Shown here: positions 1-64,000 of the stretch, piece by piece
How positions within the stretch are numbered: the first letter of the stretch is position 1
Layout: each line of letters starts with the position of its first letter
NCBI RefSeq assembly: GCF_900002575.1
Contig: NZ_LN650648.1
Span: 2,829,565-2,893,564 of the forward strand
DNA length: 64,000 bases
Source of the DNA: Romboutsia hominis
GTDB taxonomy: Bacteria; Bacillota; Clostridia; Peptostreptococcales; Peptostreptococcaceae
Direction of reading: 5' to 3'
Made by a program: the position numbers and the translations under genes
The notes under the pieces: generated by a model
Told to the model about the DNA's origin: nothing
What the model saw: the letters and a program-made list of their open reading frames with translations, nothing else
Database searches by the model: none

Positions 1-362
1 ATTATATTTATGTCATAATCTATATTTAATTTTATGCAGTTTTCTGCTTTTTTATCTATTTTTAAATCTCTTGTTTTAGTCTCTATTATAAATAAACCTT
101 GTGGAGTTCTATATTTACTTTCATTTACAACTCCCTTTTCAAAATTCATAGTAGAATTTACTTCACCGAACTTCTTTATACTAACCTTATTATCAGATAT
201 TTTAATAGTTGTTGTAGTTGGTTTATCCATTTCCACTTCCTTATAAACTACATATAAATCTTCATTTTTATAGTATATGTTTGCATCAGCCTGTTGTCTA
301 ATAGTATCTAGTACTCTTTTCTTTTCATATTGTGTTGTAACTATATTTATTTTAGCATTCAC
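1..362 (-). CDS. DUF1934 (YwiB-like) protein, partial
   Basis: The gene runs off the left edge, so only about 120 N-terminal residues are visible. It starts at a GTG (complement of 360-362) behind an AGGAGGA-type ribosome binding site at 369-375. The visible protein begins MNAKINIVTTQ and contains alternating beta-strand stretches and the GEVNSTMNFEKG segment followed by YRTPQG, which I recognise as the DUF1934 family, small calycin-like beta-barrel proteins of Firmicutes with no settled function. It lies downstream of murI on the same strand, separated by a long hairpin. The family call rests on remembered sequence pattern only. No signal peptide is seen, so a cytoplasmic location is likely. 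Confidence 0.75.
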   Translation of the reverse strand, partial: MNAKINIVTTQYEKKRVLDTIRQQADANIYYKNEDLYVVYKEVEMDKPTTTTIKISDNKVSIKKFGEVNSTMNFEKGVVNESKYRTPQGLFIIETKTRDLKIDKKAENCIKLNIDYDINI

Positions 363-378
363 TTCTTTTTCCTCCTAA

Positions 379-421
379 AACAAATATAAACTTTAGATAA
401 TATCTAAAGTTTATATTTGTT
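379..421 (-). terminator. Perfect 21-bp hairpin after murI
   Basis: The arms at 379-399 and 401-421 are perfect reverse complements around a single base. The hairpin sits immediately after the murI stop and just before the ribosome binding site of the next gene. The T-run on the minus strand is short (TTTT), so it may terminate weakly or attenuate transcription into the DUF1934 gene. Confidence 0.6.
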
Positions 422-423
422 GA

Positions 424-1233
424 TTAGTACTTTTGTATTTCAACATGATTTACATTATCTATATCTCTTTTTATAAACTCTGTGGCTATACTAGCGAATT
501 TTTCAGGTATATCAGAGACATAGTATTCATAATATGCTCTTTCATTACCATCTTTTCTTAATATATCTTCTTCTTCTAGTACTTTTTTCAAATCCATAGC
601 AGTTTCTTTAGCTGGATTCACTAATTTAATATCTTCTCCAACATATTCTCCAATAGTTCTCTTTAATATTGGGTAGTGAGTGCATCCTAGCACTAAAGAG
701 TCTATCCCTTCATTAACTAGCTCTTCTAAATATTTTTCAGCTGTTAGTCTAGCTATTTCTGTATTTGCCCAACCTTCCTCTACTATTGGCACAAATAAAT
801 TGCAAGCCTTATCTATTATCTTTATATCTTTATCTATTTTAGCTATTTCTGCATTATAAGTTTTAGAACGTACCGTACCTTCTGTTCCAATAACACCTAC
901 TATTTTATTTTTTGTAGAATATGCAGCTGTTCTAGCTCCTGCTTCTATAACACCTATTATAGGTATATCATATTTTTCATTAGCCTCTTTTAAGCATCTA
1001 GCAGTAGCTGTATTACAAGCTATAACAATAGCTTTTACACCTTTAGATATTAAAAAGTTTATTGCTTGGAAGGTATATTTCATTACTGTATCCTTTGATC
1101 TAGGACCATAGGGAACCCTTGCTGTATCCCCAAAGTAGATTATATTTTCATTAGGTAAGATTTTCATTATTTCTTTTAAGACTGTTAATCCACCTAATCC
1201 AGAATCAAATACCCCTATAGGTCTATCACTCAT
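424..1233 (-). CDS. murI: Glutamate racemase MurI
   Basis: MurI interconverts L- and D-glutamate and supplies D-Glu for peptidoglycan precursors in the cytoplasm. With the start I prefer (ATG at 1233, MSDRPIG) the protein is 269 aa, the usual family length. The family landmarks are present: GVFDSGLGG with Asp10-Ser11, the first catalytic cysteine in IACNTATA (Cys73) and the second in LGCTHYP (Cys183, followed by His185). An upstream in-frame GTG at 1242 and ATG at 1236 exist, but the AGGTG ribosome binding site is best spaced for 1233. It follows ddl by 14 bases on the same strand, so the two probably form a cell-wall precursor operon. Confidence 0.96.
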   Translation of the reverse strand: MSDRPIGVFDSGLGGLTVLKEIMKILPNENIIYFGDTARVPYGPRSKDTVMKYTFQAINFLISKGVKAIVIACNTATARCLKEANEKYDIPIIGVIEAGARTAAYSTKNKIVGVIGTEGTVRSKTYNAEIAKIDKDIKIIDKACNLFVPIVEEGWANTEIARLTAEKYLEELVNEGIDSLVLGCTHYPILKRTIGEYVGEDIKLVNPAKETAMDLKKVLEEEDILRKDGNERAYYEYYVSDIPEKFASIATEFIKRDIDNVNHVEIQKY

Positions 1234-1247
1234 CATAAACACCTGCT

Positions 1248-2315
1248 TTACTTCTTAGAGTCTATTGCTAACTCTATTAATTTATCTATTAGATTAGAAT
1301 ATTCTAATCCTGTTACTTCCCACATTTTAGGATACATACTTATATTAGTAAACCCTGGTAATGTGTTTATTTCATTTATGAATATTTCTCCTGACTTTCT
1401 GTCTATAAAGAAGTCTACTCTTGAAAGTCCTTTACCATCTATTCCTTTAAATGCATCTACTGCCATCTTTCTTATATTTTCCATATCTGCATCACTTATT
1501 TTAGCTGGTATTTCATAAGTAGATGCTCCGTTTATATATTTATCCTCATAATCATAGAAATCTTTAGCTGGCTTTATTTCTCCTGCTATAGAAGCCTTAA
1601 CTTCTTCATTTCCTAAAACAGAAACTTCTATTTCTCTTGCATCTACACCTTGCTCTAAAACTATTCTTGAATCGAATTTTAAAGCTTCATTTATTCCATT
1701 TAAAAGTTCTTTTCTATTTGTTGCTTTAGATATACCAACACTTGAACCTAAATTAGCAGGTTTTACAAATACAGGATAATCTAGCTCTCTTTCTATTTTG
1801 TTTAGTTCTTCTTCTGTGTTATTGTTAAATACTATTTTAGTTGTATAAGTATAATTTACTTGGGGTAATCCCATTTGAGAGAATACTTTTTTACATACAA
1901 GTTTATCCATACCAACGCTTGAAGCTAAAACACCACAACCAACATATGGTATTTGGCTTATCTCAAATAATCCTTGTATTTTACCATCTTCTCCATATGG
2001 TCCATGTAAAACTGGGAATAATACGTCTATCTTTTCAAATCTTCCATCTTCAAATTTTATACCTACTTCTCTATTTCCAACAGGTATAAGGTTTATTTCA
2101 ACATTTTTATTAGCCAAATTCTCCCATTGTCCATTTTTTATGTTTTCTTCACTACCTTCATAATACATCCATCTTCCATCTTTAGTTATCCCTATTGTGA
2201 ATACATTGTATTTATTTTTATCTATATGTTTATATATTGAAGCAGTTGAAGATAAAGAAACTTCATGCTCTCCTGATTTTCCACCAAATATTAAAGCCAC
2301 ATTAAGTTTGCTCAT
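1248..2315 (-). CDS. ddl: D-alanine--D-alanine ligase
   Basis: This ATP-grasp enzyme joins two D-alanines for the peptidoglycan stem peptide. The start chosen is ATG at 2315 (MSKLNVALIFGG), seven bases after AAAGGTGA; an upstream GTG at 2327 lacks a site. The protein is about 355 aa. Visible motifs are the N-terminal FGGKSGEHEVSL loop, HGPYGEDG, the ATP-grasp KPANLGSSVG segment, REIEVSVLG, and the C-terminal RVDFF...INEINTLPGFT metal and ligand loop. The omega-loop reads DYEDKY, compatible with a D-Ala ligase, though D-Ala versus D-Lac specificity cannot be proven by eye. It is transcribed just upstream of murI. Confidence 0.95.
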   Translation of the reverse strand: MSKLNVALIFGGKSGEHEVSLSSTASIYKHIDKNKYNVFTIGITKDGRWMYYEGSEENIKNGQWENLANKNVEINLIPVGNREVGIKFEDGRFEKIDVLFPVLHGPYGEDGKIQGLFEISQIPYVGCGVLASSVGMDKLVCKKVFSQMGLPQVNYTYTTKIVFNNNTEEELNKIERELDYPVFVKPANLGSSVGISKATNRKELLNGINEALKFDSRIVLEQGVDAREIEVSVLGNEEVKASIAGEIKPAKDFYDYEDKYINGASTYEIPAKISDADMENIRKMAVDAFKGIDGKGLSRVDFFIDRKSGEIFINEINTLPGFTNISMYPKMWEVTGLEYSNLIDKLIELAIDSKK

Positions 2316-2404
2316 TAACAATCTCACCTTTCTGGTTTATTTTCTAATTCAAATATTATATGCATTTTACTATCTAAATGATTATTATAGTCCATTATAA
2401 CAAA

Positions 2405-2432
2405 AAAATAAAGGAGCCAAGCTCCTTTTTGC
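2405..2432 (-). terminator. Intrinsic terminator after the sleB-like gene
   Basis: On the minus strand an AGGAGC/GCTCCT stem with a short loop is followed by a T-rich run (complement of the A-rich 2400-2412). It sits 24 bases past the stop of the lytic enzyme gene and separates it from ddl. Confidence 0.8.
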
Positions 2433-2455
2433 GCATTTTTCATCAATTTTCACTA

Positions 2456-2971
2456 TTATTTTGCAAACACATGGTTCCCTATTCTCATATGAGGACTCAA
2501 AGTTTTTATCCACTTGCAAGTGGCTATATCTGGATTCCAAAAATATATAGATTCGTTAGTTGGATCGGTTCCATATAAAGCTTCTCTTGCTGCTTTATAT
2601 GCACTTTCTGTTGGATCCATTTTTATTGAACCATCATTTACAACAGAAAAAGCATTTTTCTGATATATAACATCTCTTATTGTATTTGGAAATCTAGGAT
2701 CTTTTACTCTATTTATAACAACTGCCGCTACTGCTACCTGACCCTCATAAGATTCTCCTCTGGCTTCTCCTGACACTAATCTAGATAACAATAAAAGCTC
2801 ATCATTTGTTATGTTTAAAACTTCCTTTTCTTGTTTTTTGGTAATACCTTCTTCTACAGTAGGTACTTCACTTGTTCCTAAATCTTTTCCTTCTGCTAGT
2901 ACCACATTCGTACATAACAACATGTAGAATAAAATAATTAACGATACTATAGATTTATAGCACCTGCCCAT
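2456..2971 (-). CDS. SleB-type spore cortex/cell wall hydrolase (Hydrolase_2)
   Basis: A 171-aa secreted protein with an N-terminal signal peptide (hydrophobic residues about 8-26, ending VVLA) and a C-terminal cell wall hydrolase domain of the SleB/CwlJ type (about residues 55-171). Motifs are LLSRLVSGEARGE, with the catalytic Glu of the family, followed by GQVAVAAVVINRV, KNAFSVVNDG and FWNPDIATCKWI. Proteins of this family are lytic transglycosylases that open spore cortex peptidoglycan during germination. The peptidoglycan-binding domain of full-length SleB is absent, so the protein is CwlJ-sized but exported. It follows spoIIR by 15 bases with its own AAAGGAG site, suggesting co-expression in sporulation. 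The exact paralogue is not assigned. Confidence 0.85.
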   Translation of the reverse strand: MGRCYKSIVSLIILFYMLLCTNVVLAEGKDLGTSEVPTVEEGITKKQEKEVLNITNDELLLLSRLVSGEARGESYEGQVAVAAVVINRVKDPRFPNTIRDVIYQKNAFSVVNDGSIKMDPTESAYKAAREALYGTDPTNESIYFWNPDIATCKWIKTLSPHMRIGNHVFAK

Positions 2972-2986
2972 TCTTATGTCACTCCT

Positions 2987-3643
2987 TTAGTTTTTTAATA
3001 TTGAATCTATGATTTCTGCTATTTTAAATTTAACTTCTACTCTACTAACTTCTTCTTTAGTTTTATGAGTTATTAAATTGTATTCTTCTTCAGTTAATAC
3101 TTCCTTTAACTTTTCATCTGTAGCCTTATCTATAACTCCATTTTCTTCATCTATAAAACATAAAGGTGGAAACATTACGCACCACCAATTTTTGCCTGTT
3201 CCCTCTCCGATAACTATCTTCAAAGCCTTATATTCCCCTGCTGGAAGAACTACACTTGAATATTGCTTAGTTGGAAAATTACTATATTCTATCCCTACCT
3301 TTATGTCATAAGTATATCCATTTTCTTTTATAATATTCTCACTTATTTTTTCTATTTGGTCATATTCATTCTTTATTATTTCTTCACTTTGGCTTATATT
3401 TTTTGATTTTGATAGTTTAGGTTGAAGATACTCAATAACCGCATCCCTTACTTTTAGCTTTAGTTCTTGATCTTCATCTGAATCACTATTTGCTATAACA
3501 TGAAATCTAATTAACTTATCTTTATAATTTTCTGATAATGAATTTATATTTTTGACCTCTCCATTTATAGTTAGTGTCATTAGGCTTATAACGCCTATAA
3601 GACTTAATACTAATATTATCAATCTTATCCTTATCTTATTCAT
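2987..3643 (-). CDS. spoIIR: Stage II sporulation protein R
   Basis: SpoIIR is the forespore-made signal protein that crosses to the intermembrane space and triggers SpoIIGA to process pro-sigmaE. The 218-aa protein has one N-terminal membrane segment or uncleaved signal (about residues 7-27) and the family core: LIRFHVIANSDSDEDQELKLKVRDAV, then the conserved WWCVMFPPLCF segment near residue 155. The start ATG follows a GAGGGG ribosome binding site. It is the first gene of a spoIIR-sleB pair. A sigmaF-type promoter would be expected upstream, but I could not identify one with confidence. Confidence 0.94.
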   Translation of the reverse strand: MNKIRIRLIILVLSLIGVISLMTLTINGEVKNINSLSENYKDKLIRFHVIANSDSDEDQELKLKVRDAVIEYLQPKLSKSKNISQSEEIIKNEYDQIEKISENIIKENGYTYDIKVGIEYSNFPTKQYSSVVLPAGEYKALKIVIGEGTGKNWWCVMFPPLCFIDEENGVIDKATDEKLKEVLTEEEYNLITHKTKEEVSRVEVKFKIAEIIDSILKN

Positions 3644-3802
3644 AATTATTTCCCCCTCAAAATATTTCTATTTTGAGTATATCCAATCTGCACTTTTTTA
3701 TACTTTTGCATTTGAATTTTAAATTACTTTATATCACACATAAGAATTCTATTTTTAATTTGTTTATAAAAAATAGAAATTTTTTTATTTTGTTACAATA
3801 AA

Positions 3803-3825
3803 AAAAGAAGGTTTTACCTTCTTTT
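3803..3825 (-). terminator. Terminator after the GntR gene
   Basis: A 10-bp stem (AAAAGAAGGT/ACCTTCTTTT) with a 3-base loop overlaps the stop codon of the GntR regulator. On the minus strand it is followed by a run of T residues. Confidence 0.8.
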
Positions 3826-4504
3826 AAATTTCTTTATTATTCACTGTTCTTTCTATCATAAAGTTTTCTGCTTTTTCAATATGCTCTTTAGCATATTTCT
3901 TAGCAAGTTCATTATCTCCCTTTTTTATTGCATCTACAATAGCTTTATGTTCATCTATTATATTTTTCACTGTTTCATAATCAGCTATGTATGTCTCTCT
4001 AAATCTGTATACTTGCTCCCATAAAGAATTTATCAACTGATGAAGTTTTTTATTGTTAGTTGATTTAAATATACACTCATGAAATTCTACATCTTTTTTA
4101 AGAAGGGCATCAACATCTGAGCTTTTAGCACTTTCTTCAAATTCTTTCGCTATTTTTTCAAGTTCTTTTATATTTTCTGGATTTATTCTTTCTGCTGCTA
4201 AAGATGATGCTAACCCTTCTAGTGTTGCTCTTATTTCTAATACGTCTATTATATCTTTTAATGACATATTAGCTACATAAGCACCTTTTCTAGGTAACAT
4301 AACAACAAGCCCTTCTAACTCAAGTTTTCTTATAGCTTCTCTAACTGGAGTTCTACTTACGCCTAACTGTTCTGCTAGCTGAACCTCCATTAATCTTTGT
4401 CCTGGATTTAACTTTCCTTCTACTATTGCTTCTCTAAGATTTTCAAATACTACATCTCTTAGTGGCTTATAATCATCTAGATTTAATTTAGTTAAGTTAT
4501 CCAC
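3824..4504 (-). CDS. GntR-family regulator with FCD domain
   Basis: A 226-aa DNA-binding regulator of the FadR/GntR class. The N-terminal winged helix (about residues 10-75) contains REAIVEGKLNPGQRLMEVQLAEQLGVSRTPVREAIRKLELEGLV in pieces, the canonical GntR signature. An all-helical FCD ligand domain follows (about 85-215), with the E/H pattern typical of metal- or carboxylate-binding FCD folds. The GTG at 4504 is preferred because AAAAAGGAG lies nine bases upstream; it overlaps the ispE stop by eight bases, so translation is probably coupled to ispE. The ligand and target genes are not evident from the context. The close linkage with ispE looks like chromosomal synteny, not a pathway. Confidence 0.9.
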   Translation of the reverse strand: MDNLTKLNLDDYKPLRDVVFENLREAIVEGKLNPGQRLMEVQLAEQLGVSRTPVREAIRKLELEGLVVMLPRKGAYVANMSLKDIIDVLEIRATLEGLASSLAAERINPENIKELEKIAKEFEESAKSSDVDALLKKDVEFHECIFKSTNNKKLHQLINSLWEQVYRFRETYIADYETVKNIIDEHKAIVDAIKKGDNELAKKYAKEHIEKAENFMIERTVNNKEI

Positions 4505-5378
4505 AAATTTCAACTCCTTTTTCACTACTGCTTACAACATATACTTGAGAATATTGCTGTAATAGTATGTCTTTACACTTTAGTGCATTTTCAGATTTAT
4601 CAAATAATCCAAATACTGTAGGTCCACTACCACTCATCATAGAACCTAAAGCACTATTAGCCATCATTATTTCTTCTATTTCATTTATTTCCTTATGAAT
4701 TTTACTAGTTACATTTTCTAATACATTTGACATATTTTTTGATAAGGAATCTATATCCCCTTTTTCTAGACACTCAATTAAAAGTTTATTATTAGGTCTA
4801 TTTTCTATATTATTTAAGTCTAAACCTTGATATACATCTTTTGTAGACACAAATAGGTTAGGCTTACATATAAGTATACTTATATTTTTAGGCAGCCCTT
4901 TTATGTAACTAAGTTTTTCTCCAATTCCTTCTGCTAATGCAGTTTTCCCAGAAATACAGTATGGAACATCTGCTCCTAACTTTAAACCTAGCTCCTGTAA
5001 CTCTTGCTCTGTTAAATTTAATTTCCATAGTTTGTTAAGTCCAACTAATACTGCTGCTGCATTTGAACTCCCACCTGCCATACCTGCTGCTACAGGTATA
5101 TTTTTCTCTATAAATACCTCAATCCCTTTATTTATATTGAATCTTTGCCTTAAAAGTTCAATAGCTTTGTATACTATATTGTCATTATCTAGTGGTATAT
5201 GGCTACTATTACTCTTTATAACGACGTCATTTGTATCTAATTGCTTTATCTTTATAACATCATACAAGTCAATTGTCTGCATTATCATTTCTACTAGATG
5301 GTACCCGTCGTCTCTTTTTCCTAGCACATCTATAGATAGATTAATTTTTGCTCTACTTTTTAATTCTATAGAATTCAT
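4497..5378 (-). CDS. ispE: 4-diphosphocytidyl-2-C-methyl-D-erythritol kinase
   Basis: IspE phosphorylates CDP-methylerythritol in the MEP isoprenoid pathway. It is a GHMP kinase of about 293 aa. Motifs are SRAKINLSIDVLGKRDDGYH at the N-terminus, the Gly-rich phosphate loop VAAGMAGGSSNAAA (about residues 93-106), and SALGSMMSGSGPTVFG near the C-terminus. The second of two adjacent ATG codons (5378) is better spaced from AAGGAGG than the first (5381). It lies upstream of, and overlaps, the GntR regulator gene. Confidence 0.95.
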   Translation of the reverse strand: MNSIELKSRAKINLSIDVLGKRDDGYHLVEMIMQTIDLYDVIKIKQLDTNDVVIKSNSSHIPLDNDNIVYKAIELLRQRFNINKGIEVFIEKNIPVAAGMAGGSSNAAAVLVGLNKLWKLNLTEQELQELGLKLGADVPYCISGKTALAEGIGEKLSYIKGLPKNISILICKPNLFVSTKDVYQGLDLNNIENRPNNKLLIECLEKGDIDSLSKNMSNVLENVTSKIHKEINEIEEIMMANSALGSMMSGSGPTVFGLFDKSENALKCKDILLQQYSQVYVVSSSEKGVEICG

Positions 5379-5433
5379 CATATCCTCCTTGTATATAGTA
5401 TAATGTATTCTCAGCTATTAACATTATACTACA

Positions 5434-5478
5434 AAAAATAAAATAATAGGGGATTGTCCCCCCTATTATTTTATTTTT
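5434..5478 (-). terminator. Strong terminator after the SPOCS gene
   Basis: A 19-bp stem (arms 5434-5452 and 5460-5478) with a 7-base loop carries GGGG/CCCC at its top and A/T tracts at its base. It is followed by T residues on the minus strand and lies just past the stop of the SPOCS/LysM gene. Confidence 0.9.
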
Positions 5479-5489
5479 TACAATATATT

Positions 5490-7040
5490 TTAATCTGCTA
5501 AAACGACCTTCTTTTCTAATATTAAACATTTTCCTGGTCTTAATGGTTCATCAACTTTTATCTCATTAACCTCTGCTATCTCTTCCTCTGTAGTATTATA
5601 TTTCTTAGCTATATTCCAAAGACTATCTCCTTCTTTGCATATATAAACTATTATACTTGGAGCCTTAGATAAATCATAAATTCCTAAATCATCACCTTTT
5701 ATTATAAAACTTTCTGATTTCTTATCTATACCCTCTATAAATCTCTTTATTTTCATATTAATATCTATTTCATCTCTATTTAAGTCTACATCTATTTTTT
5801 CTATACTAACTGTATTAAATACCTTACAAGTATCTGTTAATCTATCTATCTCTATATCATGTTCAAAAGGAATTTCTTCACTTATTCTATAAACCATTTT
5901 TAGCCCTTCCACTGGAACATAAAGAATATCTACTCTTACTATACCTTGGATAACACTCTTGTTATCTTCTATATAAGCATTTTCTATTGATATTGATGGA
6001 CAAACACTAACTATATCCTTTATTTGTATATCATCTTTATCATTCTTTATGCTTTCTTTTACAACAAAATTTTCTGTTCCACTGTATAATATTTTATTTA
6101 CATCTATAGCTCTATGATCAAATTTTAGTATTTTTTGAGGAGAGTACGCATCTTGTAATACCTCTCTCGTAGTTTCATCTGTTACTTTAACTTTACTACT
6201 AACTGTGCAATCTATATCTAGTATACCCGTATTACTATCTCCATTTTGCTTAAATGTATGGTTAAAATCTCCCATAAATAACATAGCTTCTTCTTTCATA
6301 CCATCACAAGCTCCAGGAACCTCTATAAATTGTGTAAAATCTATACCAATTCTATCTAACTCTACTAGTTCACCATCATATGTACAAGCCAACGGGTTTA
6401 CTTCTAGTACCCCACCAACGATTACTTTATTGTCTGCTATCCTAGTTTCTTTTATCCTAGCATTTGGATTTAAACTTATTATAGATTGTATTTCTTCTGT
6501 ATTAACATTTATAGTATCCCTTATTACACTTTCTGTTCTCTCTATACCTATAATGTCTTGATAACTTATCTCTTTTCTATGTTTTTGTATCCCTTCAACT
6601 TGAGATACATCTTTAACTATATCTAATCTCTTTTTGTCAAATAAGCTACCTCTTACATTCATAAGAGCACCAACTTTTATCTTTCTTTCATTCATAATAG
6701 TACAATCAACATGTTCAATTTCAGGATATAACATATATTCCATGTCTTGGACTATATTATCCTTTTCTATAACTTCATTTATATCAATTCTTCCATCTAC
6801 ACTAGAAACAGTATTTTTATCATCTGTTATATATATTACATTATAGTTGAAACTTCCTCTACAATGTATTTTGCCATCTGCCACCTCTATTTTTTTAATT
6901 GCTATGTAACCTTCTGTTTTTATAATGTCATATACATCTGCTTTTTTATCTGGTACAACTACCTCTGATTCTATAAACGTTTGAAATTTACCGAAGTCTA
7001 TTCTATTATCTACTTTAATTACATCTTTAATTAATTCCAT
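5490..7040 (-). CDS. SPOCS (DUF3794) and LysM domain protein
   Basis: A 516-aa protein beginning MELIKDVIKVDNRIDFG behind GGGGGG at the right distance from ATG 7040. The body contains repeated DUF3794/SPOCS modules (about residues 30-140, 160-290 and 330-440), recognisable from recurring VVPDKKADVYDI-, VKVTDETTREVLQDA- and DILYVP-type blocks. A C-terminal LysM domain (about 468-512) reads YICKEGDSLWNIAKKYNTT then LRPGKCLIL. Proteins of this build are spore coat or spore surface components of the SafA/SipL type, where LysM binds peptidoglycan or coat partners; the Clostridioides homologue SipL partners SpoIVA. Whether this copy is SipL itself is likely but not certain. It has its own terminator. 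Confidence 0.85.
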   Translation of the reverse strand: MELIKDVIKVDNRIDFGKFQTFIESEVVVPDKKADVYDIIKTEGYIAIKKIEVADGKIHCRGSFNYNVIYITDDKNTVSSVDGRIDINEVIEKDNIVQDMEYMLYPEIEHVDCTIMNERKIKVGALMNVRGSLFDKKRLDIVKDVSQVEGIQKHRKEISYQDIIGIERTESVIRDTINVNTEEIQSIISLNPNARIKETRIADNKVIVGGVLEVNPLACTYDGELVELDRIGIDFTQFIEVPGACDGMKEEAMLFMGDFNHTFKQNGDSNTGILDIDCTVSSKVKVTDETTREVLQDAYSPQKILKFDHRAIDVNKILYSGTENFVVKESIKNDKDDIQIKDIVSVCPSISIENAYIEDNKSVIQGIVRVDILYVPVEGLKMVYRISEEIPFEHDIEIDRLTDTCKVFNTVSIEKIDVDLNRDEIDINMKIKRFIEGIDKKSESFIIKGDDLGIYDLSKAPSIIVYICKEGDSLWNIAKKYNTTEEEIAEVNEIKVDEPLRPGKCLILEKKVVLAD

Positions 7041-7104
7041 CTTCGTCCCCCCTGTATTAAATAAAACTATCACACTATATTTATATTTAAGGAACAAAAA
7101 AAAA

Positions 7105-7130
7105 ATTACACCTATTTTTGATAGGTATAA
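7105..7130 (-). terminator. Terminator after veg
   Basis: An imperfect stem (ACCTAT/ATAGGT core) ends in a run of ten T residues on the minus strand (complement of 7096-7105), directly after the veg stop. Confidence 0.8.
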
Positions 7131-7132
7131 TT

Positions 7133-7399
7133 TTAACTTACACTTAATTTATCTTGATGTTTAAATACTTTCAACTTTACGTTAGATGTTAATAAATCAG
7201 AGTAACTGTAAGATACTCTTGAATAACCATTTGCTTCGTCATATATTTTTACGACAAATACACTTGGATAAACATTTTCTAGTATCCCCTTCTTAGTAAC
7301 AATCTGTTTTCTTCCCTTATTTGCCTTAAGTAAAATCTTTTTACCTAAGTGCCTCTCTAAGCTAGTTCTTATATTATCTAGCGTTTGAACAGTGGCCAT
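7133..7399 (-). CDS. veg: Veg protein
   Basis: A small 88-aa protein matching the Veg family in length and sequence: TLDNIRTSLERHLGKKILLKANKGR, KKGILENVYPSVFVVKI and VSYSYSDLLTSNVKL. In Bacillus, Veg is made abundantly during vegetative growth and outgrowth and stimulates biofilm matrix genes; the fold is SH3-like. It lies between yabG and the SPOCS gene with its own terminator, the usual conserved neighbourhood (yabG-veg). A good GAGAAGG ribosome binding site precedes the ATG. Confidence 0.93.
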   Translation of the reverse strand: MATVQTLDNIRTSLERHLGKKILLKANKGRKQIVTKKGILENVYPSVFVVKIYDEANGYSRVSYSYSDLLTSNVKLKVFKHQDKLSVS

Positions 7400-7546
7400 A
7401 ATATCACCTTCTCTTAAACGATTATATGTTTACATAATATCACATTTAAGAGGTTTTGTCAAATGTTTAAACTAATTATTTTATATATTTTTGATTAAAA
7501 AGTCAATAGTATTTTTTAAAATATACAATATAATTTGATATTATTT

Positions 7547-8407
7547 TTAATAAATTATAGACTTAGGCATAGCCCATCTAAATTTACCTCTTGTTTCTGA
7601 CCCGCCTATACCCTTCATACCTGTAACAGTTTGCTCTATTACCTCTTCTATTGGTACTATAGTATCTATTCTTGAGCAAGCTATTTTTTCTACCACAAAA
7701 ACTGGATCTAGAGCATGTATCATTATTCTCCCTGGAGAGCTTGCATAATTTGCTCCTGCTTTGATTAACTGTTCATAATTTGACTGGCATGCTCCAGCAA
7801 ATATAACTAAATTATCTAGATTAGGTTGCCACTTTCTAGCTTGTTTTACTGTTTTAATAAAATTCATAGAGTTTTTATAATTGCTTAAATCTGTAGTGTT
7901 ACCTTTTTTAGAAGTTAAAGCATCATGACCAGTGATTACAAGTATATCTGGATTATGTTTTTCTAACAGTGCTCGTACTTCTTTATACTGATTAGGCTCT
8001 GGTATAGCAATTCCGACTGCCGGTATTCCTAACTCTGTATAAACATCTAAGCATAGTTTTAGATATTCTTTATCTCCATCAATTTGAAGGACCTTTCCTG
8101 GCATACCATAAACATTTGTATTCATTTGTAATTTCGGAACTGCCCTATTCATCTTTTTTTCTCTTTCCTTTGCTTTTCTCATTGATTGAGATATTAAGGA
8201 CTCTACATTTTTATCTAATAAAACATCTCTTATATTTGGTAATCTTACTGCCTCTAAATCATCTATTGGTGCATCAGCTAATATTCTAAATGCTACTCCT
8301 TTTAATATTGCCACTTTTTCATTTTTTTCATCTATGCTAAAAGCTATTATTTTAAATACTATATCTTTCCCATATGATTTTCTTACTACTATATCTCCTA
8401 TATTCAT
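7547..8407 (-). CDS. yabG: Sporulation-specific protease YabG
   Basis: YabG (peptidase family U57) processes spore coat and, in clostridia, germination proteins such as CspBA and SleC precursors. The 286-aa protein matches the family over its whole length: MNIGDIVVRKSYGKDIVFKI at the start, then LQIDGDKEYLKLCLDVY, PDILVITGHDAL, LVIFAGACQSNYEQLI, with candidate catalytic His and Cys in the last two blocks, and SPGRIMIHALDP. It lies head-to-head with psuK and upstream of veg, the common order in this class. Confidence 0.95.
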   Translation of the reverse strand: MNIGDIVVRKSYGKDIVFKIIAFSIDEKNEKVAILKGVAFRILADAPIDDLEAVRLPNIRDVLLDKNVESLISQSMRKAKEREKKMNRAVPKLQMNTNVYGMPGKVLQIDGDKEYLKLCLDVYTELGIPAVGIAIPEPNQYKEVRALLEKHNPDILVITGHDALTSKKGNTTDLSNYKNSMNFIKTVKQARKWQPNLDNLVIFAGACQSNYEQLIKAGANYASSPGRIMIHALDPVFVVEKIACSRIDTIVPIEEVIEQTVTGMKGIGGSETRGKFRWAMPKSIIY

Positions 8408-8492
8408 ATTCGTCCTCCCTAATAACTGTTATCTTAATCTATATTATGTTCGATACTTTTTTTTGTTCCTTAAGAATAAAAACATTTTATTG

Positions 8493-8521
8493 TTGAAAAA
8501 TTGGAAAGATAATGTTAATAT
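8493..8521 (+). promoter_or_regulatory. SigmaA-like promoter for psuK
   Basis: TTGAAA at 8493-8498 and TAATAT at 8516-8521 are separated by 17 bases and lie about 55 bases upstream of the psuK start. This is a by-eye match to the consensus. Confidence 0.5.
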
Positions 8522-8575
8522 AATATTAAACAAATGCTTATCGATATAAGCAAATATTTATTTCAGGAGATAAAT

Positions 8576-9670
8576 ATGACTGATAGAGAAAAAGAAATTT
8601 TAGATATTTTGAAAGAAAATCCTATGATTTCTCAACAAGAACTAGCGGATAGACTATCTATAACTCGTTCTTCCACTGCAGTACATATAACTAACCTAAT
8701 GAAAAAAGGTTATATCAGGGGAAAAGGTTATATATTAAATAAAAGTAATTATGTAACTGTAATCGGCGGTTCTAATATGGATATTCAAGGGTCTACTAAC
8801 TCACCTCTTGTTATGTTTGACTCTAATCCAGGTAAGGTTGATATATCTTTAGGTGGTGTCGGGAGAAATATAGCTGAAAATATGTGTAGATTAGGGGTAG
8901 ATACTAAGCTTATTTCTGCCATTGGAAATGATTTATATGGAAATAAGATACTATCAGAATGTAAAGGACTTGGAATAGATGTTGAAGATTGCTTTGTTTC
9001 CAATGAAATGCCGACTTCAATATATGTTTCAATATTAAATGATTCTAATGATATGCAAGTAGCTATATCTCATATGGACATTTTAGAAAAAATAGATACT
9101 TCATATATAAACTCAAAACATCAGTTTATTAATGAGTCATTAGCAATTGTAATAGATACAAATTTATCTAAAGAGGCTATAGAATATATAACCTCTAAGT
9201 ATTCTCATATTCCTATATTTGTTGATACTGTTTCAACAGCAAAGTGTATGAAGATAAAAGATATAATAGGACGATTCCACACTGTAAAGCTAAACAAACT
9301 TGAAGCCGAAGCTTTATCTGGAATAGAAATAAATAATTTAAAAGACTTAGAACTTTGTTCTAAAATCCTATTAGATCAAGGAGTAAATAAAGTATTTATT
9401 ACACTTGGAAAAGATGGTGTATTTTCTGCAGCTAAAGAAAATTCCATTAAATTAGATGGAGTAAAGGTTGATATAGTTAATGCAACAGGGGCAGGAGATG
9501 CATTTACAGCTAGTTTAGTGTATTGTCATATGAATGATTTTGACCTAGAGTATACAACTAAATTCTCTGTAGCATCATCAATAATAGCGCTATCACATAA
9601 AAATACAATAAATCCAAATATGTCTGTAGACAATGTTGAAAAAATACTTAAGGAGATGATTTTATGTTAG
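8576..9670 (+). CDS. psuK: Pseudouridine kinase with N-terminal winged helix
   Basis: PsuK phosphorylates pseudouridine to its 5'-phosphate. The 364-aa protein starts at the ATG at 8576, five bases after AGGAGA; an upstream in-frame ATG at 8534 has no site. Residues about 2-55 form a helix-turn-helix ([34 protein letters not shown]), followed by a PfkB/ribokinase domain with [15 protein letters not shown] and the anion hole and catalytic base [14 protein letters not shown]-fused pseudouridine kinases occur in Firmicutes and may autoregulate the operon. The gene overlaps psuG by seven bases, which fixes the function much better than the kinase fold alone. Confidence 0.9.
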
Positions 9671-10584
9671 AAAAATATTTACAAGTACATCCAGAAGTTA
9701 AAAAAGCTATAGAAGCAGGGGAACCAGTAGTTGCATTAGAGTCTACTATAATTTCTCATGGTATGCCATATCCTAAAAATGTAGAAATGGCAAAAAACGT
9801 AAGTAAAATAATAAGAGAAAATGGAGCAGTTCCAGCTACAATTGCTATCATAGATGGTGTGTTAAAAGTTGGCCTTACTGAAGAAGAAATAGAATTCTTA
9901 GGAACAAGCAAAGATGTTGTTAAAGCTAGTAGAAGAGATTTACCTTTTATTATATCTAAAAAATTAACTGGTGCTACTACAGTAGCTACTACTATGATAT
10001 TAGCTGATTTGGCAGGAGTTAGAGTATTTGCCACTGGTGGAATTGGTGGAGTTCATAGAGGAGCAGAAAAAACTTTCGATATATCTGCTGATTTACAAGA
10101 ATTAGCTAATACAAATGTTGCTGTTATATGTGCAGGAGCTAAATCTATATTAGATATAGGTTTAACATTAGAATACTTAGAAACTAACGGTGTACCTGTA
10201 GTAGGATTTGGTACAGATGAATTCCCTGCTTTCTACACAAGAAGAAGTGGATTTGGTGTTGACTATAGAGTAGATTCTTCTATGGAAGTTGCTACTGCTT
10301 TAAAAGCTAAATGGGACTTAAATTTAAAAGGTGGTATGGTTATAGGTAATCCAATACCTACAGAACATGAAATGGATTATGATACTATAACAAATGCTAT
10401 AGAATCTGCTTTAAAAGAAGCTGAAGAGAAAAATATAGCAGGTAAAAAAGTTACTCCTTTCTTATTAGATAAGGTTAAGACAATAACTGCTGGTAAGAGT
10501 TTAGATTCTAACATAGAGTTAGTTTATAACAATGCAAGAGTTGCAGCTCAAATAGCGAAAGACTTAGCAGACATAAACAACTAA
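9664..10584 (+). CDS. psuG: Pseudouridine-5'-phosphate glycosidase
   Basis: PsuG reversibly cleaves the C-C bond of pseudouridine 5'-phosphate to uracil and ribose 5-phosphate. The 306-aa length is standard. Family motifs are [36 protein letters not shown] with the active-site Lys region, [35 protein letters not shown], and PAFYTRRSG. It starts inside the end of psuK with an AAGGAGATGATTTT site, giving translational coupling. A terminator follows about 80 bases later. Confidence 0.96.
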
Positions 10585-10665
10585 TATAGTACCATTAGAT
10601 TATTATTGACTTAGGTATTAAAACTATTAATTTTATAATAATATATCTAATAATTTATTATACTT

Positions 10666-10696
10666 AAAATGCACATTAGTAAATAATGTGCATTTT
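10666..10696 (+). terminator. Terminator of psuK-psuG
   Basis: Perfect 12-bp stem (AAAATGCACATT/AATGTGCATTTT) with a 7-base loop, located about 80 bases after the psuG stop. The downstream T-run is short (TTTT within the stem end). Confidence 0.7.
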
Positions 10697-10756
10697 GTTA
10701 TGTTATAGAATTAAAATTTTCTACATTATCAAACTTATTGTACTTGGAAAATCATA

Positions 10757-11172
10757 TTACTTCATATCTAATTCTTCTTTAGCTAATTTAGGTACGTCGT
10801 TAATATTTACTTCCTCAAAACTATCAACCCCATAGATATCTTTTTTTCTCTCCAGTACCTCCAACATGTACACATATATATGCACCTTTCTTCAAGTTTT
10901 TATCTGCATAAAAACTTACCTTAATTGACTTACCTTTTTTGTTATAGGCTGTTGTTTCATATTTGTATATCCAAGGATTTTTTTCTTTGTTATTTTCAAT
11001 CACACCATCTTGTTCTATTTTTACAAAATACTTATCAGTTCTAATTGATGTTCTCATTTCATCTAAAAAAAAGATCTTTGTTTATCTTAACCCCCATATA
11101 TATACCTAGTGTTAAGATACCTATAATAATTATACAAATCAAATTTTTAAAATAATTCTTTTCTTTTTTCAA
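10757..11172 (-). pseudogene. YxeA-family (DUF1093) gene with two homopolymer frameshifts
   Basis: Reading the minus strand from a TTG at 11172 behind GGAG gives an N-terminal membrane anchor (LICIIIIGILTLGIYMGV). It ends at a TGA just after a run of eight T residues (complement of 11065-11072). Removing one base there joins DEMRTSIRTDKYFVKIEQDG. A second shift in a run of seven A residues (complement of 10841-10847) separates GGTGEKK from KKDIYGVDSFEEVNINDVPKLAKEELDMK. Joined, the product is a secreted or anchored YxeA-like protein of about 138 aa with the typical TAYNKKGK...GAYICVHV core. The middle frame alone gives a 77-aa open frame from 11057 to 10824. It may be a true pseudogene, a slippage-controlled gene, or two assembly errors. 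Confidence 0.75.
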
Positions 11173-11373
11173 AATTATTAACTCCTTTATTATCTATTTT
11201 TTCTTTATTTGATTACAATATATTATTATTCTAAAATCAATATATTTTATTGTTTTTTCAATAAATAATATATATTATTAACTAGATATAAAGTTACGAA
11301 AATAAAAAAGAACATATAAATATATCAATTATAAACAATCTTCTGCAAACATATTTAAAGCACTAACTAAAAA

Positions 11374-11410
11374 AGGTTACTCCAATAATTCAAAATCATC
11401 AGAGTAACCT
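11374..11410 (-). terminator. Terminator after the 53-aa gene
   Basis: AGGTTACTC/GAGTAACCT arms (11374-11382, 11402-11410) are followed on the minus strand by TTTTTT. It lies six bases past the stop of the small gene. Confidence 0.8.
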
Positions 11411-11415
11411 ACATA

Positions 11416-11577
11416 TTAATCTTCTTTTAAGTTAGGTATTACTTTTTTTATTTCTTCTATTTGATGCCATGTTCTTTCTAGACTGTTTTCAGATATATAG
11501 CTTTTTACTTCACTTAAGTTTGTAAATTCCTTTACTGATAAGTCATCCTCTTCGTTCATGTATCTTAGAATAAACAT
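11416..11577 (-). CDS. Small acidic 53-aa hypothetical protein
   Basis: A short open frame (MFILRYMNEEDDLSVKEFTNL...) of 53 residues, mostly charged and predicted helical, ending NLKED just before a clear terminator. It starts nine bases after the SEC-C protein stop on the same strand, and the sequence before the ATG (GGTAAATTT) gives only a weak ribosome binding site, so translation may be coupled to the SEC-C gene. I do not recognise a family. Its position between a real gene and that gene's terminator, and the absence of stops, support it being real. Confidence 0.6.
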   Translation of the reverse strand: MFILRYMNEEDDLSVKEFTNLSEVKSYISENSLERTWHQIEEIKKVIPNLKED

Positions 11578-11586
11578 AAATTTACC

Positions 11587-12084
11587 TTACTTTCCACAAC
11601 ACTTCTTATATTTCTTTCCACTTCCACATGGACAAGCGTCATTTCTTCCAACCTTTTCTTCTTTAACAACTGTCTTAGATGTCTTGTAAGCTTTTTGTAA
11701 TTCTTTTCTCTTAGCTTCTGGTAATATTTCATTCCAGCCTGGTAAGTTATATAACCAATGAGCTTCTACAGCTACCATATTGTAGTATAACTTTTCCCAA
11801 TCTATATCTAATTTTATAGTGCTATCTGCTTCTATAGTTTCTAATGTTATGTCTTCTTTTAAACTTTCACTTATTCCATCTATGAATCCCATGAAGTATT
11901 CAACTGATGTATTGTACTTAGCAGCTAACTCGCTAACTACACCTTCTACAACTTCTTGCTTATTATTTAATAACTCGTTGTATATTGAAGCTTCTACCTT
12001 TAAATAATCTTCCCAGAACTTTACTTCTGCTTCTTGACTTTCATGGTTATCACTTAAGTTTCTCCATTCAGTATATAAACTCAT
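11587..12084 (-). CDS. SEC-C metal-binding motif protein
   Basis: A 165-aa protein whose C-terminus is a textbook SEC-C zinc motif: [19 protein letters not shown], with Cys-x-Cys and Cys-Cys ligands as in SecA tails. The preceding ~130 residues are helical and acidic and do not match a family I can name. SEC-C tails mediate zinc-dependent contact with SecB or ribosomes in SecA and are found on many small stress proteins, so the function here is open. An AGGAGGA site precedes the ATG. Together with the 53-aa gene it forms a two-gene unit ending at a terminator. Confidence 0.8.
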
Positions 12085-12120
12085 ACGTTTTTCCTCCTAA
12101 AACCTTCTATAATATAATTA

Positions 12121-12837
12121 TTAGATTAACTCTTCTATTATATCACAATTAAATAATTCTTTTAATACTTTTATAGCATACTCTTGGTCTATAAAGAAAG
12201 GGCTACTTGCTATAGTTATAACTTTGGCACCTTTTATTAATTCCTTTATTTTAGATACTCTCTTATCATAAGAAATATACTCCATATCTTTAGAAAATAT
12301 GTCTAAATCTATATCTAGCACATACTCTCCTTCTATATCCATTTCAAATCCATAAGAACTATCAATTATTATTACTTCTGAAAAAATATTGTGCTTTAAT
12401 GCTGGTTGTATAAAGTTACCTACATTAAGTACTTCATTTGTATATCTAAATACATCATCAAGACTATTCATGTCTACATTGTAATTTTCAGGTTCCCTCA
12501 TATCTTTATGTTGGTCTACATGCACTAGTTTACAACCTTTTTTAAACTTATTTGATTTCAAGCTATTTATCCAAAAATAAAAAGCATGGTTGTGGTTATC
12601 GAAAATATAAATGTCCTTATCTTCTTTTTTATAAAAAACCATATTTTTAAGACCCTTAGCCTTTATCTCTTTATCTTCATCAATCTCATTAAACACTATT
12701 TCTTCACCAACAGCAACATCTTCTAAAGTACCTTCGATTAATGACGGTACAAATATACTTTTATTACTTCTTTCCTCATAAGAAAATATATTATTTCCCT
12801 TTGGTCTATCTATATAAAATCCTTTGTATCTATCCAT
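12121..12837 (-). CDS. UPF0489 family protein
   Basis: A 238-aa cytoplasmic protein. The middle and C-terminal part match UPF0489 (C5orf22-like) proteins: IYIFDNHNHAFYFW, KLVHVDQHKDMREP, the YVLDIDLDIFS block and ITIASSPFFIDQEYAI. The HxDxHxD and DxDxD arrangement resembles the metal-binding residues of the arginase/deacetylase fold, so a metal-dependent hydrolase activity is plausible but unproven. It starts behind AAGGAGATATT and appears monocistronic. Confidence 0.8.
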   Translation of the reverse strand: MDRYKGFYIDRPKGNNIFSYEERSNKSIFVPSLIEGTLEDVAVGEEIVFNEIDEDKEIKAKGLKNMVFYKKEDKDIYIFDNHNHAFYFWINSLKSNKFKKGCKLVHVDQHKDMREPENYNVDMNSLDDVFRYTNEVLNVGNFIQPALKHNIFSEVIIIDSSYGFEMDIEGEYVLDIDLDIFSKDMEYISYDKRVSKIKELIKGAKVITIASSPFFIDQEYAIKVLKELFNCDIIEELI

Positions 12838-13074
12838 AATATCTCCTTTTATTTTAATTTATTGTCTAAATTATTATACTATATAGTTTACATTTTTTTA
12901 TTTTCTAATTACCTACCTTTTATCTTACACTAATGTAATCAATCTGTTATCTGTACGTAAGGCTTTTTTTGTATATTTATCTTATAATATGTATATAGAA
13001 AGAACAACTTATTTAAATTTTAAAATATCAATTATTTAACATAGACTATTAAATATTTTAGGAGGAATTATAAA

Positions 13075-13251
13075 ATGATAACATTAATATTAACAACAAT
13101 ATTTTTAATACCTTTAGCTTTAACATTTTTAGCTTACGCAACAACTAATGGTTTTTGTGTTAATCCTATGCAATATAATACTGAAGAAGATTCTATAGAC
13201 TTAATAAATCTAAATAGTGTTTTATCACTAAGTTTTGATAATAACTTATAA
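13075..13251 (+). CDS. Small single-pass membrane protein (58 aa)
   Basis: A 58-residue open frame starting MITLILTTIFLIPLALTF behind a perfect AGGAGG site (13061-13066 region). Residues about 2-22 form one membrane segment; the rest is a short acidic tail with the motif NPMQYNTEEDSIDLINLNS. A strong hairpin terminator follows 5 bases after the stop. I do not recognise a family. The ribosome binding site, the isolated position and the terminator make it a convincing small gene. Confidence 0.65.
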   Translation: MITLILTTIFLIPLALTFLAYATTNGFCVNPMQYNTEEDSIDLINLNSVLSLSFDNNL

Positions 13252-13255
13252 ATTA

Positions 13256-13308
13256 AAAAGTGAAGTACTTCAAGATTATTAAATAATTTTGAAGTACTTC
13301 ACTTTTTT
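13256..13308. terminator. Bidirectional terminator
   Basis: A long hairpin (AAAAGTGAAGTACTTCAA... paired with TTGAAGTACTTCACTTTTTT) has T-rich exits on both strands. It serves the 58-aa gene on the plus strand and the RluA-type gene on the minus strand. Confidence 0.9.
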
Positions 13309-13354
13309 AGATTATATAAAAATATTTCATATAATTTATCAAATACAATATTTT

Positions 13355-14026
13355 TTATTTAACGAATAAATTCCAAGGATGTTCTTGTGGTGGTTCACAA
13401 ACAAACTCCATTCTTTCCTTTGTCGTAGGATGGTCTATTTCTATTTTATGAGACCATAAAGCTATTTGTTGTCCAACTTTATTTACATCTTGTCCATATC
13501 TTTGGTCTCCAAATAGAGGGTGTTTTCTACTTGAAAATTGTACCCTTATTTGATGAGGTCTTCCTGTTTTTAAGTCTATTTCAACTAAACTAAATTTCCC
13601 CTTAGTACTTAAAGTTTTATAACTTAATTCAGCATTCTTTGCTTCTTTATGGTCTTTTTTTACTACACTAACCATATTAGTTTTCTTATTCTTATAAAGA
13701 TAATCTTTTAAAGTATCACTTTCTTTATTCATTGTTCCATGTATAACTGCCCTATATGTTTTTTTTAAAGTTTTAGTTCTTACTTGATCAGATAATCTTG
13801 AAGCAGCTTTTGATGTTTTGGCAAACACCATAACTCCACCGACTGGTCTATCTAATCTATGTACTAATCCTATATAAACATTCCCTGGCTTGTTATACTT
13901 TTCTTTTACATATTGCTTTAAAAGATTTACCATATCTTTATCATTTGTATCATCACCTTGAGATAGTATATTTACAGGTTTTTCTACTACTAGTAAATGG
14001 TTGTCTTCGTATATGACTTTAATCAT
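13355..14026 (-). CDS. RluA-family pseudouridine synthase
   Basis: A 223-aa enzyme converting uridine to pseudouridine in rRNA or tRNA. It has the catalytic block VHRLDRPVGG with Asp59, preceded by DNHLLVVEKP, and the C-terminal GRPHQIRVQF and HPLFGDQRYG blocks typical of RluA/RluD. There is no N-terminal S4 domain, so it is the short RluA-like or TruC-like form and the target cannot be told. Its ATG overlaps the stop of the upstream methyltransferase by one base (TAATG), indicating translational coupling and a joint RNA modification unit. Confidence 0.93.
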   Translation of the reverse strand: MIKVIYEDNHLLVVEKPVNILSQGDDTNDKDMVNLLKQYVKEKYNKPGNVYIGLVHRLDRPVGGVMVFAKTSKAASRLSDQVRTKTLKKTYRAVIHGTMNKESDTLKDYLYKNKKTNMVSVVKKDHKEAKNAELSYKTLSTKGKFSLVEIDLKTGRPHQIRVQFSSRKHPLFGDQRYGQDVNKVGQQIALWSHKIEIDHPTTKERMEFVCEPPQEHPWNLFVK

Positions 14027-14898
14027 TACTTAGACTCCCATCTTCCAAATATACCACATGGTAATACCTTCCCATCTTTAGATGCAGGTATACCTATTTC
14101 TCCACCATATATTTTTCCACCTTTAGCTTTCTTAGCTACTGTAGCATCTAATATATGTTCAAGTATTATTGGTGATAATCCTGTTGTATATGAGTTTATT
14201 AAGAAGAATAAAGGTTTGTCTGATAATACTTTTGTACATAATTCAACTAAACCATATAACTTATCTTCTATTTGCCATACTTCTCCCTTTGGTCCTCTTC
14301 CGTATGAAGGTGGGTCCATTATTATAGCATCATATTTATTACCTCTTCTTATTTCTCTTTCTACAAATTTAACAACATCATCAACTATAAATCTTACTTT
14401 TCTATCTCCTAAACCTGATGTATGTAAATTTTCTTTAGCCCAAGTTACCATACCTTTAGATGCATCTACATGGCATACTTCTGCCCCTGCTGCTGCACAA
14501 GCTACTGTTGCTCCACCAGTATATGCAAATAAGTTAAGTACTTTTATTGGTCTACCTGCATTTCTTATTTTATCCATTGACCAATCCCAGTTAGCTGCTT
14601 GTTCTGGGAATAATCCTGTATGCTTAAATCCTGTTGGACTTATATTAAACTTTAATTCTTTGTAGCTAACAGTCCATTTCTCTGGGTACTTTTTTTTATG
14701 CTCCCATTGTCCTCCACCTCTACTACTTCTGTGGTAGTGTCCATGAGGATTTTTCCATAATCCACTTTCATGTGGTATTGGCCACATAACTTGAGGGTCT
14801 GGTCTTCTTAAAACTATATCTCCCCAACGTTCTAATTTTTCCCCGTTACCCATATCTATAAGTTCATAGTCTTTCCATTTATCTGCTAATAATAACAT
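14026..14898 (-). CDS. Class I SAM methyltransferase, RlmI/RlmK-like
   Basis: A 290-aa AdoMet-dependent methyltransferase. Motif I reads LNLFAYTGGATVACAAAGAEV, the acidic loop VCHVDASKGMVTWAKENL follows, and the catalytic-type DPPSYGRGPKGEVW lies near residue 190. This layout belongs to COG1092-type rRNA methyltransferases (RlmI/RlmK), although the N-terminal PUA domain of RlmI is missing. The closest role would be base methylation in rRNA; linkage to a pseudouridine synthase supports an RNA target. Start ATG behind AGGAGGAC. Confidence 0.85.
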   Translation of the reverse strand: MLLLADKWKDYELIDMGNGEKLERWGDIVLRRPDPQVMWPIPHESGLWKNPHGHYHRSSRGGGQWEHKKKYPEKWTVSYKELKFNISPTGFKHTGLFPEQAANWDWSMDKIRNAGRPIKVLNLFAYTGGATVACAAAGAEVCHVDASKGMVTWAKENLHTSGLGDRKVRFIVDDVVKFVEREIRRGNKYDAIIMDPPSYGRGPKGEVWQIEDKLYGLVELCTKVLSDKPLFFLINSYTTGLSPIILEHILDATVAKKAKGGKIYGGEIGIPASKDGKVLPCGIFGRWESK

Positions 14899-15082
14899 TT
14901 ATGTCCTCCTAAAATTTTTATTCTTAATCTATGTATTATATCATATATTTAACTAATATTTTCGGTATTTTCAATACTTTATATACTTATTCTTATGTAT
15001 ATATAATTTTATTTTTTATTAATTTTATTTAGTTTCCTAGCATATTCTATATAATAATTGATTTTTAATAGGGGGCGATTTT

Positions 15083-15808
15083 ATGATGAGAAATTCTCAA
15101 GTTGGATACAACTGTATATATAATTTGTTGCATGTAAAATTTAATGAAGACTTTGGGAGAGATGGAAAATTTTCATACGATTTACAGTATCCTTCTTTTT
15201 ATGCTTTTAAAAATACATATTTTAAGGTTAACCCTTCTATACTTTCCCAATTAAATAGTACTATAAAGGCCAATGTCAATGACTTTAAGGAAGGAACCTT
15301 AAAAGAAGAAGAAGAAATGGATAGAAAGTTTAATATTATGTCATGCTATGCTGTTACATTTAATAAAAACTATGTACTAAGCTCAATATTAACACTTAAA
15401 GGATTTGTAGAAAATGAAGGCCTACTTTATAACCAACTTAATAATTTTAATATTGACTTAAATAATGGAAAAACTATCTACCTTAGAGATATTTTTAAAG
15501 AAAATGTTGATTATATAACACTTATTACTAACTATGTTAATTATAAAATAAGTCAAAATAGAGATTTATATTATGAAAACTACGATTTATATATTCCAGA
15601 AGATCAGGCTTTTTATATAACAGATGACGGAATCGTTATATACTTTGAGTTAGATGAGATAGCACCTAAAGATATAGGAGTACCTAAGTTTAAAATGTCC
15701 TTTGAAAAATTTGCCCCTTACATTAATCCTAGGTTCTTTTGTTCTCCTCAAAATATTAACACTTTAAATAGTAGACACTTTAGATATTACCTTAGAAAAA
15801 ATATGTAA
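15083..15808 (+). CDS. DUF3298 (RsiV-like C-terminal) domain protein
   Basis: A 241-aa protein behind a GGGGGCGATTTT site. Two adjacent ATG codons (15083, 15086) are possible starts. The N-terminal half resembles the DUF4163/PdaC lid (LQYPSF... LNSTIKANVNDF) and the C-terminal part (about 150-235) is DUF3298, with NGKTIYLRDIF, INYKISQ-like and YFELDEIAPKDIGVPKFKM. In RsiV the same tandem binds lysozyme outside the cell. This copy has no signal peptide or membrane segment, so it would stay in the cytoplasm unless exported unusually. The function is unknown. Confidence 0.75.
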   Translation: MMRNSQVGYNCIYNLLHVKFNEDFGRDGKFSYDLQYPSFYAFKNTYFKVNPSILSQLNSTIKANVNDFKEGTLKEEEEMDRKFNIMSCYAVTFNKNYVLSSILTLKGFVENEGLLYNQLNNFNIDLNNGKTIYLRDIFKENVDYITLITNYVNYKISQNRDLYYENYDLYIPEDQAFYITDDGIVIYFELDEIAPKDIGVPKFKMSFEKFAPYINPRFFCSPQNINTLNSRHFRYYLRKNM

Positions 15809-15812
15809 TTAC

Positions 15813-15843
15813 AAAAAGAGTATGACGAAGTCATACTCTTTTT
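15813..15843. terminator. Bidirectional terminator between convergent genes
   Basis: A 13-bp stem (AAAAAGAGTATGA/TCATACTCTTTTT) with a CGAAG loop lies between the DUF3298 gene (plus) and gadB copy 1 (minus). It has T runs at both exits. Confidence 0.9.
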
Positions 15844-15861
15844 AAATAATTTTTGTGATTC

Positions 15862-17265
15862 TTAATGAGTAAATCCATATTTTTTATTTTCTTGTTTTTT
15901 ACCATGAACTAATACATTGGCATTATTTAAATCATTTATAGCCATTTTTAAGTCTCTTATGAATAATTCAGCCATATCATGACTTAAGTCTGCTCTACAT
16001 ACTATACGTTGTATTATTGTATTTTGTAGATTAATTGGTAATGGATATGCTGGTATTTGCCATCCTTTCATTGCTAATCTATCTGCTAAATCATATAATG
16101 TCCATTCTACATTTACATCATCTTTTAATCTATAACATACTATTGGTAAATTTTCTCCATCATTATAGATTTTGAATAAACCAGTAGCTTCTATTTCTCT
16201 ACTTAAATACATTGCAACATCTTTTGTACGTTGATGTATTTGTCTATATCCTTCAAATCCAAGACGTAAGAAGTTATAATATTGTCCTATAACTTGACTT
16301 GCTGATCTTGAGAAGTTTATAGCCATAGTTGGCATTGATCCACCTAAGTAACTTACTTCAAATATTAATTCTTTTGGTAAGTATTCTTCATCTTTCCATA
16401 TTACCCAACCTATACCTGGGTATACTAATCCATATTTATGACCTGATGTACTTATTGAAACTACATTTTTTAATCTAAAGTCCCATTCAAGCTCTGGATC
16501 TATAAATGGTACGAACATACCACCTGATGCACCATCTATATGTATAGGTACTGATATCTTAGCTGTTTTATTGTATTCTTCTAATAAAGCATCTAATGCT
16601 TTTATATCATCAAATTTACCTGTGTATGTTATACCTAGTAAACCTACTACACCTATTGTATAATCATCTACATAATCTAACACTTTGTCTACATCTAAAC
16701 TCATGTGTTCTTCATCCATTGGTACTAAACGCATTTCTATATCCCAATATACACAGAATTTTTCCCAACAAACTTGATATCCTGAAGATATTACTAAGTT
16801 TGGTTTCTTAGCATTTACATCTATTCCTGCTTCTTTTGCTCTATTTCTCCATCTGAATTTCATAGCCATACCACCTAGCATACATGCTTCAGATGAACCT
16901 ACTGTAGAAGTACCTATGTATTTCATATCTTCTGGTGCATTCCATAAATCTGCTAACATACTAACACATCTATTTTCCATTTCTGTTGTTTGTGGATATT
17001 CAGACTTATCTATAGCATTTTTTTCTAATGTTTCTGCCATAAGTTTAGTTGCTTCTGGTTCCATATAAGTTTGGCAGAATGTACATAAATTAAGTCTTGC
17101 ATTACCTTCATTCATTAACTCATCTTTAATTAATTGATATGCTACATTTGGAGCAATAGAATCTTTCCCTAAAACATCTTTGGCTACCTCAGAGCCAGAT
17201 TCTATTGTCCCAAATACTGGTGTATCATATTTATCGCCTAATCTGTCTTTTCTACTAAATAACAT
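15862..17265 (-). CDS. gadB: Glutamate decarboxylase, copy 1
   Basis: A PLP-dependent decarboxylase turning glutamate into GABA and CO2 while consuming a proton. The 467-aa length equals E. coli GadB. The PLP lysine is Lys277 in STSGHKYGL, and GTSTVGSSEACMLGGMAMK forms the phosphate-binding region. The protein ends in a C-terminal His (YGFTH), comparable to the autoinhibitory His465 near the E. coli GadB tail. One oddity is IHIDGASGG at 241-249: most GadB proteins, including copy 2, have DAASGG there, so Ala is replaced by Gly next to the PLP ring. An AGGAGGA site precedes the ATG. It is about 80% identical by eye to copy 2. Confidence 0.96.
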   Translation of the reverse strand: MLFSRKDRLGDKYDTPVFGTIESGSEVAKDVLGKDSIAPNVAYQLIKDELMNEGNARLNLCTFCQTYMEPEATKLMAETLEKNAIDKSEYPQTTEMENRCVSMLADLWNAPEDMKYIGTSTVGSSEACMLGGMAMKFRWRNRAKEAGIDVNAKKPNLVISSGYQVCWEKFCVYWDIEMRLVPMDEEHMSLDVDKVLDYVDDYTIGVVGLLGITYTGKFDDIKALDALLEEYNKTAKISVPIHIDGASGGMFVPFIDPELEWDFRLKNVVSISTSGHKYGLVYPGIGWVIWKDEEYLPKELIFEVSYLGGSMPTMAINFSRSASQVIGQYYNFLRLGFEGYRQIHQRTKDVAMYLSREIEATGLFKIYNDGENLPIVCYRLKDDVNVEWTLYDLADRLAMKGWQIPAYPLPINLQNTIIQRIVCRADLSHDMAELFIRDLKMAINDLNNANVLVHGKKQENKKYGFTH

Positions 17266-17583
17266 TTTTGATTCCTCCTAATAGTGTTTTTATAATTATT
17301 AATTTTAATAATTATAAATTTAATTTTTTGTTCAAATTATTGAGCATTTTTCATTTTAGACTTTTTATATATTATTTTGTTTTTTGTTATACTATATATA
17401 TACCTCTCTTTTTGTGTGTTAAACATATTTTTACAATTTTTTTATATATTTTTTCTTTTTTCTAAATTTTCTTTATAATAGAAAAGAGTATTTTTCAATG
17501 TATAAAACAAGTTCTATACATTTCAAAATACTCTTTTTTGCAATTTAATTTTATATTAAAATCAATTTTCTTGTTTAAGTTAA
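17266..17583. other. 318-base gap upstream of gadB copy 1
   Basis: AT-rich. It holds the probable gadB copy 1 promoter region near 17380-17420, not resolved to boxes, and the hairpin listed at 17481-17538. No open frame is supported. Confidence 0.6.
17481..17538. terminator. Long hairpin after the DUF2776 gene
   Basis: Arms beginning GAAAAGAGTATTTT and ending AAAATACTCTTTTTT pair around a central loop near 17510. The T-run is stronger on the plus strand, but the position is right for terminating the minus-strand DUF2776 gene. Confidence 0.65.
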
Positions 17584-18645
17584 TTATTTTGAAGATGAAG
17601 TTCCACTTTCTAATATAGATACTATAGAGAATAATGTAAAACAAATGGCTCCAAGTCCAATCATTACACGCGCTGGTATAAAGTATGCTATATTAAATAT
17701 TTCAGCTTCAAATAAAAATGCTCCCATAAATAAGCATATAAGTGCTGTCACTACTGGTATTAAAGGTACTCTCTTAGCTAATGGATTTGATTTTCTCCAC
17801 ACCATTCCTAATAAAAGTACTTTACTTAATATACTGTAACATACTATCCCTAATCCAATTAGAACAAATCCTGGAGCTATCCAAGCAGGATTTGTAGCTA
17901 TTGAAAGTACTGCTATCCCCCATATTATATCTATGGTTCCTAATATAACAACTAATATTGACCATTTATAGCGCTCTTTCTCTGTAAACTTATTTTGTAT
18001 TTGTCTTACAACACTAGCTACTAGTGCTACTAAGCTAGCACAAACTAATGAGATTCCTATTATTACATGCCCTGCTACAAAATTTTCAGTAGCCGAAGAT
18101 GACATTAATAAATATATACCCCTAATAAAAGCAATTAACGCGCAAACAACAGGTACTGATATTAATATTTTAGCTGTAGATTCTTTAAAAGAATCTTCAG
18201 GTTCATCTCCTTCTTTTAAATTAGAACTATTTTTAGGTATTAAAAGAAATTTAGTTGATGAAGTTGCAACTGTTGAAACACAACAAGCTATTAATCCTAA
18301 TCCAAATACTACGTTTCCTGAAACAACATATGCTGAATTTTGACCTGCTGTTTCAAATAACATTATTCCTGATACCATTGTAAATATTGATGCTAAATAA
18401 CCTATACTTGGTAAAACCCACTTATCAAAATTATTGTACTTATTTATAAGCTGTCTTATTATAGTTGCTGCAGTGGTAAATAGTGCAATACATATAGCTG
18501 TTAAATATATCAGAACATGGCCTGCAACTACAAACTCAGATCCTATTAATTGCCCTAAATTTTTCACATAAAACCCATACCCTAGACATACCACTCCCAT
18601 AAGTAATGGTATCGCCCTAAAAAATATACTAATATAATAATTCAT
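17584..18645 (-). CDS. DUF2776 membrane protein, YhiM-like
   Basis: A 353-aa integral membrane protein with about ten hydrophobic segments. The start is ATG 18645 (MNYYISIFFRAIPLLMG), eight bases after GGAGG; the TTG at 18660 overlaps that site. The sequence has an internal repeat: each half carries a (F/Y)VAGHV(L/I)I block (near residues 40 and 190) and a later I(A/P)PGFVLIGLG- or PARVMIGLG-like block. This pattern matches the E. coli inner membrane protein YhiM, linked to survival at low pH with glutamate or lysine. Its place between two gadB genes supports an acid-resistance role, but the molecular activity is unknown. Confidence 0.8.
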   Translation of the reverse strand: MNYYISIFFRAIPLLMGVVCLGYGFYVKNLGQLIGSEFVVAGHVLIYLTAICIALFTTAATIIRQLINKYNNFDKWVLPSIGYLASIFTMVSGIMLFETAGQNSAYVVSGNVVFGLGLIACCVSTVATSSTKFLLIPKNSSNLKEGDEPEDSFKESTAKILISVPVVCALIAFIRGIYLLMSSSATENFVAGHVIIGISLVCASLVALVASVVRQIQNKFTEKERYKWSILVVILGTIDIIWGIAVLSIATNPAWIAPGFVLIGLGIVCYSILSKVLLLGMVWRKSNPLAKRVPLIPVVTALICLFMGAFLFEAEIFNIAYFIPARVMIGLGAICFTLFSIVSILESGTSSSK

Positions 18646-18742
18646 CTTTCTTACCTCCAAAAAAATTTTGAAAGTAGATAAAAATCAAACCAATACCTAC
18701 ATATTAATTATTAGCTTGATTCATAGCTACTTATCTTATTGT

Positions 18743-18786
18743 AAAAAAGCAACTAGAATTATATTTAATTCCAATTGCTTTTTTAT
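18743..18786 (-). terminator. Terminator after gadB copy 2
   Basis: AAAAAAGCAACTAGAATTA pairs with TAATTCCAATTGCTTTTTT, with one bulge, about 65 bases past the gadB copy 2 stop. The T-rich exit is present on both strands. Confidence 0.75.
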
Positions 18787-18850
18787 ATATATTTTACCAA
18801 GTTAGATTAAAGGTTTGATTACTAAAATCTTATTATAATTTAATTTATTT

Positions 18851-20245
18851 TTAGTGAGTAAATCCATATTTTTTATTTTCTTGTTTTTTTCCATGAACTA
18901 ATATCTTAGCATTATTTAAATCATTTATAGCCATTTTTAGATCTCTTATGAATAATTCAGCCATATCATAACTTAAGTCTGCTCTACATACTATACGTTG
19001 TATTATTGTATCTTGTAGGTTAACTGGTAATGGATATGCTGGTATTTGCCATCCTTTCATAGCTAGTCTATCTGCTAAATCATATAATGTCCATTGTACA
19101 TCATCTTCATTTTTTAATCTGTAACATACTATTGGTAAATTTTCACCATCATTATAGATTTTAAATAAACCAGTAGCTTCTATTTCTCTACTTAAGTACA
19201 TAGCTACTTCTTTTGTACGTTGATGTATTTGTCTATATCCTTCAAATCCAAGACGTAAGAAGTTATAATATTGTCCTATAACTTGACTTGCTGATCTTGA
19301 GAAGTTTATAGCCATAGTTGGCATTGATCCACCTAAGTAACTTACTTCAAATATTAATTCTTTTGGTAAATATTCTTCATCTTTCCATATTACCCAACCT
19401 ATACCTGGGTATACTAATCCGTATTTATGTCCTGATGTACTTATTGAAACTACATTTTTTAATCTAAAGTCCCATTCAAGTTCTGGATTTATAAATGGAG
19501 TAAACATACCACCTGATGCAGCATCTACGTGTATAGGTAATGATACTTTAGCTGTTTTATTATACTCTTCTACTACTGCGTCTAATGCTTTTATATCATC
19601 AAACTTACCTGTATATGTTATCCCTAATAAAGCTGCTATACCTATTGTATAATCATCTACATAATCTAACACCTTATTAATGTCTAAACTCATATGTTCT
19701 TCATCCATTGGCACTGTACGCATTTCTATATCCCAATATACACAGAATTTTTCCCAGCAAACTTGATATCCTGAAGATACTACTAAGTTTGGTTTCTTAG
19801 CATTTACATCTATTCCTGCTTTTTCTGCTCTATTTCTCCATCTGAATTTCATAGCCATACCACCTAGCATACATGCTTCAGATGATCCTACTGTTGATGT
19901 ACCTATATAGTTCAACTCTTTTGGAGCATTCCATAGGTTAGCTATCATATCAACACATCTATTTTCCATTTCTGTTGTTTGTGGATATTCAGATTTATCT
20001 ATGGCATTTTTTTCTAATGTTTCTGCCATAAGTTTTGTTGCTTCTGGCTCCATATAAGTTTGACAGAATGTAGCTAAGTTAAGTCTTGCATTTCCTTCAT
20101 TCATTAACTCATCTTTAATTAATTGATACGCCACGTTTGGAGCAATAGAATCTTTCCCTATTACGTCTTTTGGAATATTAGAGCCAGACTCTATTGTCCC
20201 AAACACTGGTGTGCTGTAAGTATCTTCTTTTTTACTACATAACAT
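18851..20245 (-). CDS. gadB: Glutamate decarboxylase, copy 2
   Basis: A second PLP-dependent glutamate decarboxylase of 464 aa, nearly identical to copy 1 over long stretches, including the 270-360 region around the PLP lysine (STSGHKYGL) and the C-terminus ending YGFTH. It keeps the canonical HVDAASGG sequence where copy 1 has DGASGG. The N-terminal ~15 residues differ between copies (KEDTYSTPVFG here). It lies about 100 bases downstream of gadC on the same strand without an evident terminator between them, so gadC-gadB2 are probably co-transcribed as in other bacteria. AGGAGGA ribosome binding site. Confidence 0.96.
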   Translation of the reverse strand: MLCSKKEDTYSTPVFGTIESGSNIPKDVIGKDSIAPNVAYQLIKDELMNEGNARLNLATFCQTYMEPEATKLMAETLEKNAIDKSEYPQTTEMENRCVDMIANLWNAPKELNYIGTSTVGSSEACMLGGMAMKFRWRNRAEKAGIDVNAKKPNLVVSSGYQVCWEKFCVYWDIEMRTVPMDEEHMSLDINKVLDYVDDYTIGIAALLGITYTGKFDDIKALDAVVEEYNKTAKVSLPIHVDAASGGMFTPFINPELEWDFRLKNVVSISTSGHKYGLVYPGIGWVIWKDEEYLPKELIFEVSYLGGSMPTMAINFSRSASQVIGQYYNFLRLGFEGYRQIHQRTKEVAMYLSREIEATGLFKIYNDGENLPIVCYRLKNEDDVQWTLYDLADRLAMKGWQIPAYPLPVNLQDTIIQRIVCRADLSYDMAELFIRDLKMAINDLNNAKILVHGKKQENKKYGFTH

Positions 20246-20349
20246 TTTAAAAATCCTCCTAGAACTTCATGCTTTGATTTAAATTTTTAATGATTTTTTC
20301 TAGTGTCTATTTTGCGACTTTTTTACACTTTCTTTAGAGCTAAGACTGT

Positions 20350-21771
20350 TTAATTAGCCTTTCTCTTTTTATCAGTTATTGCATAAATTACAAAAGGTAT
20401 TAGAATAGTTATTACAAAACTAACACTTAATATTGTTAAATATTCTGTAACACTCTTACCACTTAATTGGCTAGGTGGAACAAATGATATTACTAGAGCA
20501 AATATAGATGTTATGAATCCACATGCTGCTACTATTAATTTAAATGTTTTTCCTCCTGGAACTTGGTAAGAACGTTTTAAATCTTTATGTTTAAGTACTA
20601 AAGTAAAGTATCCTATGAAGAATAGTAAGTATCCTACTAGATATATTACAACTGTTAGTGATATTGCTGTAAGGAAAGATACGTTATTTCCTCCTCCACC
20701 AAAAGTAAGAACAGCTGCCCATATTGTAACTACTATTCCTTGAATTAATACTAAACGTACTGGAACATCATGTTCATTTGTTTTTGTTAATGATTTAGGT
20801 AAAATTCCTTTTTGTGCTGCTGAATACATTCCTCTTGAAGGACCTACAACCCAAGCACTAACTTCTCCCATTACTCCTAAAGCTAATAATAAAGCTATTA
20901 ATTTTACAAGCCATGTAGCATTAGCACTAAAATGAAGTATTAGAACTTTAAATGTTTCAACAACACCTGAACTTAAGCTTAATTGAGACTTAGGTATTAC
21001 AGATGCTACTGTTAAACCACCTATAGTATTTAGTATTATAGCTAGTACTACTAATATTATCATTGCTAATGGGTAATTTTTCTTAGCATTTTCTAATTCA
21101 TTTACATGAGATGCTGATGCTTCAACCCCCATATAAGCTAATATAAATGAAACGAATACAACTAATGTATTTACTTTTGTAAAATCAGGTACGAAATATT
21201 TCATTCCAATTTTTACATCTACTGGGTTACCTTGTACTAAGTATGCTATTGATAAACCAAATAAAATTATAGCGGGTATAACTATACCAAATATAAATCC
21301 AGCCTTAGCTATCTTAGCTGTGTTTTTTGTTCCGCCTAACTGAGAAAATGTTAATCCCCAGAATATAACTAAAACTCCTATAAATTTTATAGCTGGAACA
21401 TTGTTTAACGCATTCCAGTTAAATATGTATGAAACACATCCTAAAATAAAATAAATCATAGTTACAAATCCAACTGTGATTTGGAACCATTGGAAGAATA
21501 TAGCTGCAAAGCCGTATCTTTCACCTAGAGTATTACCTACCCAAGCGAATATTCCCCCTTCTTGCCATCCTTCTACAGTGGCCATTTCTGCTGCACATAA
21601 AGCAACTGGTAAAAACCATAAAATTCCTCCTAATAAAAGGAAAAATACTAGATTAAATCCTGATGTTGCAAATGTTGGATATTCATAAACAGTCATTACC
21701 ATTGATGCTGTCATTGCAAAGAATGCAAACAATGTAAGTGTTCCCTTTTTACCTACTTGTGCATCTTTCAT
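20350..21771 (-). CDS. gadC: Glutamate:GABA antiporter GadC
   Basis: An APC-superfamily antiporter exchanging extracellular glutamate for intracellular GABA. The start ATG 21771 (MKDAQVGKKG) is nine bases after AGGAG; the ATG at 21780 touches the site. It is 473 aa with about twelve membrane segments. Recognisable blocks are TLFAFFAMTASMVMTVYEYP, LPVALCAAEMATVEGWQEGGIF, and MGVEASASHVNELENAKKNYP. The protein ends FVIYAITDKKRKAN right after the last helix, so the C-terminal plug that closes E. coli GadC (511 aa) at neutral pH is missing. It is first in the gadC-gadB2 unit, followed by the DUF2776 gene and gadB1. Confidence 0.94.
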   Translation of the reverse strand: MKDAQVGKKGTLTLFAFFAMTASMVMTVYEYPTFATSGFNLVFFLLLGGILWFLPVALCAAEMATVEGWQEGGIFAWVGNTLGERYGFAAIFFQWFQITVGFVTMIYFILGCVSYIFNWNALNNVPAIKFIGVLVIFWGLTFSQLGGTKNTAKIAKAGFIFGIVIPAIILFGLSIAYLVQGNPVDVKIGMKYFVPDFTKVNTLVVFVSFILAYMGVEASASHVNELENAKKNYPLAMIILVVLAIILNTIGGLTVASVIPKSQLSLSSGVVETFKVLILHFSANATWLVKLIALLLALGVMGEVSAWVVGPSRGMYSAAQKGILPKSLTKTNEHDVPVRLVLIQGIVVTIWAAVLTFGGGGNNVSFLTAISLTVVIYLVGYLLFFIGYFTLVLKHKDLKRSYQVPGGKTFKLIVAACGFITSIFALVISFVPPSQLSGKSVTEYLTILSVSFVITILIPFVIYAITDKKRKAN

Positions 21772-21944
21772 TTGAATCATCTCCTAGGTATTAATTTTTT
21801 CTAACATATACTAAATTATCTTAGGCCTAAAGTAACTTATTGTCGTTATATGACATAAATACCCACGCTTCAACATCCATAACCATTTGATTTAAAATTT
21901 ATTTAGTTTTCTTATTTTATAATTTTCTAACTTTTTCCATGTGT

Positions 21945-22000
21945 TAAAATTAATAAACACCACTTTAGAGATATCTCTAAAGTGGTGTTTATTAATTTTA
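21945..22000 (-). terminator. Perfect 28-bp inverted repeat after carB
   Basis: 21945-21972 and 21973-22000 are perfect reverse complements with no unpaired centre, so the RNA hairpin would lose a few central pairs. It abuts the carB stop and separates the pyr operon from gadC. Confidence 0.75.
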
Positions 22001-25000
22001 TTATTCAGCTATATTGTATACTTCTAAACCTTCATTCATTATATGCTTCTTTTTCACTTCAACTAAAGCCTTTAATGTATCAAGTGATGTCATTACTTCC
22101 GTAGAGAACTCTGTTGCAGTTCTTCTTATTTTAAATCCATCTCTTGTTGAGTCATTCCCTTTAGTAGGGGTATTTATTACTATATCTACTTGCTTGTTTC
22201 TTATAACATCAAGTATGTTTGGTCTAGCTTCTTCTACTCTCTTAACTATATCAGCATCTATTCCATTTTCTTGTAATATCTTAGCTGTTCCTTCTGTAGC
22301 TACGAAAGTATAGCCTAATTCATTCATATCTTTTGCTATTTCTATAAACTCTTCTTTATCATGATTATTTATAGTTGCAAGTACTACACCTTTTTTGTCA
22401 GACATAGTTTTTCCTGCTCCTAAGAACCCTTTATATAAAGCTTCTTCTAAAGTCTCACCTACACCTAGTACTTCTCCTGTAGATTTCATCTCAGGCCCAA
22501 GACTCACATCAACACTAGCAAGTTTTGACATTGAGAATACTGGAACCTTTACAGATACTAGATTAGGCTCTTTATATACACCTGTTCCATATCCTAAGTC
22601 TACTAACTTCTCTCCCAACATACATCTAGTAGCTAGGTCCACTATAGGTACATTACTTACCTTACTTATATAAGGTACAGTTCTACTTGCTCTTGGATTA
22701 ACTTCTATTACATATAATTCATTTTTGAATTCTATAAATTGTATATTTACCATTCCAAGTACGTTTAGCTCTAAAGCAATTTTTTTCGTGTAATCTAATA
22801 TTTTGGCTTTTATTTCATCATTTATATTTTGACTTGGATACATTGTTATACTATCCCCAGAATGAACCCCAGCTCTTTCTAAATGCTCCATTATTCCTGG
22901 TATTAGTATATTTTCTCCATCACATATAGCATCTACTTCTATTTCTCTACCTGTTAAGTACTTATCTATAAGTACTGGATTTTTCTTGTCTCTCTTGAAA
23001 GCATCTTCCAAGTATCTAGCTAACTTAGTTTCATCATAAGTTATTTCCATACCTTGACCACCAAGTACATAAGATGGTCTAACAAGTACTGGGTATTCTA
23101 ATCTCTTAGCTTCTTCTATACCTTCTTCCACTGACCATATAGCTTTTCCTTTTGGTCTGTTTATATTTAATTTCTCTAGTAATTCTTCAAACTTTTCTCT
23201 GTCTTCTGCTGCATCTATGTCAGTAAAGTCAGTTCCTAATATTTTTATATTCTTTTCATGTAAGAATTTAGCTAATTTTATAGCTGTTTGCCCACCAAAT
23301 TGAAGTATTACTCCATCTGGATTTTCTTTTTCTATTATATTTAATACTTCTTCTTCTGTTAATGGTTCGAAGTATAGTTTATCTGATGTATCAAAGTCTG
23401 TACTTACTGTTTCTGGGTTGTTGTTTACTATTATAGTTTCTATTCCCATTTTTCTTAATGATTTTACACAATGTACTGAGCAATAATCAAATTCTATCCC
23501 TTGACCTATTCTTATTGGTCCAGAACCTAATACTACAACTTTTTTCTTATTACTTACCTCTACTTCATCAAATTGCTCATAAGTTGAGTAGTAATATGGA
23601 GATAATGCATCAAACTCTCCTCCACAAGTATCAACCATCTTATATGCTGGTTGTATGTTGTATAGCTTTCTTAACTCACATAATATCTCTGGACTTATCT
23701 TCATTAAGTCAGCTATACCTTTATCTGAGAATCCTTTTTTCTTTAGTTCTAATAGGTAATCTTTATTTAAGTCTTCTATTTTCATACCTCTTAATTTTTC
23801 TTCTTGCTCTACTATCCACTTAAACTTGTGTATAAACCACTTATCTACACCTGTTATTTGCTCTATCATGTCAACTTTATAGCCTCTTCTTATCATTTCA
23901 GCTAAGTCGAATAATCTTTCGTCATCTGGTACCACTATACTCTTCTTTAATTCTTCTAAGCTCTTTTCTTCTGAAGGAGCATGAACTAATGAATATTTTC
24001 CTATTTCAAGAGATCTTATACCTTTTAACATTGCAGCTTCAAAGTTACTTCCTATACTCATTATTTCTCCAGTTGCCATCATCTTTGTTCCTAACTTCCT
24101 ATTAGCTTGCTTGAACTTATCAAATGGCCACTTTGGTATCTTAACTACTACATAATCAAGCGTTGGCTCAAAACATGCGTATGTTTTCTTTGTAACTGCA
24201 TTTTCTATTTCGTCTAGAGTGTATCCTAAAGCTATTTTTGCAGCAACCTTAGCTATTGGGTATCCAGTAGCCTTAGATGCTAATGCCGAAGATCTACTAA
24301 CTCTTGGGTTTATTTCTATAATTGCATATTCTAAACTGTGTGGGTTAAGTGCTATCTGTACATTACACCCACCTTTAACCTCTATTGCATTTATTATATC
24401 TATAGATGCTTTTCTAAGCATTTGGTATTCTCTATCACTTAAGGTTTGACTTGGAGCTACAACTATACTATCCCCTGTATGAACTCCAACAGGGTCTATA
24501 TTTTCCATATTACATACAGTTATACAATTTCCATTGCCATCTCTTATTACTTCATATTCTATTTCTTTCCAACCCTTTATACTTTTTTCAAGCAATACTT
24601 GGTTAACCGGGCTTAATTGTAAACCTTGAGTAAGTATTTCTGTAAGTTCTTCAACATTTTCAGCTATACCTCCTCCAGTTCCACCTAGTGTATATGCAGG
24701 TCTAACAACTACTGGATATCCTATTTTTCCTGCAAACTCTAATCCACTTTCTAAGTCAGTTACTATATCACTAACTACAACTGGTTGATTTATTTCTCTC
24801 ATTACTTCCCTGAAAGTATCTCTGTCTTCACCTTTTTTTATAGATTCAACAGATGTACCTATTATTTCAACATTATACTTTTCAAGTATTCCAGCTTCAT
24901 GTAATTCAACTGCTAAATTAAGAGCTGTTTGACCACCCATTCCTGCTAATAAGCTATCTGGTCTTTCCTTTTCTATTATTTTTTCTATAAATTCTATTGT

Positions 25001-25207
25001 TAATGGTTCTATATATATTTTATCCGCTACTTCTTTGTCCGTCATTATAGTAGCTGGGTTACTGTTTATTAATACGACTTCTATTCCTTCTTCTTTTAAT
25101 GCTTGGCAAGCTTGTGTTCCAGAATAATCAAACTCTGCTGCTTGCCCTATGATTATAGGTCCTGAACCTAATACTAATGTCTTTTTTATTCTATCTATTT
25201 TAGGCAT
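22001..25207 (-). CDS. carB: Carbamoyl phosphate synthase, large subunit
   Basis: The 1068-aa synthetase subunit makes carbamoyl phosphate from bicarbonate, ATP and ammonia tunnelled from CarA. The two homologous ATP-grasp halves are visible: N-terminal [23 protein letters not shown] with [10 protein letters not shown], and C-terminal [23 protein letters not shown] with [12 protein letters not shown]-terminal MGS-like allosteric domain (about 935-1068) includes [16 protein letters not shown]. Full length without disruption. It starts 34 bases after carA with AAGGAGA and is the last gene of pyrF-carA-carB, closed by a long hairpin. Confidence 0.98.
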
Positions 25208-25241
25208 AATTTTTTCTCCTTATCTAATTAAATTTAACAAT

Positions 25242-26288
25242 CTATACTAATGCTAAGAATTTATCAAATATATAATCATTGTCTTTTGGCCCTGGGCAAG
25301 CCTCTGGATGATACTGGACACTATATATAGGTAATTTTGTATGTCTCATTCCTTCTACAGTATTGTCGTTTAAGTTTATATGCGTTACTTCCATATCCTG
25401 TGGTAATTCACATACGTAATAACCGTGATTTTGAGATGTTATAAATACTTTGTTTTCCTCTAAATCTTTAACTGGATGATTTCCACCTCTGTGTCCAAAC
25501 TTTAACTTTCCTGTTTTTCCACCTAAAGTTAATGCTAGTAATTGGTGTCCTAAGCATATTCCTGCTATTGGCTTTTTACCAATTAATTCTTTTATATTTT
25601 CTATAACATCTTCTAAATCTTCAGGATCTCCAGGTCCATTAGATAAGAATATTAAATCTGGGTTTATTCCTAATACATCTTCTGGCTTTGTTGTTGCAGG
25701 AAATACGGTTATATCACATCCACGATTTGCAAATGATCTTAGTATGTTTTCCTTAACTCCAAAGTCCATTACAGCAACTTTTGTTCCTCTTCCAGCTATA
25801 TGCTCTACTTCTTTCCTAGTTACTGTTTTTACTGCTTGAGTATTTGAGAATGCATCTAATTTAGCTTGAACTTGCTCTAATGATGTACCTTCTAAAGTTA
25901 TTATGCCTTTCATAGTTCCGTTGTTTCTTAATATTTTTGTAAGAGCTCTTGTATCTATTCCTTCAAGCCCTATAACTTTATTTTGCTTTAGGTATGTGTC
26001 TAAATCCATTTCACATCTAAAGTTATTTGGCATATCACTTTTTTCTCGTACTATAAATCCCTTTACATGAACTCCCTTAGATTCTACGTCTTCTAAGTTT
26101 ATACCATAGTTTCCTACAAGAGGATATGTCATCGTTACTATCTGTCCATAGTACGAAGGATCTGTTAACACTTCTCCATATCCTGTCATAGAAGTATTGA
26201 ATACTACTTCTCCTACACTGTCATTTAAATATCCAAAGGCTTTACCTTCGAATATAGTTCCATCTTGTAATATTAATTTCCCCTTCAT
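25242..26288 (-). CDS. carA: Carbamoyl phosphate synthase, small subunit
   Basis: The glutaminase subunit, about 348 aa, feeds ammonia to CarB. It has the N-terminal CPSase small-chain domain (LILQDGTIFEGKAFG) and a class I glutamine amidotransferase domain with the nucleophile in GICLGHQLLAL and the catalytic His-Glu in YSVQYHPEACPGP. The start ATG 26288 follows AGGAGGG by five bases; an ATG at 26306 would overlap pyrF and uses the ribosome binding site as codons. Ten bases separate it from pyrF. Confidence 0.97.
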   Translation of the reverse strand: MKGKLILQDGTIFEGKAFGYLNDSVGEVVFNTSMTGYGEVLTDPSYYGQIVTMTYPLVGNYGINLEDVESKGVHVKGFIVREKSDMPNNFRCEMDLDTYLKQNKVIGLEGIDTRALTKILRNNGTMKGIITLEGTSLEQVQAKLDAFSNTQAVKTVTRKEVEHIAGRGTKVAVMDFGVKENILRSFANRGCDITVFPATTKPEDVLGINPDLIFLSNGPGDPEDLEDVIENIKELIGKKPIAGICLGHQLLALTLGGKTGKLKFGHRGGNHPVKDLEENKVFITSQNHGYYVCELPQDMEVTHINLNDNTVEGMRHTKLPIYSVQYHPEACPGPKDNDYIFDKFLALV

Positions 26289-26298
26289 ATTAACCCTC

Positions 26299-27015
26299 CT
26301 AAGCATTCGCTATTTCATTTACTATATTTTTAGCTAACTGAGCTGGATTTTCAGCTTTAGTTATAGGTCTTCCAACTACTAAATAATGTGCTCCTTTGTT
26401 GATTGCATCAGCTGGAGTTACTACTCTCTTTTGATCTCCCTTGTCTGCACCTGCTGGTCTTACACCTGGGCATACTGTTACGAAATCTTTTCCGCAAGCC
26501 TCAACTATCTTATCTACTTCTTGTGCTGAACAAACTATTCCATCAATTCCTGCTTCCTTAGCTAGTTTGGCTCTTTTTATAGCTAATTCTTCTGTAGTCA
26601 TATTGCATCCTATATCTTGTAAATCTTTATTGCTTAGCGATGTTAATACTGTAACACCTACTATTATAGGTTTTTCTATATTCAATTTCTCAGCCTCTTC
26701 CTTAGCAGCTAATGCACATTGTCTCATACCTTCCATATCAGAAACATGTATTGTCATTAACCAAACATTATCCCTAACTGCTGCTCTTACTGCACTTTGC
26801 ATAGTATTTGGTATATCATGGAACTTAAGGTCTAAGAATATTTTTTTACCTTTTTCTTTTAAGTAATCTACTGTTTTACCTCTTGTTGCTACATATTGTT
26901 CTAACCCTACTTTAAATATATCCACTTCATTTTCTAGTGTATCTATTAATTCTTTAGCTTTATCAAATTCGTTAGTGTCTATCGCCACTATTAGTTTGTC
27001 TTTTCCATTTACCAT
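26299..27015 (-). CDS. pyrF: Orotidine 5'-phosphate decarboxylase
   Basis: PyrF makes UMP from OMP in de novo pyrimidine synthesis. The 238-aa protein has LIVAIDTNEFDKA, FKVGLEQYV, the catalytic LDLKFHDIPNTM with the Asp-Lys-Asp charge network, TVCPGVRPAG, and LVVGRPITKA. It is the first gene of the operon, starting behind GGGGAG, about 40 bases after the second attenuator terminator. The sequence resembles the longer type II-like clostridial PyrF in length. Confidence 0.96.
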   Translation of the reverse strand: MVNGKDKLIVAIDTNEFDKAKELIDTLENEVDIFKVGLEQYVATRGKTVDYLKEKGKKIFLDLKFHDIPNTMQSAVRAAVRDNVWLMTIHVSDMEGMRQCALAAKEEAEKLNIEKPIIVGVTVLTSLSNKDLQDIGCNMTTEELAIKRAKLAKEAGIDGIVCSAQEVDKIVEACGKDFVTVCPGVRPAGADKGDQKRVVTPADAINKGAHYLVVGRPITKAENPAQLAKNIVNEIANA

Positions 27016-27047
27016 AATTTTACTCCCCTTTTTAATAAAGCCTTAAT

Positions 27048-27145
27048 AAAAAATCCTCATACCACAGGGTATAAGGATTCTATCTATACATAACATTACA
27101 TTTATAAGCTATGAGATATCTTTCCCAGCCTCTCTGGACTAGTTT
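27048..27145 (-). promoter_or_regulatory. PyrR-type attenuator 2 (proximal)
   Basis: On the minus strand the anti-antiterminator loop AGTCCAGAGAGGCT (complement of 27127-27140) is an exact match to the known PyrR-binding core. It is flanked by TCTTT/AAAGA arms. An intrinsic terminator follows at 27052-27079 (AATCCTTATACC... GGTATGAGGATT, then TTTTTT). When UMP or UTP is high, PyrR would hold the loop and let the terminator form just before pyrF. Confidence 0.88.
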
Positions 27146-27177
27146 AAAAGACTTTATTATATTTTTATTTTAAAAAT

Positions 27178-27235
27178 TCACTTCGTTCATATCGCCAACG
27201 ATATGGCTTCGTATTCACTCAGTCACATCCGTTGC
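27178..27235. repeat. Unexplained GC-richer insert with hairpin between the attenuators
   Basis: About 58 bases of clearly higher GC than the rest of the leader. On the minus strand a 7-bp hairpin CATATCG-TTGG-CGATATG is flanked on both sides by ACGAAG and GTGAAT words in permuted order. It lies between the terminator of attenuator 1 and the PyrR loop of attenuator 2 and belongs to neither. It may be a small dispersed palindromic element. No second copy was seen in this window. Confidence 0.5.
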
Positions 27236-27240
27236 TAAAA

Positions 27241-27330
27241 AAACCTCTAGCCAATCCAGCTAGAGGTTATATATACAAAATTAATTATTATAGTTAACCT
27301 TTTTAGCCTCTCTGGACTAGTTTCAAGGAA
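27241..27330 (-). promoter_or_regulatory. PyrR-type attenuator 1 (distal)
   Basis: A second exact AGTCCAGAGAGGCT loop (complement of 27305-27318), flanked by CCTT/AAGG arms, is followed by a terminator at 27242-27268 (AACCTCTAGC/GCTAGAGGTT stem, then eight T residues on the minus strand). It stands upstream of attenuator 2 in the same leader, so transcription must pass two PyrR-controlled terminators to reach pyrF. Confidence 0.88.
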
Positions 27331-27403
27331 TTTCTATTTTATTTTAATTACATACTACACTTCATATCCTCTCGGGATATTTTAAAGCTTTATCTTGTAT
27401 ACA

Positions 27404-27432
27404 ATTATTACATCTTTTCCTTTTAATGTCAA
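27404..27432 (-). promoter_or_regulatory. SigmaA-like promoter of the pyr operon
   Basis: On the minus strand TTGACA (complement of 27427-27432) and AATAAT (complement of 27404-27409) are 17 bases apart. A small hairpin (ATATCC/GGATAT, about 27365-27382) follows between the promoter and attenuator 1. Confidence 0.6.
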
Positions 27433-27483
27433 CTCTTCTTTTATTCTTCTCTCTTTATAAATCGATATAATATATAATATTTT

Positions 27484-28326
27484 CTATTCTTCTATTATAG
27501 CACTTATATAATACTCTTTCCCTAATCTTTTTTTAGCCTTTGTTTTTTCATATTTTACTTTCATATCATATTTTTTACAAGCTATATCAAAATTTCTAAG
27601 ACAAATTCCCATACTTATTTTACTCATTTTCTCTATAGACTTTTTTTGTTTTTCTTCATATATATCAATAGATGTTTTCGTATTGTAAAATCTCCAAGGT
27701 TGTACATTCTTTACAGATGATGACATTCTTACAGCACTTAATATTTTAGTCCACTTTCTATCCATTTTCTTTGATATTTCTTTTATTCTTTTTCTTCTTG
27801 GCTCTGCATTTACATTTCTAAAAATATGCTCTCCTTCTTTTGGGTATCCAAAAGCTATTACAATATATGGTTGCTCTTCACTTTCCTCTATACTTTCTTC
27901 TAGTTCTATATCTTCTTCCTTAACTTGTTCTTTTGAATATATTTCTATACTCTCTGTATCAATGTCTATAATCTCCTTTACATCTTCTTGAGATAAGTTA
28001 CACTCTATCCAACAAGTACCTAAACCTAAAGTTGTTAATTGTAACACTACATTTTCTATTGCAAAACCAATATTTTGTAAATAGTCTTCCCCTTTATTCG
28101 ATGTTACTAATATATAGTGAGGTGCCTTTATATTACAGTCCTTTTTCATTAAAAACTGTATCAAGTGACCTCTATCTATTAAATGTGCTTTTATATCCAA
28201 TTCTTCATTTAAATAATCAATACTCTTACATATTTCTTTAATTTCTTTCATTAATTCTGGTTTTACAGCTCTATTTGAATATTCTTTTATCGTTCTTCTA
28301 TAAAATATAGCATCATATAAGTCCAT
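27484..28326 (-). CDS. Nitroreductase-fold protein (TM1586-type)
   Basis: A 280-aa protein with a duplicated, divergent nitroreductase fold. It begins MDLYDAIFYRRTIKEYSNRAV, an FMN-binding style start, and continues APHYILVTSN, GFAIENVVLQLTTLGLGTCWIECNLS in the first part. The second part has WTKILSAVRMSSSVKNVQPWRFY and MGICLRNFDIACKK. This matches the putative TM-nitroreductase family, whose substrates are unknown. An extra very acidic stretch near residues 130-152 (EEDIELEESIEESEEQ) separates the halves. AGGAGGA ribosome binding site. Confidence 0.78.
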   Translation of the reverse strand: MDLYDAIFYRRTIKEYSNRAVKPELMKEIKEICKSIDYLNEELDIKAHLIDRGHLIQFLMKKDCNIKAPHYILVTSNKGEDYLQNIGFAIENVVLQLTTLGLGTCWIECNLSQEDVKEIIDIDTESIEIYSKEQVKEEDIELEESIEESEEQPYIVIAFGYPKEGEHIFRNVNAEPRRKRIKEISKKMDRKWTKILSAVRMSSSVKNVQPWRFYNTKTSIDIYEEKQKKSIEKMSKISMGICLRNFDIACKKYDMKVKYEKTKAKKRLGKEYYISAIIEE

Positions 28327-28755
28327 TTATTTCCTCCTAAAATATTTCCAATATCTATATAAATCAAATTGATATATTATATATCTTTTATTAATAGTTA
28401 TATTTTTCTAGTCATTTCTACAAATTCATATATTATATTATAAATTTTTTTATTCTTTTTGTACATTTAAATACATATTATTTATAATTTATAGTTAAAT
28501 ATTTTTTATATATTTACTTATATTTTTTGGGGTATAAAATATAGTATTATAGTTTATCTAGTGCTTATTTTTGCCGATAATTTATTTTATAAGAAAACTG
28601 TTTCCAATTTTCTGTTTTTGTAAATATATTATAAATATTTTTTTATAGTAAAATTATGTAATTCCCTTATTTTTTTAGTATTATTAAGTTAGCAGTGAAT
28701 AAACTATAATTATCTTAATAAGATAATTTTATTAAAATTTTAGGAGGTTCAAATT
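28327..28755. other. 429-base intergenic region, divergent promoters expected
   Basis: Extremely AT-rich spacer between the divergent nitroreductase-like and aminopeptidase genes. It should hold both promoters. I see no open frame, no long hairpin and no clear operator. An AATTTTCTG word at 28608 is only half of a CodY box. Confidence 0.6.
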
Positions 28756-29985
28756 ATGGAATTTGAAAGAAATTTAGATAAGTATGCTGAGTTAGCTGTT
28801 AAAGTTGGAGTTAATATACAAGCTGACCAAACTTTACTTGTTAGATCGCCTATCGAATGTGCTCCTTTTGTTAGAAAAGTTGTTGAGCATGCTTATAAGG
28901 CTGGAGCTAAAAATGTACATATAGAATGGTCTGATGAAGAATGTACTTTAATAAAATACTTAAATGCACCTGAAGAAGCATTTAACGAATTCCCTAAGTG
29001 GACTTCAGAACAATATGTTGATATAGCAAAAGAAGGGGGAGCTTTCTTAACTATATATGCTCAAAACCCTGATTTATTAAAAAATGTAGATCCTCAAAGA
29101 GTCGCTAACTTCCAAAAAGCATCTGCACAAGCTTTAAAGGAATGGAGATCTTACACTCTATCTGACAAATGTAAATGGAGTATAGTATCTGTACCAACTG
29201 AATCTTGGGCAGCTAAGATATTCCCTGATGTTTCTAAAGAAGAAGCTGTTGAAAAATTATGGGAAGCAATATTTAAGTGTTCAAGAGTTTCTGATCAAGA
29301 CCCAATAGAAGCTTGGAATAATCACAACAATGACTTAAAAACAAGAATGAATTTCTTAAATGATAAAAACTTCAAAACATTAAAATTTAAATCAGCAAAA
29401 ACTGATTTAACTATGGAATTACCTGAGGGGCATATTTGGTTAAGCGGTGCATCTCAAGACCCTAATGGTGTTAACTTCAACCCAAATATACCAACAGAAG
29501 AGGTTTTCTCTATGCCTCACAAATTTAAAGTTAATGGTGTAGTTCATAGCACGAAACCACTTGTTTATGGTGGAAATGTTATAGATAACTTCTCTTTAAC
29601 ATTTAAGGATGGAAAAATAATAGATTTCACAGCTGAAAAAGGTGCTGAGACACTAGGTAAATTAATAGACACTGATGAAGGTTCTCATTACTTAGGAGAA
29701 GTTGCATTAGTTCCTTTTAAATCTCCTATATCAGACACTAATATAGTATTCTTCAACACTTTATACGATGAAAATGCATCTTGTCACTTTGCATTAGGAT
29801 CTGCATACAAGACTTGTATAAAAGATGGAGATTCTATAAAAGAAGAGGAAATGGATAAATATGGTGTTAACACAAGTTTAACTCATGTTGACTTCATGAT
29901 AGGTTCAGCTGATATGGATATCGTTGGTATAACTAACGATGGTGAAGAAATTCAAGTATTCAAAGATGGAAACTGGGCTTTCTAA
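28756..29985 (+). CDS. M29-family aminopeptidase (AmpS/PepS type)
   Basis: A 409-aa cytoplasmic metal-dependent aminopeptidase that removes N-terminal amino acids from peptides. Family blocks: LDKYAELAVKVGVNIQ at the N-terminus, VHIEWSDEE, LPEGHIWLSGASQD with the first metal-ligand Glu region, GSHYLGEVALVPFKSPIS, FNTLYDENASCHFALGSAY and SLTHVDFMIGSADMDIVG, which supply the His, Asp and Glu ligands of M29. Full length. It is preceded by AGGAGG and followed by its own terminator, so it is monocistronic. Confidence 0.94.
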   Translation: MEFERNLDKYAELAVKVGVNIQADQTLLVRSPIECAPFVRKVVEHAYKAGAKNVHIEWSDEECTLIKYLNAPEEAFNEFPKWTSEQYVDIAKEGGAFLTIYAQNPDLLKNVDPQRVANFQKASAQALKEWRSYTLSDKCKWSIVSVPTESWAAKIFPDVSKEEAVEKLWEAIFKCSRVSDQDPIEAWNNHNNDLKTRMNFLNDKNFKTLKFKSAKTDLTMELPEGHIWLSGASQDPNGVNFNPNIPTEEVFSMPHKFKVNGVVHSTKPLVYGGNVIDNFSLTFKDGKIIDFTAEKGAETLGKLIDTDEGSHYLGEVALVPFKSPISDTNIVFFNTLYDENASCHFALGSAYKTCIKDGDSIKEEEMDKYGVNTSLTHVDFMIGSADMDIVGITNDGEEIQVFKDGNWAF

Positions 29986-30002
29986 TTTAATACCTATTAA
30001 AT

Positions 30003-30038
30003 AAAAGAGATGCTAGTTAGGCTTAGCATCTCTTTTTA
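30003..30038 (+). terminator. Terminator of the aminopeptidase gene
   Basis: 12-bp stem AAAAGAGATGCT/AGCATCTCTTTT with a 10-base loop and T-run, 17 bases after the stop. Confidence 0.9.
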
Positions 30039-30110
30039 AGGTTATATAAAAATAATAGTAAATATTATAATAAGTTTACTGTCTTATCTATTTATTATCT
30101 ATAGATAATA

Positions 30111-30153
30111 AAAAACATCTAGGATTACAAAATATAACCCTAGATGTTTTTTG
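30111..30153. terminator. Bidirectional terminator, PfkB gene side
   Basis: AAAAAACATCTAGG pairs with CCTAGATGTTTTTT around a 14-base loop, with T runs on both strands. It most likely ends the minus-strand PfkB kinase gene at 30249. Confidence 0.85.
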
Positions 30154-30248
30154 GTTGTCGACGATAAATATTTTATATCAATTAATCTTACATTTTGCAG
30201 ATTAACTTATAACTTAATTATACATAATTTTTTTAATATAGTAAATTT

Positions 30249-31208
30249 CTATTTACTATATTTTACTTCTGTCCACTCTATATTGTTAATATATTTTTCA
30301 ACTAACTCGTGGCTCATATCTGGATGAATAGTTTCTTCTGTTGCTATAGTTATAGATGACATAGCTATTGCATATTTTACAGTATCAACTATATTAATAT
30401 TATTCATATAACCATTAGCTATACCTGCTACAAAAGAATCTCCTGCACCAGTAACGTTGATTACTTTTACATCATTAGCCTTAATTTTACCTTCTTCTTG
30501 CCCATTGTTGTAGTATATACCATCTTCATCTAATGTTATAAATACGTTTTGGATGCCTAAGTCTGTAAAATATTTACCAGCTTTTCTTAAATCTTCATCA
30601 TTGTGTATTTTAAATCCACACATTATTTCAGCCTCATATCTATTTGGCTTTATAGTATGGAACCCTTTTATTAAGTGTTTAACTGTTTTAGCCTTTGCTG
30701 CTGAAACTGGATCTAATATAAGTTTAGTATCTTTACTAAAGTTTTGTATTATATATTCTACTATATCAGGTCTATCTGAGTCTAGTATCATATACTCGGC
30801 ATTTCTTATTATTTCCGCTTTTGAGTCTATAAATTCTGTAGTAAACATGTCTATTATGTTCATATCAACTACAGCAGAAACCATCTCACCTTGTTCATCT
30901 AAGATAGCCATATATGTAGGAGTGTGCCCTCCTTTTATTATTAGAGACTCGCTCATATCATAGTTCATCTTTTTAGAATGATCTAACATTCTTTTTCCTG
31001 TCTCATCATCTCCTAATATAGAGATAAATCTTGTATTTACACCTACTCTAGCCATACATTCAGCTATATTTCTACAAACTCCTCCGAAAGAAGTCTTAAC
31101 TTTACCTGGATTAGAATCATTACATCTATAATTATTGTTTGTAAACCCGCAGATATCAAAAACTGATACTCCGAAAACTAACGCATAAGGTTGCCTATTG
31201 TCTATCAT
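30249..31208 (-). CDS. PfkB-family sugar/nucleoside kinase
   Basis: A 319-aa ribokinase-fold kinase with FGGVCRNIAECMARVGVNT, AKAKTVKHLIKGFHTIKPNRYEAE and the catalytic NVTGAGDSFVAG. It resembles the kinase part of the window's psuK (GGVxRNIAE and the NPGK substrate loop), suggesting a nucleoside substrate such as pseudouridine, but it has no HTH domain and no linked glycosidase. The substrate therefore stays open; adenosine or pseudouridine are the best guesses. It is monocistronic with a GGGAGG ribosome binding site. Confidence 0.82.
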   Translation of the reverse strand: MIDNRQPYALVFGVSVFDICGFTNNNYRCNDSNPGKVKTSFGGVCRNIAECMARVGVNTRFISILGDDETGKRMLDHSKKMNYDMSESLIIKGGHTPTYMAILDEQGEMVSAVVDMNIIDMFTTEFIDSKAEIIRNAEYMILDSDRPDIVEYIIQNFSKDTKLILDPVSAAKAKTVKHLIKGFHTIKPNRYEAEIMCGFKIHNDEDLRKAGKYFTDLGIQNVFITLDEDGIYYNNGQEEGKIKANDVKVINVTGAGDSFVAGIANGYMNNINIVDTVKYAIAMSSITIATEETIHPDMSHELVEKYINNIEWTEVKYSK

Positions 31209-31330
31209 TTTTGTTTAAACCTCCCTAAGAATCACCTTCCTATTTTATCACATTCTTATGAGTTTTTTCTATAGATTTTACGTTTTAATGTCAATTATGC
31301 AAATTTTTACACTTTTTTTGTCATATTTTA

Positions 31331-31366
31331 ATAAAATAGGAGGTTAAAATACCCCCTATATTTTAT
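31331..31366 (-). terminator. Probable terminator of luxS-metH
   Basis: Imperfect stem of ATAAAATAGG(A)GG and CCCC(C)TATATTTTAT overlaps the metH stop codon, followed by TTTTA on the minus strand. Confidence 0.6.
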
Positions 31367-33753
31367 CTTAAATTTGTCTTTGCTATTTCTATAGATGATT
31401 TCGCATCTTTAGAATAATAGTCTGCCCCAATCTCTTTTGCATACTCACTAGTAAGTACTGCACCACCAACAAATACTTTCGCATCTAGTCCTTCTTTTCT
31501 TATTGCTTCTATTGTTTCTTTCATGCTTCTAACTGTAGTTGTCATTAAAGCACTTAATCCTATAAGTTTTATATTTCTATTTTTAGCCTCTTCAACAATT
31601 ACATCAATATCAACATCTTTCCCTAAATCTAGGACATCATACCCATAATTTTCAAGCATTATCTTTACAATATTTTTACCTATATCGTGTATATCTCCTT
31701 TTACAGTTGCTACTATAATTTTTCCTTTTTGCTCTATACTTTCACTTTTACTTTGTAAACTTACTTTTAGAATATCCAGTGCTACTTTCACAGTCTCTGC
31801 CGATTGTATTAATTGCGGTAAGAATATTTCACCATTTTCATATTTTTTACCTATTTTATCTAGTGTAGGTATAAGTATTTCTTCTATTACTTCATTTTCT
31901 GATTGACTTTTTAAAATATTTGGTATTACTTCTTTTATTTCTTCTTTAAGTCCTCTTTCTATTATTTGTTCTACTGATAATTTTTCTTTATTATTTTGTC
32001 TTGTATTGATATCTTTATTATTTACAACATTTGCATATTTACTTATGTAATTTATACAATTTTTATCTATATTTTTTATTACTTTAAAAGAGTTTATAAC
32101 CTCCATCATGCTATCTTCATTTGGATTTATAATTGGTAAGTCTAGTCCATTTGCTAATGCCATAGTTAAGTAAGTACTATTTAAAGCTTTTCTATTTGGT
32201 ACACCAAAAGATACATTTGATACACCTAATATAGTTTTAACTCCCAATTCCTCTTTTATCATTTTTATACATTCTATAGTCGCCATGGCCTCTGATTGCT
32301 GCGCTGAAACTGTAAGTGATAAGCAATCTATAAATATATCTTCTTTATTTATTCCATAAGATATTGCTTTATCTACTATTTTTTTAGCAATATTAAATCT
32401 TCCTTTTGCCGTTTTTGGTATTCCATTTTCGTCTAAAGTAAGTCCAACCACACATGATCCGTATTTTTTTACTATCGGAAGTATTTTACTTAAGGATTCT
32501 TCTTTTCCATTCACAGAATTTACTATAGTTTTACCGTTATAATATCTAAGACCTTGTTCTAAGACATCTATATTTGATGAATCCACTTGAAGAGGAGTAT
32601 CTATAACAGATTGAATTTCTTTTATAACCATAGGCATAAACTTTTCTTCTTCTATATTAGGTATTCCTACGTTTACATTTAATATTTCAGCTCCACCATT
32701 TATTTGTTCTAAACCTAAGTTTATAATGTAATCAAAGTTTCTATTTTTTATTGCATCTTGAAGACTTTTTCTCCCTGTTGGATTTAATCTTTCTCCCATA
32801 ACAGTCGGAGCTTTTATTTCTACAACCTTTGATGGTGAGCATACAAAACATTTATTTACTTTCTCTACATTTACCTTTTTTAATTCATCTAGATTATTAG
32901 ATATTTTATTTATAAAAGATGGATCTGTTCCACAACATCCTCCTATTATTGATGCACCTACTTTTACAAAATTTTTAACACCTTTATAAAATTCCTCTGC
33001 ATCTACATCATATGTAGCTTGTCCATCCACTATATTTGGTAGTCCTGCATTAGCTTGAACCACTACCGGCACCTTTGTCATCTTAGCTATTCTCTCTACT
33101 ATTGGTAAAAGCTGCTTTGGCCCTAAAGAGCAATTTACACCTACAGCATCTACTCCTAATCCTTCTATAGTTAAAACCATACTTTCTGGAAGGCACCCAG
33201 TAAAACTTCTCCCATTTTCATCAAAGGTCATAGTACAAAATACAGGTAAGTTAGTATTTTCCTTAGCTGCTAATACTGCTGCCTTAGCCTCATATAAATC
33301 CATCATAGTTTCTATTATTATTAAATCTGCACCAGACTTTTCACCTTGTATTGCTTGTCTTTTAAATATTTCATATGCCCTATCAAAACTTAGTGTTCCC
33401 ATAGGTTCTAACATTTCTCCTATCGGTCCCATATCTAGTGCTACAAATTTATTATTAATATTTTGTGATTTATTAATAGCTTTTTTAGCAACTTTTACTG
33501 CATTATCTACTATTTTTTCTACAGTATACCCTAGTTTTTCTAATTTTAGCTCGTTAGCACCAAAAGTATTTGTAGTTATTACATTTGACCCTGCATCTAG
33601 GTATGATTTATGTATTTCTAAAAGTTTATCTGGATTTTCAAATCCAAATATTTCTGGATTTTCCCCTATTTTTAAACCTTTTTGTTGAAGCATTGTTCCC
33701 ATAGCTCCATCAAATATTAATATATTATCTTTTATAAAATCTCTTACATTCAT
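31363..33753 (-). CDS. metH: Cobalamin-dependent methionine synthase, without activation domain
   Basis: A 796-aa enzyme that transfers methyl from methyltetrahydrofolate via cobalamin to homocysteine. Domains in order: homocysteine S-methyltransferase (about 1-290; zinc Cys ligands in GVNCSLGP and GGCCGTD), pterin-binding domain (about 310-570; NPTGRKSLQ, LEINGGAEILNVN-like block, GVSNVSFGVPNR), B12 cap and B12-binding domains (about 590-796; GDIHDIGKNIV with the cobalt-ligand His, and the GLSALMTTT block). The C-terminal SAM-binding activation domain of E. coli MetH is missing and is encoded by the preceding gene, which it overlaps. Start ATG 33753 is favoured because AAGGGG stands about nine bases upstream. 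Confidence 0.95.
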   Translation of the reverse strand: MNVRDFIKDNILIFDGAMGTMLQQKGLKIGENPEIFGFENPDKLLEIHKSYLDAGSNVITTNTFGANELKLEKLGYTVEKIVDNAVKVAKKAINKSQNINNKFVALDMGPIGEMLEPMGTLSFDRAYEIFKRQAIQGEKSGADLIIIETMMDLYEAKAAVLAAKENTNLPVFCTMTFDENGRSFTGCLPESMVLTIEGLGVDAVGVNCSLGPKQLLPIVERIAKMTKVPVVVQANAGLPNIVDGQATYDVDAEEFYKGVKNFVKVGASIIGGCCGTDPSFINKISNNLDELKKVNVEKVNKCFVCSPSKVVEIKAPTVMGERLNPTGRKSLQDAIKNRNFDYIINLGLEQINGGAEILNVNVGIPNIEEEKFMPMVIKEIQSVIDTPLQVDSSNIDVLEQGLRYYNGKTIVNSVNGKEESLSKILPIVKKYGSCVVGLTLDENGIPKTAKGRFNIAKKIVDKAISYGINKEDIFIDCLSLTVSAQQSEAMATIECIKMIKEELGVKTILGVSNVSFGVPNRKALNSTYLTMALANGLDLPIINPNEDSMMEVINSFKVIKNIDKNCINYISKYANVVNNKDINTRQNNKEKLSVEQIIERGLKEEIKEVIPNILKSQSENEVIEEILIPTLDKIGKKYENGEIFLPQLIQSAETVKVALDILKVSLQSKSESIEQKGKIIVATVKGDIHDIGKNIVKIMLENYGYDVLDLGKDVDIDVIVEEAKNRNIKLIGLSALMTTTVRSMKETIEAIRKEGLDAKVFVGGAVLTSEYAKEIGADYYSKDAKSSIEIAKTNLR

Positions 33754-34450
33754 CTCTGTCATCCCCTTTTTTATATTTACAATTTTTGTTATTTTGGCAT
33801 TTTGAACATGATTTAAAGCTTTGAATTGTTTTATCTTCTGATATTCCTATTATTGCTATAACAGACTTCCTTGGAATCATTATCCCACTTTCAGTTATAG
33901 TCAAACCGATTTCTTTTTGACAATTTAATAGATTTATTATTTCTCTATTTTTTTCTATTGGTAAGTCCCCATATCCTGGGCTATATCTTGATGTTATGAA
34001 TTTATTAGTATTAATTAATTTTTCTTGTATTTCCAATTGTAGTCTATCGCACAGTTCTTCTATAGCTGTGGTAGCACAAGCATCTAATATTATACTTTTG
34101 CTTAACTCATTATAAGAGCGCTTTTTTATTTCTTTTTCTATTTCTATCCCTAGTGTTGTAGCCATTATTATGCATTCACTGCAACTATCTAATAAATTAT
34201 ACAAATCTCTACTTTTTAATGTTAAATTACTTCCCTTTATATATACCTTATCTCCATATGGTCTGTTATCTTCTCTTAATATAGGATAAACCCTCAAAAT
34301 ATATCGAGGGTTTATTGTTGATTTAGTTATTTTTATGCATTCATCAATTATATTATGAAGATTTTCATTTATTTCTTGACCTTTGTACTCTAGATATCTT
34401 AATACTTCGTTTTTATCTATATCTATGGATTGCGAAAAGTCAATTCTCAT
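33725..34450 (-). CDS. Stand-alone methionine synthase activation-domain protein
   Basis: A 241-aa protein corresponding to the reactivation (AdoMet-binding) domain of MetH: IDKNEVLRYLEYKGQ, LDACATTAIEELCDRLQ, TSRYSPGYGDLPI and the LTESGIMIPRKSVIAIIG block. It would help reductively re-methylate oxidised cobalamin in the adjacent MetH. The extreme C-terminus carries four cysteines in CSKCQNNKNC and a further Cys in DECKRF, which may bind a metal or iron-sulfur cluster. The gene starts three bases after luxS and overlaps metH by about 29 bases, so the three are one operon. Confidence 0.9.
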   Translation of the reverse strand: MRIDFSQSIDIDKNEVLRYLEYKGQEINENLHNIIDECIKITKSTINPRYILRVYPILREDNRPYGDKVYIKGSNLTLKSRDLYNLLDSCSECIIMATTLGIEIEKEIKKRSYNELSKSIILDACATTAIEELCDRLQLEIQEKLINTNKFITSRYSPGYGDLPIEKNREIINLLNCQKEIGLTITESGIMIPRKSVIAIIGISEDKTIQSFKSCSKCQNNKNCKYKKGDDRDECKRFYKR

Positions 34451-34453
34451 TTA

Positions 34454-34909
34454 TTATTCTCCATATATATTTAGTGAGAATCCTTTTTCTAAAGCTTCTC
34501 TAGCATATTCTTGTGCTCCAAATAGAGATAAATCTTTGTAATTTCCACACTCTACAGCAGTAGCTGCTGGTATTTCTTTAGCATCTAAAACCATTTTTAA
34601 TGCTTTTTCTAACCCTTCTTTTATAACTGCTGGTTCTACATCTCCCCATACTATTAAGTAGAATCCTGTTCTACATCCCATTGGAGATAAGTCTATTATG
34701 TTGTCTATTGTTTCTCTTAAATAAGTAGCTAATAAATGCTCTAAACCATGCATAGCAGCTGTTCCAAATGTTTCTGCATTTGGTTGTAAGAATCTTAAAT
34801 CAAACTTGCTTACCATATCTCCTTTTTCTCCATTTAATAAACAACACTTTCTAACATAAGGTGCTTTTACTTTTGTATGATCTAATTTAAAACTTTCTAC
34901 TTTTTGCAT
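34454..34909 (-). CDS. luxS: S-ribosylhomocysteine lyase LuxS
   Basis: LuxS cleaves S-ribosylhomocysteine to homocysteine and the AI-2 precursor DPD. The 151-aa protein carries the zinc ligands in the HGLEHLLATYLR block (two His) and the Cys of VECGNYKDLS, and the catalytic Cys in SPMGCRTGFY. As first gene of luxS - activation protein - metH it supplies homocysteine directly to methionine synthase. A pfs/mtn gene is not in the window. CGGAGGA ribosome binding site. Confidence 0.97.
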   Translation of the reverse strand: MQKVESFKLDHTKVKAPYVRKCCLLNGEKGDMVSKFDLRFLQPNAETFGTAAMHGLEHLLATYLRETIDNIIDLSPMGCRTGFYLIVWGDVEPAVIKEGLEKALKMVLDAKEIPAATAVECGNYKDLSLFGAQEYAREALEKGFSLNIYGE

Positions 34910-34948
34910 TTTAATTTCCTCCGATACTTAAATTTTCTATATGATAAT

Positions 34949-34979
34949 ATTATACTTCATAATAAGGATATATTATCAA
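34949..34979 (-). promoter_or_regulatory. Possible promoter of luxS-metH
   Basis: Exact TATAAT (complement of 34949-34954) with TTGATA (complement of 34974-34979) 19 bases upstream, a wider spacing than ideal. No SAM riboswitch or T-box fits in the short leader. Confidence 0.4.
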
Positions 34980-35035
34980 GTTTTACATGATATTTTTATT
35001 TATTAAATTAATTTTTTATTAAATTTCTAAATATT

Positions 35036-36151
35036 TTATATTAATTTAAGCTTTACTTCAAAAATAGTTCTGCTACTATTACTTTCAACTTTGATGTTTC
35101 CCCCATGTAACTCTACTATATTTTTAGCTATAGCTAGTCCTAGTCCTGATCCACCATCATTTCTATTTCTAGATTTTTCTACTCTATAAAATCGTTCGAA
35201 TATATGAGGTAAGTCTGAAGAAGGTATTTGTTCTCCATAATTTATAATTTGGGCTATAGCCATATTGTCTTGTTTTCTTGTTACTATATCTATATATCCC
35301 CCATCCTTACCGTATTTTATCCCATTGCTTATTAAATTTTCAAATACCCTTACTAACTTATTAGCATCTGCATTTATTATTAATTTATCTTCAGAAAAAT
35401 CTGTTCTTCCTTTTATATCATTTTGCTTAAATTCATATTTAAACTGTTCCGTTATTTGTCCTAATAATTCTACTAAATTTATATCAATCTTATCTAAGCT
35501 TATAGTATTATTTTGCATCTTTGTAAGTTCAAACAAATCATTTATAAGAATGCTCAAGCTTTTAGATTTTTCATATGCAATCGTCGTATAGTATCTAAGT
35601 TCAACTTCATCTTTATATCTATCATCTTCTATTAGACCTAAGTATCCTATTATAGATGTTAAAGGTGTCCTTAAGTCATGTGAGACATTTGTTATTAAAT
35701 CTGTCTTAGTTTGTTGTGCTCTTCTCTCTTCTATTGTTATATTTCTCAACTGTGAAACTATACTATTAATATTGTTTCCTAATTGTCCAACTTCATCTTT
35801 TGATACAACTTGTATAGTTTGATTTAAATCACCATTAGCCATAATATTAGTTGTATTTATAATTTCACTTATACTCTCAATCTTTTTCTTCATAAATATA
35901 ATATATATAGGTATTGTTATTAGTAGAATTAGTATTATATAAACTAAATCTCCTATATAATTATTTTTTGCATATAAAAATTCGTTTACTACATTTATAA
36001 TTACTTGGGGAATTTTCGCATAACTATTCATATACATATCTATTAATTTAAAATAAATAATACCTATTATGCTACCGCCTATAACTAAGCTAATTATAAA
36101 ATATATTATGGGCTTAAAAGCATATTCAAACAAAATTTTTTTATTTTTCAA
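35036..36151 (-). CDS. VanS-like sensor histidine kinase
   Basis: A 371-aa membrane kinase with two membrane segments (about residues 12-35 and 66-87) enclosing a very short outer loop of about 30 residues. A HAMP domain follows, then HisKA with LITNVSHDLRTPLTSIIGYL (phospho-accepting His) and HATPase with NLISNGIKYG and GGSGLGLAIAKNIVE. The overall build and the partner genes match VanS of the vanG or vanD-like clostridial loci. It uses a TTG start behind AGGATATAAAG and overlaps the regulator gene by 11 bases. The short sensor loop suggests sensing within or at the membrane. Confidence 0.88.
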   Translation of the reverse strand: MKNKKILFEYAFKPIIYFIISLVIGGSIIGIIYFKLIDMYMNSYAKIPQVIINVVNEFLYAKNNYIGDLVYIILILLITIPIYIIFMKKKIESISEIINTTNIMANGDLNQTIQVVSKDEVGQLGNNINSIVSQLRNITIEERRAQQTKTDLITNVSHDLRTPLTSIIGYLGLIEDDRYKDEVELRYYTTIAYEKSKSLSILINDLFELTKMQNNTISLDKIDINLVELLGQITEQFKYEFKQNDIKGRTDFSEDKLIINADANKLVRVFENLISNGIKYGKDGGYIDIVTRKQDNMAIAQIINYGEQIPSSDLPHIFERFYRVEKSRNRNDGGSGLGLAIAKNIVELHGGNIKVESNSSRTIFEVKLKLI

Positions 36152-36830
36152 CTTTATATCCTACCCCCCACACAGTGTGTATTATTTTATCATCTATATG
36201 ATTTTCTATTTTTTCCCTTATCCTACTTATATGAACCATCACAGTGTTATTAGATTGGTAGTATTGTTCTTTCCATACCTTTTCAAAAATTTCTTCTGTA
36301 CTAAATACACGCCCTTTATTACTAGCTAATAGATATAAAATATCAAATTCCCTAGATGTTAAAGGTATTTCAATTTCTCCAACAGTAACCTTATGTTTAC
36401 TTTTATCTATATTTAAATTTTCTATTGTTATTATATCCCGACTATATTTTGATTTATTATTAAAATAATACGCTCTTCTAAGTAATGATTTCACTCTAAC
36501 TGTAAGTTCTAATGGATTAAAAGGCTTTGTCATATAATCATCTGCCCCTGTCATTATACCTTGAATTTTATCCATATCTTCAGATTTAGCACTTAGCATT
36601 AATATAGGAATATCTAATTTTTCTCTTATCCTTCTACAAACTTCTATTCCATCTATACCAGGCATCATTATATCTAGTATCATCAATTGTATATCTTCTC
36701 TGTCTAATATATTTAAAGCTTCTATTCCATCTTCAGCTTTTATTACATCATATCCTTCATTTAATAAATATATTTCAAGAAGATTTCTAATTTCCTTTTC
36801 ATCATCTACTACAAGTACTTTATTTTTCAA
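36141..36830 (-). CDS. VanR-like OmpR-family response regulator
   Basis: A 229-aa response regulator: receiver domain (about 1-120) with the acidic pair VVDDEKEI, phospho-Asp in LMILDIMMPGIDG and the KPFNPLEL lysine; then an OmpR/PhoB winged helix (about 130-229) with LTSREFDILYLLASNKGRVFS and GVGYKVEK. It starts at a TTG (MKNKVLVV), with no ATG nearby. It is co-transcribed with the sensor (overlap) and with the VanY-type carboxypeptidase upstream. Confidence 0.9.
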   Translation of the reverse strand: MKNKVLVVDDEKEIRNLLEIYLLNEGYDVIKAEDGIEALNILDREDIQLMILDIMMPGIDGIEVCRRIREKLDIPILMLSAKSEDMDKIQGIMTGADDYMTKPFNPLELTVRVKSLLRRAYYFNNKSKYSRDIITIENLNIDKSKHKVTVGEIEIPLTSREFDILYLLASNKGRVFSTEEIFEKVWKEQYYQSNNTVMVHISRIREKIENHIDDKIIHTVWGVGYKVEK

Positions 36831-36937
36831 ATTCCATCATTCCTATCTATATAATTCGTTTTTATATAATACTTCTACATTATTCGTTAATGTTTCACAT
36901 AAAACAATTATAATATACTTTTATTGATTTAATTTAA

Positions 36938-37618
36938 TTAATTTTTACTAGCTGTATACTCTTCTAATGTAGAATTATTTTCATATATTTCTTTAGCTAC
37001 ATCTTTCCCTACATATCTTATATGCCACGGTTCATATGACTTACCTGTTATATCTTCTTTTCCTAATGGGTATCTTAATATAAACCCGAATTTATGAGCA
37101 TTCTCTGCTAACCATATAGCTTCTTTCGTACTACCTACAAACCATCTATCTTCATTAGTCACGTCTATACATAATCCAGTTTGATGTTCACTACTACCTG
37201 GCTTAGCCACATATTCATTAGCCTTTGTTAATCCATCCGAAATAACCTTTTTAGTATATATATCTTTTTGAGTTGCATAAGATCTATACGCTGATGTACC
37301 TAAAAAATTAATTCCTTCTTCTTTTGCTTGCTTAAATAACTCCTCTACTGCTTTTGACGCAACCTCTTCCATTTGTTTTTCTTCATTAGTTGCATTATCG
37401 ATAAAAGGAATGTTTGGCACATCACTTTTATATGGTTTATAGTTTTCATCTAACTTATTATCATTGTTTACTAATAGCGTGTTTGTTATAATATTTGAGT
37501 TACTTTTATTTAATATTTTTTCTTGTATTGATGTTTTTCCTGGCGTTAATATTTTTACTAAAATAATTGTAACTGCTACTATTATTATAATAGGTACTAT
37601 AACCCTAAATTTTTTCAT
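36938..37618 (-). CDS. VanY-type D-alanyl-D-alanine carboxypeptidase
   Basis: A 226-aa membrane-anchored zinc peptidase of family M15B that removes the terminal D-Ala from peptidoglycan stem peptides. One N-terminal membrane segment (about 5-24) is followed by the catalytic domain with SAYRSYATQ, SSEHQTGLCIDVT (zinc His and Asp) and EPWHIRYVG (catalytic Glu/zinc His). All expected residues are present. It is the first gene before the vanR- and vanS-like genes. No vanH, vanA/G or vanX genes are nearby, so this is a carboxypeptidase-only locus like those reported in some clostridia. Confidence 0.9.
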   Translation of the reverse strand: MKKFRVIVPIIIIVAVTIILVKILTPGKTSIQEKILNKSNSNIITNTLLVNNDNKLDENYKPYKSDVPNIPFIDNATNEEKQMEEVASKAVEELFKQAKEEGINFLGTSAYRSYATQKDIYTKKVISDGLTKANEYVAKPGSSEHQTGLCIDVTNEDRWFVGSTKEAIWLAENAHKFGFILRYPLGKEDITGKSYEPWHIRYVGKDVAKEIYENNSTLEEYTASKN

Positions 37619-37769
37619 AATCTATCTTCTCCTTTTAACCTTAACTACTACATTTTCAATGTAATTGTAGTGAATTTTTATAGGTTTATTTTAAAAGATA
37701 GATTTTAAATAACTTATAAGTAATTCTTAAGAGATCTTAAGTTTATTAATTTTGATGGAGGACACAAAT

Positions 37770-38495
37770 ATGACTATGCAAAAACTTCTTAGTAAAGCTC
37801 GTCAAGCTATACAAGATTTTGATATGATACAAGACAACGATAAAATAGCAGTAGGACTTTCTGGAGGAAAAGATAGTTTAACATTACTTCACATACTGAA
37901 AAACTATCAAAGATTCTCACCTCAAAAGTTTGAATTGATTGCAATAACGCTAAATCCTGGTGGTGTAGACAATTCACCATTATACAAACTTTGTGAAGAT
38001 TTAGATGTAGAATTTCACGAAGTTCAAACTAATATAAAAGAAATTGTATTTGATATAAGAAAAGAGAAAAATCCATGTTCATTATGTGCCAACTTAAGAC
38101 GTGGTGCGCTAAATGGTACTGCTAAAGAACTAGGATGTACTAAGGTTGCGCTTGGGCACCATAAAGATGATGCAATAGAGACTTTTTTAATGTCTATGCT
38201 ATATGAAGGAAGAGTTAACTGTTTTTCTCCAAAGACGGTTATGGATAAACAAGATTTAACAATAATAAGACCTATGATTTATATAGAAGAATATATGACA
38301 AAAAAGGCCACAAGAGAATATAACTATCCAGTTATAGAGAATCCTTGCCCTGCCGATGGTCATACTAATAGACAAAATATAAAAGAACTTGTCCAAAGAT
38401 TAAATAAAGAAATGCCAGGTTCAAAAAAGAACATATTTGGAGCTTTAAATAATCCTGATAAATTATTTATATGGGATAAAGAAAAAATAAAATAA
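37770..38495 (+). CDS. ttcA: TtcA-family tRNA 2-thiocytidine synthetase
   Basis: A 241-aa PP-loop ATPase that thiolates tRNA cytidine-32 or a related position. PP-loop: IAVGLSGGKDSLTLLHIL near residues 31-48. The iron-sulfur/catalytic cysteines are in NPCSLCANLRRG (CxxC, about 105) and in ENPCPADG (about 193), with GHHKDDAIETFLM between. It is shorter than E. coli TtcA (311 aa), as usual in clostridia. The ATG at 37770 follows GGAGG; an ATG at 37755 would read through that site. It is transcribed divergently from vanY. Confidence 0.9.
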   Translation: MTMQKLLSKARQAIQDFDMIQDNDKIAVGLSGGKDSLTLLHILKNYQRFSPQKFELIAITLNPGGVDNSPLYKLCEDLDVEFHEVQTNIKEIVFDIRKEKNPCSLCANLRRGALNGTAKELGCTKVALGHHKDDAIETFLMSMLYEGRVNCFSPKTVMDKQDLTIIRPMIYIEEYMTKKATREYNYPVIENPCPADGHTNRQNIKELVQRLNKEMPGSKKNIFGALNNPDKLFIWDKEKIK

Positions 38496-38570
38496 ATATA
38501 AAATCTTAAAAATATTATATATCTTAGGTATCAATCTATGAATTAATATTATATTATTCAATTCATAGAT

Positions 38571-38614
38571 AATACGTCAAAATGACTTAAATTTTATTTT
38601 GGCGTATTTTTTTA
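38571..38614 (+). terminator. Terminator of ttcA
   Basis: AATACGTCAAAAT pairs with ATTTTGGCGTATT (one G-T pair) and is followed by seven T residues. Confidence 0.85.
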
Positions 38615-38694
38615 TCTATAATAATTGTAATATTATCTCATTGAAGTTTTTTATAGTACCTGAATCGTATAATTAAATCAGATAAATATATAAA

Positions 38695-38800
38695 TAAAAA
38701 AGACACTTATGATACGCTTAGGTAACCGACTAAGATCAACAAAAGGATGGTCAAAAATGTATTTTAATTATATTAACATAAATTAGTTATAGTAACTCTA
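38695..38800 (+). pseudogene. Duplicated remnant, copy A
   Basis: Shares roughly 75% of bases by eye with 40257-40361. One frame of both copies reads MI(R/S)L(G/V)N(R/Q)L(R/K)STKG(W/I)SKM(Y/H)FN followed by a stop. Copy A degenerates into several stops after 38783. The parent protein is not recognised. Confidence 0.5.
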
Positions 38801-38829
38801 GTAGAAAAACATCAAATGAAGTTATGAAA

Positions 38830-38882
38830 AAATGAACTGTTTTGAAAATAATTAACTCATCATCCAAAACAATTCATTTAAA
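38830..38882 (-). terminator. Terminator of the C39 peptidase gene
   Basis: AAATGAATTGTTTT pairs with AAAACAGTTCATTT (G-T pairs allowed) on the minus strand, followed by TTTTTT, about 22 bases past the stop. Confidence 0.8.
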
Positions 38883-38903
38883 TTTTATAAATTTTTATTA
38901 GTT

Positions 38904-39764
38904 TTAAGCTACACTAAACTTCCATAAATCCTTAGTTTCCTTCATGAAAATATCTATATCCCAAGTTTTATTGCTTTTTTCTTTACTATCAGGGTCATTC
39001 ACTATTATATTTCCATCTTTATCTACGCCAGTTAAGACTATATAATGTCCTTGAGTTGTAAATGTTCCTGGACCCATAGTTGCTATTATTGGCTCTCCTT
39101 TTTTAAGAGTAGATATAATTACTTCTTTACTTAAAGGTATTTCTTTGCCCTTTAGTCCAAAGTTGCTTGCTCCATCAGTCATTAAACTCCACTTAGAGCC
39201 TATGCCCTCTACATAGTACCCGCTATTATAAGCAAAATCTGAAACTGCCTTTGGATTTATGTTTGTATTTCCTGTAAGACCTACCGCAACCATTGCTAAA
39301 GAAGTTGGTCCACATCCATCAATTGCAATAAAGTTTGAACCATATTTATCGTATCCCCATCTTTCGTCCCATTGAAGGAAAAGTGGTATTTCACCTTTTT
39401 TGTAATCATCTTTTACAGATATTTTTTTACTTGTTTTTGAATCATTATAGATATAATCTGAAACAAAATCTATAGTTTCAGGCTTTTTAGCTGCTAAATC
39501 TAATAAATCCTTAGGATATAAATCTATATTATTTAATATCTTTTTTACTTTTGGATATTCATTTGATTCTTCTACTAAACTAATTATAGTTGGATCATTT
39601 GAGTTTAAATTTTCTTTAGATATTAATTCATCCCCTTTATTTCCAGACATTGTATGCTTCCCCAATATGGCTACTAAACCTATACCTAATATAGCCGCTA
39701 CGCCTATAATAGAATATTTAATATTCTTCTTCATCACTCTTTTTTTCTTCTTTTTATAGACCAT
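38904..39764 (-). CDS. Membrane-anchored C39-family peptidase-like protein
   Basis: A 286-aa protein: basic N-terminus, one membrane segment (about 14-34), a linker, and a papain-like C39 domain (about 120-286). Catalytic-site blocks are IAIDGCGPTSLAMVAVGL (Cys), GHYIVLTGVDKDGN (His) and VNDPDS (Asp). Proteins of this type are extracytoplasmic cysteine peptidases or amidase-like enzymes of Firmicutes; unlike bacteriocin exporters there is no ABC domain. The ATG at 39764 (MVYKKKKK) follows AAAAGGAG at a good distance; the upstream ATG at 39788 does not. Substrate unknown. It borders a decayed region. Confidence 0.8.
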   Translation of the reverse strand: MVYKKKKKRVMKKNIKYSIIGVAAILGIGLVAILGKHTMSGNKGDELISKENLNSNDPTIISLVEESNEYPKVKKILNNIDLYPKDLLDLAAKKPETIDFVSDYIYNDSKTSKKISVKDDYKKGEIPLFLQWDERWGYDKYGSNFIAIDGCGPTSLAMVAVGLTGNTNINPKAVSDFAYNSGYYVEGIGSKWSLMTDGASNFGLKGKEIPLSKEVIISTLKKGEPIIATMGPGTFTTQGHYIVLTGVDKDGNIIVNDPDSKEKSNKTWDIDIFMKETKDLWKFSVA

Positions 39765-40256
39765 TATGTCATTCTCCTTTTGATGCATATAAAAAACATC
39801 TAAAAGCTACCCTATATAGGTTTATTCTATACTTCATAGTTTCCAGGTGTTTTATTTTTACTATAATCTTAAGTCATTCAGCTATTTTCTAGTTGTATCA
39901 AACAACTTTGAGCATAATCACCTTCTAACATATTAACTAACTTGTCCATGTTCTTTAATTGAGCTTTATCAATTAATTCTGTAGTAATTTTAGATATTAA
40001 GTTTACAGTAGATTATATAAACTAATATCCTTTAGCTTAAGGTTCATCTCTTATTCTATATAACTAAATTACAATATATATTATAATCTATATTTTATAA
40101 AAATTTTATTAAGTAATTATCTGCATTATCATATTCCACAATGCTTATAAAGTAGTTTATTATTCAAAGTTACAACACCATCATTTTTGATATATCCATT
40201 AACGAAATTATATGTTAATATAATACCTTAATACAATTCTATAACATATTAATAAT

Positions 40257-40447
40257 CAAAAAAGACGCTTATGATAAGCTTAGTTAATCAATTAAAATCA
40301 ACAAAAGGAATATCAAAAATGCATTTTAACCATACTAACATAAACTAGCTAGCAAATCTAGAGGCAAGTTATTACTTAGGTGTAAAAGAGAGAGGCTTAC
40401 TTCCAGTTACTTAGTGAACCATAGGTAATTTTCCTTATGTAAATTAA
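40257..40447 (+). pseudogene. Duplicated remnant, copy B, with longer tail
   Basis: After the part shared with copy A (to 40361) the same frame continues past a TAG as LANLEASYYLGVKERGLLPVT, then two stops, then TIGNFPYVN and a final stop at 40447. The in-frame continuation over three stops indicates a protein gene inactivated by point mutations. The family is not recognised. Confidence 0.55.
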
Positions 40448-40516
40448 CAATTTAGGATATAAAAATCTCTTTATCAATTAAACTTATATCTTAAGAAAAT
40501 ATAATTTTTATAACAA

Positions 40517-40545
40517 AAAAAGACTGTTTCCGTTACAGTCTTTTT
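40517..40545 (+). terminator. Orphan terminator hairpin
   Basis: AAAAAGACTGT/ACAGTCTTTTT stem with a TTCCGTT loop and T-run, about 70 bases after the end of remnant B. It may be the surviving terminator of that lost gene. Confidence 0.75.
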
Positions 40546-40865
40546 AAAGGGCTATTAAAATTTTTATCAAATACTATTTAAGGGGGGTTAGTATTTTTAT
40601 AGTTATAATTCTATATTTAGAAGGAGCATTAAGTATAGCTCCTCCTTTTATGTCAAATTCTTAAATGTCAATTTTTTATGTCCGTTCCTAATGCATATAT
40701 CATCTTATGTCATTTCTTGTTGCCTATGTATACAATGTACTATATTTTTGTATAACTGTCCATAATACAAAATATTTTTTATAAAAAATTTACCTTTTAT
40801 AACAAATTTAGTTTTTCTATAAATATTTTATAAATTTATATTTTAAAAATTCTTATAATGAATAA

Positions 40866-41111
40866 GTTCATAGAAATGCATTTAATATAACCGCTATGAA
40901 CTTTGCTCCTTAAGAAGTCGGATCTGAAATTCAGAAACATATACCAGAATTTGAGCTTAGCTATAATGTAGACCCTATACGTCAATCTATTGCAGAATCT
41001 TGGCCTAATTCTATAGATTCATCTTGTGCAGTAGCAGAATGGGGATTTAAGTTCGAACATAATTTAAGTAAGATGACATCAGATATGCTTAGTAAATTAT
41101 CATCAAAATAA
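40866..41111 (+). pseudogene. 3' remnant of an L-threonine 3-dehydrogenase-like (epimerase-type) gene
   Basis: A frame of 82 codons reads VHRNAFNITAMNFAP, a TAA where Glu is expected, then EVGSEIQKHIPEFELSY, DPIRQSIAESWPNSID and the C-terminal KFEHNLSKMTSDMLSKL. This matches the C-terminus of the UDP-galactose-epimerase-like NAD-dependent L-threonine dehydrogenases (FxPEEI...PDFRQxIADSWPxSIDD). The N-terminal three quarters, including the Rossmann glycine motif, are gone and there is no start, so the fragment is dead. A terminator hairpin still follows it. Confidence 0.8.
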
Positions 41112-41156
41112 TATATAATACGTTTATATAAAATATATGTAATTATTTACATTCCA

Positions 41157-41220
41157 TAGATTCTATCAATAGGAATTTAAGGTGTTTAAAGATTATTCCT
41201 ATTGATAAAATCTATTTTTT
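41157..41220 (+). terminator. Terminator after the dehydrogenase remnant
   Basis: TAGATTCTATCAATAGGAAT pairs with ATTCCTATTGATAAAATCTA, with one bulge, then seven T residues on the plus strand. Confidence 0.8.
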
Positions 41221-41269
41221 TACTTTTTTAAAAAAAACAATTCTATATACATTATTATGGTTTTATTGT

Positions 41270-41887
41270 TTATTTAGATATACCTTCCGTTCTATATCCA
41301 ATTTCTTTATTTGCTAGCCTATATGCTTCATTTATCATGTCCTCTTTAGACATGCTATTACCAATTAAACTATCTATGGTTATTTGATTTCTTTCACTAA
41401 AATATTTATCTGAAAGTTGATTTTCTATATCCTCTTGTTCGGCCACATCTCCTTCGTGTAGTATATACTTCACATTTATTCCATTTTCATTTAATCTTCT
41501 TCCAACTAATATACTCCTATGACATCTGATTGGATCTTGCATTGCCCCTAAAAGAGCAATTTTATATCCTTTTTTACACCCATCTTTTATTCTCTCTATC
41601 CCCTTTTTAAATATATCTTCTTTGCTTACTTTCTCAAAATCAGCAAATCCTTCTCTATTATAAGATTCTTTTGATCCTCTCCTAGCTCCAAATTCTTTTC
41701 CCATGTATATATATATAAATCCTTCTTTTCTTAAAGTTTTACAAAAATCTTCTCTATTGTATTGAATATTATACCTAGAATATGGAGTTTCTCTAATATC
41801 TACAACACAATTTATATTGTATTGATTTAACATATCTATAAGCTTTTCAATTGGATAATTAGAGTGACCTATCGCAAATACTTGCAT
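41270..41887 (-). CDS. DUF488 family protein
   Basis: A 205-aa protein of the DUF488 family: FAIGHSNYPIEKLIDML at the start, VVDIRETPYSRYN, the EFGARRGSKESYNREG loop, and the Cys-containing GAMQDPIRCHRSILVGRRL near residue 125, where the family usually has CE-x-P-x-x-CHR. The first Cys of that motif is Ala-Met here, while the CHR part is kept. The function of the family is unknown; it is often found near nucleic-acid enzymes. Monocistronic here. Confidence 0.85.
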   Translation of the reverse strand: MQVFAIGHSNYPIEKLIDMLNQYNINCVVDIRETPYSRYNIQYNREDFCKTLRKEGFIYIYMGKEFGARRGSKESYNREGFADFEKVSKEDIFKKGIERIKDGCKKGYKIALLGAMQDPIRCHRSILVGRRLNENGINVKYILHEGDVAEQEDIENQLSDKYFSERNQITIDSLIGNSMSKEDMINEAYRLANKEIGYRTEGISK

Positions 41888-42014
41888 AACTTCACCACCT
41901 TTTTTAATGCACTTTTACTTATATTTATATCCAAAATGAATTTATATAAATTCTATTATTTTAAATTAACTATTTAAATAATTAGTGTTTTTTATTATTA
42001 TATCTCATAAACAA

Positions 42015-42064
42015 AAAATGATAGTCTATTGATGATTGATTTAATCTCATAGACTATCATTTTA
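42015..42064 (-). terminator. Terminator of mprF
   Basis: AAAATGATAGTCTAT/ATAGACTATCATTTT stem (15 bp) followed by T residues on the minus strand, about 30 bases past the mprF stop. Confidence 0.9.
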
Positions 42065-42094
42065 TTATTATATTTACTTTATATCTTTATAAGT

Positions 42095-44629
42095 TTAATC
42101 TACCTTCTCTATAGGTTTCGAAACTAACAAAATAACTTGAATCATTGTAGTTATTAATGATGTTTTTCTTTTATAAGCCATATATCTTCCATCCCAAGAA
42201 TCACAGTATTTTTCTTTGAACTTCTTTAGACCTTGGAATGAATAGAATTTATGTCCATGTGAATATACCTTGGCAGCTATCTTCTCGCCTAGAAATGCAT
42301 ACTTTGATATACCTACATTTGATAATGGAGCCATACCCATATTAAATCTTGAGTATCCATTTTCTTTTCCCCACTCAAATAGATTAACGAACATGAAGTC
42401 CATTATTCCATTACAAGTTTCATGTGAAAAACGCATTAAGTCTATCGATAAAGTTTTATGACCATCATACATCGGCATAAAGTTAGCAAATCCCTTTATT
42501 TCACCATCTTTATTTTTAACTATAGATATTGGATTTCTACTTAAATACTCTACATCGAAAAATCCTATTGAGAATCCTTTTTCTTGTCTTCCACATAGCC
42601 ATTCATCAGATACAGCTTTTATACTATCCATAAATTCATCACTGAAAGGAGGCTTTACAACTTCAAATGTATATTCTTCTTTACTAACTCTTGATATAGC
42701 ATTTCTTACACTCTTCATTTTTCTTCCTTCTAATGTAAATTTATTTAAATCTACAGCTGCCTCTTCTCCTAATTTAAAGAACTCATATCCTGTTTCATGA
42801 AGGTATGGAATTAATTTATCATCTATAGCACAGAATGTTGGTATATATCCATATTTATCAGCTAACTCATAGAATTCCTGAATAGTATTAAATATATTTT
42901 CATCATTCCCTACTGGATTTCCTAATATAAATATCTTATTAGCATAAGTTTGATATTGTATTAAAACATCCTTATCTTTATTTATATAAACATACTTATC
43001 ATTTAAATATATAAAGTGTATTATAGATGTCCCGCCAAATTTATTTAGTATATTTTCTACATCATCTTTACATTCTTCTAATTTCATCTTAGGGAATTCA
43101 TTTTTACCATTCTTATAATATATAATACATAAGAATAATATGGCTATTATAAATCCAGCTATACTTAAAAACATTACATTTGATGATGCATTTGAAAATT
43201 GTATTTGATATTGAGTAAAAGGTATCTTTCCTACTTTTCCATGAACGCTTGCGTAGAAAGTATATAGATATAGTATTAAGAAAGATAGCAATATTATTAC
43301 ATCTTGTATAAATATTCCCCAACGCATTACAAAACTTTCTCTATAAAATTGTTTTTTACCAAGCCAAATTATAAGACCTACTATTACTAAATACAATGCT
43401 CTACCATAGTCCGTTCCTTGTGCGAAAGTCACCCCAATACATAAGGCAACTATTATTAAAGTTAATTTATAAATATTTTTTGATTTATAAATTAATAATC
43501 TAGACATAGCTATAAGTAAAAATCCTAATACTATGGCAAATTTATCTGGTATATATATTATTGATAGATGTGAGACTCTACTTATTATATTTATTTTATT
43601 TATAACTTCAGGAATAGCTTCTGATATTAACAGAATACTTCCTGTTAATAGTACAATAAGTACTATACCTATATGAGCCATTTTTGATAGTATAGTCATT
43701 ACTATATCTCTTATATCATCATCTACAGTCTTCCACATTACATTTCCATATAAAATTAATCCTATAATTAATGGAACTATATAATAAGAAATTCTATATA
43801 GGAATATAGCTAATAAAACTTTCTCTGATGGAACATTTAAAGCTTGTAATCCTAGTATCATTGTCAAATCAAAAGAACCAAGTCCTCCTGGTGATAAACT
43901 TACAATAGCCACTATAATTGCTAGTACAAATACCGGGAATAATTTCATAAATGATATATTTGCATCTAGTACTAACATGATAGAGTATATTAAAACTATA
44001 GTTGTTAACCATTCTAATGCTGATATTCCCATTATAGTTACCGCATCTTTAATATCTTTTCTATCTTCATCATTTCCCTTAATAAACTTATATATGAAGT
44101 ATATTGATATTGCCGGGAAATATACACTTATTATTAAAGTTAATATGCTTGTCCAATCATTTAACTTTAATGACTCAAAATTAGTGATGGCATATATGAA
44201 ACTCACCATAGAAAAACCAGTTAAATTTAAAGCTACTATTTTTGATATCTCTTTTACAAGTAACTTTTTGTCCTTCACATAATTACCATAAAAATTACTC
44301 TTTAATGCTATGGCTGTACTTCCTCCAAATCCAGCTATACTAGCAATTGAACTAGCTATCCATGAGAATTTATATAACTCCCTGTTATCTAAGTTGATAT
44401 TCACTCTTCTTTTTAGTACAAAATCGTAAAGACTTAAAGGAAGATATGAAATAATTCCTAAAAGTATTATTGTTATTGAGTTTATAAGCGTTAACTTATC
44501 TGCATATAGTTTAAATGTATTCATATTAAATGAAGAAACTACACTGATAAACTCTTTCATAACTATAACAAATATTACTAATGCTATTAAATACTTTAAT
44601 GTATTTTTTAATTTTACTTTATTTATAAT
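42095..44629 (-). CDS. mprF: Phosphatidylglycerol lysyltransferase/flippase MprF, non-canonical start
   Basis: MprF adds lysine (or alanine) from aminoacyl-tRNA to phosphatidylglycerol and flips the product, lowering surface charge and protecting against cationic peptides. N-terminal multi-helix flippase domain (about 1-480), C-terminal DUF2156 GNAT-type synthase (about 530-830) with VRNAISRVSKEEYTFEV, GFSIGFFDVEYL, SIDLMRFSH and RFNMGMAPLSNVG. The first ATG (44560, 821 aa) has no ribosome binding site and cuts off the first helix. The same frame extends upstream through NKVKLKNTLKYLIALVIFVIV to an AGGAGG site, but only ATT (44629) or ATA (44626) codons are available as starts, so I place the start at 44629. 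Confidence 0.85.
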   Translation of the reverse strand: MINKVKLKNTLKYLIALVIFVIVMKEFISVVSSFNMNTFKLYADKLTLINSITIILLGIISYLPLSLYDFVLKRRVNINLDNRELYKFSWIASSIASIAGFGGSTAIALKSNFYGNYVKDKKLLVKEISKIVALNLTGFSMVSFIYAITNFESLKLNDWTSILTLIISVYFPAISIYFIYKFIKGNDEDRKDIKDAVTIMGISALEWLTTIVLIYSIMLVLDANISFMKLFPVFVLAIIVAIVSLSPGGLGSFDLTMILGLQALNVPSEKVLLAIFLYRISYYIVPLIIGLILYGNVMWKTVDDDIRDIVMTILSKMAHIGIVLIVLLTGSILLISEAIPEVINKINIISRVSHLSIIYIPDKFAIVLGFLLIAMSRLLIYKSKNIYKLTLIIVALCIGVTFAQGTDYGRALYLVIVGLIIWLGKKQFYRESFVMRWGIFIQDVIILLSFLILYLYTFYASVHGKVGKIPFTQYQIQFSNASSNVMFLSIAGFIIAILFLCIIYYKNGKNEFPKMKLEECKDDVENILNKFGGTSIIHFIYLNDKYVYINKDKDVLIQYQTYANKIFILGNPVGNDENIFNTIQEFYELADKYGYIPTFCAIDDKLIPYLHETGYEFFKLGEEAAVDLNKFTLEGRKMKSVRNAISRVSKEEYTFEVVKPPFSDEFMDSIKAVSDEWLCGRQEKGFSIGFFDVEYLSRNPISIVKNKDGEIKGFANFMPMYDGHKTLSIDLMRFSHETCNGIMDFMFVNLFEWGKENGYSRFNMGMAPLSNVGISKYAFLGEKIAAKVYSHGHKFYSFQGLKKFKEKYCDSWDGRYMAYKRKTSLITTMIQVILLVSKPIEKVD

Positions 44630-44929
44630 TATAATCTCCTCCTTTTATATTTCTGATAATAAGGCTATTTTACCATACTTTGACACAATATATCCTTACA
44701 TTCTTCTTTATCTTATATAACAGATTTGTAAGAATTTAAATTTATTGTAAAAGTTTTGCCTGACAATATATATTATTCTACAAAAAAAAATAGATATTTA
44801 AAATCTATCCCTTTTTATTTTTAATAAACTTCTTAATACTATTGCTTTATATTACTAATAATGTTAAATATTCATACTATTTATTAATAATATAAATTTT
44901 AAAGATAACGGATTTATAGTTAACAATCT
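44630..44929. other. 300-base spacer upstream of mprF
   Basis: AT-rich. A hairpin ATAGATTTTAAATATCTAT (complement of 44790-44808) with nine T residues on the minus strand may terminate the UPF0178 gene, and the mprF promoter should lie between it and 44640. No open frame. Confidence 0.5.
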
Positions 44930-45367
44930 TTATAATAATTCCTTACATAATTCTTGTAAATACTTTTCAAATCTTATATTATCTTCTTTCTTCCTTTTTG
45001 ATGGACCCTTTACTCGAGCACCTGAGCTTCTTAGTTTTTTTGATATATGTCTTGTAAATAGTAATTGGTCTATATTTTCATTTGTATACGCTCTTCCATT
45101 TTGATTTATTGGGTATCCTCCCTTTGAAAGTGCCATTGCAGCTAAACCGTAATCTTGAGTTACTATTATATCACCCTTATTTACTTTATTAACCAAAGAA
45201 AAATCTACGGAATCTCTTCCTTTTGATAAGACTATAGTTTCTACATTATACTTATCAAAGTTATGTGATGTATCACACATTATTAATACTTCTATATTAA
45301 ATTTTTTAGCTACTTTTATTGTTATATCTACAACTGGGCATCCATCACCATCTATTAATATTTTCAT
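44930..45367 (-). CDS. UPF0178 (YaiI/YqxD) family protein
   Basis: A 145-aa protein of the DUF188/UPF0178 family: MKILIDGDGCPVVDI, VIMCDTSHNF-like strand, VLSKGRDSVDFSLVNKVNKGDIIVTQDYGLAAMAL, GRAYTNENID and KRLRSSGARVKGPSKR-like C-terminal block. The fold is a PIN-like domain with an acidic site (DxD...D...QDYGLA), so a metal-dependent nuclease function is suspected for the family but not shown. GAGGACAG ribosome binding site. Confidence 0.92.
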   Translation of the reverse strand: MKILIDGDGCPVVDITIKVAKKFNIEVLIMCDTSHNFDKYNVETIVLSKGRDSVDFSLVNKVNKGDIIVTQDYGLAAMALSKGGYPINQNGRAYTNENIDQLLFTRHISKKLRSSGARVKGPSKRKKEDNIRFEKYLQELCKELL

Positions 45368-45436
45368 AACTGTCCTCTTCTCTTTTATATCTAATACTAC
45401 CCTATAGTATTTTACTCCATAACATTTATTATTTAC

Positions 45437-45474
45437 AAAAAAATATGAACTAATTTTTAAATTAGTTCATATTT
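45437..45474 (-). terminator. Terminator of the ABC transporter operon
   Basis: AAATATGAACTAATTT/AAATTAGTTCATATTT stem followed by eight T residues on the minus strand, about 50 bases past the ATPase stop. Confidence 0.9.
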
Positions 45475-45522
45475 AAGCTAAAATATTTGTATGTACATCA
45501 TAAATACTAAAAAAATTATTAA

Positions 45523-46191
45523 TTATATTAAATTTATTATCTGTTTTTTATCTTCTATCTGATTTGAGTTAAATGTTGCTTTTATAATTAATGGATCCCC
45601 TCCTAGTATATATATTTTCCCCGTAAAATATAAGGCTTCATCTATATCATGTGTTACAAATAAAACTGTTCTAGTTTCTTCTCTCAAAACATTTTTGAAA
45701 GCCTTCATAATGTCATTTTTATTTTTTATATCTATCGATTTAAAAGGTTCATCCATTATTATAAGTTTTGATGGTTTAGCAAATGCTCTAGCGATATTTA
45801 CCCTTTGTCTGATTCCACCGCTTAAACTTTGAGGATAATAGTTTTCAAAATCCTGTACTCCCACCAAGTTTAAGTATTTTTTGCAAATTTTGTCTAACTC
45901 ACCTTTTTTATAGTCATTTTTTAATATTAACTTCAGATTTTCCTTTACTGTTAACCATTCTACAAGCCTATCCTCTTGAAATATGTAACTTATACTATTT
46001 GTATTTATACCTTCTATTTTTCCGCTATCTTTTTCTACTATATTGCTAATTATTTTTAGTAATGTAGTTTTTCCGCATCCTGATTTCCCTAATATAGTAT
46101 TTACTCTATTTTCCTTAAATATAATATTAAAGTCTTTAAATATAACCTTATCATCATATTTCTTATATAAATTTTTTATCTTTATATCCAT
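45523..46191 (-). CDS. ABC transporter ATPase (SsuB/TauB type)
   Basis: A 222-aa ATPase with Walker A GKSGCGKTTLL, Q-loop FQEDRLVEWLTV, signature LSGGIRQRVNIARAF, Walker B LIIMDEPF and switch His in VTHDIDEAL. This is the nitrate/sulfonate/taurine importer subgroup by sequence style (the QEDRLxxWxTVxEN stretch is typical). It follows the permease by one base. The imported compound is not told by the ATPase. Confidence 0.92.
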   Translation of the reverse strand: MDIKIKNLYKKYDDKVIFKDFNIIFKENRVNTILGKSGCGKTTLLKIISNIVEKDSGKIEGINTNSISYIFQEDRLVEWLTVKENLKLILKNDYKKGELDKICKKYLNLVGVQDFENYYPQSLSGGIRQRVNIARAFAKPSKLIIMDEPFKSIDIKNKNDIMKAFKNVLREETRTVLFVTHDIDEALYFTGKIYILGGDPLIIKATFNSNQIEDKKQIINLI

Positions 46192-46192
46192 A

Positions 46193-46948
46193 CTACACTC
46201 TCCATTTAAAGGACTTTTTAGTTATAAACTTATTAAGTATATCTAAAGCAAATGAAATCATTGCTATGATTATTATCCATGCAAATATAGCTTCTGTATT
46301 AAAATTCATTTTTTCATATTGAATTACTGTTCCTATTCCATACTTTGGTTGCCCGTGAACCTCTCCTGCTATAACCACTTTAAAAGCCAATGAAAATGTA
46401 GACACTAATAAATTAGTAACTTGAAACTTTATTAATGGAAAGTAGATATATTTAAGTTTGTCTATTTTTTTTACCTTATAGATGTTTGTCATCTCTATTA
46501 TGTTTTTATCAACTCCTAAAATAGAACTTAATACACCTTCATATAATATGGGGAAAACTATAAATATCCCAACTATAAAAGGTGCGTTGTCCTTATCAAA
46601 CCATATAAGAGCCAATACTACTAAAACCATAGTTGGGATAGATGTTGATAAAGCATTTACGGGTTTTAGTATGTTTCTAAATAAACTACTTCCTGAAGAA
46701 ACTATACCTAAAAATATTGAACTTATTAAAGCTAATAAAAAACTTACTATTGTCCTGTAAGCAGAGCTAAGCACATTTATAAAAAAATCTTCACTTTTAA
46801 ATATAATTAGAATATTAGCTAGAACCACTTCTACTGTAGGTAAATATATCGGATTATCTATAAGTGTCGCTAATATTTCCCAAATTATAATTAATAATAT
46901 ACAAGATGTAAGTATCTGTAATCTATCTTTCCATAAAAATTCCTTCAT
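46193..46948 (-). CDS. ABC transporter permease (SsuC/TauC type)
   Basis: A 251-aa integral membrane protein with about six helices and the BPD_transp_1 signature near residues 140-170 (VGIFIVFPILYEGVLSSILGVDKN in part, the EAA-like loop). The start of the sequence, WKDRLQILTSCILLIIIWEILATLI, and the PTVEVVLAN block are typical of SsuC/TauC permeases. It overlaps the binding-protein gene by 26 bases and is followed by the ATPase gene, giving a complete importer. Confidence 0.9.
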   Translation of the reverse strand: MKEFLWKDRLQILTSCILLIIIWEILATLIDNPIYLPTVEVVLANILIIFKSEDFFINVLSSAYRTIVSFLLALISSIFLGIVSSGSSLFRNILKPVNALSTSIPTMVLVVLALIWFDKDNAPFIVGIFIVFPILYEGVLSSILGVDKNIIEMTNIYKVKKIDKLKYIYFPLIKFQVTNLLVSTFSLAFKVVIAGEVHGQPKYGIGTVIQYEKMNFNTEAIFAWIIIIAMISFALDILNKFITKKSFKWRV

Positions 46949-47924
46949 CTGGTATATTTCCTCCTAGTGACTTTGGATTTGAGTCGAATAGCTTTTTATA
47001 ATAGTTTTTGTATATATCCTTGCTATCTTCTATAGGTACGAATTTAAGATTTGCTCTTTCAATAGATTTTACAATTATAGGTTTCTCTGTTGAAACTTCT
47101 ATTTCTCCACAGTATGTAGCAAGTTCTGATGGGTTATCATTTGCCCATTCTATCCCTTCTTTAACATTATCTAAAAATTTATTAGTAAAATCTTTATTTT
47201 CTTCTAAAAAACTATTCTTAACTATAATAGTTGCTTGAGGATATCCATATTCTGAATCTGCTATTTCTTTATATTCATCATTTAAGCCTTTAAATATTTT
47301 CACATTTTCTTTTTTAGTCATGAGGGCACTAAGAGCTGGTTCTGGTACTATTGCTGTATTTTCTTTACCAGACACTATCATTGGTACTAATTCACTTGGT
47401 GAATTTACATAGCTAAAATTAACATCACTTTCAGTATTTAATCCCTTTTCAGATATTATATATTGTGCTGTTATGTCTGGTGTTAAACCCTTACCTATGT
47501 TCATAATATTTTTTCCTTTTAAGTCTTCATAATTATTTATATCTTCTGTTGAAACTATGTAAGATGAACCAAACCCTGTTGTTCCTGCTATTTGGTAATT
47601 CTTTGTTTTGTTATAAACTATAGATGCCATATTAGATGGTACTATAGCTATATCTGGTTCTTCTTTCATAACTGTTGTTGAAAGGGTTTCTGATGTCTTT
47701 TCTATCGTATATTCAATTTCATAATTTGACTTTATTTCTGGTTTCTCTTTTATTAATTTAGCTATTGCTATTGTTGGTAATCCATCTGGAGATACCACTT
47801 TTACAACCTTCTTAAATGTTTCGTCTTTAATACTTTCTGATTTTTCTTTATCAATAGATGCACAACCTGACAATATCCCCATTGCTATTATTCCTGTTGA
47901 TAAAATACTTATAAACTTCCTCAT
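46923..47924 (-). CDS. NMT1/SsuA-like substrate-binding lipoprotein
   Basis: A 333-aa lipoprotein with signal peptide and lipobox (ILSGC, Cys near residue 21), then a periplasmic-binding-protein type 2 fold: VSPDGLPTIAIAKLI, DIAIVPSNMASIVYNK, LKGKNIMNIGKGLTPDITAQYI and AIVPEPALSALM. This matches NMT1/SsuA-like proteins that bind sulfonates, taurine or thiamine precursors; the motif set does not choose between them. It is the first gene of the SBP-permease-ATPase operon. No riboswitch was found upstream. Confidence 0.9.
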   Translation of the reverse strand: MRKFISILSTGIIAMGILSGCASIDKEKSESIKDETFKKVVKVVSPDGLPTIAIAKLIKEKPEIKSNYEIEYTIEKTSETLSTTVMKEEPDIAIVPSNMASIVYNKTKNYQIAGTTGFGSSYIVSTEDINNYEDLKGKNIMNIGKGLTPDITAQYIISEKGLNTESDVNFSYVNSPSELVPMIVSGKENTAIVPEPALSALMTKKENVKIFKGLNDEYKEIADSEYGYPQATIIVKNSFLEENKDFTNKFLDNVKEGIEWANDNPSELATYCGEIEVSTEKPIIVKSIERANLKFVPIEDSKDIYKNYYKKLFDSNPKSLGGNIPDEGIFMER

Positions 47925-48233
47925 CTCTAATCCCCCTTTTTTATAAATTCCCTATAACACTTATTTGTTCAAATAAATTCTGTAAACTTTATTAAAAGAT
48001 TTAATTTTTCTATCCTTTATATTTTCTATATTTATAATTAATTTACCTTTTATCATGTTCTTTAGTTTATTAATTATTTACTAAATAATTTTAAAATTAT
48101 TAATTATAATTTCTATTATTCTCAAAATTACGAAAATATAAGATTTCTAATTATTTTGTTTAGATTAAATTTAAAGTGGTATTTATATTAGAGTAGTTAA
48201 TATTTAATATATACTTAGGGAGATGAATTAAAG
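47925..48233. other. 309-base divergent intergenic region
   Basis: Separates the ABC transporter operon (minus) from rubrerythrin (plus). Very AT-rich. Promoters for both are expected here; a partial PerR-like inverted repeat near 48095-48110 has too many mismatches to call. Confidence 0.5.
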
Positions 48234-48815
48234 ATGAAATCTTTAAAAGGAACTAAAACAGCACAAAATTTAATGAACGCATTCGCAGGAGAGTCAATGG
48301 CTAAAAACAAATACCAATTCTATGCTAAAATAGCTAGAAAAGAAGGATTTGCTCAAATAGGTGATATATTTGATGAAACTGCTCAAAACGAAGAAATGCA
48401 TGGAAAAATATTCTTTAGATACTTATTAAATGATTTCACTGGAGAAGATGTTCAAGTGACAGGTTCTTACGGAATGGGTATGTCTAGTACTTTAGAAAAT
48501 TTAAAAACAGCAGCAGCAGGAGAAAATGAAGAAGATACTCTTTACTTAAAATTCGCTGCAGATGCTAGAGAAGAAGGATTTGAAGAAATAGCTGCTTCTT
48601 TTACTCATATTCATGGAATAGAAGCTCATCATAGAGATAGATTCTTAAGATTAGCTAAGAATATAGAAGAAAATAAAGTATTCGAGAAACCAGAAGTTAA
48701 AGAATGGGTATGTACAGTATGTGGATATGTTCATTCAGGAACAGAAGCTCCACAAGTTTGTCCAGCTTGCAAACATCCACAAGGATATTATGAAATAAAA
48801 GCTGAAAACTTCTAA
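48234..48815 (+). CDS. rbr: Rubrerythrin
   Basis: A 193-aa anaerobic peroxide-detoxifying protein. The N-terminal ferritin-like di-iron domain (about 1-145) has AFAGESMAKNKYQFYA, AQNEEMHGKIF, DAREEGFEEIA and GIEAHHRDRF, giving the Glu/His ligands. The C-terminal rubredoxin-like domain (about 158-190) has CTVCGYVHSG and CPACKHP with four Cys. It reduces hydrogen peroxide with electrons from NADH via a rubredoxin. Monocistronic, with a terminator just after the stop. Confidence 0.97.
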   Translation: MKSLKGTKTAQNLMNAFAGESMAKNKYQFYAKIARKEGFAQIGDIFDETAQNEEMHGKIFFRYLLNDFTGEDVQVTGSYGMGMSSTLENLKTAAAGENEEDTLYLKFAADAREEGFEEIAASFTHIHGIEAHHRDRFLRLAKNIEENKVFEKPEVKEWVCTVCGYVHSGTEAPQVCPACKHPQGYYEIKAENF

Positions 48816-48827
48816 GGCTAAGTATAT

Positions 48828-48880
48828 AAAAAAGGTTAAACACATATCATTTATCAATAATGTGTATTTAACCTTTTTTA
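48828..48880 (+). terminator. Terminator of rubrerythrin
   Basis: AAAAAAGGTTAAACACAT pairs with ATGTGTATTTAACCTTTTTT (one mismatch) around a 14-base loop. Confidence 0.9.
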
Positions 48881-48927
48881 TATTTCATAAATTTTTACTT
48901 TCTATACTACTTTATATCGTTTATTCT

Positions 48928-48967
48928 AACACAAAAAAGCCAGGTATTTTACCTAGCTTTTTTGTGT
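48928..48967. terminator. Bidirectional terminator, yjdM side
   Basis: AACACAAAAAAGCCAGGTA pairs with TACCTAGCTTTTTTGTGTT (one mismatch); T-rich on both strands. It ends the minus-strand yjdM gene. Confidence 0.85.
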
Positions 48968-48981
48968 TTAAAATCTATATA

Positions 48982-49323
48982 CTATGCTTTTTTTACAACG
49001 CTAGACTTTAATTTCATAGCTCCAAAACCGTCTATTTTACACTCTATATCGTGTCCATCAGCTGCATCTGGAACTAAACGTATACTCTTTACCTTTGTTC
49101 CTATTTTTATAGAAGATGAACTTCCCTTAACTTTAAGGTCTTTAACTACTGTTACAGCATCTCCATCTTTTAATACGTTTCCATTTACGTCTTTTATTAC
49201 AACTTCTTCTTCAACTGAATCAGTTGGATTCCATTCATATGCACACTCTGGGCAAACTAAAAGATTTCCATCTTCATATACATACTCTGAATTACATTTT
49301 GGGCAATTTGGTAAAGTTTCCAT
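48982..49323 (-). CDS. yjdM: YjdM/PhnA-family zinc ribbon protein
   Basis: A 113-aa protein: N-terminal zinc ribbon with [13 protein letters not shown] and CPECAYEW (four Cys), then the PhnA/YjdM domain [27 protein letters not shown]...IKIGTKVK and [17 protein letters not shown]. The family was once annotated as alkylphosphonate uptake protein, but no role in phosphonate metabolism is established and no phn genes lie nearby. The ATG at 49323 ([10 protein letters not shown]) follows GGAGG; the upstream frame reads through the site. Confidence 0.93.
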
Positions 49324-49344
49324 AATATTATTTCCTCCGTTCAA

Positions 49345-49692
49345 TATAGTTAATTTTTTTGCTCATAGGCTATATAATATCATAGTCTTCTCATATTGAC
49401 AAATCTTCATACCGACTAGGCTCAAAGTTAGTATTTATCCTTGCTAATATAATTATTTATTGATCACTTAATACTGTCTATTTTAATATTTTCTGATAAG
49501 TATCAAATTATTAATACTTTAAATCTCAAACTAATATAATTAAACATAGAATTACTTAACTAATAGAAATAATTTTACTAATACAACTTAGCTTCACTAA
49601 GTATTCTATTATAATTTCTATTTATTAGAATTGTAATTTTCACATTAAAATAACAATGTGATTTTTAGATAAATAATTTGGAGGATATCAAT
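49345..49692. other. 348-base gap
   Basis: AT-rich spacer between divergent genes yjdM and the sugar-dehydrogenase-like gene. Promoters are expected. Several TAGAAAT/ATTTCTA words recur around 49560-49630 without forming a convincing hairpin. No open frame. Confidence 0.5.
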
Positions 49693-50793
49693 ATGAAAAA
49701 TAAGATTTTTAATGTTTTATATAATACAATATTTCGTAATCATAATAAAAACAATATAAAAATAAAGTCAATAGCATCAAGACAAATTCCTTATGAAATT
49801 GAAGTTATCGCTGAAAATTTATATGTACCTTGGGCTATAGATATAAGCAATGAAGGTAACATATATTTTACAGAAAGATCTGGTGCTGTTAGAATTATTG
49901 AAAATGAGAAACTTAATCCACAGCCACTCATCACATTTAGTTCTCCCTTTATAAGTCAAGGAGAAGGGGGATTAATGGGTATTGCCTTAGATCCAAACTT
50001 TTCAAATAACCATTATATTTATATTATGCATTCATATCTAGAAGCTAACCAAGTCTATAATCGTATCATTAGATTGGTAGAAAATAATAATATAGCATCC
50101 ATTGACCAGATTATTCTAGATAAAATTCCTGGAGGAAGTATTCATAATGGAGGAAGAATAAAGATAGGTCCAGACCAAAAATTATATATAACAACAGGAG
50201 ATGCCGGAAATCCTGCATTAGCACAAGACCCTACAAGCACCGCTGGAAAGATACTTCGAATAGAATTAGACGGAAGTATTCCTAAAGATAATCCAATTAT
50301 TAACTCTCCTATTTATAGCTTAGGTCATAGAAACCCTCAAGGCTTAGCATGGAATTCAAAAAATGTATTGTATGCATCAGAGCATGGGCAATCAGCGCAC
50401 GACGAAATAAACATAATACAACCAGGAGCCAATTATGGGTGGCCTATCGTTCAAGGAGATGAAGAATCTACAGAAGTTATAACACAAAAACCTTTGATAC
50501 ATAGCGGTGAAGTTACATGGGCTCCATCTGGTATGACCTTCGTAAATCAAGGACCATGGGAAGGAGAATTACTCGTTGCTACTTTACGTGGACAACAGTT
50601 GCTTGGTATTTCGCTAAATGGAAAGGGAACAGTAGTTAAGAATGTAGAATCATGGCTAAAAAATGAATATGGACGTTTGCGTGAAGTTGTCCAAGGAAAA
50701 GATGGTTCAATTTACCTTGCAACAAGTAATAAAGACGGTAGAGGGAATCCTGATATAAATGATGATAGAATTTTCCGCCTCACTCCAAAATAA
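49693..50793 (+). CDS. PQQ-type sugar dehydrogenase/sorbosone dehydrogenase-like beta-propeller
   Basis: A 366-aa six-bladed propeller of the soluble glucose/sorbosone dehydrogenase family. Blocks: VIAENLYVPWAIDIS, FTERSGAVRII, GEGGLMGIALDP, GGSIHNGGRIKIGPDQKLYITTGDAGN, AGKILRIELDGSIPKDNP, YSLGHRNPQGLAW, YASEHGQSAHDEINII and NYGWP. These contain the His and Arg that hold PQQ and calcium in family members, but PQQ use is not proven and would be odd in an anaerobe. There is no signal peptide. Arg codons of the CGN type and a more mixed codon choice than in neighbours suggest acquisition from a Bacillus-like donor. The start ATG 49693 follows GGAGG. Confidence 0.88.
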   Translation: MKNKIFNVLYNTIFRNHNKNNIKIKSIASRQIPYEIEVIAENLYVPWAIDISNEGNIYFTERSGAVRIIENEKLNPQPLITFSSPFISQGEGGLMGIALDPNFSNNHYIYIMHSYLEANQVYNRIIRLVENNNIASIDQIILDKIPGGSIHNGGRIKIGPDQKLYITTGDAGNPALAQDPTSTAGKILRIELDGSIPKDNPIINSPIYSLGHRNPQGLAWNSKNVLYASEHGQSAHDEINIIQPGANYGWPIVQGDEESTEVITQKPLIHSGEVTWAPSGMTFVNQGPWEGELLVATLRGQQLLGISLNGKGTVVKNVESWLKNEYGRLREVVQGKDGSIYLATSNKDGRGNPDINDDRIFRLTPK

Positions 50794-50913
50794 AAACACA
50801 ATTTCTAAATATACTTTCTTATGGCATAATCAAATTATTTTCTAAATAATTAAAGTAATTAAAATATAGGAGCTTACCTTTGATTTATGAAAAATATAGA
50901 ATATATGTAAAGA

Positions 50914-50939
50914 GGTCTATAAAATATATTTTATAGACC
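50914..50939. terminator. Palindromic hairpin between convergent genes
   Basis: A perfect 26-base palindrome beginning GGTCTATAAAATA lies between the dehydrogenase-like gene (plus) and the YmaF gene (minus). There is no good T-run, so the terminator role is assumed from position. Confidence 0.5.
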
Positions 50940-51013
50940 CTATTAAACTTAATTCTCTTTTTTATGCAATTATATTTTTAATCACAGTAAATTTTTATCT
51001 ATTTTTATAGAAT

Positions 51014-51532
51014 TTATACTAAAGGTGCTTGAATTTGGGTAGTGAAAAGGAAAATATGAAAATGGCCATCAACAACAGTAGTTTGTCCAGATACTAAATG
51101 AACATGTTTATTAGTTCCTGGTATTGGAATTGCTGGACCAGTTGTAACGCGTATTTGATGGAAATGATCTAAAAAGTCTGTATTGTCATTTCTGATTCTA
51201 TGAACATGGTTTGTCCCACCATTTATTGGAATAGCTTCTCCTGTAACACCAGCAACTCTATGATTATGTCTGTCATCGCCTTCTTCAGCTAATTTAACAC
51301 TTTCTGAGTATTCATGAACATGCGTCTGCATTTCGTCTTCTTCATGACAATTACAGCAATTACATTTATGCCAATTCATATGTTTACATTCATCTTCATT
51401 ATGACATTTACAGCAATTATCTCTATGACAATTCATATGTCTACATTCATCTTCATTATGATATCTCATACATTTAAAGCTGTTACCTCTATTATCATTA
51501 TCTCTTCTGCATCTATTATTTTGAAAACTCAT
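51014..51532 (-). CDS. YmaF-family protein with Cys/His-rich repeat head
   Basis: A 172-aa protein in two parts. Residues about 25-62 are two near-identical 19-residue repeats, HNEDECRHMNCHRDNCCKC and HNEDECKHMNWHKCNCCNC, with a third partial copy HEEDEMQTHVH. They supply at least ten Cys and several His, an obvious metal-binding array. Residues about 72-172 form the YmaF domain with regularly spaced His pairs: HNHRVAGVTGEAIP, NHVHRI, DHFHQI, HVHLVSG and GHFHIF. YmaF proteins occur in spore formers and have no known function. AGGAGAG ribosome binding site, monocistronic. Confidence 0.85.
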   Translation of the reverse strand: MSFQNNRCRRDNDNRGNSFKCMRYHNEDECRHMNCHRDNCCKCHNEDECKHMNWHKCNCCNCHEEDEMQTHVHEYSESVKLAEEGDDRHNHRVAGVTGEAIPINGGTNHVHRIRNDNTDFLDHFHQIRVTTGPAIPIPGTNKHVHLVSGQTTVVDGHFHIFLFTTQIQAPLV

Positions 51533-51954
51533 TCTTTCTCTCTCCTATTATATTATATTAAAAGACTCTTATAAGAAATCTCTTGATATAATATATATGA
51601 GCATTTGTCAATTTCGTTCCTATTTCTCGTTAATTTTACATAATTCCCTCCTTTACACACCACTATAATTTTTCGTTTTTTAGTAAACAATTTTCCCTTC
51701 ACTCTTGATACTTCTTACTTTTTTAGATTCCATTAATATGTATTAATAGTTAGATTATTATTAATCATAATACTCAAGTTAAAATAAAAGATTCTATTCA
51801 AAAAATATTATCCTCTTATATATTGAAACATCATCATTCCACTTTATTTCGTCAGAAAGGTGCTTTGGAATTAGTCTATATATTCTAATTTTTTATAAGT
51901 TATTGGTTAAAATAACATAAGTATTAAATATTTTAGGCAAAGGAGATATTTTAT
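51533..51954. other. 422-base gap
   Basis: AT-rich spacer between divergent YmaF and DUF421 genes. No open frame, repeat copy or good hairpin seen. A slightly richer patch at 51838-51880 may be leftover coding sequence, but no frame supports it. Confidence 0.5.
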
Positions 51955-52659
51955 ATGAACTTTTTAAATGGTCAAGAAACACTTAGCACCATTGACTGGA
52001 TACTTCGTGCTATTATTGCTTTTTTCTTTTTGCTAGCAATTGCAAAGTTATTAGGGCATCGTTCCATTTCTCAATTAAGACTAATTGATTTTGCTATTAC
52101 TTTAGTAATCGGTAATATTATTGCTCATCCATTGTCTGATGAAAAGCTTGGACTAGAAGGCTCCATCATTACAACACTTGTATTAGTTGTTCTATATATT
52201 TTGGGAGTATTCATAGTTCTTAAATTTCCGTACCTTGGAAAAATTATTAATAATCCACCAATCACGCTTATTCAAAATGGTGAAATCCTTTATAACGGGC
52301 TAAAAAAAGCACGAATATCAATCGATATATTATTAGAAGAATTACGTGAAAAAAAGGTAGAAGATCTGAAGAAAGTAGCATTAGCAACATTAGAGCCTAA
52401 TGGTAAAATTTCTATTTTTTTACATCCAGAATATGAGCCCATTACACCTTCACATTTGTCTATTAAAGTGGAACCTTTTGGTTTTCCAAGAACAATTATT
52501 AAAGATGGTAAAATTAACTTTGAACAGCTAAAAATGCTTAATAAAGATGAGAACTGGGTCGTTTCCAAATTAGAAAGTTTATATCAAGTCGATGTAAAAA
52601 ATGTTTTACTTGCCACACTTGATAATAAAGATAATTTAAATGTTTTTTTATATAAATAA
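51955..52659 (+). CDS. DUF421 (YetF/YrbG-like) membrane protein
   Basis: A 234-aa protein with three N-terminal membrane helices (about 17-36, 45-65 and 70-92) and a cytoplasmic DUF421 domain. Blocks are AKLLGHRSISQLRLIDFAITLVIGNIIAHPL, PPITLIQNGEILYNGLKKARISIDILLEELREK and ALATLEPNGKISIFL. Homologues in Bacillus are sporulation- or stress-linked membrane proteins of unknown activity. CGT and CGA Arg codons and a less biased codon choice than in the core genes hint at transfer. GGAGATATTTT ribosome binding site. Confidence 0.92.
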   Translation: MNFLNGQETLSTIDWILRAIIAFFFLLAIAKLLGHRSISQLRLIDFAITLVIGNIIAHPLSDEKLGLEGSIITTLVLVVLYILGVFIVLKFPYLGKIINNPPITLIQNGEILYNGLKKARISIDILLEELREKKVEDLKKVALATLEPNGKISIFLHPEYEPITPSHLSIKVEPFGFPRTIIKDGKINFEQLKMLNKDENWVVSKLESLYQVDVKNVLLATLDNKDNLNVFLYK

Positions 52660-52665
52660 TCCATT

Positions 52666-52711
52666 GAGGCATAAACATATCCATATACACAGATTAGTTT
52701 AAGCCTCTTTT
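52666..52711 (+). terminator. Terminator of the DUF421 gene
   Basis: GAGGCATAAAC pairs with GTTTAAGCCTC (one mismatch) around a 20-base loop, then TTTTA. Confidence 0.65.
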
Positions 52712-52740
52712 ATTCTAAGAATATCATTTATCTATAATGC

Positions 52741-52776
52741 TGTTATCAGAAACTTACTCTACGGATCTTATTTTTA
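52741..52776 (+). repeat. Dispersed repeat, degenerate copy 1
   Basis: ACTTACTCTACGGATCTTAT matches the right half of copy 4 (58046-58106). Confidence 0.4.
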
Positions 52777-53046
52777 TTTAGTTTGTTATTTATCTCACTT
52801 ACATACCTTTTTAAACCAATGAAAAATATCACCTTCTATATTTACATTTATCTGTCTCTTAGCAACATAACTACGTATTAAATGCCTTATCTAACTACTT
52901 CAAAATATCTATAATTGCTCTTTCATCCAATTGAACTAAATTCAAAATTAATATATTAATTTTGAATTTTATCCTTAAAAATCTAATAGAATTTTTTTAT
53001 TTACTAAGTTGACAAAATCCTATATTTTTTAATATTTATTATATAT

Positions 53047-53082
53047 AAAAACCCGTATCACTTCGTTGTGATACGGGTTTTT
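53047..53082. terminator. Bidirectional terminator sharing the repeat stem
   Basis: AAAACCCGTATCAC pairs with GTGATACGGGTTTT around TTCGTT, with T runs on both strands. The GTATCAC/GTGATAC core is the same as in the dispersed repeat. Confidence 0.92.
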
Positions 53083-53150
53083 GTAATAACCTTAAATAAA
53101 ACTATTGGTTAAATTACTACTTTAGTATAATTTTTTAAATGTATTTTAAA

Positions 53151-53519
53151 TTACATAGCTCTAGCAGGGAATATTGCATCTAAAACTCCAATAACTATAG
53201 CTGCAAGTATTGCGCCTATAATAGTTACACCCATATCAGGTACTAAAAATTGTGCTAAATATATTATTATAGCTGCAATTATAAACCCTTTTATTCCTTT
53301 TCCAAAAGGAGATGCGTCAACTCCCATAAGTAATTCTGCTAAATAATCTAATCCAGATATAACAACTGCAGCTATTAAAAATGACCATATTCCATTGATT
53401 GAAAATCCTGGAGTTACAAATGATGTTATCATTAGAATAACTGCGACTAATATAAATCTTCCTATCCATCTTAATAAACTATTATTATTTCCTTTTTTTT
53501 CATTATTATCATGTGCCAT
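53151..53519 (-). CDS. Small 4-TM membrane protein, phage-holin-like (PF04020/YvlD type)
   Basis: A 122-aa protein with a polar N-terminus (HDNNEKKGNNN) and four hydrophobic helices: LVAVILMITSFVTPGFSI, FLIAAVVISGLDYLAELL, GFIIAAIIIYLAQFLV and TIIGAILAAIVIGVLDAIFP. The length and the GxxAAxIxGxLDxxFP ending match the YvlD/4-TMS holin-like family, which is mostly chromosomal and not a true phage holin. The ATG at 53519 lies eight bases after AAAGGAG; the GTG at 53528 overlaps it. Confidence 0.8.
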   Translation of the reverse strand: MAHDNNEKKGNNNSLLRWIGRFILVAVILMITSFVTPGFSINGIWSFLIAAVVISGLDYLAELLMGVDASPFGKGIKGFIIAAIIIYLAQFLVPDMGVTIIGAILAAIVIGVLDAIFPARAM

Positions 53520-53627
53520 ATAAGCCACTCCTTTAATAAAATTTTATAATTACTTTTTGTTATTAAATCTCTACAAATAAATCTTCAGTATTTATTAAAT
53601 AGTTCATTTTTAATAATAAATATTTAT

Positions 53628-53665
53628 TATTTTTACATTATAGTTATATATTTACCATTGTGTTA
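53628..53665 (+). repeat. Short dispersed sequence, copy 1 (second repeat type)
   Basis: About 28 bases containing ACATTATAGTTATATATTTA recur at 56748-56790. Confidence 0.45.
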
Positions 53666-53793
53666 AATATTATTCCTTATAATATTGAAAAACCTTACAA
53701 TTATAATTTTATTATTATCTAAAATCCTAATAATCCCTATTTTTAATTTTTGTAAGCTAGGTTCGAGTTTAATAGTTAAAGGAGTATATAACA

Positions 53794-53882
53794 ATGAAAA
53801 AATTTAAAAAAATTCATTTTTATCATTATTTGTATTAATGCTTATTTTAATTAATTTGATTATCATAAAAACTTTTTATTAA
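53794..53882 (+). pseudogene. Small membrane peptide gene with a homopolymer frameshift
   Basis: ATG 53794 follows AAAGGAG. The frame stops after 14 codons (MKKFKKIHFYHYLY). Adding one base to the run of seven A residues at 53806-53812 yields MKKFKKNSFLSLFVLMLILI followed by NLIIIKTFY, a 29-residue basic-plus-hydrophobic membrane peptide ending at TAA 53882. The good ribosome binding site argues it was, or still is, translated. Confidence 0.5.
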
Positions 53883-54041
53883 TACTCTAATATCTAATAA
53901 AATATTACAATACTAAAAAGCCTTCTACTATCAACTATTTTGCTATATAGAAGTATAACTTACCATATATAAATAACACTACCCTATGAATTAATAATAT
54001 AATTATTATTATACTAAATTCCACTATATCTTACTTCTAAT

Positions 54042-54078
54042 GCACTTCTCTGTACTTTACTCTACGAAACAAATTTTT
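54042..54078 (+). repeat. Dispersed repeat, copy 2
   Basis: CTCTGTACTTTACTCTACGA resembles CTCTGTACCTTACTCTACAG in copy 4. The left hairpin half is missing. Confidence 0.5.
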
Positions 54079-54221
54079 CTTTATTTTCTCATTTATATTG
54101 TCACCTTTAAATTCATTAACTTCAATACAACTAAATGAAAATACAACTTTCTTGTGGGATAAGCACCTTCTCTAAACATATATCATAAAATATTATAAAG
54201 TCTATGAAAGGAATGAGAAAT

Positions 54222-54809
54222 ATGTTTAATGTTTGTGAACCATATACCTATTCTTACTGGATTAATACACCAATGTATAATATTTATAGAGGATATACAT
54301 ACCCTTACTGGGTTAATGCTCCAATGTATCCATACCCCTTCTGGACTAACACACCAATATATAACTCATACTTTAAGAGACAAACTACTAAATTGAAGGA
54401 TTATGGAGCAGAGCCATTTACAGTTAATATTGATGAAGCTACTAAGCAAAACAATACTTTTCGTACCGCTTTATGGACAGGAAACAATCTGCAAGTTACC
54501 TTAATGAGCATCGATGTTGGGGATGACATAGGTTTGGAAGTCCACCCAACAGGTGACCAATTCATACGTATTGAAGAAGGTCAAGGTCTTGTTAAAATGG
54601 GTGAGAATAAAGATAAATTGGACTTTGAAAGAGAAGTTCATGATGATTATGCCATCATGATACCTGCTGGTAAATGGCACAATGTAATCAATACGGGTGA
54701 TAAACCACTTAAATTGTATGCTATCTATGCCCCACCTGAGCATCCACATGGTACTGTTCATAAAACTAAAGCAGATGCAGAAGCTGCTGAGCATAACTCC
54801 GAGCATTAA
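54222..54809 (+). CDS. Cupin-domain protein with Tyr/Trp/Pro repeat head
   Basis: A 195-aa protein. Residues about 5-55 contain three aromatic repeats of the type (Y/F)W(I/V/T)N(T/A)P(M/I)Y, spaced by Tyr-rich links. Residues about 65-185 are a single cupin: NNLQVTLMSIDVGDDIGLEVHPTGDQFIRIEEGQG (motif 1, with His-x-x-x-Asp-Gln-Phe) and MIPAGKWHNVINTGDKPLKLYAIYAPPEHP (motif 2). The cupin is like sugar isomerase-type metal cupins found in Firmicutes. The tyrosine/tryptophan head resembles cross-linkable coat or surface segments. The ATG at 54222 follows AAAGGA best. Function unknown. Confidence 0.82.
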   Translation: MFNVCEPYTYSYWINTPMYNIYRGYTYPYWVNAPMYPYPFWTNTPIYNSYFKRQTTKLKDYGAEPFTVNIDEATKQNNTFRTALWTGNNLQVTLMSIDVGDDIGLEVHPTGDQFIRIEEGQGLVKMGENKDKLDFEREVHDDYAIMIPAGKWHNVINTGDKPLKLYAIYAPPEHPHGTVHKTKADAEAAEHNSEH

Positions 54810-54817
54810 TCAAAAGA

Positions 54818-54876
54818 TACTGTAAAAATGGCTTTCTATGTTAAGATTAAATTCTCGTAGGAAGCTGTATTTTACA
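54818..54876 (+). terminator. Long imperfect hairpin after the cupin gene
   Basis: CTGTAAAA-TGGCTTTCTA pairs with TAGGAAGCTGT-ATTTTACAG around a ~20-base loop. There is no T-run; the terminator role is assumed from position. Confidence 0.45.
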
Positions 54877-55047
54877 GCAAAACAAATTCTTCTATTTATG
54901 CAATATAAGTATAAACTTTAATATAATTGTTTATAAAATCTAAATTCTATATTTCATTCAGAATATAAAGCATAACTATTCACTATAATTTATATACTTT
55001 TATTTAAGTAATCTAATGACTTTCCGTTTTTCATTAATAAATACCAA

Positions 55048-55084
55048 AAGACCGTATCAATTATTTGATACGATCTTTTTTATC
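55048..55084. terminator. Bidirectional terminator after the flavodoxin-like gene
   Basis: AAAAGACCGTATCAA pairs with TTGATACGATCTTTT (G-T allowed), with T runs on both strands. It shares the GTATCA/TGATAC core with the dispersed repeat. Confidence 0.88.
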
Positions 55085-55719
55085 TATCTTATAAAGTTTG
55101 TAAATATCTTATCTTCTTTTTCATTTTCTTTAACTTGAGATTTTCCAGCTTCAAGTACTTTCATCATCCAAGCCATATTTTTCCCAAGTACTCTCATTAT
55201 TTGCATACCTTCTTCATCTTGAGTCACTTCTCCAGGAGTAGTTCCATAAGCTACATTCCAATAATTAGATGTAGGCATTATCATTTCTGAATAATTAATA
55301 TAGTTATTTAATTGGTCAAATACAGGTATTCCTCCTGATCTTCTTACTGCTACTACACTTGCTCCTATTTTATGTCTAAACATTCCTCCATTTGAAGAAG
55401 CTACATAAAAAGCACGATCTAAGAATGATTTCATAGTTCCTGCTATTGCTGAATAATGAACTGGAGATCCTAAAATTATTCCATCAGCTTCTTTCATTTT
55501 TTGAACCCATTCATTTACTCCATCAGTTTCTATGACACATCTTTCATTCTGATTTCTTGAACATCCCCCACAAGCTAGACATCCACGTACTAATTTATTT
55601 CCTACATGAACAATTTCTACTTCTATTCCTTCTTTTTCTAATTCCGCTGCTACAGTTTTTATAGCATTATAAGTATTTCCGTTCTTATTAGGACTTCCAT
55701 TGAAAGCAACTACTTTCAT
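55084..55719 (-). CDS. Flavodoxin-family NAD(P)H-dependent oxidoreductase
   Basis: A 211-aa FMN-binding protein of the multimeric flavodoxin (iron-sulfur flavoprotein/WrbA-like) group. FMN loop FNGSPNKNGNTYNAI near residue 6; CLACGGCSRNQNERC with a Cys cluster near residue 45; GIILGSPVHYSAIAGTMKSFLDRAF flavin-contact region. Such proteins reduce quinones, azo or nitro compounds. ATG 55719 lies behind TTGGAGG. It is divergent from an HxlR regulator with a palindrome between them, the usual arrangement for electrophile-responsive oxidoreductases. Confidence 0.88.
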   Translation of the reverse strand: MKVVAFNGSPNKNGNTYNAIKTVAAELEKEGIEVEIVHVGNKLVRGCLACGGCSRNQNERCVIETDGVNEWVQKMKEADGIILGSPVHYSAIAGTMKSFLDRAFYVASSNGGMFRHKIGASVVAVRRSGGIPVFDQLNNYINYSEMIMPTSNYWNVAYGTTPGEVTQDEEGMQIMRVLGKNMAWMMKVLEAGKSQVKENEKEDKIFTNFIR

Positions 55720-55808
55720 AACTTTACCTCCAAACATTGATTTTGCCTATGTGATTATTATATTTGTCATCTAGAAGCCTTACAAGTACGCACTTTTTAG
55801 TAAGATTA

Positions 55809-55824
55809 CTTACCTATAGGTAAG
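55809..55824. promoter_or_regulatory. Palindromic operator candidate for HxlR
   Basis: CTTACCTATAGGTAAG is a perfect 16-base palindrome between the divergent flavodoxin-like and HxlR genes. A partial GGTAGGTAA copy lies just before the HxlR start (about 55937-55945). Confidence 0.6.
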
Positions 55825-55951
55825 ATTTTTGAAATAAATATATTTTGAAATAAATAAATTTTTATAAAACTAAAAATAATATATAATATATTCATAAGTA
55901 ATTTATTATAGTATTACTTTATTAAGAATAATTAGCAGGTAGGTAAAATTA

Positions 55952-56293
55952 ATGGTTTATTATAATGGCAAAGAATTTGTATGTTTATTAGACTTAGCAA
56001 TGGAATTTATTAAAGGTAAATGGAAATCTATTTTATTATGTAATTTATATAGAGGACCTAAAAGATTTTTAGAACTTCAAAAATCCATTGGAAGTTTAAG
56101 TCAAAAAGTTTTAAACGAAAAACTTAAAGAGCTTGAGAATGATGGTTTAATAGAAAAAATAGTATATGCTGAAGTGCCACCTAAGGTAGAATATTTCTTA
56201 ACTGATAAAGGAAAAGAGCTTTATGAAATTATATCCCCTCTTGAAAATTGGTCTAATAAATACTACCCTAACTTAGATAAGATTCATAAATAA
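55952..56293 (+). CDS. HxlR-family transcriptional regulator
   Basis: A 113-aa winged-helix regulator with the HxlR core: LDLAMEFIKGKWKSILLCNLYRGPKRFLELQKSIGSLSQKVLNEKLKELENDGLI in overlapping parts, then EVPPKVEYFLTDKGKEL in the wing. An N-terminal Cys11 (KEFVCLLD) sits just before the DNA-binding domain, where YodB/CatR/HypR-type members use a cysteine to sense diamide, quinones or hypochlorite. It likely represses itself and the divergent flavodoxin-like gene through the palindrome between them. Confidence 0.92.
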   Translation: MVYYNGKEFVCLLDLAMEFIKGKWKSILLCNLYRGPKRFLELQKSIGSLSQKVLNEKLKELENDGLIEKIVYAEVPPKVEYFLTDKGKELYEIISPLENWSNKYYPNLDKIHK

Positions 56294-56346
56294 ATATTAT
56301 ATAAAAGCAACTATATATTACTTTTATATAATATTTATTTTTTGTT
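56292..56346 (+). terminator. Terminator of the HxlR gene
   Basis: AAATATTATATAAAAG/CTTTTATATAATATTT perfect 16-bp stem, 13-base loop, then TTTTTT. Confidence 0.9.
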
Positions 56347-56393
56347 TTATAAGATACAATATCTAATATATATCTAGAAAATAATATACAAAT

Positions 56394-56450
56394 AAAAACC
56401 GTATCACTTACTTGGGATACGGTTCTCCGTTACACTTCTAAAAGAGATAA
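56394..56450 (+). repeat. Dispersed repeat, full copy 3
   Basis: AAAACCGTATCACTTACTTG followed by GGATACGGTTCTCCGTTACA; hairpin half plus right half. Matches copy 4 nearly base for base over the first 40 bases. Confidence 0.75.
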
Positions 56451-56473
56451 TTTTTAGGTTAAATATTTTCAAA

Positions 56474-56647
56474 TCAAGTATTTTCTACAATTATCTTCTC
56501 TACTAATTTTACCTCTGATCTAAAACCCAACTTCTTAAGATGTATTACTAGTTCATTCCCATCTATTACCCTATAATGAGACTTTCTAGTAACTTCTACA
56601 TTGCCAATTATTTTTGCAATTTGTAACGTCTTATATTTATTTTACAT
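56474..56647 (-). pseudogene. Small gene broken by a stop at codon 2
   Basis: After GAGGTGAAAATATT an ATG (56647) is directly followed by TAA. The same frame then stays open for 55 codons: NKYKTLQIAKIIGNVEVTRK then SHYRVIDGNELVIHLKKLGF and RSEVKLVEKIIVENT, ending at TGA 56474. The clean frame, charge pattern and ribosome binding site suggest a small 57-aa protein inactivated recently, or one using another start. Family not recognised. Confidence 0.5.
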
Positions 56648-56747
56648 AATATTTTCACCTCAATCCAACTATATCTTAACCTATATAATAAGTATGGTGT
56701 TGTAATGGATAGTTAGACTTAACATCACTTATGATACTGTTATTTTT

Positions 56748-56790
56748 ACATTATAGTTATATATTTATTAATATATTAAGTATTATATTT
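56748..56790 (+). repeat. Short dispersed sequence, copy 2 (second repeat type)
   Basis: Same ACATTATAGTTATATATTTA core as at 53628-53665. Confidence 0.45.
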
Positions 56791-56910
56791 TATTCTTAGT
56801 ATATCTCAAGCAAAATACAATATTTCAGTATCAACCTAAAGAATATTTTGCCTTAATATAGCTAAAACTACATTATACGTAAATTTTGCTATATCAAGGA
56901 GGGCATATTA

Positions 56911-58041
56911 TTGAAAGCTATTGTATATGAAGGAATTAAAAATGTAAATGTACGTGATGTAGCCGATCCCAAACTAGAAAAAAGTGATGATATTATTATT
57001 AAAGTTACATCTACTGCTATATGCGGTTCAGATCTTCATTTAATTCATGGAATGATTCCAAATCTTAAAAAAAATTCAATCTTAGGTCACGAAACAATGG
57101 GAATAGTTGAAGAAGTAGGTAAAGATGTTACTAAATTAAAAAAAGGTGATAGAGTTGTTGTTCCTTTTCCTATATCTTGTGGACATTGTTTCTATTGTGA
57201 ACATGAGTTATATAGTCAATGTGATAACTCTAATGAATATGGCTCATGTGGTGGTATATTTGGTTATAGTGATACTTTTGGTGGATATGATGGAGGGCAA
57301 GCAGAATATTTAAGGGTTCCATATGCTAATGTAGGTCCTATAAAAATTCCTGAAGAATTATCAGATGATCAGGTACTTTTCCTTACGGATGTTTTGCCAA
57401 CTTCTTACTGGGGTGTTGATAATGCAGGTGTTAAAAAAGGTGATACAGTTGTTGTACTTGGTTGTGGACCTATAGGTCTTTCTGTTATCAAATGGCTTAT
57501 ATTAAAAAATGTAGGAAGAATTATTGCAGTGGATAGAGTTTCATACAGACTTAAGCATGCCGCCTCCTACAAAGGTATTGAGACAGTTAACTTTGAAGAT
57601 CATGATGATACAGGTGAGTACATAAAAGAAATTACTCATGGTGGTGCGGATGTTATTATAGACTGTGTAGGAATGGATGGTGTAATGTCAAACTTTGAAA
57701 AAATTGAAACTCTCCTAAAACTTCAAGGAGGTTCAAAGTCAGCAATTGAAGTTTCATCTAGAGCTGTTAGAAAAGGGGGAACTGTTATGATGGTTGGTGT
57801 TTATGGTGCAAGATATAATCTGTTCCCATTAGGTGATTTCTTTTCTAGAAATATCACATTAAAGATGGGTCAATGCCCTGCTCAAGCTTATATGCCTAAA
57901 ATTTTAGATATAATCAAAAAAGGTGAATATAATCCTACTGATATTATTACTCATAAGTTGTCATTATCTGAAGGTAAACATGCCTATGATATATTTGATA
58001 GTAAATTAGATAACTGTATAAAGGTAGTCTTAAAACCATAA
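56911..58041 (+). CDS. Zinc-dependent MDR dehydrogenase, formaldehyde dehydrogenase-like
   Basis: A 376-aa medium-chain dehydrogenase. Catalytic zinc: AICGSDLHLIHG and GHETMGIVEEVG. Structural zinc: CGHCFYCEHELYSQC. Rossmann loop: VLGCGPIGLSVIKWLI with a Glu/Asp acceptor in AVDRVSYRL. The inserted segments (NSNEYGSCGGIFGYSDTFGG and the DGGQAEYLRVPYANV block) are typical of glutathione-independent formaldehyde dehydrogenase-like enzymes (FDH/AdhC type). The start is TTG at 56911 behind AAGGAGGGC. The substrate in this organism is uncertain; formaldehyde or another short aldehyde/alcohol. Confidence 0.9.
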   Translation: MKAIVYEGIKNVNVRDVADPKLEKSDDIIIKVTSTAICGSDLHLIHGMIPNLKKNSILGHETMGIVEEVGKDVTKLKKGDRVVVPFPISCGHCFYCEHELYSQCDNSNEYGSCGGIFGYSDTFGGYDGGQAEYLRVPYANVGPIKIPEELSDDQVLFLTDVLPTSYWGVDNAGVKKGDTVVVLGCGPIGLSVIKWLILKNVGRIIAVDRVSYRLKHAASYKGIETVNFEDHDDTGEYIKEITHGGADVIIDCVGMDGVMSNFEKIETLLKLQGGSKSAIEVSSRAVRKGGTVMMVGVYGARYNLFPLGDFFSRNITLKMGQCPAQAYMPKILDIIKKGEYNPTDIITHKLSLSEGKHAYDIFDSKLDNCIKVVLKP

Positions 58042-58045
58042 TTAT

Positions 58046-58106
58046 AAAAACCGTATCACTTACTTGTGATACGGTTCTCTGTACCTTACTCTACAGATCA
58101 TATCTT
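58046..58106 (+). repeat. Dispersed repeat, full copy 4
   Basis: AAAAACCGTATCACTTACTT then GTGATACGGTTCTCTGTACC and TTACTCTACAGATCATATCT. The ACCGTATCAC/GTGATACGGT stem, just after the adh stop, may also serve as its terminator although no T-run follows. Confidence 0.75.
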
Positions 58107-58199
58107 TAAGGTCACAATAGTGCCTCTGTTTTTAAATTCTTTATTTTATAATACCAACCAGAAGTTAATGATGCTATTTATATCTACAATAACTTTGAT

Positions 58200-58565
58200 T
58201 TACTCCCCTTTTCTAGTGTCATCTTTACTAATGTGTTGTACCCCCATAAATATAAGATTCATTAGTTCTGTTAGGTTTTTCCATTGTGATTCCTTTGAAT
58301 CGAGGTAATAAAAGTTTTTTGTTCCTTCTCGACGTACATTCACAATCTCTGCTTCTTTGAGTATTTTAAGATGATGAGATACAGCAGGACGTGAGAGATG
58401 AGTTTTTTCTGTAATTTCTCCCACTCGAATTCCATTAAAATCACTCTCTAATAGAGTAAGTAAGATCAATTGACTTGTTTCGTCACCGATAGCAGAAATT
58501 GCCTTACGACATATTTTAAATTTTGATGTTATTTCTTTTAATCTTTCTTCACATTCTTTTTCCAT
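58200..58565 (-). CDS. ArsR-family transcriptional regulator
   Basis: A 121-aa winged-helix repressor: ETSQLILLTLLESDFNGIRVGEITEKTHLSRPAVSHHLKILKEAEIVNVRREGTKNFYYL in overlapping parts, the ArsR/SmtB helix-turn-helix. The classical ELCVCDL metal site is absent; Cys5 and Cys19 in the N-terminal helix could sense a metal or redox signal. It starts 16 bases after the ferredoxin-nitroreductase gene on the same strand, behind GAGGAGA, so it likely regulates that operon. Confidence 0.9.
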   Translation of the reverse strand: MEKECEERLKEITSKFKICRKAISAIGDETSQLILLTLLESDFNGIRVGEITEKTHLSRPAVSHHLKILKEAEIVNVRREGTKNFYYLDSKESQWKNLTELMNLIFMGVQHISKDDTRKGE

Positions 58566-58581
58566 AAACTTCTCCTCACAC

Positions 58582-59358
58582 TTATAAGTATCTTACATTA
58601 GCTGTTTCTTTTTGTGCAGTACGTCTGTATTTCACATCTGGATATCCAAGAACTAGCGTTGTAACCACATAATCATTGCGTTTTAGATTTAAATGTCTTC
58701 GTAATTTTGGTGAATGGTTTACTACACTTGTAAAAAATCCACTATATAGTACACCCAATCCACAAGACTCTGCCATTAGTGCCATATTTGATGCTGCAAG
58801 CGATCCACTAACCTTATCTTTAGTTACTACCATTATTGCAATAGGTGCCTGTTTAAAAAAGAAGTTATCATCAATCGTAACTTCTTTTGCACTTTTCATA
58901 AAAAGGCTTACAATTGATTTTATTCTTCTAAAAAATTTCACTGCTATTTTCTCATACTTACTTTTGTCCTCACCCAAAACAATGTATGATACATTTTGTG
59001 CATTTTTAGCACTAGGTGTAAATCTACCTGCCTCAATAATTTTTTGTATAATTTCTGAAGGTAATTTTTTATTTTTAAACTTACGGATAGTTCTTCTTGA
59101 TTTAATTGCCATTAATAATTCATCTGAATCTAAAACAGGTTGTTTTGAAAGTTCTATTGGTGGTTCATCAAATCCTGTCAGTGTAATAGCTTCTTTTGGA
59201 CATATTGCTGCACAGTGACCGCACTTTATACAATCTTGATTTTTTATTACTGATTTTTTATCTTTAATAATTATATTATTTACCGGACAATCATTTTTAC
59301 AAAGGCCACACCCAATGCAAAGATCTTTGTTAACTTCAATTATGTGTTGCTCTTTCAT
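58582..59358 (-). CDS. Ferredoxin-fused nitroreductase
   Basis: A 258-aa protein with two [4Fe-4S] clusters at the N-terminus (CIGCGLCKNDCP near residue 14 and CIKCGHCAAICP near residue 40), followed by a nitroreductase fold (about 75-258): SRRTIRKFKNKKLP, AGRFTPSAKNAQNVSYIV (FMN contact), FKQAPIAIMVVT, SNMALMAESCGLGVLYSGFF and LVLGYPDVKYRRT. Enzymes of this build take electrons from low-potential donors to reduce nitro or related compounds in anaerobes. First gene of an operon with the ArsR regulator. Confidence 0.93.
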   Translation of the reverse strand: MKEQHIIEVNKDLCIGCGLCKNDCPVNNIIIKDKKSVIKNQDCIKCGHCAAICPKEAITLTGFDEPPIELSKQPVLDSDELLMAIKSRRTIRKFKNKKLPSEIIQKIIEAGRFTPSAKNAQNVSYIVLGEDKSKYEKIAVKFFRRIKSIVSLFMKSAKEVTIDDNFFFKQAPIAIMVVTKDKVSGSLAASNMALMAESCGLGVLYSGFFTSVVNHSPKLRRHLNLKRNDYVVTTLVLGYPDVKYRRTAQKETANVRYL

Positions 59359-59574
59359 AATATATTCATCTGCCTTTCGTTTATTTGTTTAAACCATTAT
59401 AACATTTAAATATTTTAAAATTTCATTGGTAAAGAATTTGATTACCATTAAATTTTATTAATAACACTACTTTTAGTTATTATTGTTAGTTTAACTAGCA
59501 AGAGTAATATATTTTTAATTACGTACAAATTGAAATTAAAGTAATCGAACTTGATATAGAAATTAATTGCAAAG

Positions 59575-59610
59575 AAAAAAGCACTCCATCTCGCAAGATT
59601 AGTGCTAATT
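59575..59610 (-). terminator. Terminator, probably of the methyltransferase gene
   Basis: AGCACT/AGTGCT stem with a 15-base loop and TTTTTT on the minus strand, about 210 bases past the methyltransferase stop. Confidence 0.6.
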
Positions 59611-59652
59611 TTTATTAACTTATTCTTATATTAGATTTCAGTTAAGCTATTA

Positions 59653-59706
59653 TCCCTTACTTATGGTGCGGTGCTCCGTTACAGCTTTAAATGAGCACGA
59701 TTTTAT
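59653..59706 (+). repeat. Dispersed repeat, copy 5
   Basis: CCTTACTTATGGTGCGGTGC followed by TCCGTTACAGC; diverged but aligned with copies 3 and 6 through CTCCGTTACA. Confidence 0.6.
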
Positions 59707-59818
59707 TTCCCTTTTATATCCTATATTCCTCTTATATTTACATCCCTTATTTATTCTTATTTTAAGTATTAACTATTTAAACCGCCAAATTTATTAAACT
59801 TAATATGGTGCTTATTTT

Positions 59819-60574
59819 CTATACATCTCCAACATAGCTACGTGTTAAATTCGGCATTATAAGTTGTCCGTTATTGCTATATTTTTTATAAATTTTTTTT
59901 AATTCATTAACGTAGTTATTATACTGTGAATCATTACTTTTTAGGGCATATGAGGATGATAGATTTCGTCCAATAAATTCATCCATATCAAAAATTAAAT
60001 TGTTAGGAAAAACTTTTGTTTCATATTTACCGTTAAAAAAATCTGAAAAATCGTCCTTATTAGTTTTACCATACATTCCATCAGAAAAACCTTTGAAATT
60101 TGGGCAATATTTGCGATTAACTTCATAGTTTTCTATAACTAATTCATTGTTATTATCTCTAATATTCCAAACCAAAATCACTTTTTCTTCAGGTTTCAAA
60201 ATACGCTGGCACTCTTTTTTAAATCTTTCCCTATCAAACCAATGGAAAGCCTGTGCAACAGTGATATAATCAACGCTATTGTCGTCAATAGTAGTATTCT
60301 CAGCATTTCCATTAACAGATGTAAATCCAAGAAAATTATTTAAATTAGTTTCAGCAATATCACGCATATCAGCATTAGGTTCAATACCATATACCTTACT
60401 ACCTTTTTCAAGTAGTTGCCGAGTTAAAATACCAGTACCAGAGCCTATATCAGCAATAATACTCCTTTGAGATATTCCTACATCTGTAAAAAGATAATCA
60501 ATAAAGTCGAAAGGATATGATAGACGATATTTAGAATATATTTTTCCCATACCATTAAATTTATTTTCATTCAT
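59819..60574 (-). CDS. Class I SAM methyltransferase (Methyltransf_11 type)
   Basis: A 251-aa AdoMet-dependent methyltransferase of the UbiE/small-molecule type: MGKIYSKYRLSYPFDFIDYL N-terminus, motif I IADIGSGTGILTRQLLEKG, GIEPNADMRDIAE, DYITVAQAFHWFDRERF and RILKPEEKVILVWN. The AFHWF motif is common in Firmicutes methyltransferases of unspecified substrate. AGGAGG ribosome binding site. The substrate cannot be inferred; neighbours are unrelated. Confidence 0.9.
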   Translation of the reverse strand: MNENKFNGMGKIYSKYRLSYPFDFIDYLFTDVGISQRSIIADIGSGTGILTRQLLEKGSKVYGIEPNADMRDIAETNLNNFLGFTSVNGNAENTTIDDNSVDYITVAQAFHWFDRERFKKECQRILKPEEKVILVWNIRDNNNELVIENYEVNRKYCPNFKGFSDGMYGKTNKDDFSDFFNGKYETKVFPNNLIFDMDEFIGRNLSSSYALKSNDSQYNNYVNELKKIYKKYSNNGQLIMPNLTRSYVGDV

Positions 60575-61153
60575 ATCTCTAACCTCCTAAGCTAATACAA
60601 ATAATATTGCATATAATTTATGATTTATTCACATTCAGTATATAAGACCATAAAATTCTATCTATATAGAAATATTTTTTATAGATAGATTTCTATAGCT
60701 AAGTCTTGTATTCTTCTTTACTAATTATTTCAAAACTATGATTTTTTCCTTTTCATATTGTTTGATAGGATATTTGATAAACTATTTTGCCTACATTCTA
60801 TAATTCATGACATACAAAGATCTATTTTTATTGTCTAGATTTTTACAAGTCATATACTTCCTTATCTTGAACTGTTTTAGAATAATGCATTCCAAGACAA
60901 TAAATACATTAGAATTATTATCCCATTAATAAGTAAATCTGAAAATATCTATAATTTACCTTATAATAAAAGACTCACAAATACTTGTAAACCAAGTAAT
61001 TGCAAGCCTTTTATTAATGTACCTAATGAATCTGAACTAACAATCTATGTTTTATTAACCCCTATTTCATATACTTAAATTTTATCTAACTATTAAAAAA
61101 TGTACTTATTTATGATATGATTCACCGTATCAGCAATAAGTGAAGTATATATA
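60575..61153. other. 579-base gap with a hairpin
   Basis: Contains one good hairpin (60967-61012) and a diverged trace of the repeat stem (61108-61140, GATATGATTCACCGTATCA). A TATAGAAAT word pair near 60660-60700 gives local dyad symmetry. No open frame. The methyltransferase promoter is expected near 60600-60700. Confidence 0.5.
60967..61012. terminator. Hairpin downstream of telA
   Basis: AAAAGACTCACAAATACTTG pairs with CAAGTAATTGCAAGCCTTTT with a few mismatches. It lies about 140 bases beyond the telA stop and may terminate xpaC-telA. Confidence 0.5.
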
Positions 61154-62302
61154 CTAATATTTAAAAGCTAAAAGCTTATTTTTTAATTGATTTTCAATAT
61201 TTCTTAATTCAACTTCGGCTTCCCTACGTTTTTGACGTCCTTCTGTTTGTATATTAAGTATTTCATCAAGAGTTGAAATTAATGACTCATTTGTAGCTCT
61301 AAGTGTTTCAATATCAACAATTCCTCTTTCAGACTCTTTTGCAGTTTCTATAGTTGAAGTTTTTAATATTTCTGCATTTTTACGTAAAAGTTCATTTGTC
61401 ATATCTGTTACTTCTCTTTGAACTCTTGCAGCATTAGCAGCGTGAGCAACTCCAAGTGCTAAAACCATTTGATTTTTCCAAAGTGGAATAGTATTTATAA
61501 TTGTAGATTGTATTTTTTCAGACATTAATGCATCATTATTTTGAATTAAACGAATTTGTGGAGCCATTTGTAAAGAAATCATTTTAGTTAATTCTAAATC
61601 GTGAATTTTCTTTTCAAAACGATTGCAAAGAGCCACAAAATCATTCAACTCTTGAGCATCCTGAGGGTTCCCACTATTTCTTGCTTTTTCTTGCAATTTA
61701 GGAAGTTCTTCCTTTTCTAGTTTTTGAAGTTTCTTTTTACCAGCTAAGATATACATAGAAAGCTCTTTAAAGTATACTTTATTTATTTCATACATCTTAT
61801 CTAGCATAGCAATATCTTTTAAAAGCTGTATTTGATGCGATTCAAGAACATTACACATTTTACTAATATTCTTATCTACATTTTCATATTTTATTTTCAT
61901 TTGGGAAATCTTATCCTTACCTTTTTTAAAGAAACCTAAAATTCCTTTTTTCTCTTCGGATTCTTCAAAATTCTTTAATTCATGAACTACACTAGATAAT
62001 ATTTCCCCAATTTCACCTAAATCTTTAGTTTTTACATTATTCAGCGCTGACTGTGAAAAATCAGAAATTTTCTTTTGAGCACCTACCCCATATTGTAAAA
62101 TAGAATTTGAATCATTTATCTCTATTTTATCTACAAATTGATCAACCATCTTTTTTTCTTCTTCTGTAAGTTGTATTTCATCAATTATTTTTTCTTCTAC
62201 TTTTTCCTCTTTTACTTTTACATTAAGCACCTCATCTTGGAATGGTTGAAAAGTTAATTCTGGTTTTATATCAATAGACCCTTCTTTGAATTCATCACTC
62301 AT
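61154..62302 (-). CDS. telA: TelA-family toxic anion resistance protein
   Basis: A 382-aa cytoplasmic protein rich in long helices and coiled coil. The TelA family core runs from about residue 60 to the end: SQSALNNVKTKDLGEIGEILSS, LGFFKKGKDKI, AMLDKMYEINKVYFKELSMYI, the proline-containing DAQELNDF loop, MAPQIRLIQNNDALMSEKIQSTI, TIPLWKNQMVLALGVAHA and TETAKESERGIVDIETL-like C-terminal helix. Linked in several bacteria to tellurite, nisin and antibiotic tolerance. It follows xpaC closely on the same strand. Confidence 0.94.
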   Translation of the reverse strand: MSDEFKEGSIDIKPELTFQPFQDEVLNVKVKEEKVEEKIIDEIQLTEEEKKMVDQFVDKIEINDSNSILQYGVGAQKKISDFSQSALNNVKTKDLGEIGEILSSVVHELKNFEESEEKKGILGFFKKGKDKISQMKIKYENVDKNISKMCNVLESHQIQLLKDIAMLDKMYEINKVYFKELSMYILAGKKKLQKLEKEELPKLQEKARNSGNPQDAQELNDFVALCNRFEKKIHDLELTKMISLQMAPQIRLIQNNDALMSEKIQSTIINTIPLWKNQMVLALGVAHAANAARVQREVTDMTNELLRKNAEILKTSTIETAKESERGIVDIETLRATNESLISTLDEILNIQTEGRQKRREAEVELRNIENQLKNKLLAFKY

Positions 62303-62329
62303 TTTTAATGCCTCCCTTTTATTTAAAAC

Positions 62330-63472
62330 TTACTTTTTAAAATCGTCTTCTGCTAATCCCTCTTGTTTAAATAATGTTTTAAGAACAGAAATATCTGTAG
62401 AAATATCTAAAACAACATCTTCAAATAAATCATCTAATAAATTTTCAAAAGCGCTATTAATAAGATCAATACTCTTTTCAATTTCACTTTTAGCACTTTC
62501 TATATTCTCACCTTGAACTAATTGATTGTTTATATCTTTGTACGAACTAATTAATTTTATAGTAATAGGAAGATAATGATTTATAAATTTATTAACTTCT
62601 TGTATCTTTTTAGGATTCTTTTCAACTTGAATAAGGATTTGGTTTGAAATGTTTCCTAATTTATCTAACTTTATAGCTATTTCTTCTTTATAAAGATCAT
62701 TTCTTATACTTTTTATTTGTTCAATATAATTTCTTCCTATTTTAATTGTAGATTCTATTTCTTCTTTTTCTAAATTTTCTATTTCTTCATTTAATTTTTC
62801 ATTATTGCTCTCTTTAACCATTTGTTGCTTTTTTAAATTTAAATAGTCACCATAAACTTCATCACTTAACATAAAGTAAGTTTTTTCTTCATCTATATGT
62901 CCTTCTAAAAACATACCTAAGTCAATCATTTTACTTAGATCTTTAACAACAAAACTCTCTTTTTCTTTGGCAAATTTCGCTAAGTCCTTAATTAAGAAAT
63001 AACTATTGTCATCAATAAACCTTACATACTTCTTAAAACGTTTTACTCTTTTTCTTAAATTTATTCCTCTTAATAATAAACCTACACTTACTGCAAGGAA
63101 TAAAAATAGAACTCCAAAAATAATGTTGCTACCTAAAATAATTCCACTGAAGAATGTATTAACTATTAGAAATATCAACACTGAAGAGCCAAAAACTAAA
63201 CTTCCACTCGCTCCGAATAATATATAAAGTATTCCCGATATACTTCCAGCTGGTCTTTTACTAATATATGTTGATATATTATTTTTAGATTTTTTATTTA
63301 AGCCCATATATTTTTCACTATATTCATTAAGCTTTGATTTAAATTGATTTAAGGTATCCTCAGTTTTATCGTTAACATCCTTTTTAAAATTAGCTAAATC
63401 TATTGCTTTAAGTGCATTGCTAACTGTAGACATAATTTGGTCTTCTAAATTAGAAAAATCCTTTTTATCCAT
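62330..63472 (-). CDS. xpaC: XpaC-family (5-bromo-4-chloroindolyl phosphate hydrolysis) protein
   Basis: A 380-aa protein: N-terminal amphipathic region, two or three membrane helices (about 78-100, 105-125 and 125-150), and a C-terminal helical domain with KDLAKFAKEKESFVVKDLSKMIDLGMFLEGHIDEEKTYFMLSD in parts, then long coiled-coil helices. This matches XpaC, which is nearly always encoded next to TelA and was named for an indirect phosphatase phenotype. The TelA-XpaC pair is thought to act at the envelope under stress, mechanism unknown. GGAGGCAAG ribosome binding site. Confidence 0.92.
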   Translation of the reverse strand: MDKKDFSNLEDQIMSTVSNALKAIDLANFKKDVNDKTEDTLNQFKSKLNEYSEKYMGLNKKSKNNISTYISKRPAGSISGILYILFGASGSLVFGSSVLIFLIVNTFFSGIILGSNIIFGVLFLFLAVSVGLLLRGINLRKRVKRFKKYVRFIDDNSYFLIKDLAKFAKEKESFVVKDLSKMIDLGMFLEGHIDEEKTYFMLSDEVYGDYLNLKKQQMVKESNNEKLNEEIENLEKEEIESTIKIGRNYIEQIKSIRNDLYKEEIAIKLDKLGNISNQILIQVEKNPKKIQEVNKFINHYLPITIKLISSYKDINNQLVQGENIESAKSEIEKSIDLINSAFENLLDDLFEDVVLDISTDISVLKTLFKQEGLAEDDFKK

Positions 63473-63956
63473 TATCTTGCCTCCAGATTATTTTTCTTAT
63501 AATTAACATAAGTCTAGATATATACTATACCGTTATGTTAATATTTTAAGTTTATTATATCTTATAATTTAGCTAATTGTAACTGCTAACTTAAAAGGAA
63601 TATAATAAATATATTTTATAAATACATTATTACTTATGATACAATACCTTTGCTAATAAATATAGCCTTAAGTAAGTCATATCAACACCTGAGGCTATGT
63701 ATCTTGCTTATTTATGATACGGTTCTCCGTTACACCCCCAAAGGATGTCGCTTTTTATTCTATTATATTAGTATATTTTTTAATTTCTCTATATCTGTAT
63801 ATGGAAAGAAACTCAAGAATAGATGAAATCACAAATATAATATTTTTTATCATAAGTTGTCTAGTAAGAGCAACTTACCTTGTTTTTAATTTAATCATTT
63901 TGGGTATCATAAGATAAGCTACTTTAAAATTTTAAATTGAAAGAGGACATTTTAAT
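63473..63956. other. 484-base gap with repeat copy 6
   Basis: Contains a hairpin (ATAGCCT/AGGCTAT, 63662-63698) and repeat copy 6 (63705-63756). A 67-codon frame from 63714 to 63917 begins inside the repeat, encodes two hydrophobic stretches and lacks a ribosome binding site, so I do not call it a gene. Confidence 0.55.
63705..63756 (+). repeat. Dispersed repeat, copy 6
   Basis: CTTATTTATGATACGGTTCT followed by CCGTTACACCC, identical to copy 3 over GATACGGTTCTCCGTTACAC. Confidence 0.7.
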
Positions 63957-64000
63957 ATGATAAGCATAATCGGATTAATTTTATCATTATCTTTGATAAT
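63957..64000 (+). CDS. Start of a membrane protein gene (possibly GntP-type permease), partial
   Basis: ATG 63957 follows AAAGAGG. The 14 visible codons read MISIIGLILSLSLI and run off the right edge. The sequence is a membrane helix and resembles the N-terminus of GntP/gluconate-family permeases, but so short a stretch cannot fix the family. Confidence 0.4.
   Translation, partial: MISIIGLILSLSLI

Follow-up and report, generated by a model that had tools for sequence, protein, structure and literature searches.

A probable near-cognate start codon behind a strong Shine-Dalgarno site in a bacterial mprF gene

Where does translation of mprF begin if the expected start region of its reading frame holds none of the usual start codons? 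The gene, from a member of the Peptostreptococcaceae, lies on the minus strand of the window (the whole stretch of DNA analyzed, 64,000 nucleotides). A direct reading of that strand shows no stop codon in the frame of mprF between the TAA at 44647-44645 and the ATG at 44560, and no ATG, GTG or TTG between these two codons. The in-frame codons that follow the TAA are AAG GAG GAG ATT ATA ATT ATA AAT AAA GTA AAA TTA AAA AAT ACA TTA AAG TAT TTA ATA GCA TTA GTA ATA TTT GTT ATA GTT, up to ATG 44560. The features of the region are as follows.

42095-44629, minus strand: coding sequence of mprF through the stop codon, counted from ATT 44629 as the most likely start; 844 amino acids, with matches to NF033480 and Pfam
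44627-44629, minus strand: ATT, the codon most likely to be the start, at 8 nt from AGGAGG (commonest spacing in the genome, 7-8 nt)
44624-44626, minus strand: ATA, alternative start, 11 nt from AGGAGG, in gap-free alignment with the ATG codon in four relatives (L008, L010, L011, L012)
44630-44632, minus strand: ATA, also a candidate start but less likely, at 5 nt from AGGAGG and within the extended pairing
44638-44644, minus strand: Shine-Dalgarno site AAGGAGG (core AGGAGG 44643-44638); pairing extends to AAAAGGAGGAGAUUA, at -15.6 kcal/mol
44558-44560, minus strand: ATG, the first canonical codon, judged internal; +0.6 kcal/mol, and a different codon in most relatives

The original prediction held that mprF has no canonical start codon upstream of ATG 44560, that ATT 44629 stands eight bases from AGGAGG, and that ATG 44560 is without a ribosome binding site. 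All of this agrees with the direct reading of the strand, the 8 nt spacing and the pairing energy at ATG 44560, respectively; only the position of AGGAGG, given as 44640-44635, had to be moved, by about 3 bases, to 44643-44638.

Initiation signal and predicted mode of translation

Duplex energies were computed against the tail of the genome's own 16S (GGATCACCTCCTTTCT, found in L067). The pairing ahead of ATT 44629 and ATA 44626 reaches -15.6 kcal/mol, compared to +0.6 kcal/mol ahead of ATG 44560; the median for the best canonical site in 333 ORFs of the genome is -10.4 kcal/mol, and the strongest sites of ATG-started relatives pair at -15 to -16 kcal/mol. The region combines two features by which a non-canonical start can be recognized, namely, a strong Shine-Dalgarno site at proper spacing (AGGAGG 8 nt from ATT) and the lack of ATG, GTG and TTG at the homologous start.

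It seems likely that an intact mprF is translated at full length from the near-cognate codon AUU 44629 or, with lower probability, from AUA 44626 or 44632, with the strong Shine-Dalgarno site partly compensating for the codon and the level of MprF reduced. Under this scenario, the initiator tRNA would read AUU 44629, or less likely AUA 44626 or 44632, as fMet, while the extended, very strong pairing would keep the 30S subunit in place, partly offsetting the poor codon. The poor start codon would reduce the amount of MprF, which could, in principle, respond to IF3 activity. The analysis directly shows the anatomy of the start region, the homology of the N-terminus, the strength of the Shine-Dalgarno site and the rarity of the pattern in this genome. 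We infer initiation at an ATT or ATA codon, the choice among the three codons and the low output; the low level and the IF3 control, in particular, are extrapolated from reporter assays of other genes (PMC13009471) and the general IF3 rule (PMC4611024). Around the mprF start, the RNA fold shows nothing unusual (z 0.83), a promoter scan yielded generic AT-rich matches only, and a search for a structured leader in the form of an Rfam match at mprF came back empty.

The spacing between AGGAGG and the start codon in this genome peaks at 7-8 nt (14 of 63 cases at 8 nt, 10 at 5 nt and 3 at 11 nt). The spacing of 8 nt favors ATT 44629, and the ungapped register with the ATG of the four relatives favors ATA 44626. 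Provided that the start lies within the cluster, ATT 44629 is the moderately probable choice, ATA 44626 a possible but rather unlikely one, and ATA 44632 improbable. Sequence alone cannot separate ATT from ATA.

The N-terminus of MprF and its relatives

An MprF match was detected in 24 of the 71 genomes of the family, with the best matches 61-68% identical over the full length; no relatives were found in the plasmid collection (blastn) or among viral contigs. We read the start region at 22 further related mprF loci. In 20 of these, the start region contains an ATG that precedes the residue corresponding to 44560, and most of the starts in the ATG-bearing relatives sit behind a recognizable Shine-Dalgarno site; in L016 and L017, the starts lie 22 codons further upstream. 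L005 carries no ATG in this region, and the ATG of L031 is apparently out of frame because a run of A differs by one base. This locus (G058:C1:1274164-1276668) is a second mprF copy that has one A fewer in a run of 8 than its close relative L030, and the frame loss of its ATG is either an error or a real change.

The ATG of the relatives falls in the same region as the ATT/ATA cluster, which supports the predicted start near 44629, with a full-length N-terminus, rather than at ATG 44560. The codon aligned with ATG 44560 in most relatives is GTA, ATA, ATT, GTG, GCT, GTT, TTT or TTA, and 44560 is therefore judged to be an internal position. MprF proteins starting at this residue, which would have spoken against the original prediction, were sought in the 22 loci and not found.

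The mprF product matches the NCBIfam profile NF033480 (bifunc_MprF) with an E-value of 3.8e-244 and 812.8 bits vs a cut-off of 600, that is, above the curated threshold for the bifunctional lysylphosphatidylglycerol flippase/synthetase MprF and along the whole model, with residues 9-838 (numbered from ATT 44629) aligned to profile positions 2-841 of 841. Because the match begins at residue 9, the profile spans the stretch upstream of 44560, and the alignment requires the additional N-terminal residues. The Pfam domains LPG_synthase_C and LPG_synthase_TM are both present, the solved relatives 6lvf and 7duw align from residue 16, and the frame is intact beyond the start region. The flippase/synthase architecture of the bifunctional MprF (NF033480; 6lvf/7duw) is shared at full length; only the start codon differs here. 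Gene finders limited to ATG, GTG and TTG would begin this protein 23 codons late, cutting the first membrane helix.

Loss, retention or a different start

In the tree of 22 MprF proteins, mprF groups with L005 (from genome G065; support 100/99), its sister at 68% identity; the branch of L005 is longish. The sister gene, too, has no ATG at the Shine-Dalgarno site; it offers ATT, which pairs at -12.8 kcal/mol (GAGGTGG), or GTG, at only -3.7 kcal/mol. The sister probably starts at ATT, with GTG a possible start. This locus bears directly on the main competing explanation, namely, a recent loss, in which an ATG at 44626 became ATA in the strain or species, or was miscalled, such that MprF would be lowered by accident and not by design. 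Such an origin is consistent with the register of ATA 44626 with the ATG of the four relatives and has a precedent in the lineage-specific ATA start of citZ in S. aureus NCTC 8325-derived strains (PMC13009471). However, the rest of the mprF frame is undamaged, and the genome, the single representative of its genus and species in the set compared, is one contig that is 99.92% complete. A sequencing error or a fresh mutation in the strain is made less likely by the sister gene that likewise lacks the ATG; of the options in the original prediction, a start-codon mutation of the strain is accordingly weakened, with the species represented by one genome. Altogether, we consider a recent loss unlikely.

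Another possibility, also considered unlikely, is that mprF acquired its non-canonical start long ago and that selection has kept it in the clade that includes this genus and the G065 lineage, so that the lysylation of membrane lipids would depend on growth state or on the activity of initiation factors, as with infC. With regard to conservation of the codon, the picture is ambiguous: the sister lacks ATG and offers ATT or GTG, and 20 of the 22 related loci have ATG. Should the start prove genuine and under selection, a membrane-charge enzyme would join the few bacterial genes with output set by a poor start codon.

Translation from ATG 44560, producing an N-terminally shortened MprF, is highly improbable. 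This is the first canonical codon in the frame, and ATG is found at this position also in three relatives (L005, L008 and L012), but two of these, L008 and L012, possess their own well-placed upstream ATG. Moreover, ATG 44560 has no Shine-Dalgarno pairing, the 21 codons upstream are similar at the protein level in relatives, and the first hydrophobic helix would be incomplete in the shortened protein. Initiation in a different frame with a subsequent frameshift can be dismissed almost entirely, given that the sole ATG, GTG or TTG in any frame of the minus strand between the Shine-Dalgarno site and 44560 is a TTG with TAG two codons later. Unless the sequence contains an error, this refutes such a reading, and nothing in support of it was found.

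Non-canonical starts elsewhere in the genome and beyond

The reading favored here, translation of mprF from AUU or AUA, has counterparts in S. aureus, where translation begins at AUU in cvfC1 and at AUA in ccpN and infC, as well as in citZ of the NCTC 8325 lineage (PMC13009471). Extended Shine-Dalgarno motifs precede cvfC1, ccpN and infC, and reporters for cvfC1, ccpN and citZ yield about 10% of the AUG output, with ccpN reaching up to 30% in rich medium (PMC13009471). IF3 discriminates against codons outside the set of AUG, GUG and UUG, such as AUU, AUA and AUC; in E. coli, there is also discrimination against a Shine-Dalgarno site that is too extended (PMC4611024). Like these S. aureus genes, mprF combines an AUU or AUA codon and extended, strong pairing near the start in a Gram-positive host, with no canonical alternative equipped with a Shine-Dalgarno site, and so appears to fit the known class on the sequence features tested, conservation aside. 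In contrast, the S. aureus cases rest on ribosome profiling and reporters, whereas mprF is known here from sequence alone, and relatives share the starts of ccpN and cvfC1, unlike that of mprF, which is ATG in most relatives. Starts of this kind are rare but already known as a means of holding protein levels low; what this analysis contributes is the evidence from homology, the pairing energies of the Shine-Dalgarno sites, the base rate, the sister locus and kamC as a second gene.

Ribosomes of this genome would be expected to use ATT because its own infC and kamC start with this codon. The infC start is autoregulatory in E. coli, and the analogy to infC drawn in the original prediction holds for this genome, where infC (L054) indeed starts at ATT. 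The same codon starts infC in nearly all of the 30 Peptostreptococcaceae loci that were read (L037-L066), with ATA in L060. As in mprF, the ATT stands behind a strong Shine-Dalgarno site with spacing of the same order; unlike the conserved infC start, the mprF start is restricted to one lineage or a pair of lineages.

The base rate was estimated on 464 kb of the genome, the window plus 20 stretches spaced evenly and totaling 400 kb, with 333 ORFs of 150 codons or more; infC lay outside this sample. Three of the 333 were flagged for a strong Shine-Dalgarno site before ATT, ATA or ATC combined with the lack of an adequate canonical start: mprF, which shows the strongest case, kamC, and an ORF of 171 codons in L085. 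The mprF pattern is more than chance and is rare in the genome. The ORF at 5502-6227 of L067, with CTG, was set aside, with an ATG preceded by AGGA a few codons downstream.

The kamC gene (lysine 5,6-aminomutase reactivase ATPase, NF052383; L077:9056-10495, minus strand; G000:C1:1509056-1510495) lacks a canonical start over 43 codons and begins at ATT behind AAGGTGAT. Among the Peptostreptococcaceae kamC loci (L087-L096 and L098-L106), ATT, ATC or ATA stands at the best Shine-Dalgarno site in all except L106, which has ATG; in other Clostridia, the start is mostly ATG or TTG. Judging from these loci, kamC is a conserved non-canonical start, better supported by evolution than that of mprF, which gives Peptostreptococcaceae at least one more such start besides infC.

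Two further observations concern potential RNA elements. At L067:5495-5540, an inverted repeat comes after a strong GGAGGTGAT and precedes the likely ATG, with a weak site of its own, of a thymidylate-kinase-like gene; this arrangement may represent a structured leader. At 27045-27332 of the window, on the minus strand, there is a tandem pair of PyrR binding-site RNAs (Rfam RF00515).

Follow-up and report, generated by a model that had tools for sequence, protein, structure and literature searches.

A YmaF-family protein of Romboutsia hominis with a cysteine-rich head: a candidate metal-binding protein of the spore surface

YmaF proteins form a family without known function that is present on C. 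difficile spores. The 64,000-nucleotide stretch of Romboutsia hominis DNA analysed here (the window) encodes a member in which the YmaF domain is preceded by a head rich in Cys and His. This locus raises the question of whether such a protein binds metal, through which of its two parts, and whether it does so on the spore. The initial annotation had argued from the head, seeing in it a metallothionein-like or zinc- or copper-storing module and suggesting on that basis that YmaF domains bind metal too and perhaps load it into the spore coat. Our analysis shifts the argument to the domain: judged from its sequence, the window protein is a YmaF-family protein, probably of the spore surface, that likely binds metal through its YmaF domain.

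Organization of the gene and its surroundings

The gene occupies positions 51014..51532 of the minus strand (coordinates checked) as an open reading frame of 172 codons plus stop, with an ATG start codon and a ribosome-binding site, AGGAGAG, at 51540..51546 on the same strand. Residues 69-167 of the 172-aa protein match Pfam PF12788 (YmaF) with 118.3 bits against a curated cut-off of 27, and the whole protein has no match in NCBIfam. A profile search, with B. subtilis, which has the same Pfam family, as the control genome, found no other YmaF gene in the 3.04-Mb genome. A hairpin about 70 nt beyond the stop codon (50905..50945, minus strand; fold -13.5 kcal/mol, z -5.0) is a possible terminator shared with the convergent gene.

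The head comprises aa 1-70 (51323..51532, minus strand) and contains 12 Cys and 7 His. It matches no Pfam family even at E values up to 10, and hence no metallothionein profile. It includes a tandem repeat with a period of 57 nt, equivalent to 19 aa, in 2.4 copies (TRF score 197), which on the minus strand resolves into repeat 1 (HNEDECRHMNCHRDNCCKC, aa 25-43, 51404..51460), repeat 2 (HNEDECKHMNWHKCNCCNC, aa 44-62, 51347..51403) and a partial repeat 3 (HEEDEM, aa 63-68, 51329..51346). At the DNA level, the two full copies share 84% identity. With HNEDEC... taken as the phase, both contain five Cys and three His, and all three His and four of the five Cys positions are retained between them. 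A search of the genome for a second copy of the head found none (next match E 0.13). The tandem Cys/His head and the YmaF domain behind it are thus as first described, as are the two 19-residue repeats with five Cys each; the count of "three or four His" per repeat becomes exactly three in both, and the third repeat is present as the six-residue stub only.

Two neighbouring genes were considered. Adjoining ymaF and divergent from it is a gene for a YetF/DUF421 membrane protein (51955-52659, plus strand); excerpts of a C. difficile study describe a DUF421 protein of that organism as sigma-G dependent and detected in spores (PMC3789822). A YjdM/PhnA-type zinc-ribbon gene (48982-49344, minus strand) lies about 2 kb from ymaF, and C. 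difficile has a close YjdM/PhnA homologue within 1.5 kb of its ymaF (positions 2408-2752 of locus L030), in another gene order. A conserved neighbourhood was rejected: besides the difference in order, YjdM/PhnA is not within about 4 kb of ymaF in the Romboutsia compared with the window.

Histidines and internal repeats of the YmaF domain

The YmaF domain (aa 71-172; 51017..51322, minus strand) contains no Cys. Its six HxH pairs, starting at residues 71, 89, 109, 123, 143 and 157, hold all 12 of its His, in agreement with the regularly spaced pairs noted initially; shuffling the domain gave at least six HxH in 4 of 20,000 sequences. We compared this arrangement across relatives. YmaF was found in 22 of 71 genomes of the same family, in 45 of 291 in a sample of the class and in 97 of 398, about a quarter, in a sample of the phylum Bacillota. 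The 86 distinct open reading frames collected are the best loci of each search (at most 30) plus five named loci, so that weak members are under-sampled, and eight of them come from close Clostridioides species and are not independent. The whole domain is covered by 69 of the 86; 65 of these have an assignable start codon, by a simple ribosome-site score, and 64 have enough upstream sequence for promoter analysis.

In the 69 full-length domains among these best matches, the invariant columns are the twelve His of the six HxH pairs and nothing else, the next-best column being a Thr at 94%. The same twelve columns, and no others, stay invariant when redundancy is reduced to below 85, 60 and 45% identity, which leaves 52, 30 and 12 sequences, respectively; the lowest identity of a full-length domain to that of the window is 26%. 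Counted over whole open reading frames, 74 of the 86 best matches have exactly six HxH, and the remaining 12 either are broken or split copies or carry additional HxH outside the domain, in the head, the upstream frame or the tail. One exception lies outside this set, in a YmaF gene on a viral contig (L092) that reads HHR at pair 4. The fixed number of six suits a closed fold.

Several members depart from the window protein in other respects. Two genomes, both from one genus, have extra YmaF copies (L024 and L026, also L025 and L027) that are broken or truncated and lie beside intact ones; the extra copies could be products of gene decay or frameshifted paralogues. A Gly-rich subfamily (L080-L091), about 100 aa long and almost headless, has clean HxHxYxGxT repeats and is perhaps closest to the ancestral repeat. 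Appendages also occur at the opposite end of the domain, as Cys-rich tails with 9 Cys (L074 and L075) and as a long RDRDWD repeat tail (L082).

The median spacings of successive HxH pairs are 18, 18, 14, 19 and 14 residues (the first varies between 12 and 28, its modes being 18 and 14), a pattern that points to three units of two pairs each. In the window protein these are unit 1 (aa 71-108, HVH...HNH, 51209..51322), unit 2 (aa 109-142, HVH...HFH, 51107..51208) and unit 3 (aa 143-172, HVH...HFH, 51017..51106), all on the minus strand. Profile-profile alignment of units cut at the HxH pairs gave strong scores. Because cutting at the pairs by itself aligns the His, every His was then masked; the units still aligned with E values of 2.6e-9, 1.2e-7 and 5.2e-6, against 0.024, 0.27 and 0.33 for reversed-template controls. 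The units are thus homologous beyond their His, and profile comparison shows the YmaF domain to be built of three homologous units with two HxH pairs each.

At the level of sequence, the twelve-histidine rule and the triplication are the sharp result of this work. The former makes YmaF function directly testable, since only these twelve His never change, and the latter supplies a fold logic for solving a YmaF structure. The 12 invariant His in 69 of 69 full-length domains make it very likely that YmaF domains bind metal. This part of the earlier proposal is therefore upheld on other grounds; the domain argues for metal by itself, so that the inference from head to domain had run in the wrong direction. 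Published work makes no such connection in what we could compare: the accessible text on YmaF and CD3620, including PMC4924792, does not mention metal, the words 'metal', 'zinc' and 'histidine' are absent from PMC13339774, and among the matches listed for metal, metallothionein and His-rich spore proteins there was nothing on YmaF.

Association with sporulation

We scanned the 160 nt upstream of each start for a sigma-K-type motif, defined as AC, 14-17 nt and CATANNNTA. The exact pattern and spacing are our own, modelled on the B. subtilis consensus. An AC element with a CATA-type -10 has been described for C. difficile sigma K (PMC3789822, in excerpt). Among the best-matching loci, the motif lies upstream of 32 of 65 YmaF genes compared with 1.26 expected from shuffles. 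In a positional control it was present in 31 of 64 upstream regions of 160 nt, against 0/64, 0/63, 1/63, 1/63 and 0/62 in other windows, and in 2 of 64 on the opposite strand; the sites fall mostly 56-86 nt before the start. A sigma-E-type motif gave no signal (5 of 65 against 4.1 expected). The window gene has a degenerate candidate promoter of this type, AC-N16-CATATATAT, at 51591..51617 on the minus strand, 85 nt upstream of the ATG. It has two mismatches, in the distal TA, and is in register with the strict C. difficile motif, at the same distance from the start as in relatives.

Elsewhere in the window, yabG (Peptidase U57; 7550-8407, minus strand) has a sigma-K-type motif at 8466, and we used this gene as a positive control in the motif scan. 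A cupin gene (54165-54809, plus strand) with a strict sigma-K-type motif at 54165 encodes a Tyr/Trp/Pro-rich repetitive head. It shares with ymaF the plan of a low-complexity head joined to a His-type metal domain, and its product is likely to be another spore-surface protein.

YmaF also occurs together with spoIVA, which is present in this genome (E 2e-113). In the phylum sample, spoIVA is found in 96 of 97 YmaF-bearing Bacillota genomes against 336 of 398 overall (Fisher 1.4e-7), and in the family sample in 22 of 22 against 54 of 71 (p 6e-4), both p-values being generous because the genomes are related. YmaF is absent from 240 of the 336 spoIVA genomes.

Experimental data come from C. difficile, whose CD3620/CDIF27147_03838 has a domain about 78% identical to that of the window over the matched part; its head is unlike the window head, being 33 aa long and Cys/Tyr-rich, with no His and no 19-residue repeat. 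In the published excerpts, CD3620 is detected in spores, and its expression ratio is 0.34 for a sigE mutant and 0.04 for a sigK mutant (PMC3789822). Extracts of exosporium/coat yielded its homologue CDIF27147_03838, which bound E-cadherin on far-Western blotting; the binding peptides precede the domain, though synthetic peptides failed to prevent spores from binding (PMC13339774, in excerpt). The suggested link of the protein to the spore is therefore supported by sigma-K-type promoters, by co-occurrence with spoIVA and by published C. difficile data, and the hypothesis that places a metal-binding YmaF domain at the spore surface is well supported.

Predicted fold, proposed metal sites and the probable role of the head

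AlphaFold2 predictions from nine sequences gave models with pLDDT 83 and pTM 0.73 when the window domain was first and with pLDDT 75 and pTM 0.61 with another first sequence. Both are all-beta with six strands, the first having in addition one short helical turn, and in both each HxH pair either begins a strand or comes just before one. Foldseek found no match at E <0.01 in the PDB for either model or in BFVD for the first. The best VIA match was the designed barrel BBn6, with Z scores of 5.4 and 5.9 that are below the level the tool calls telling, and the best structural neighbours, all weak, are small antiparallel meander barrels (BBn6, OmpX, PagP, YceI and avidins). Phage HxH fibres are not among the VIA matches listed, which excludes nothing. 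Sequence searches of the PDB for a solved homologue gave only the chain Scone-R (E 0.011), whose matching stretches fail on their own, and the matches of the Gly-rich subfamily are due to chance; both candidates were rejected.

In an up-and-down barrel with every pair at a strand start, successive pairs would alternate between the two ends, so that six His would cluster at one end (pairs 1, 3 and 5) and six at the other (pairs 2, 4 and 6). From the topology of the models we infer a small six-stranded barrel of this kind. The protein itself would be a sigma-K-type (mother-cell) spore coat or exosporium protein in two parts. In the YmaF domain, the six strands would close into a small antiparallel barrel and each six-His cluster would hold a transition metal of the iron or zinc class, stapling a small domain into a very stable module, much as HxH triplets on iron do in trimeric phage fibres but within one chain. 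The head would be a fast-evolving arm, rich in Cys and probably disordered, that anchors the module in the spore surface chiefly through disulfides, possibly with extra metal binding in the window species. Taken as a whole, this explanation is the one we judge probable. If true, it adds a metal-stapled module to the ways in which spores build tough surfaces. A bolder form of it sees in YmaF a pseudo-trimer made from one chain, whose triplicated barrel of six strands has a six-His metal site at each end; this would be the phage-fibre HxH site rebuilt in one chain, serving as a widespread metal staple of spore surfaces onto which lineage-specific cross-linking heads have been grafted. We offer this form tentatively and hold it to be rather doubtful.

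The heads of 65 genes among the best-matching loci, including that of the window, bear on what the Cys-rich arm does. At least four Cys are present in 12 of 23 heads within the family against 2 of 42 outside it, and 51 of the 65 have fewer than four. At least four of both Cys and His occur in 4 of the 23 family heads, those of the window protein and of L003, L008 and L012 from one other genus. In Clostridioides, the head has 5 to 8 Tyr alongside 3 to 6 Cys and lacks His; the g5 heads are composed of Arg, Asp and Cys and that of L070 of Pro and Cys, the L014 head has CxCxCxC, and several domains are nearly headless. Repeats recur with other periods, 66 nt in L020 (3.4 copies) and 51 nt in L070 (3.2 copies), and the head of L018, a sister of L020, is half as long, so that repeat number does vary between YmaF proteins as had been anticipated. 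Because composition and repeats differ in this way among relatives, the sequences identify the head as a fast-evolving appendage that has repeatedly turned Cys-rich.

A protein that is simply a coat cross-linker would account for such heads: their disulfides would act as in CsxA and ExsY, and the domain His would serve assembly or a pH response without metal. Disulfide self-assembly of Cys-rich proteins is described as a general feature of spore surfaces (PMC7333573, in excerpt), and excerpts of PMC13339774 report that C. difficile YmaF is insoluble in E. coli like other coat proteins. We nevertheless consider this reading unlikely, because it leaves unexplained why invariance is confined to exactly twelve His in HxH pairs and because the window protein's own domain lacks Cys.

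Alternatively, the head could be the metallothionein-like zinc or copper store of the initial annotation, gathering metal in the mother cell and handing it to the YmaF domain and then to the coat. The density of Cys and His in 70 aa, their retention between the repeats, the similarly rich heads of another genus and the CxCxCxC of L014 speak for it. Its Cys and His are, however, unconserved even within the family, as the Clostridioides and g5 heads illustrate. Among homologues the domain His are thus conserved and the head Cys and His are not, and a metallothionein-like, metal-loading head finds no support, given this lack of conservation, the mere four of 23 family heads rich in both residues and the empty Pfam search. 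Most YmaF domains make the case for metal in the absence of any Cys/His-rich head. We regard a metal store as distinctly improbable. Disulfide cross-linking by the head is at least as likely as a metallothionein role, which is possible, and metal binding by the head is an extra possibility where His joins Cys.

Last, YmaF could form true trimers with one HxH per chain per level and six metals on a three-fold axis, as in T4 gp37, and be possibly phage-derived, since phage fibres have octahedral iron sites of the same motif (PMC6116203, in excerpt) and one distant Gly-rich member has a weak tail-fibre profile match in PHROGs (E 0.045); we consider this very improbable, because searches of 50,697 phage records and of PHROGs gave no match to the window protein, the models resemble barrels rather than fibres, and a single-chain ring fits better with a pair number fixed at six and a chain that is itself triplicated. 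Scanning with the Gly-rich subfamily revealed no viral relative, and two other scans placed YmaF genes on a few IMG/VR contigs. One of these, IMGVR_UViG_2718218017_000006 (112 kb), carries the same YmaF gene twice about 56 kb apart (L095 and L096) and could be a duplicated or doubly assembled contig. A further YmaF gene lies at 84948-85331 of NZ_CP149720.1, a C. difficile record of 163 kb from the plasmid collection.

The preferred two-part protein can be set beside several known systems. Bacterial metallothioneins of the SmtA/BmtA type combine dense Cys with some His, as does the window head, which differs from them in lacking a profile match and in a Cys/His pattern that is unconserved among the 65 heads. 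CsxA, ExsY/CotY, CdeC and CdeM differ in being lattice-forming or morphogenetic proteins that are not known to have a YmaF domain. Like the window protein, they are Cys-rich and belong to the spore surface (PMC7333573 and PMC13339774, in excerpt); in the window protein, the Cys are confined to a short head. B. subtilis YmaF belongs to the same Pfam family and is encoded by a sporulation gene, but one with an early sporulation promoter (sigma E/F) ahead of miaA-hfq, not a sigma K promoter (PMC4410918, in excerpt), and its Tn-seq germination score may reflect polarity on hfq, which scored too (PMC6568419, in excerpt). The closest parallel in motif is with phage and pyocin fibres. In R-type pyocin fibres, HxH from three chains hold iron octahedrally in a six-His site, and similar iron sites occur in T4 gp37, P2 gpV and others (PMC6116203 and PMC11705849, in excerpt). 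These sites resemble YmaF in their paired His two residues apart, a likeness of motif only. The fibres are homotrimers that contribute one HxH per chain to each site, whereas in YmaF three pairs of a single chain would make up each site.
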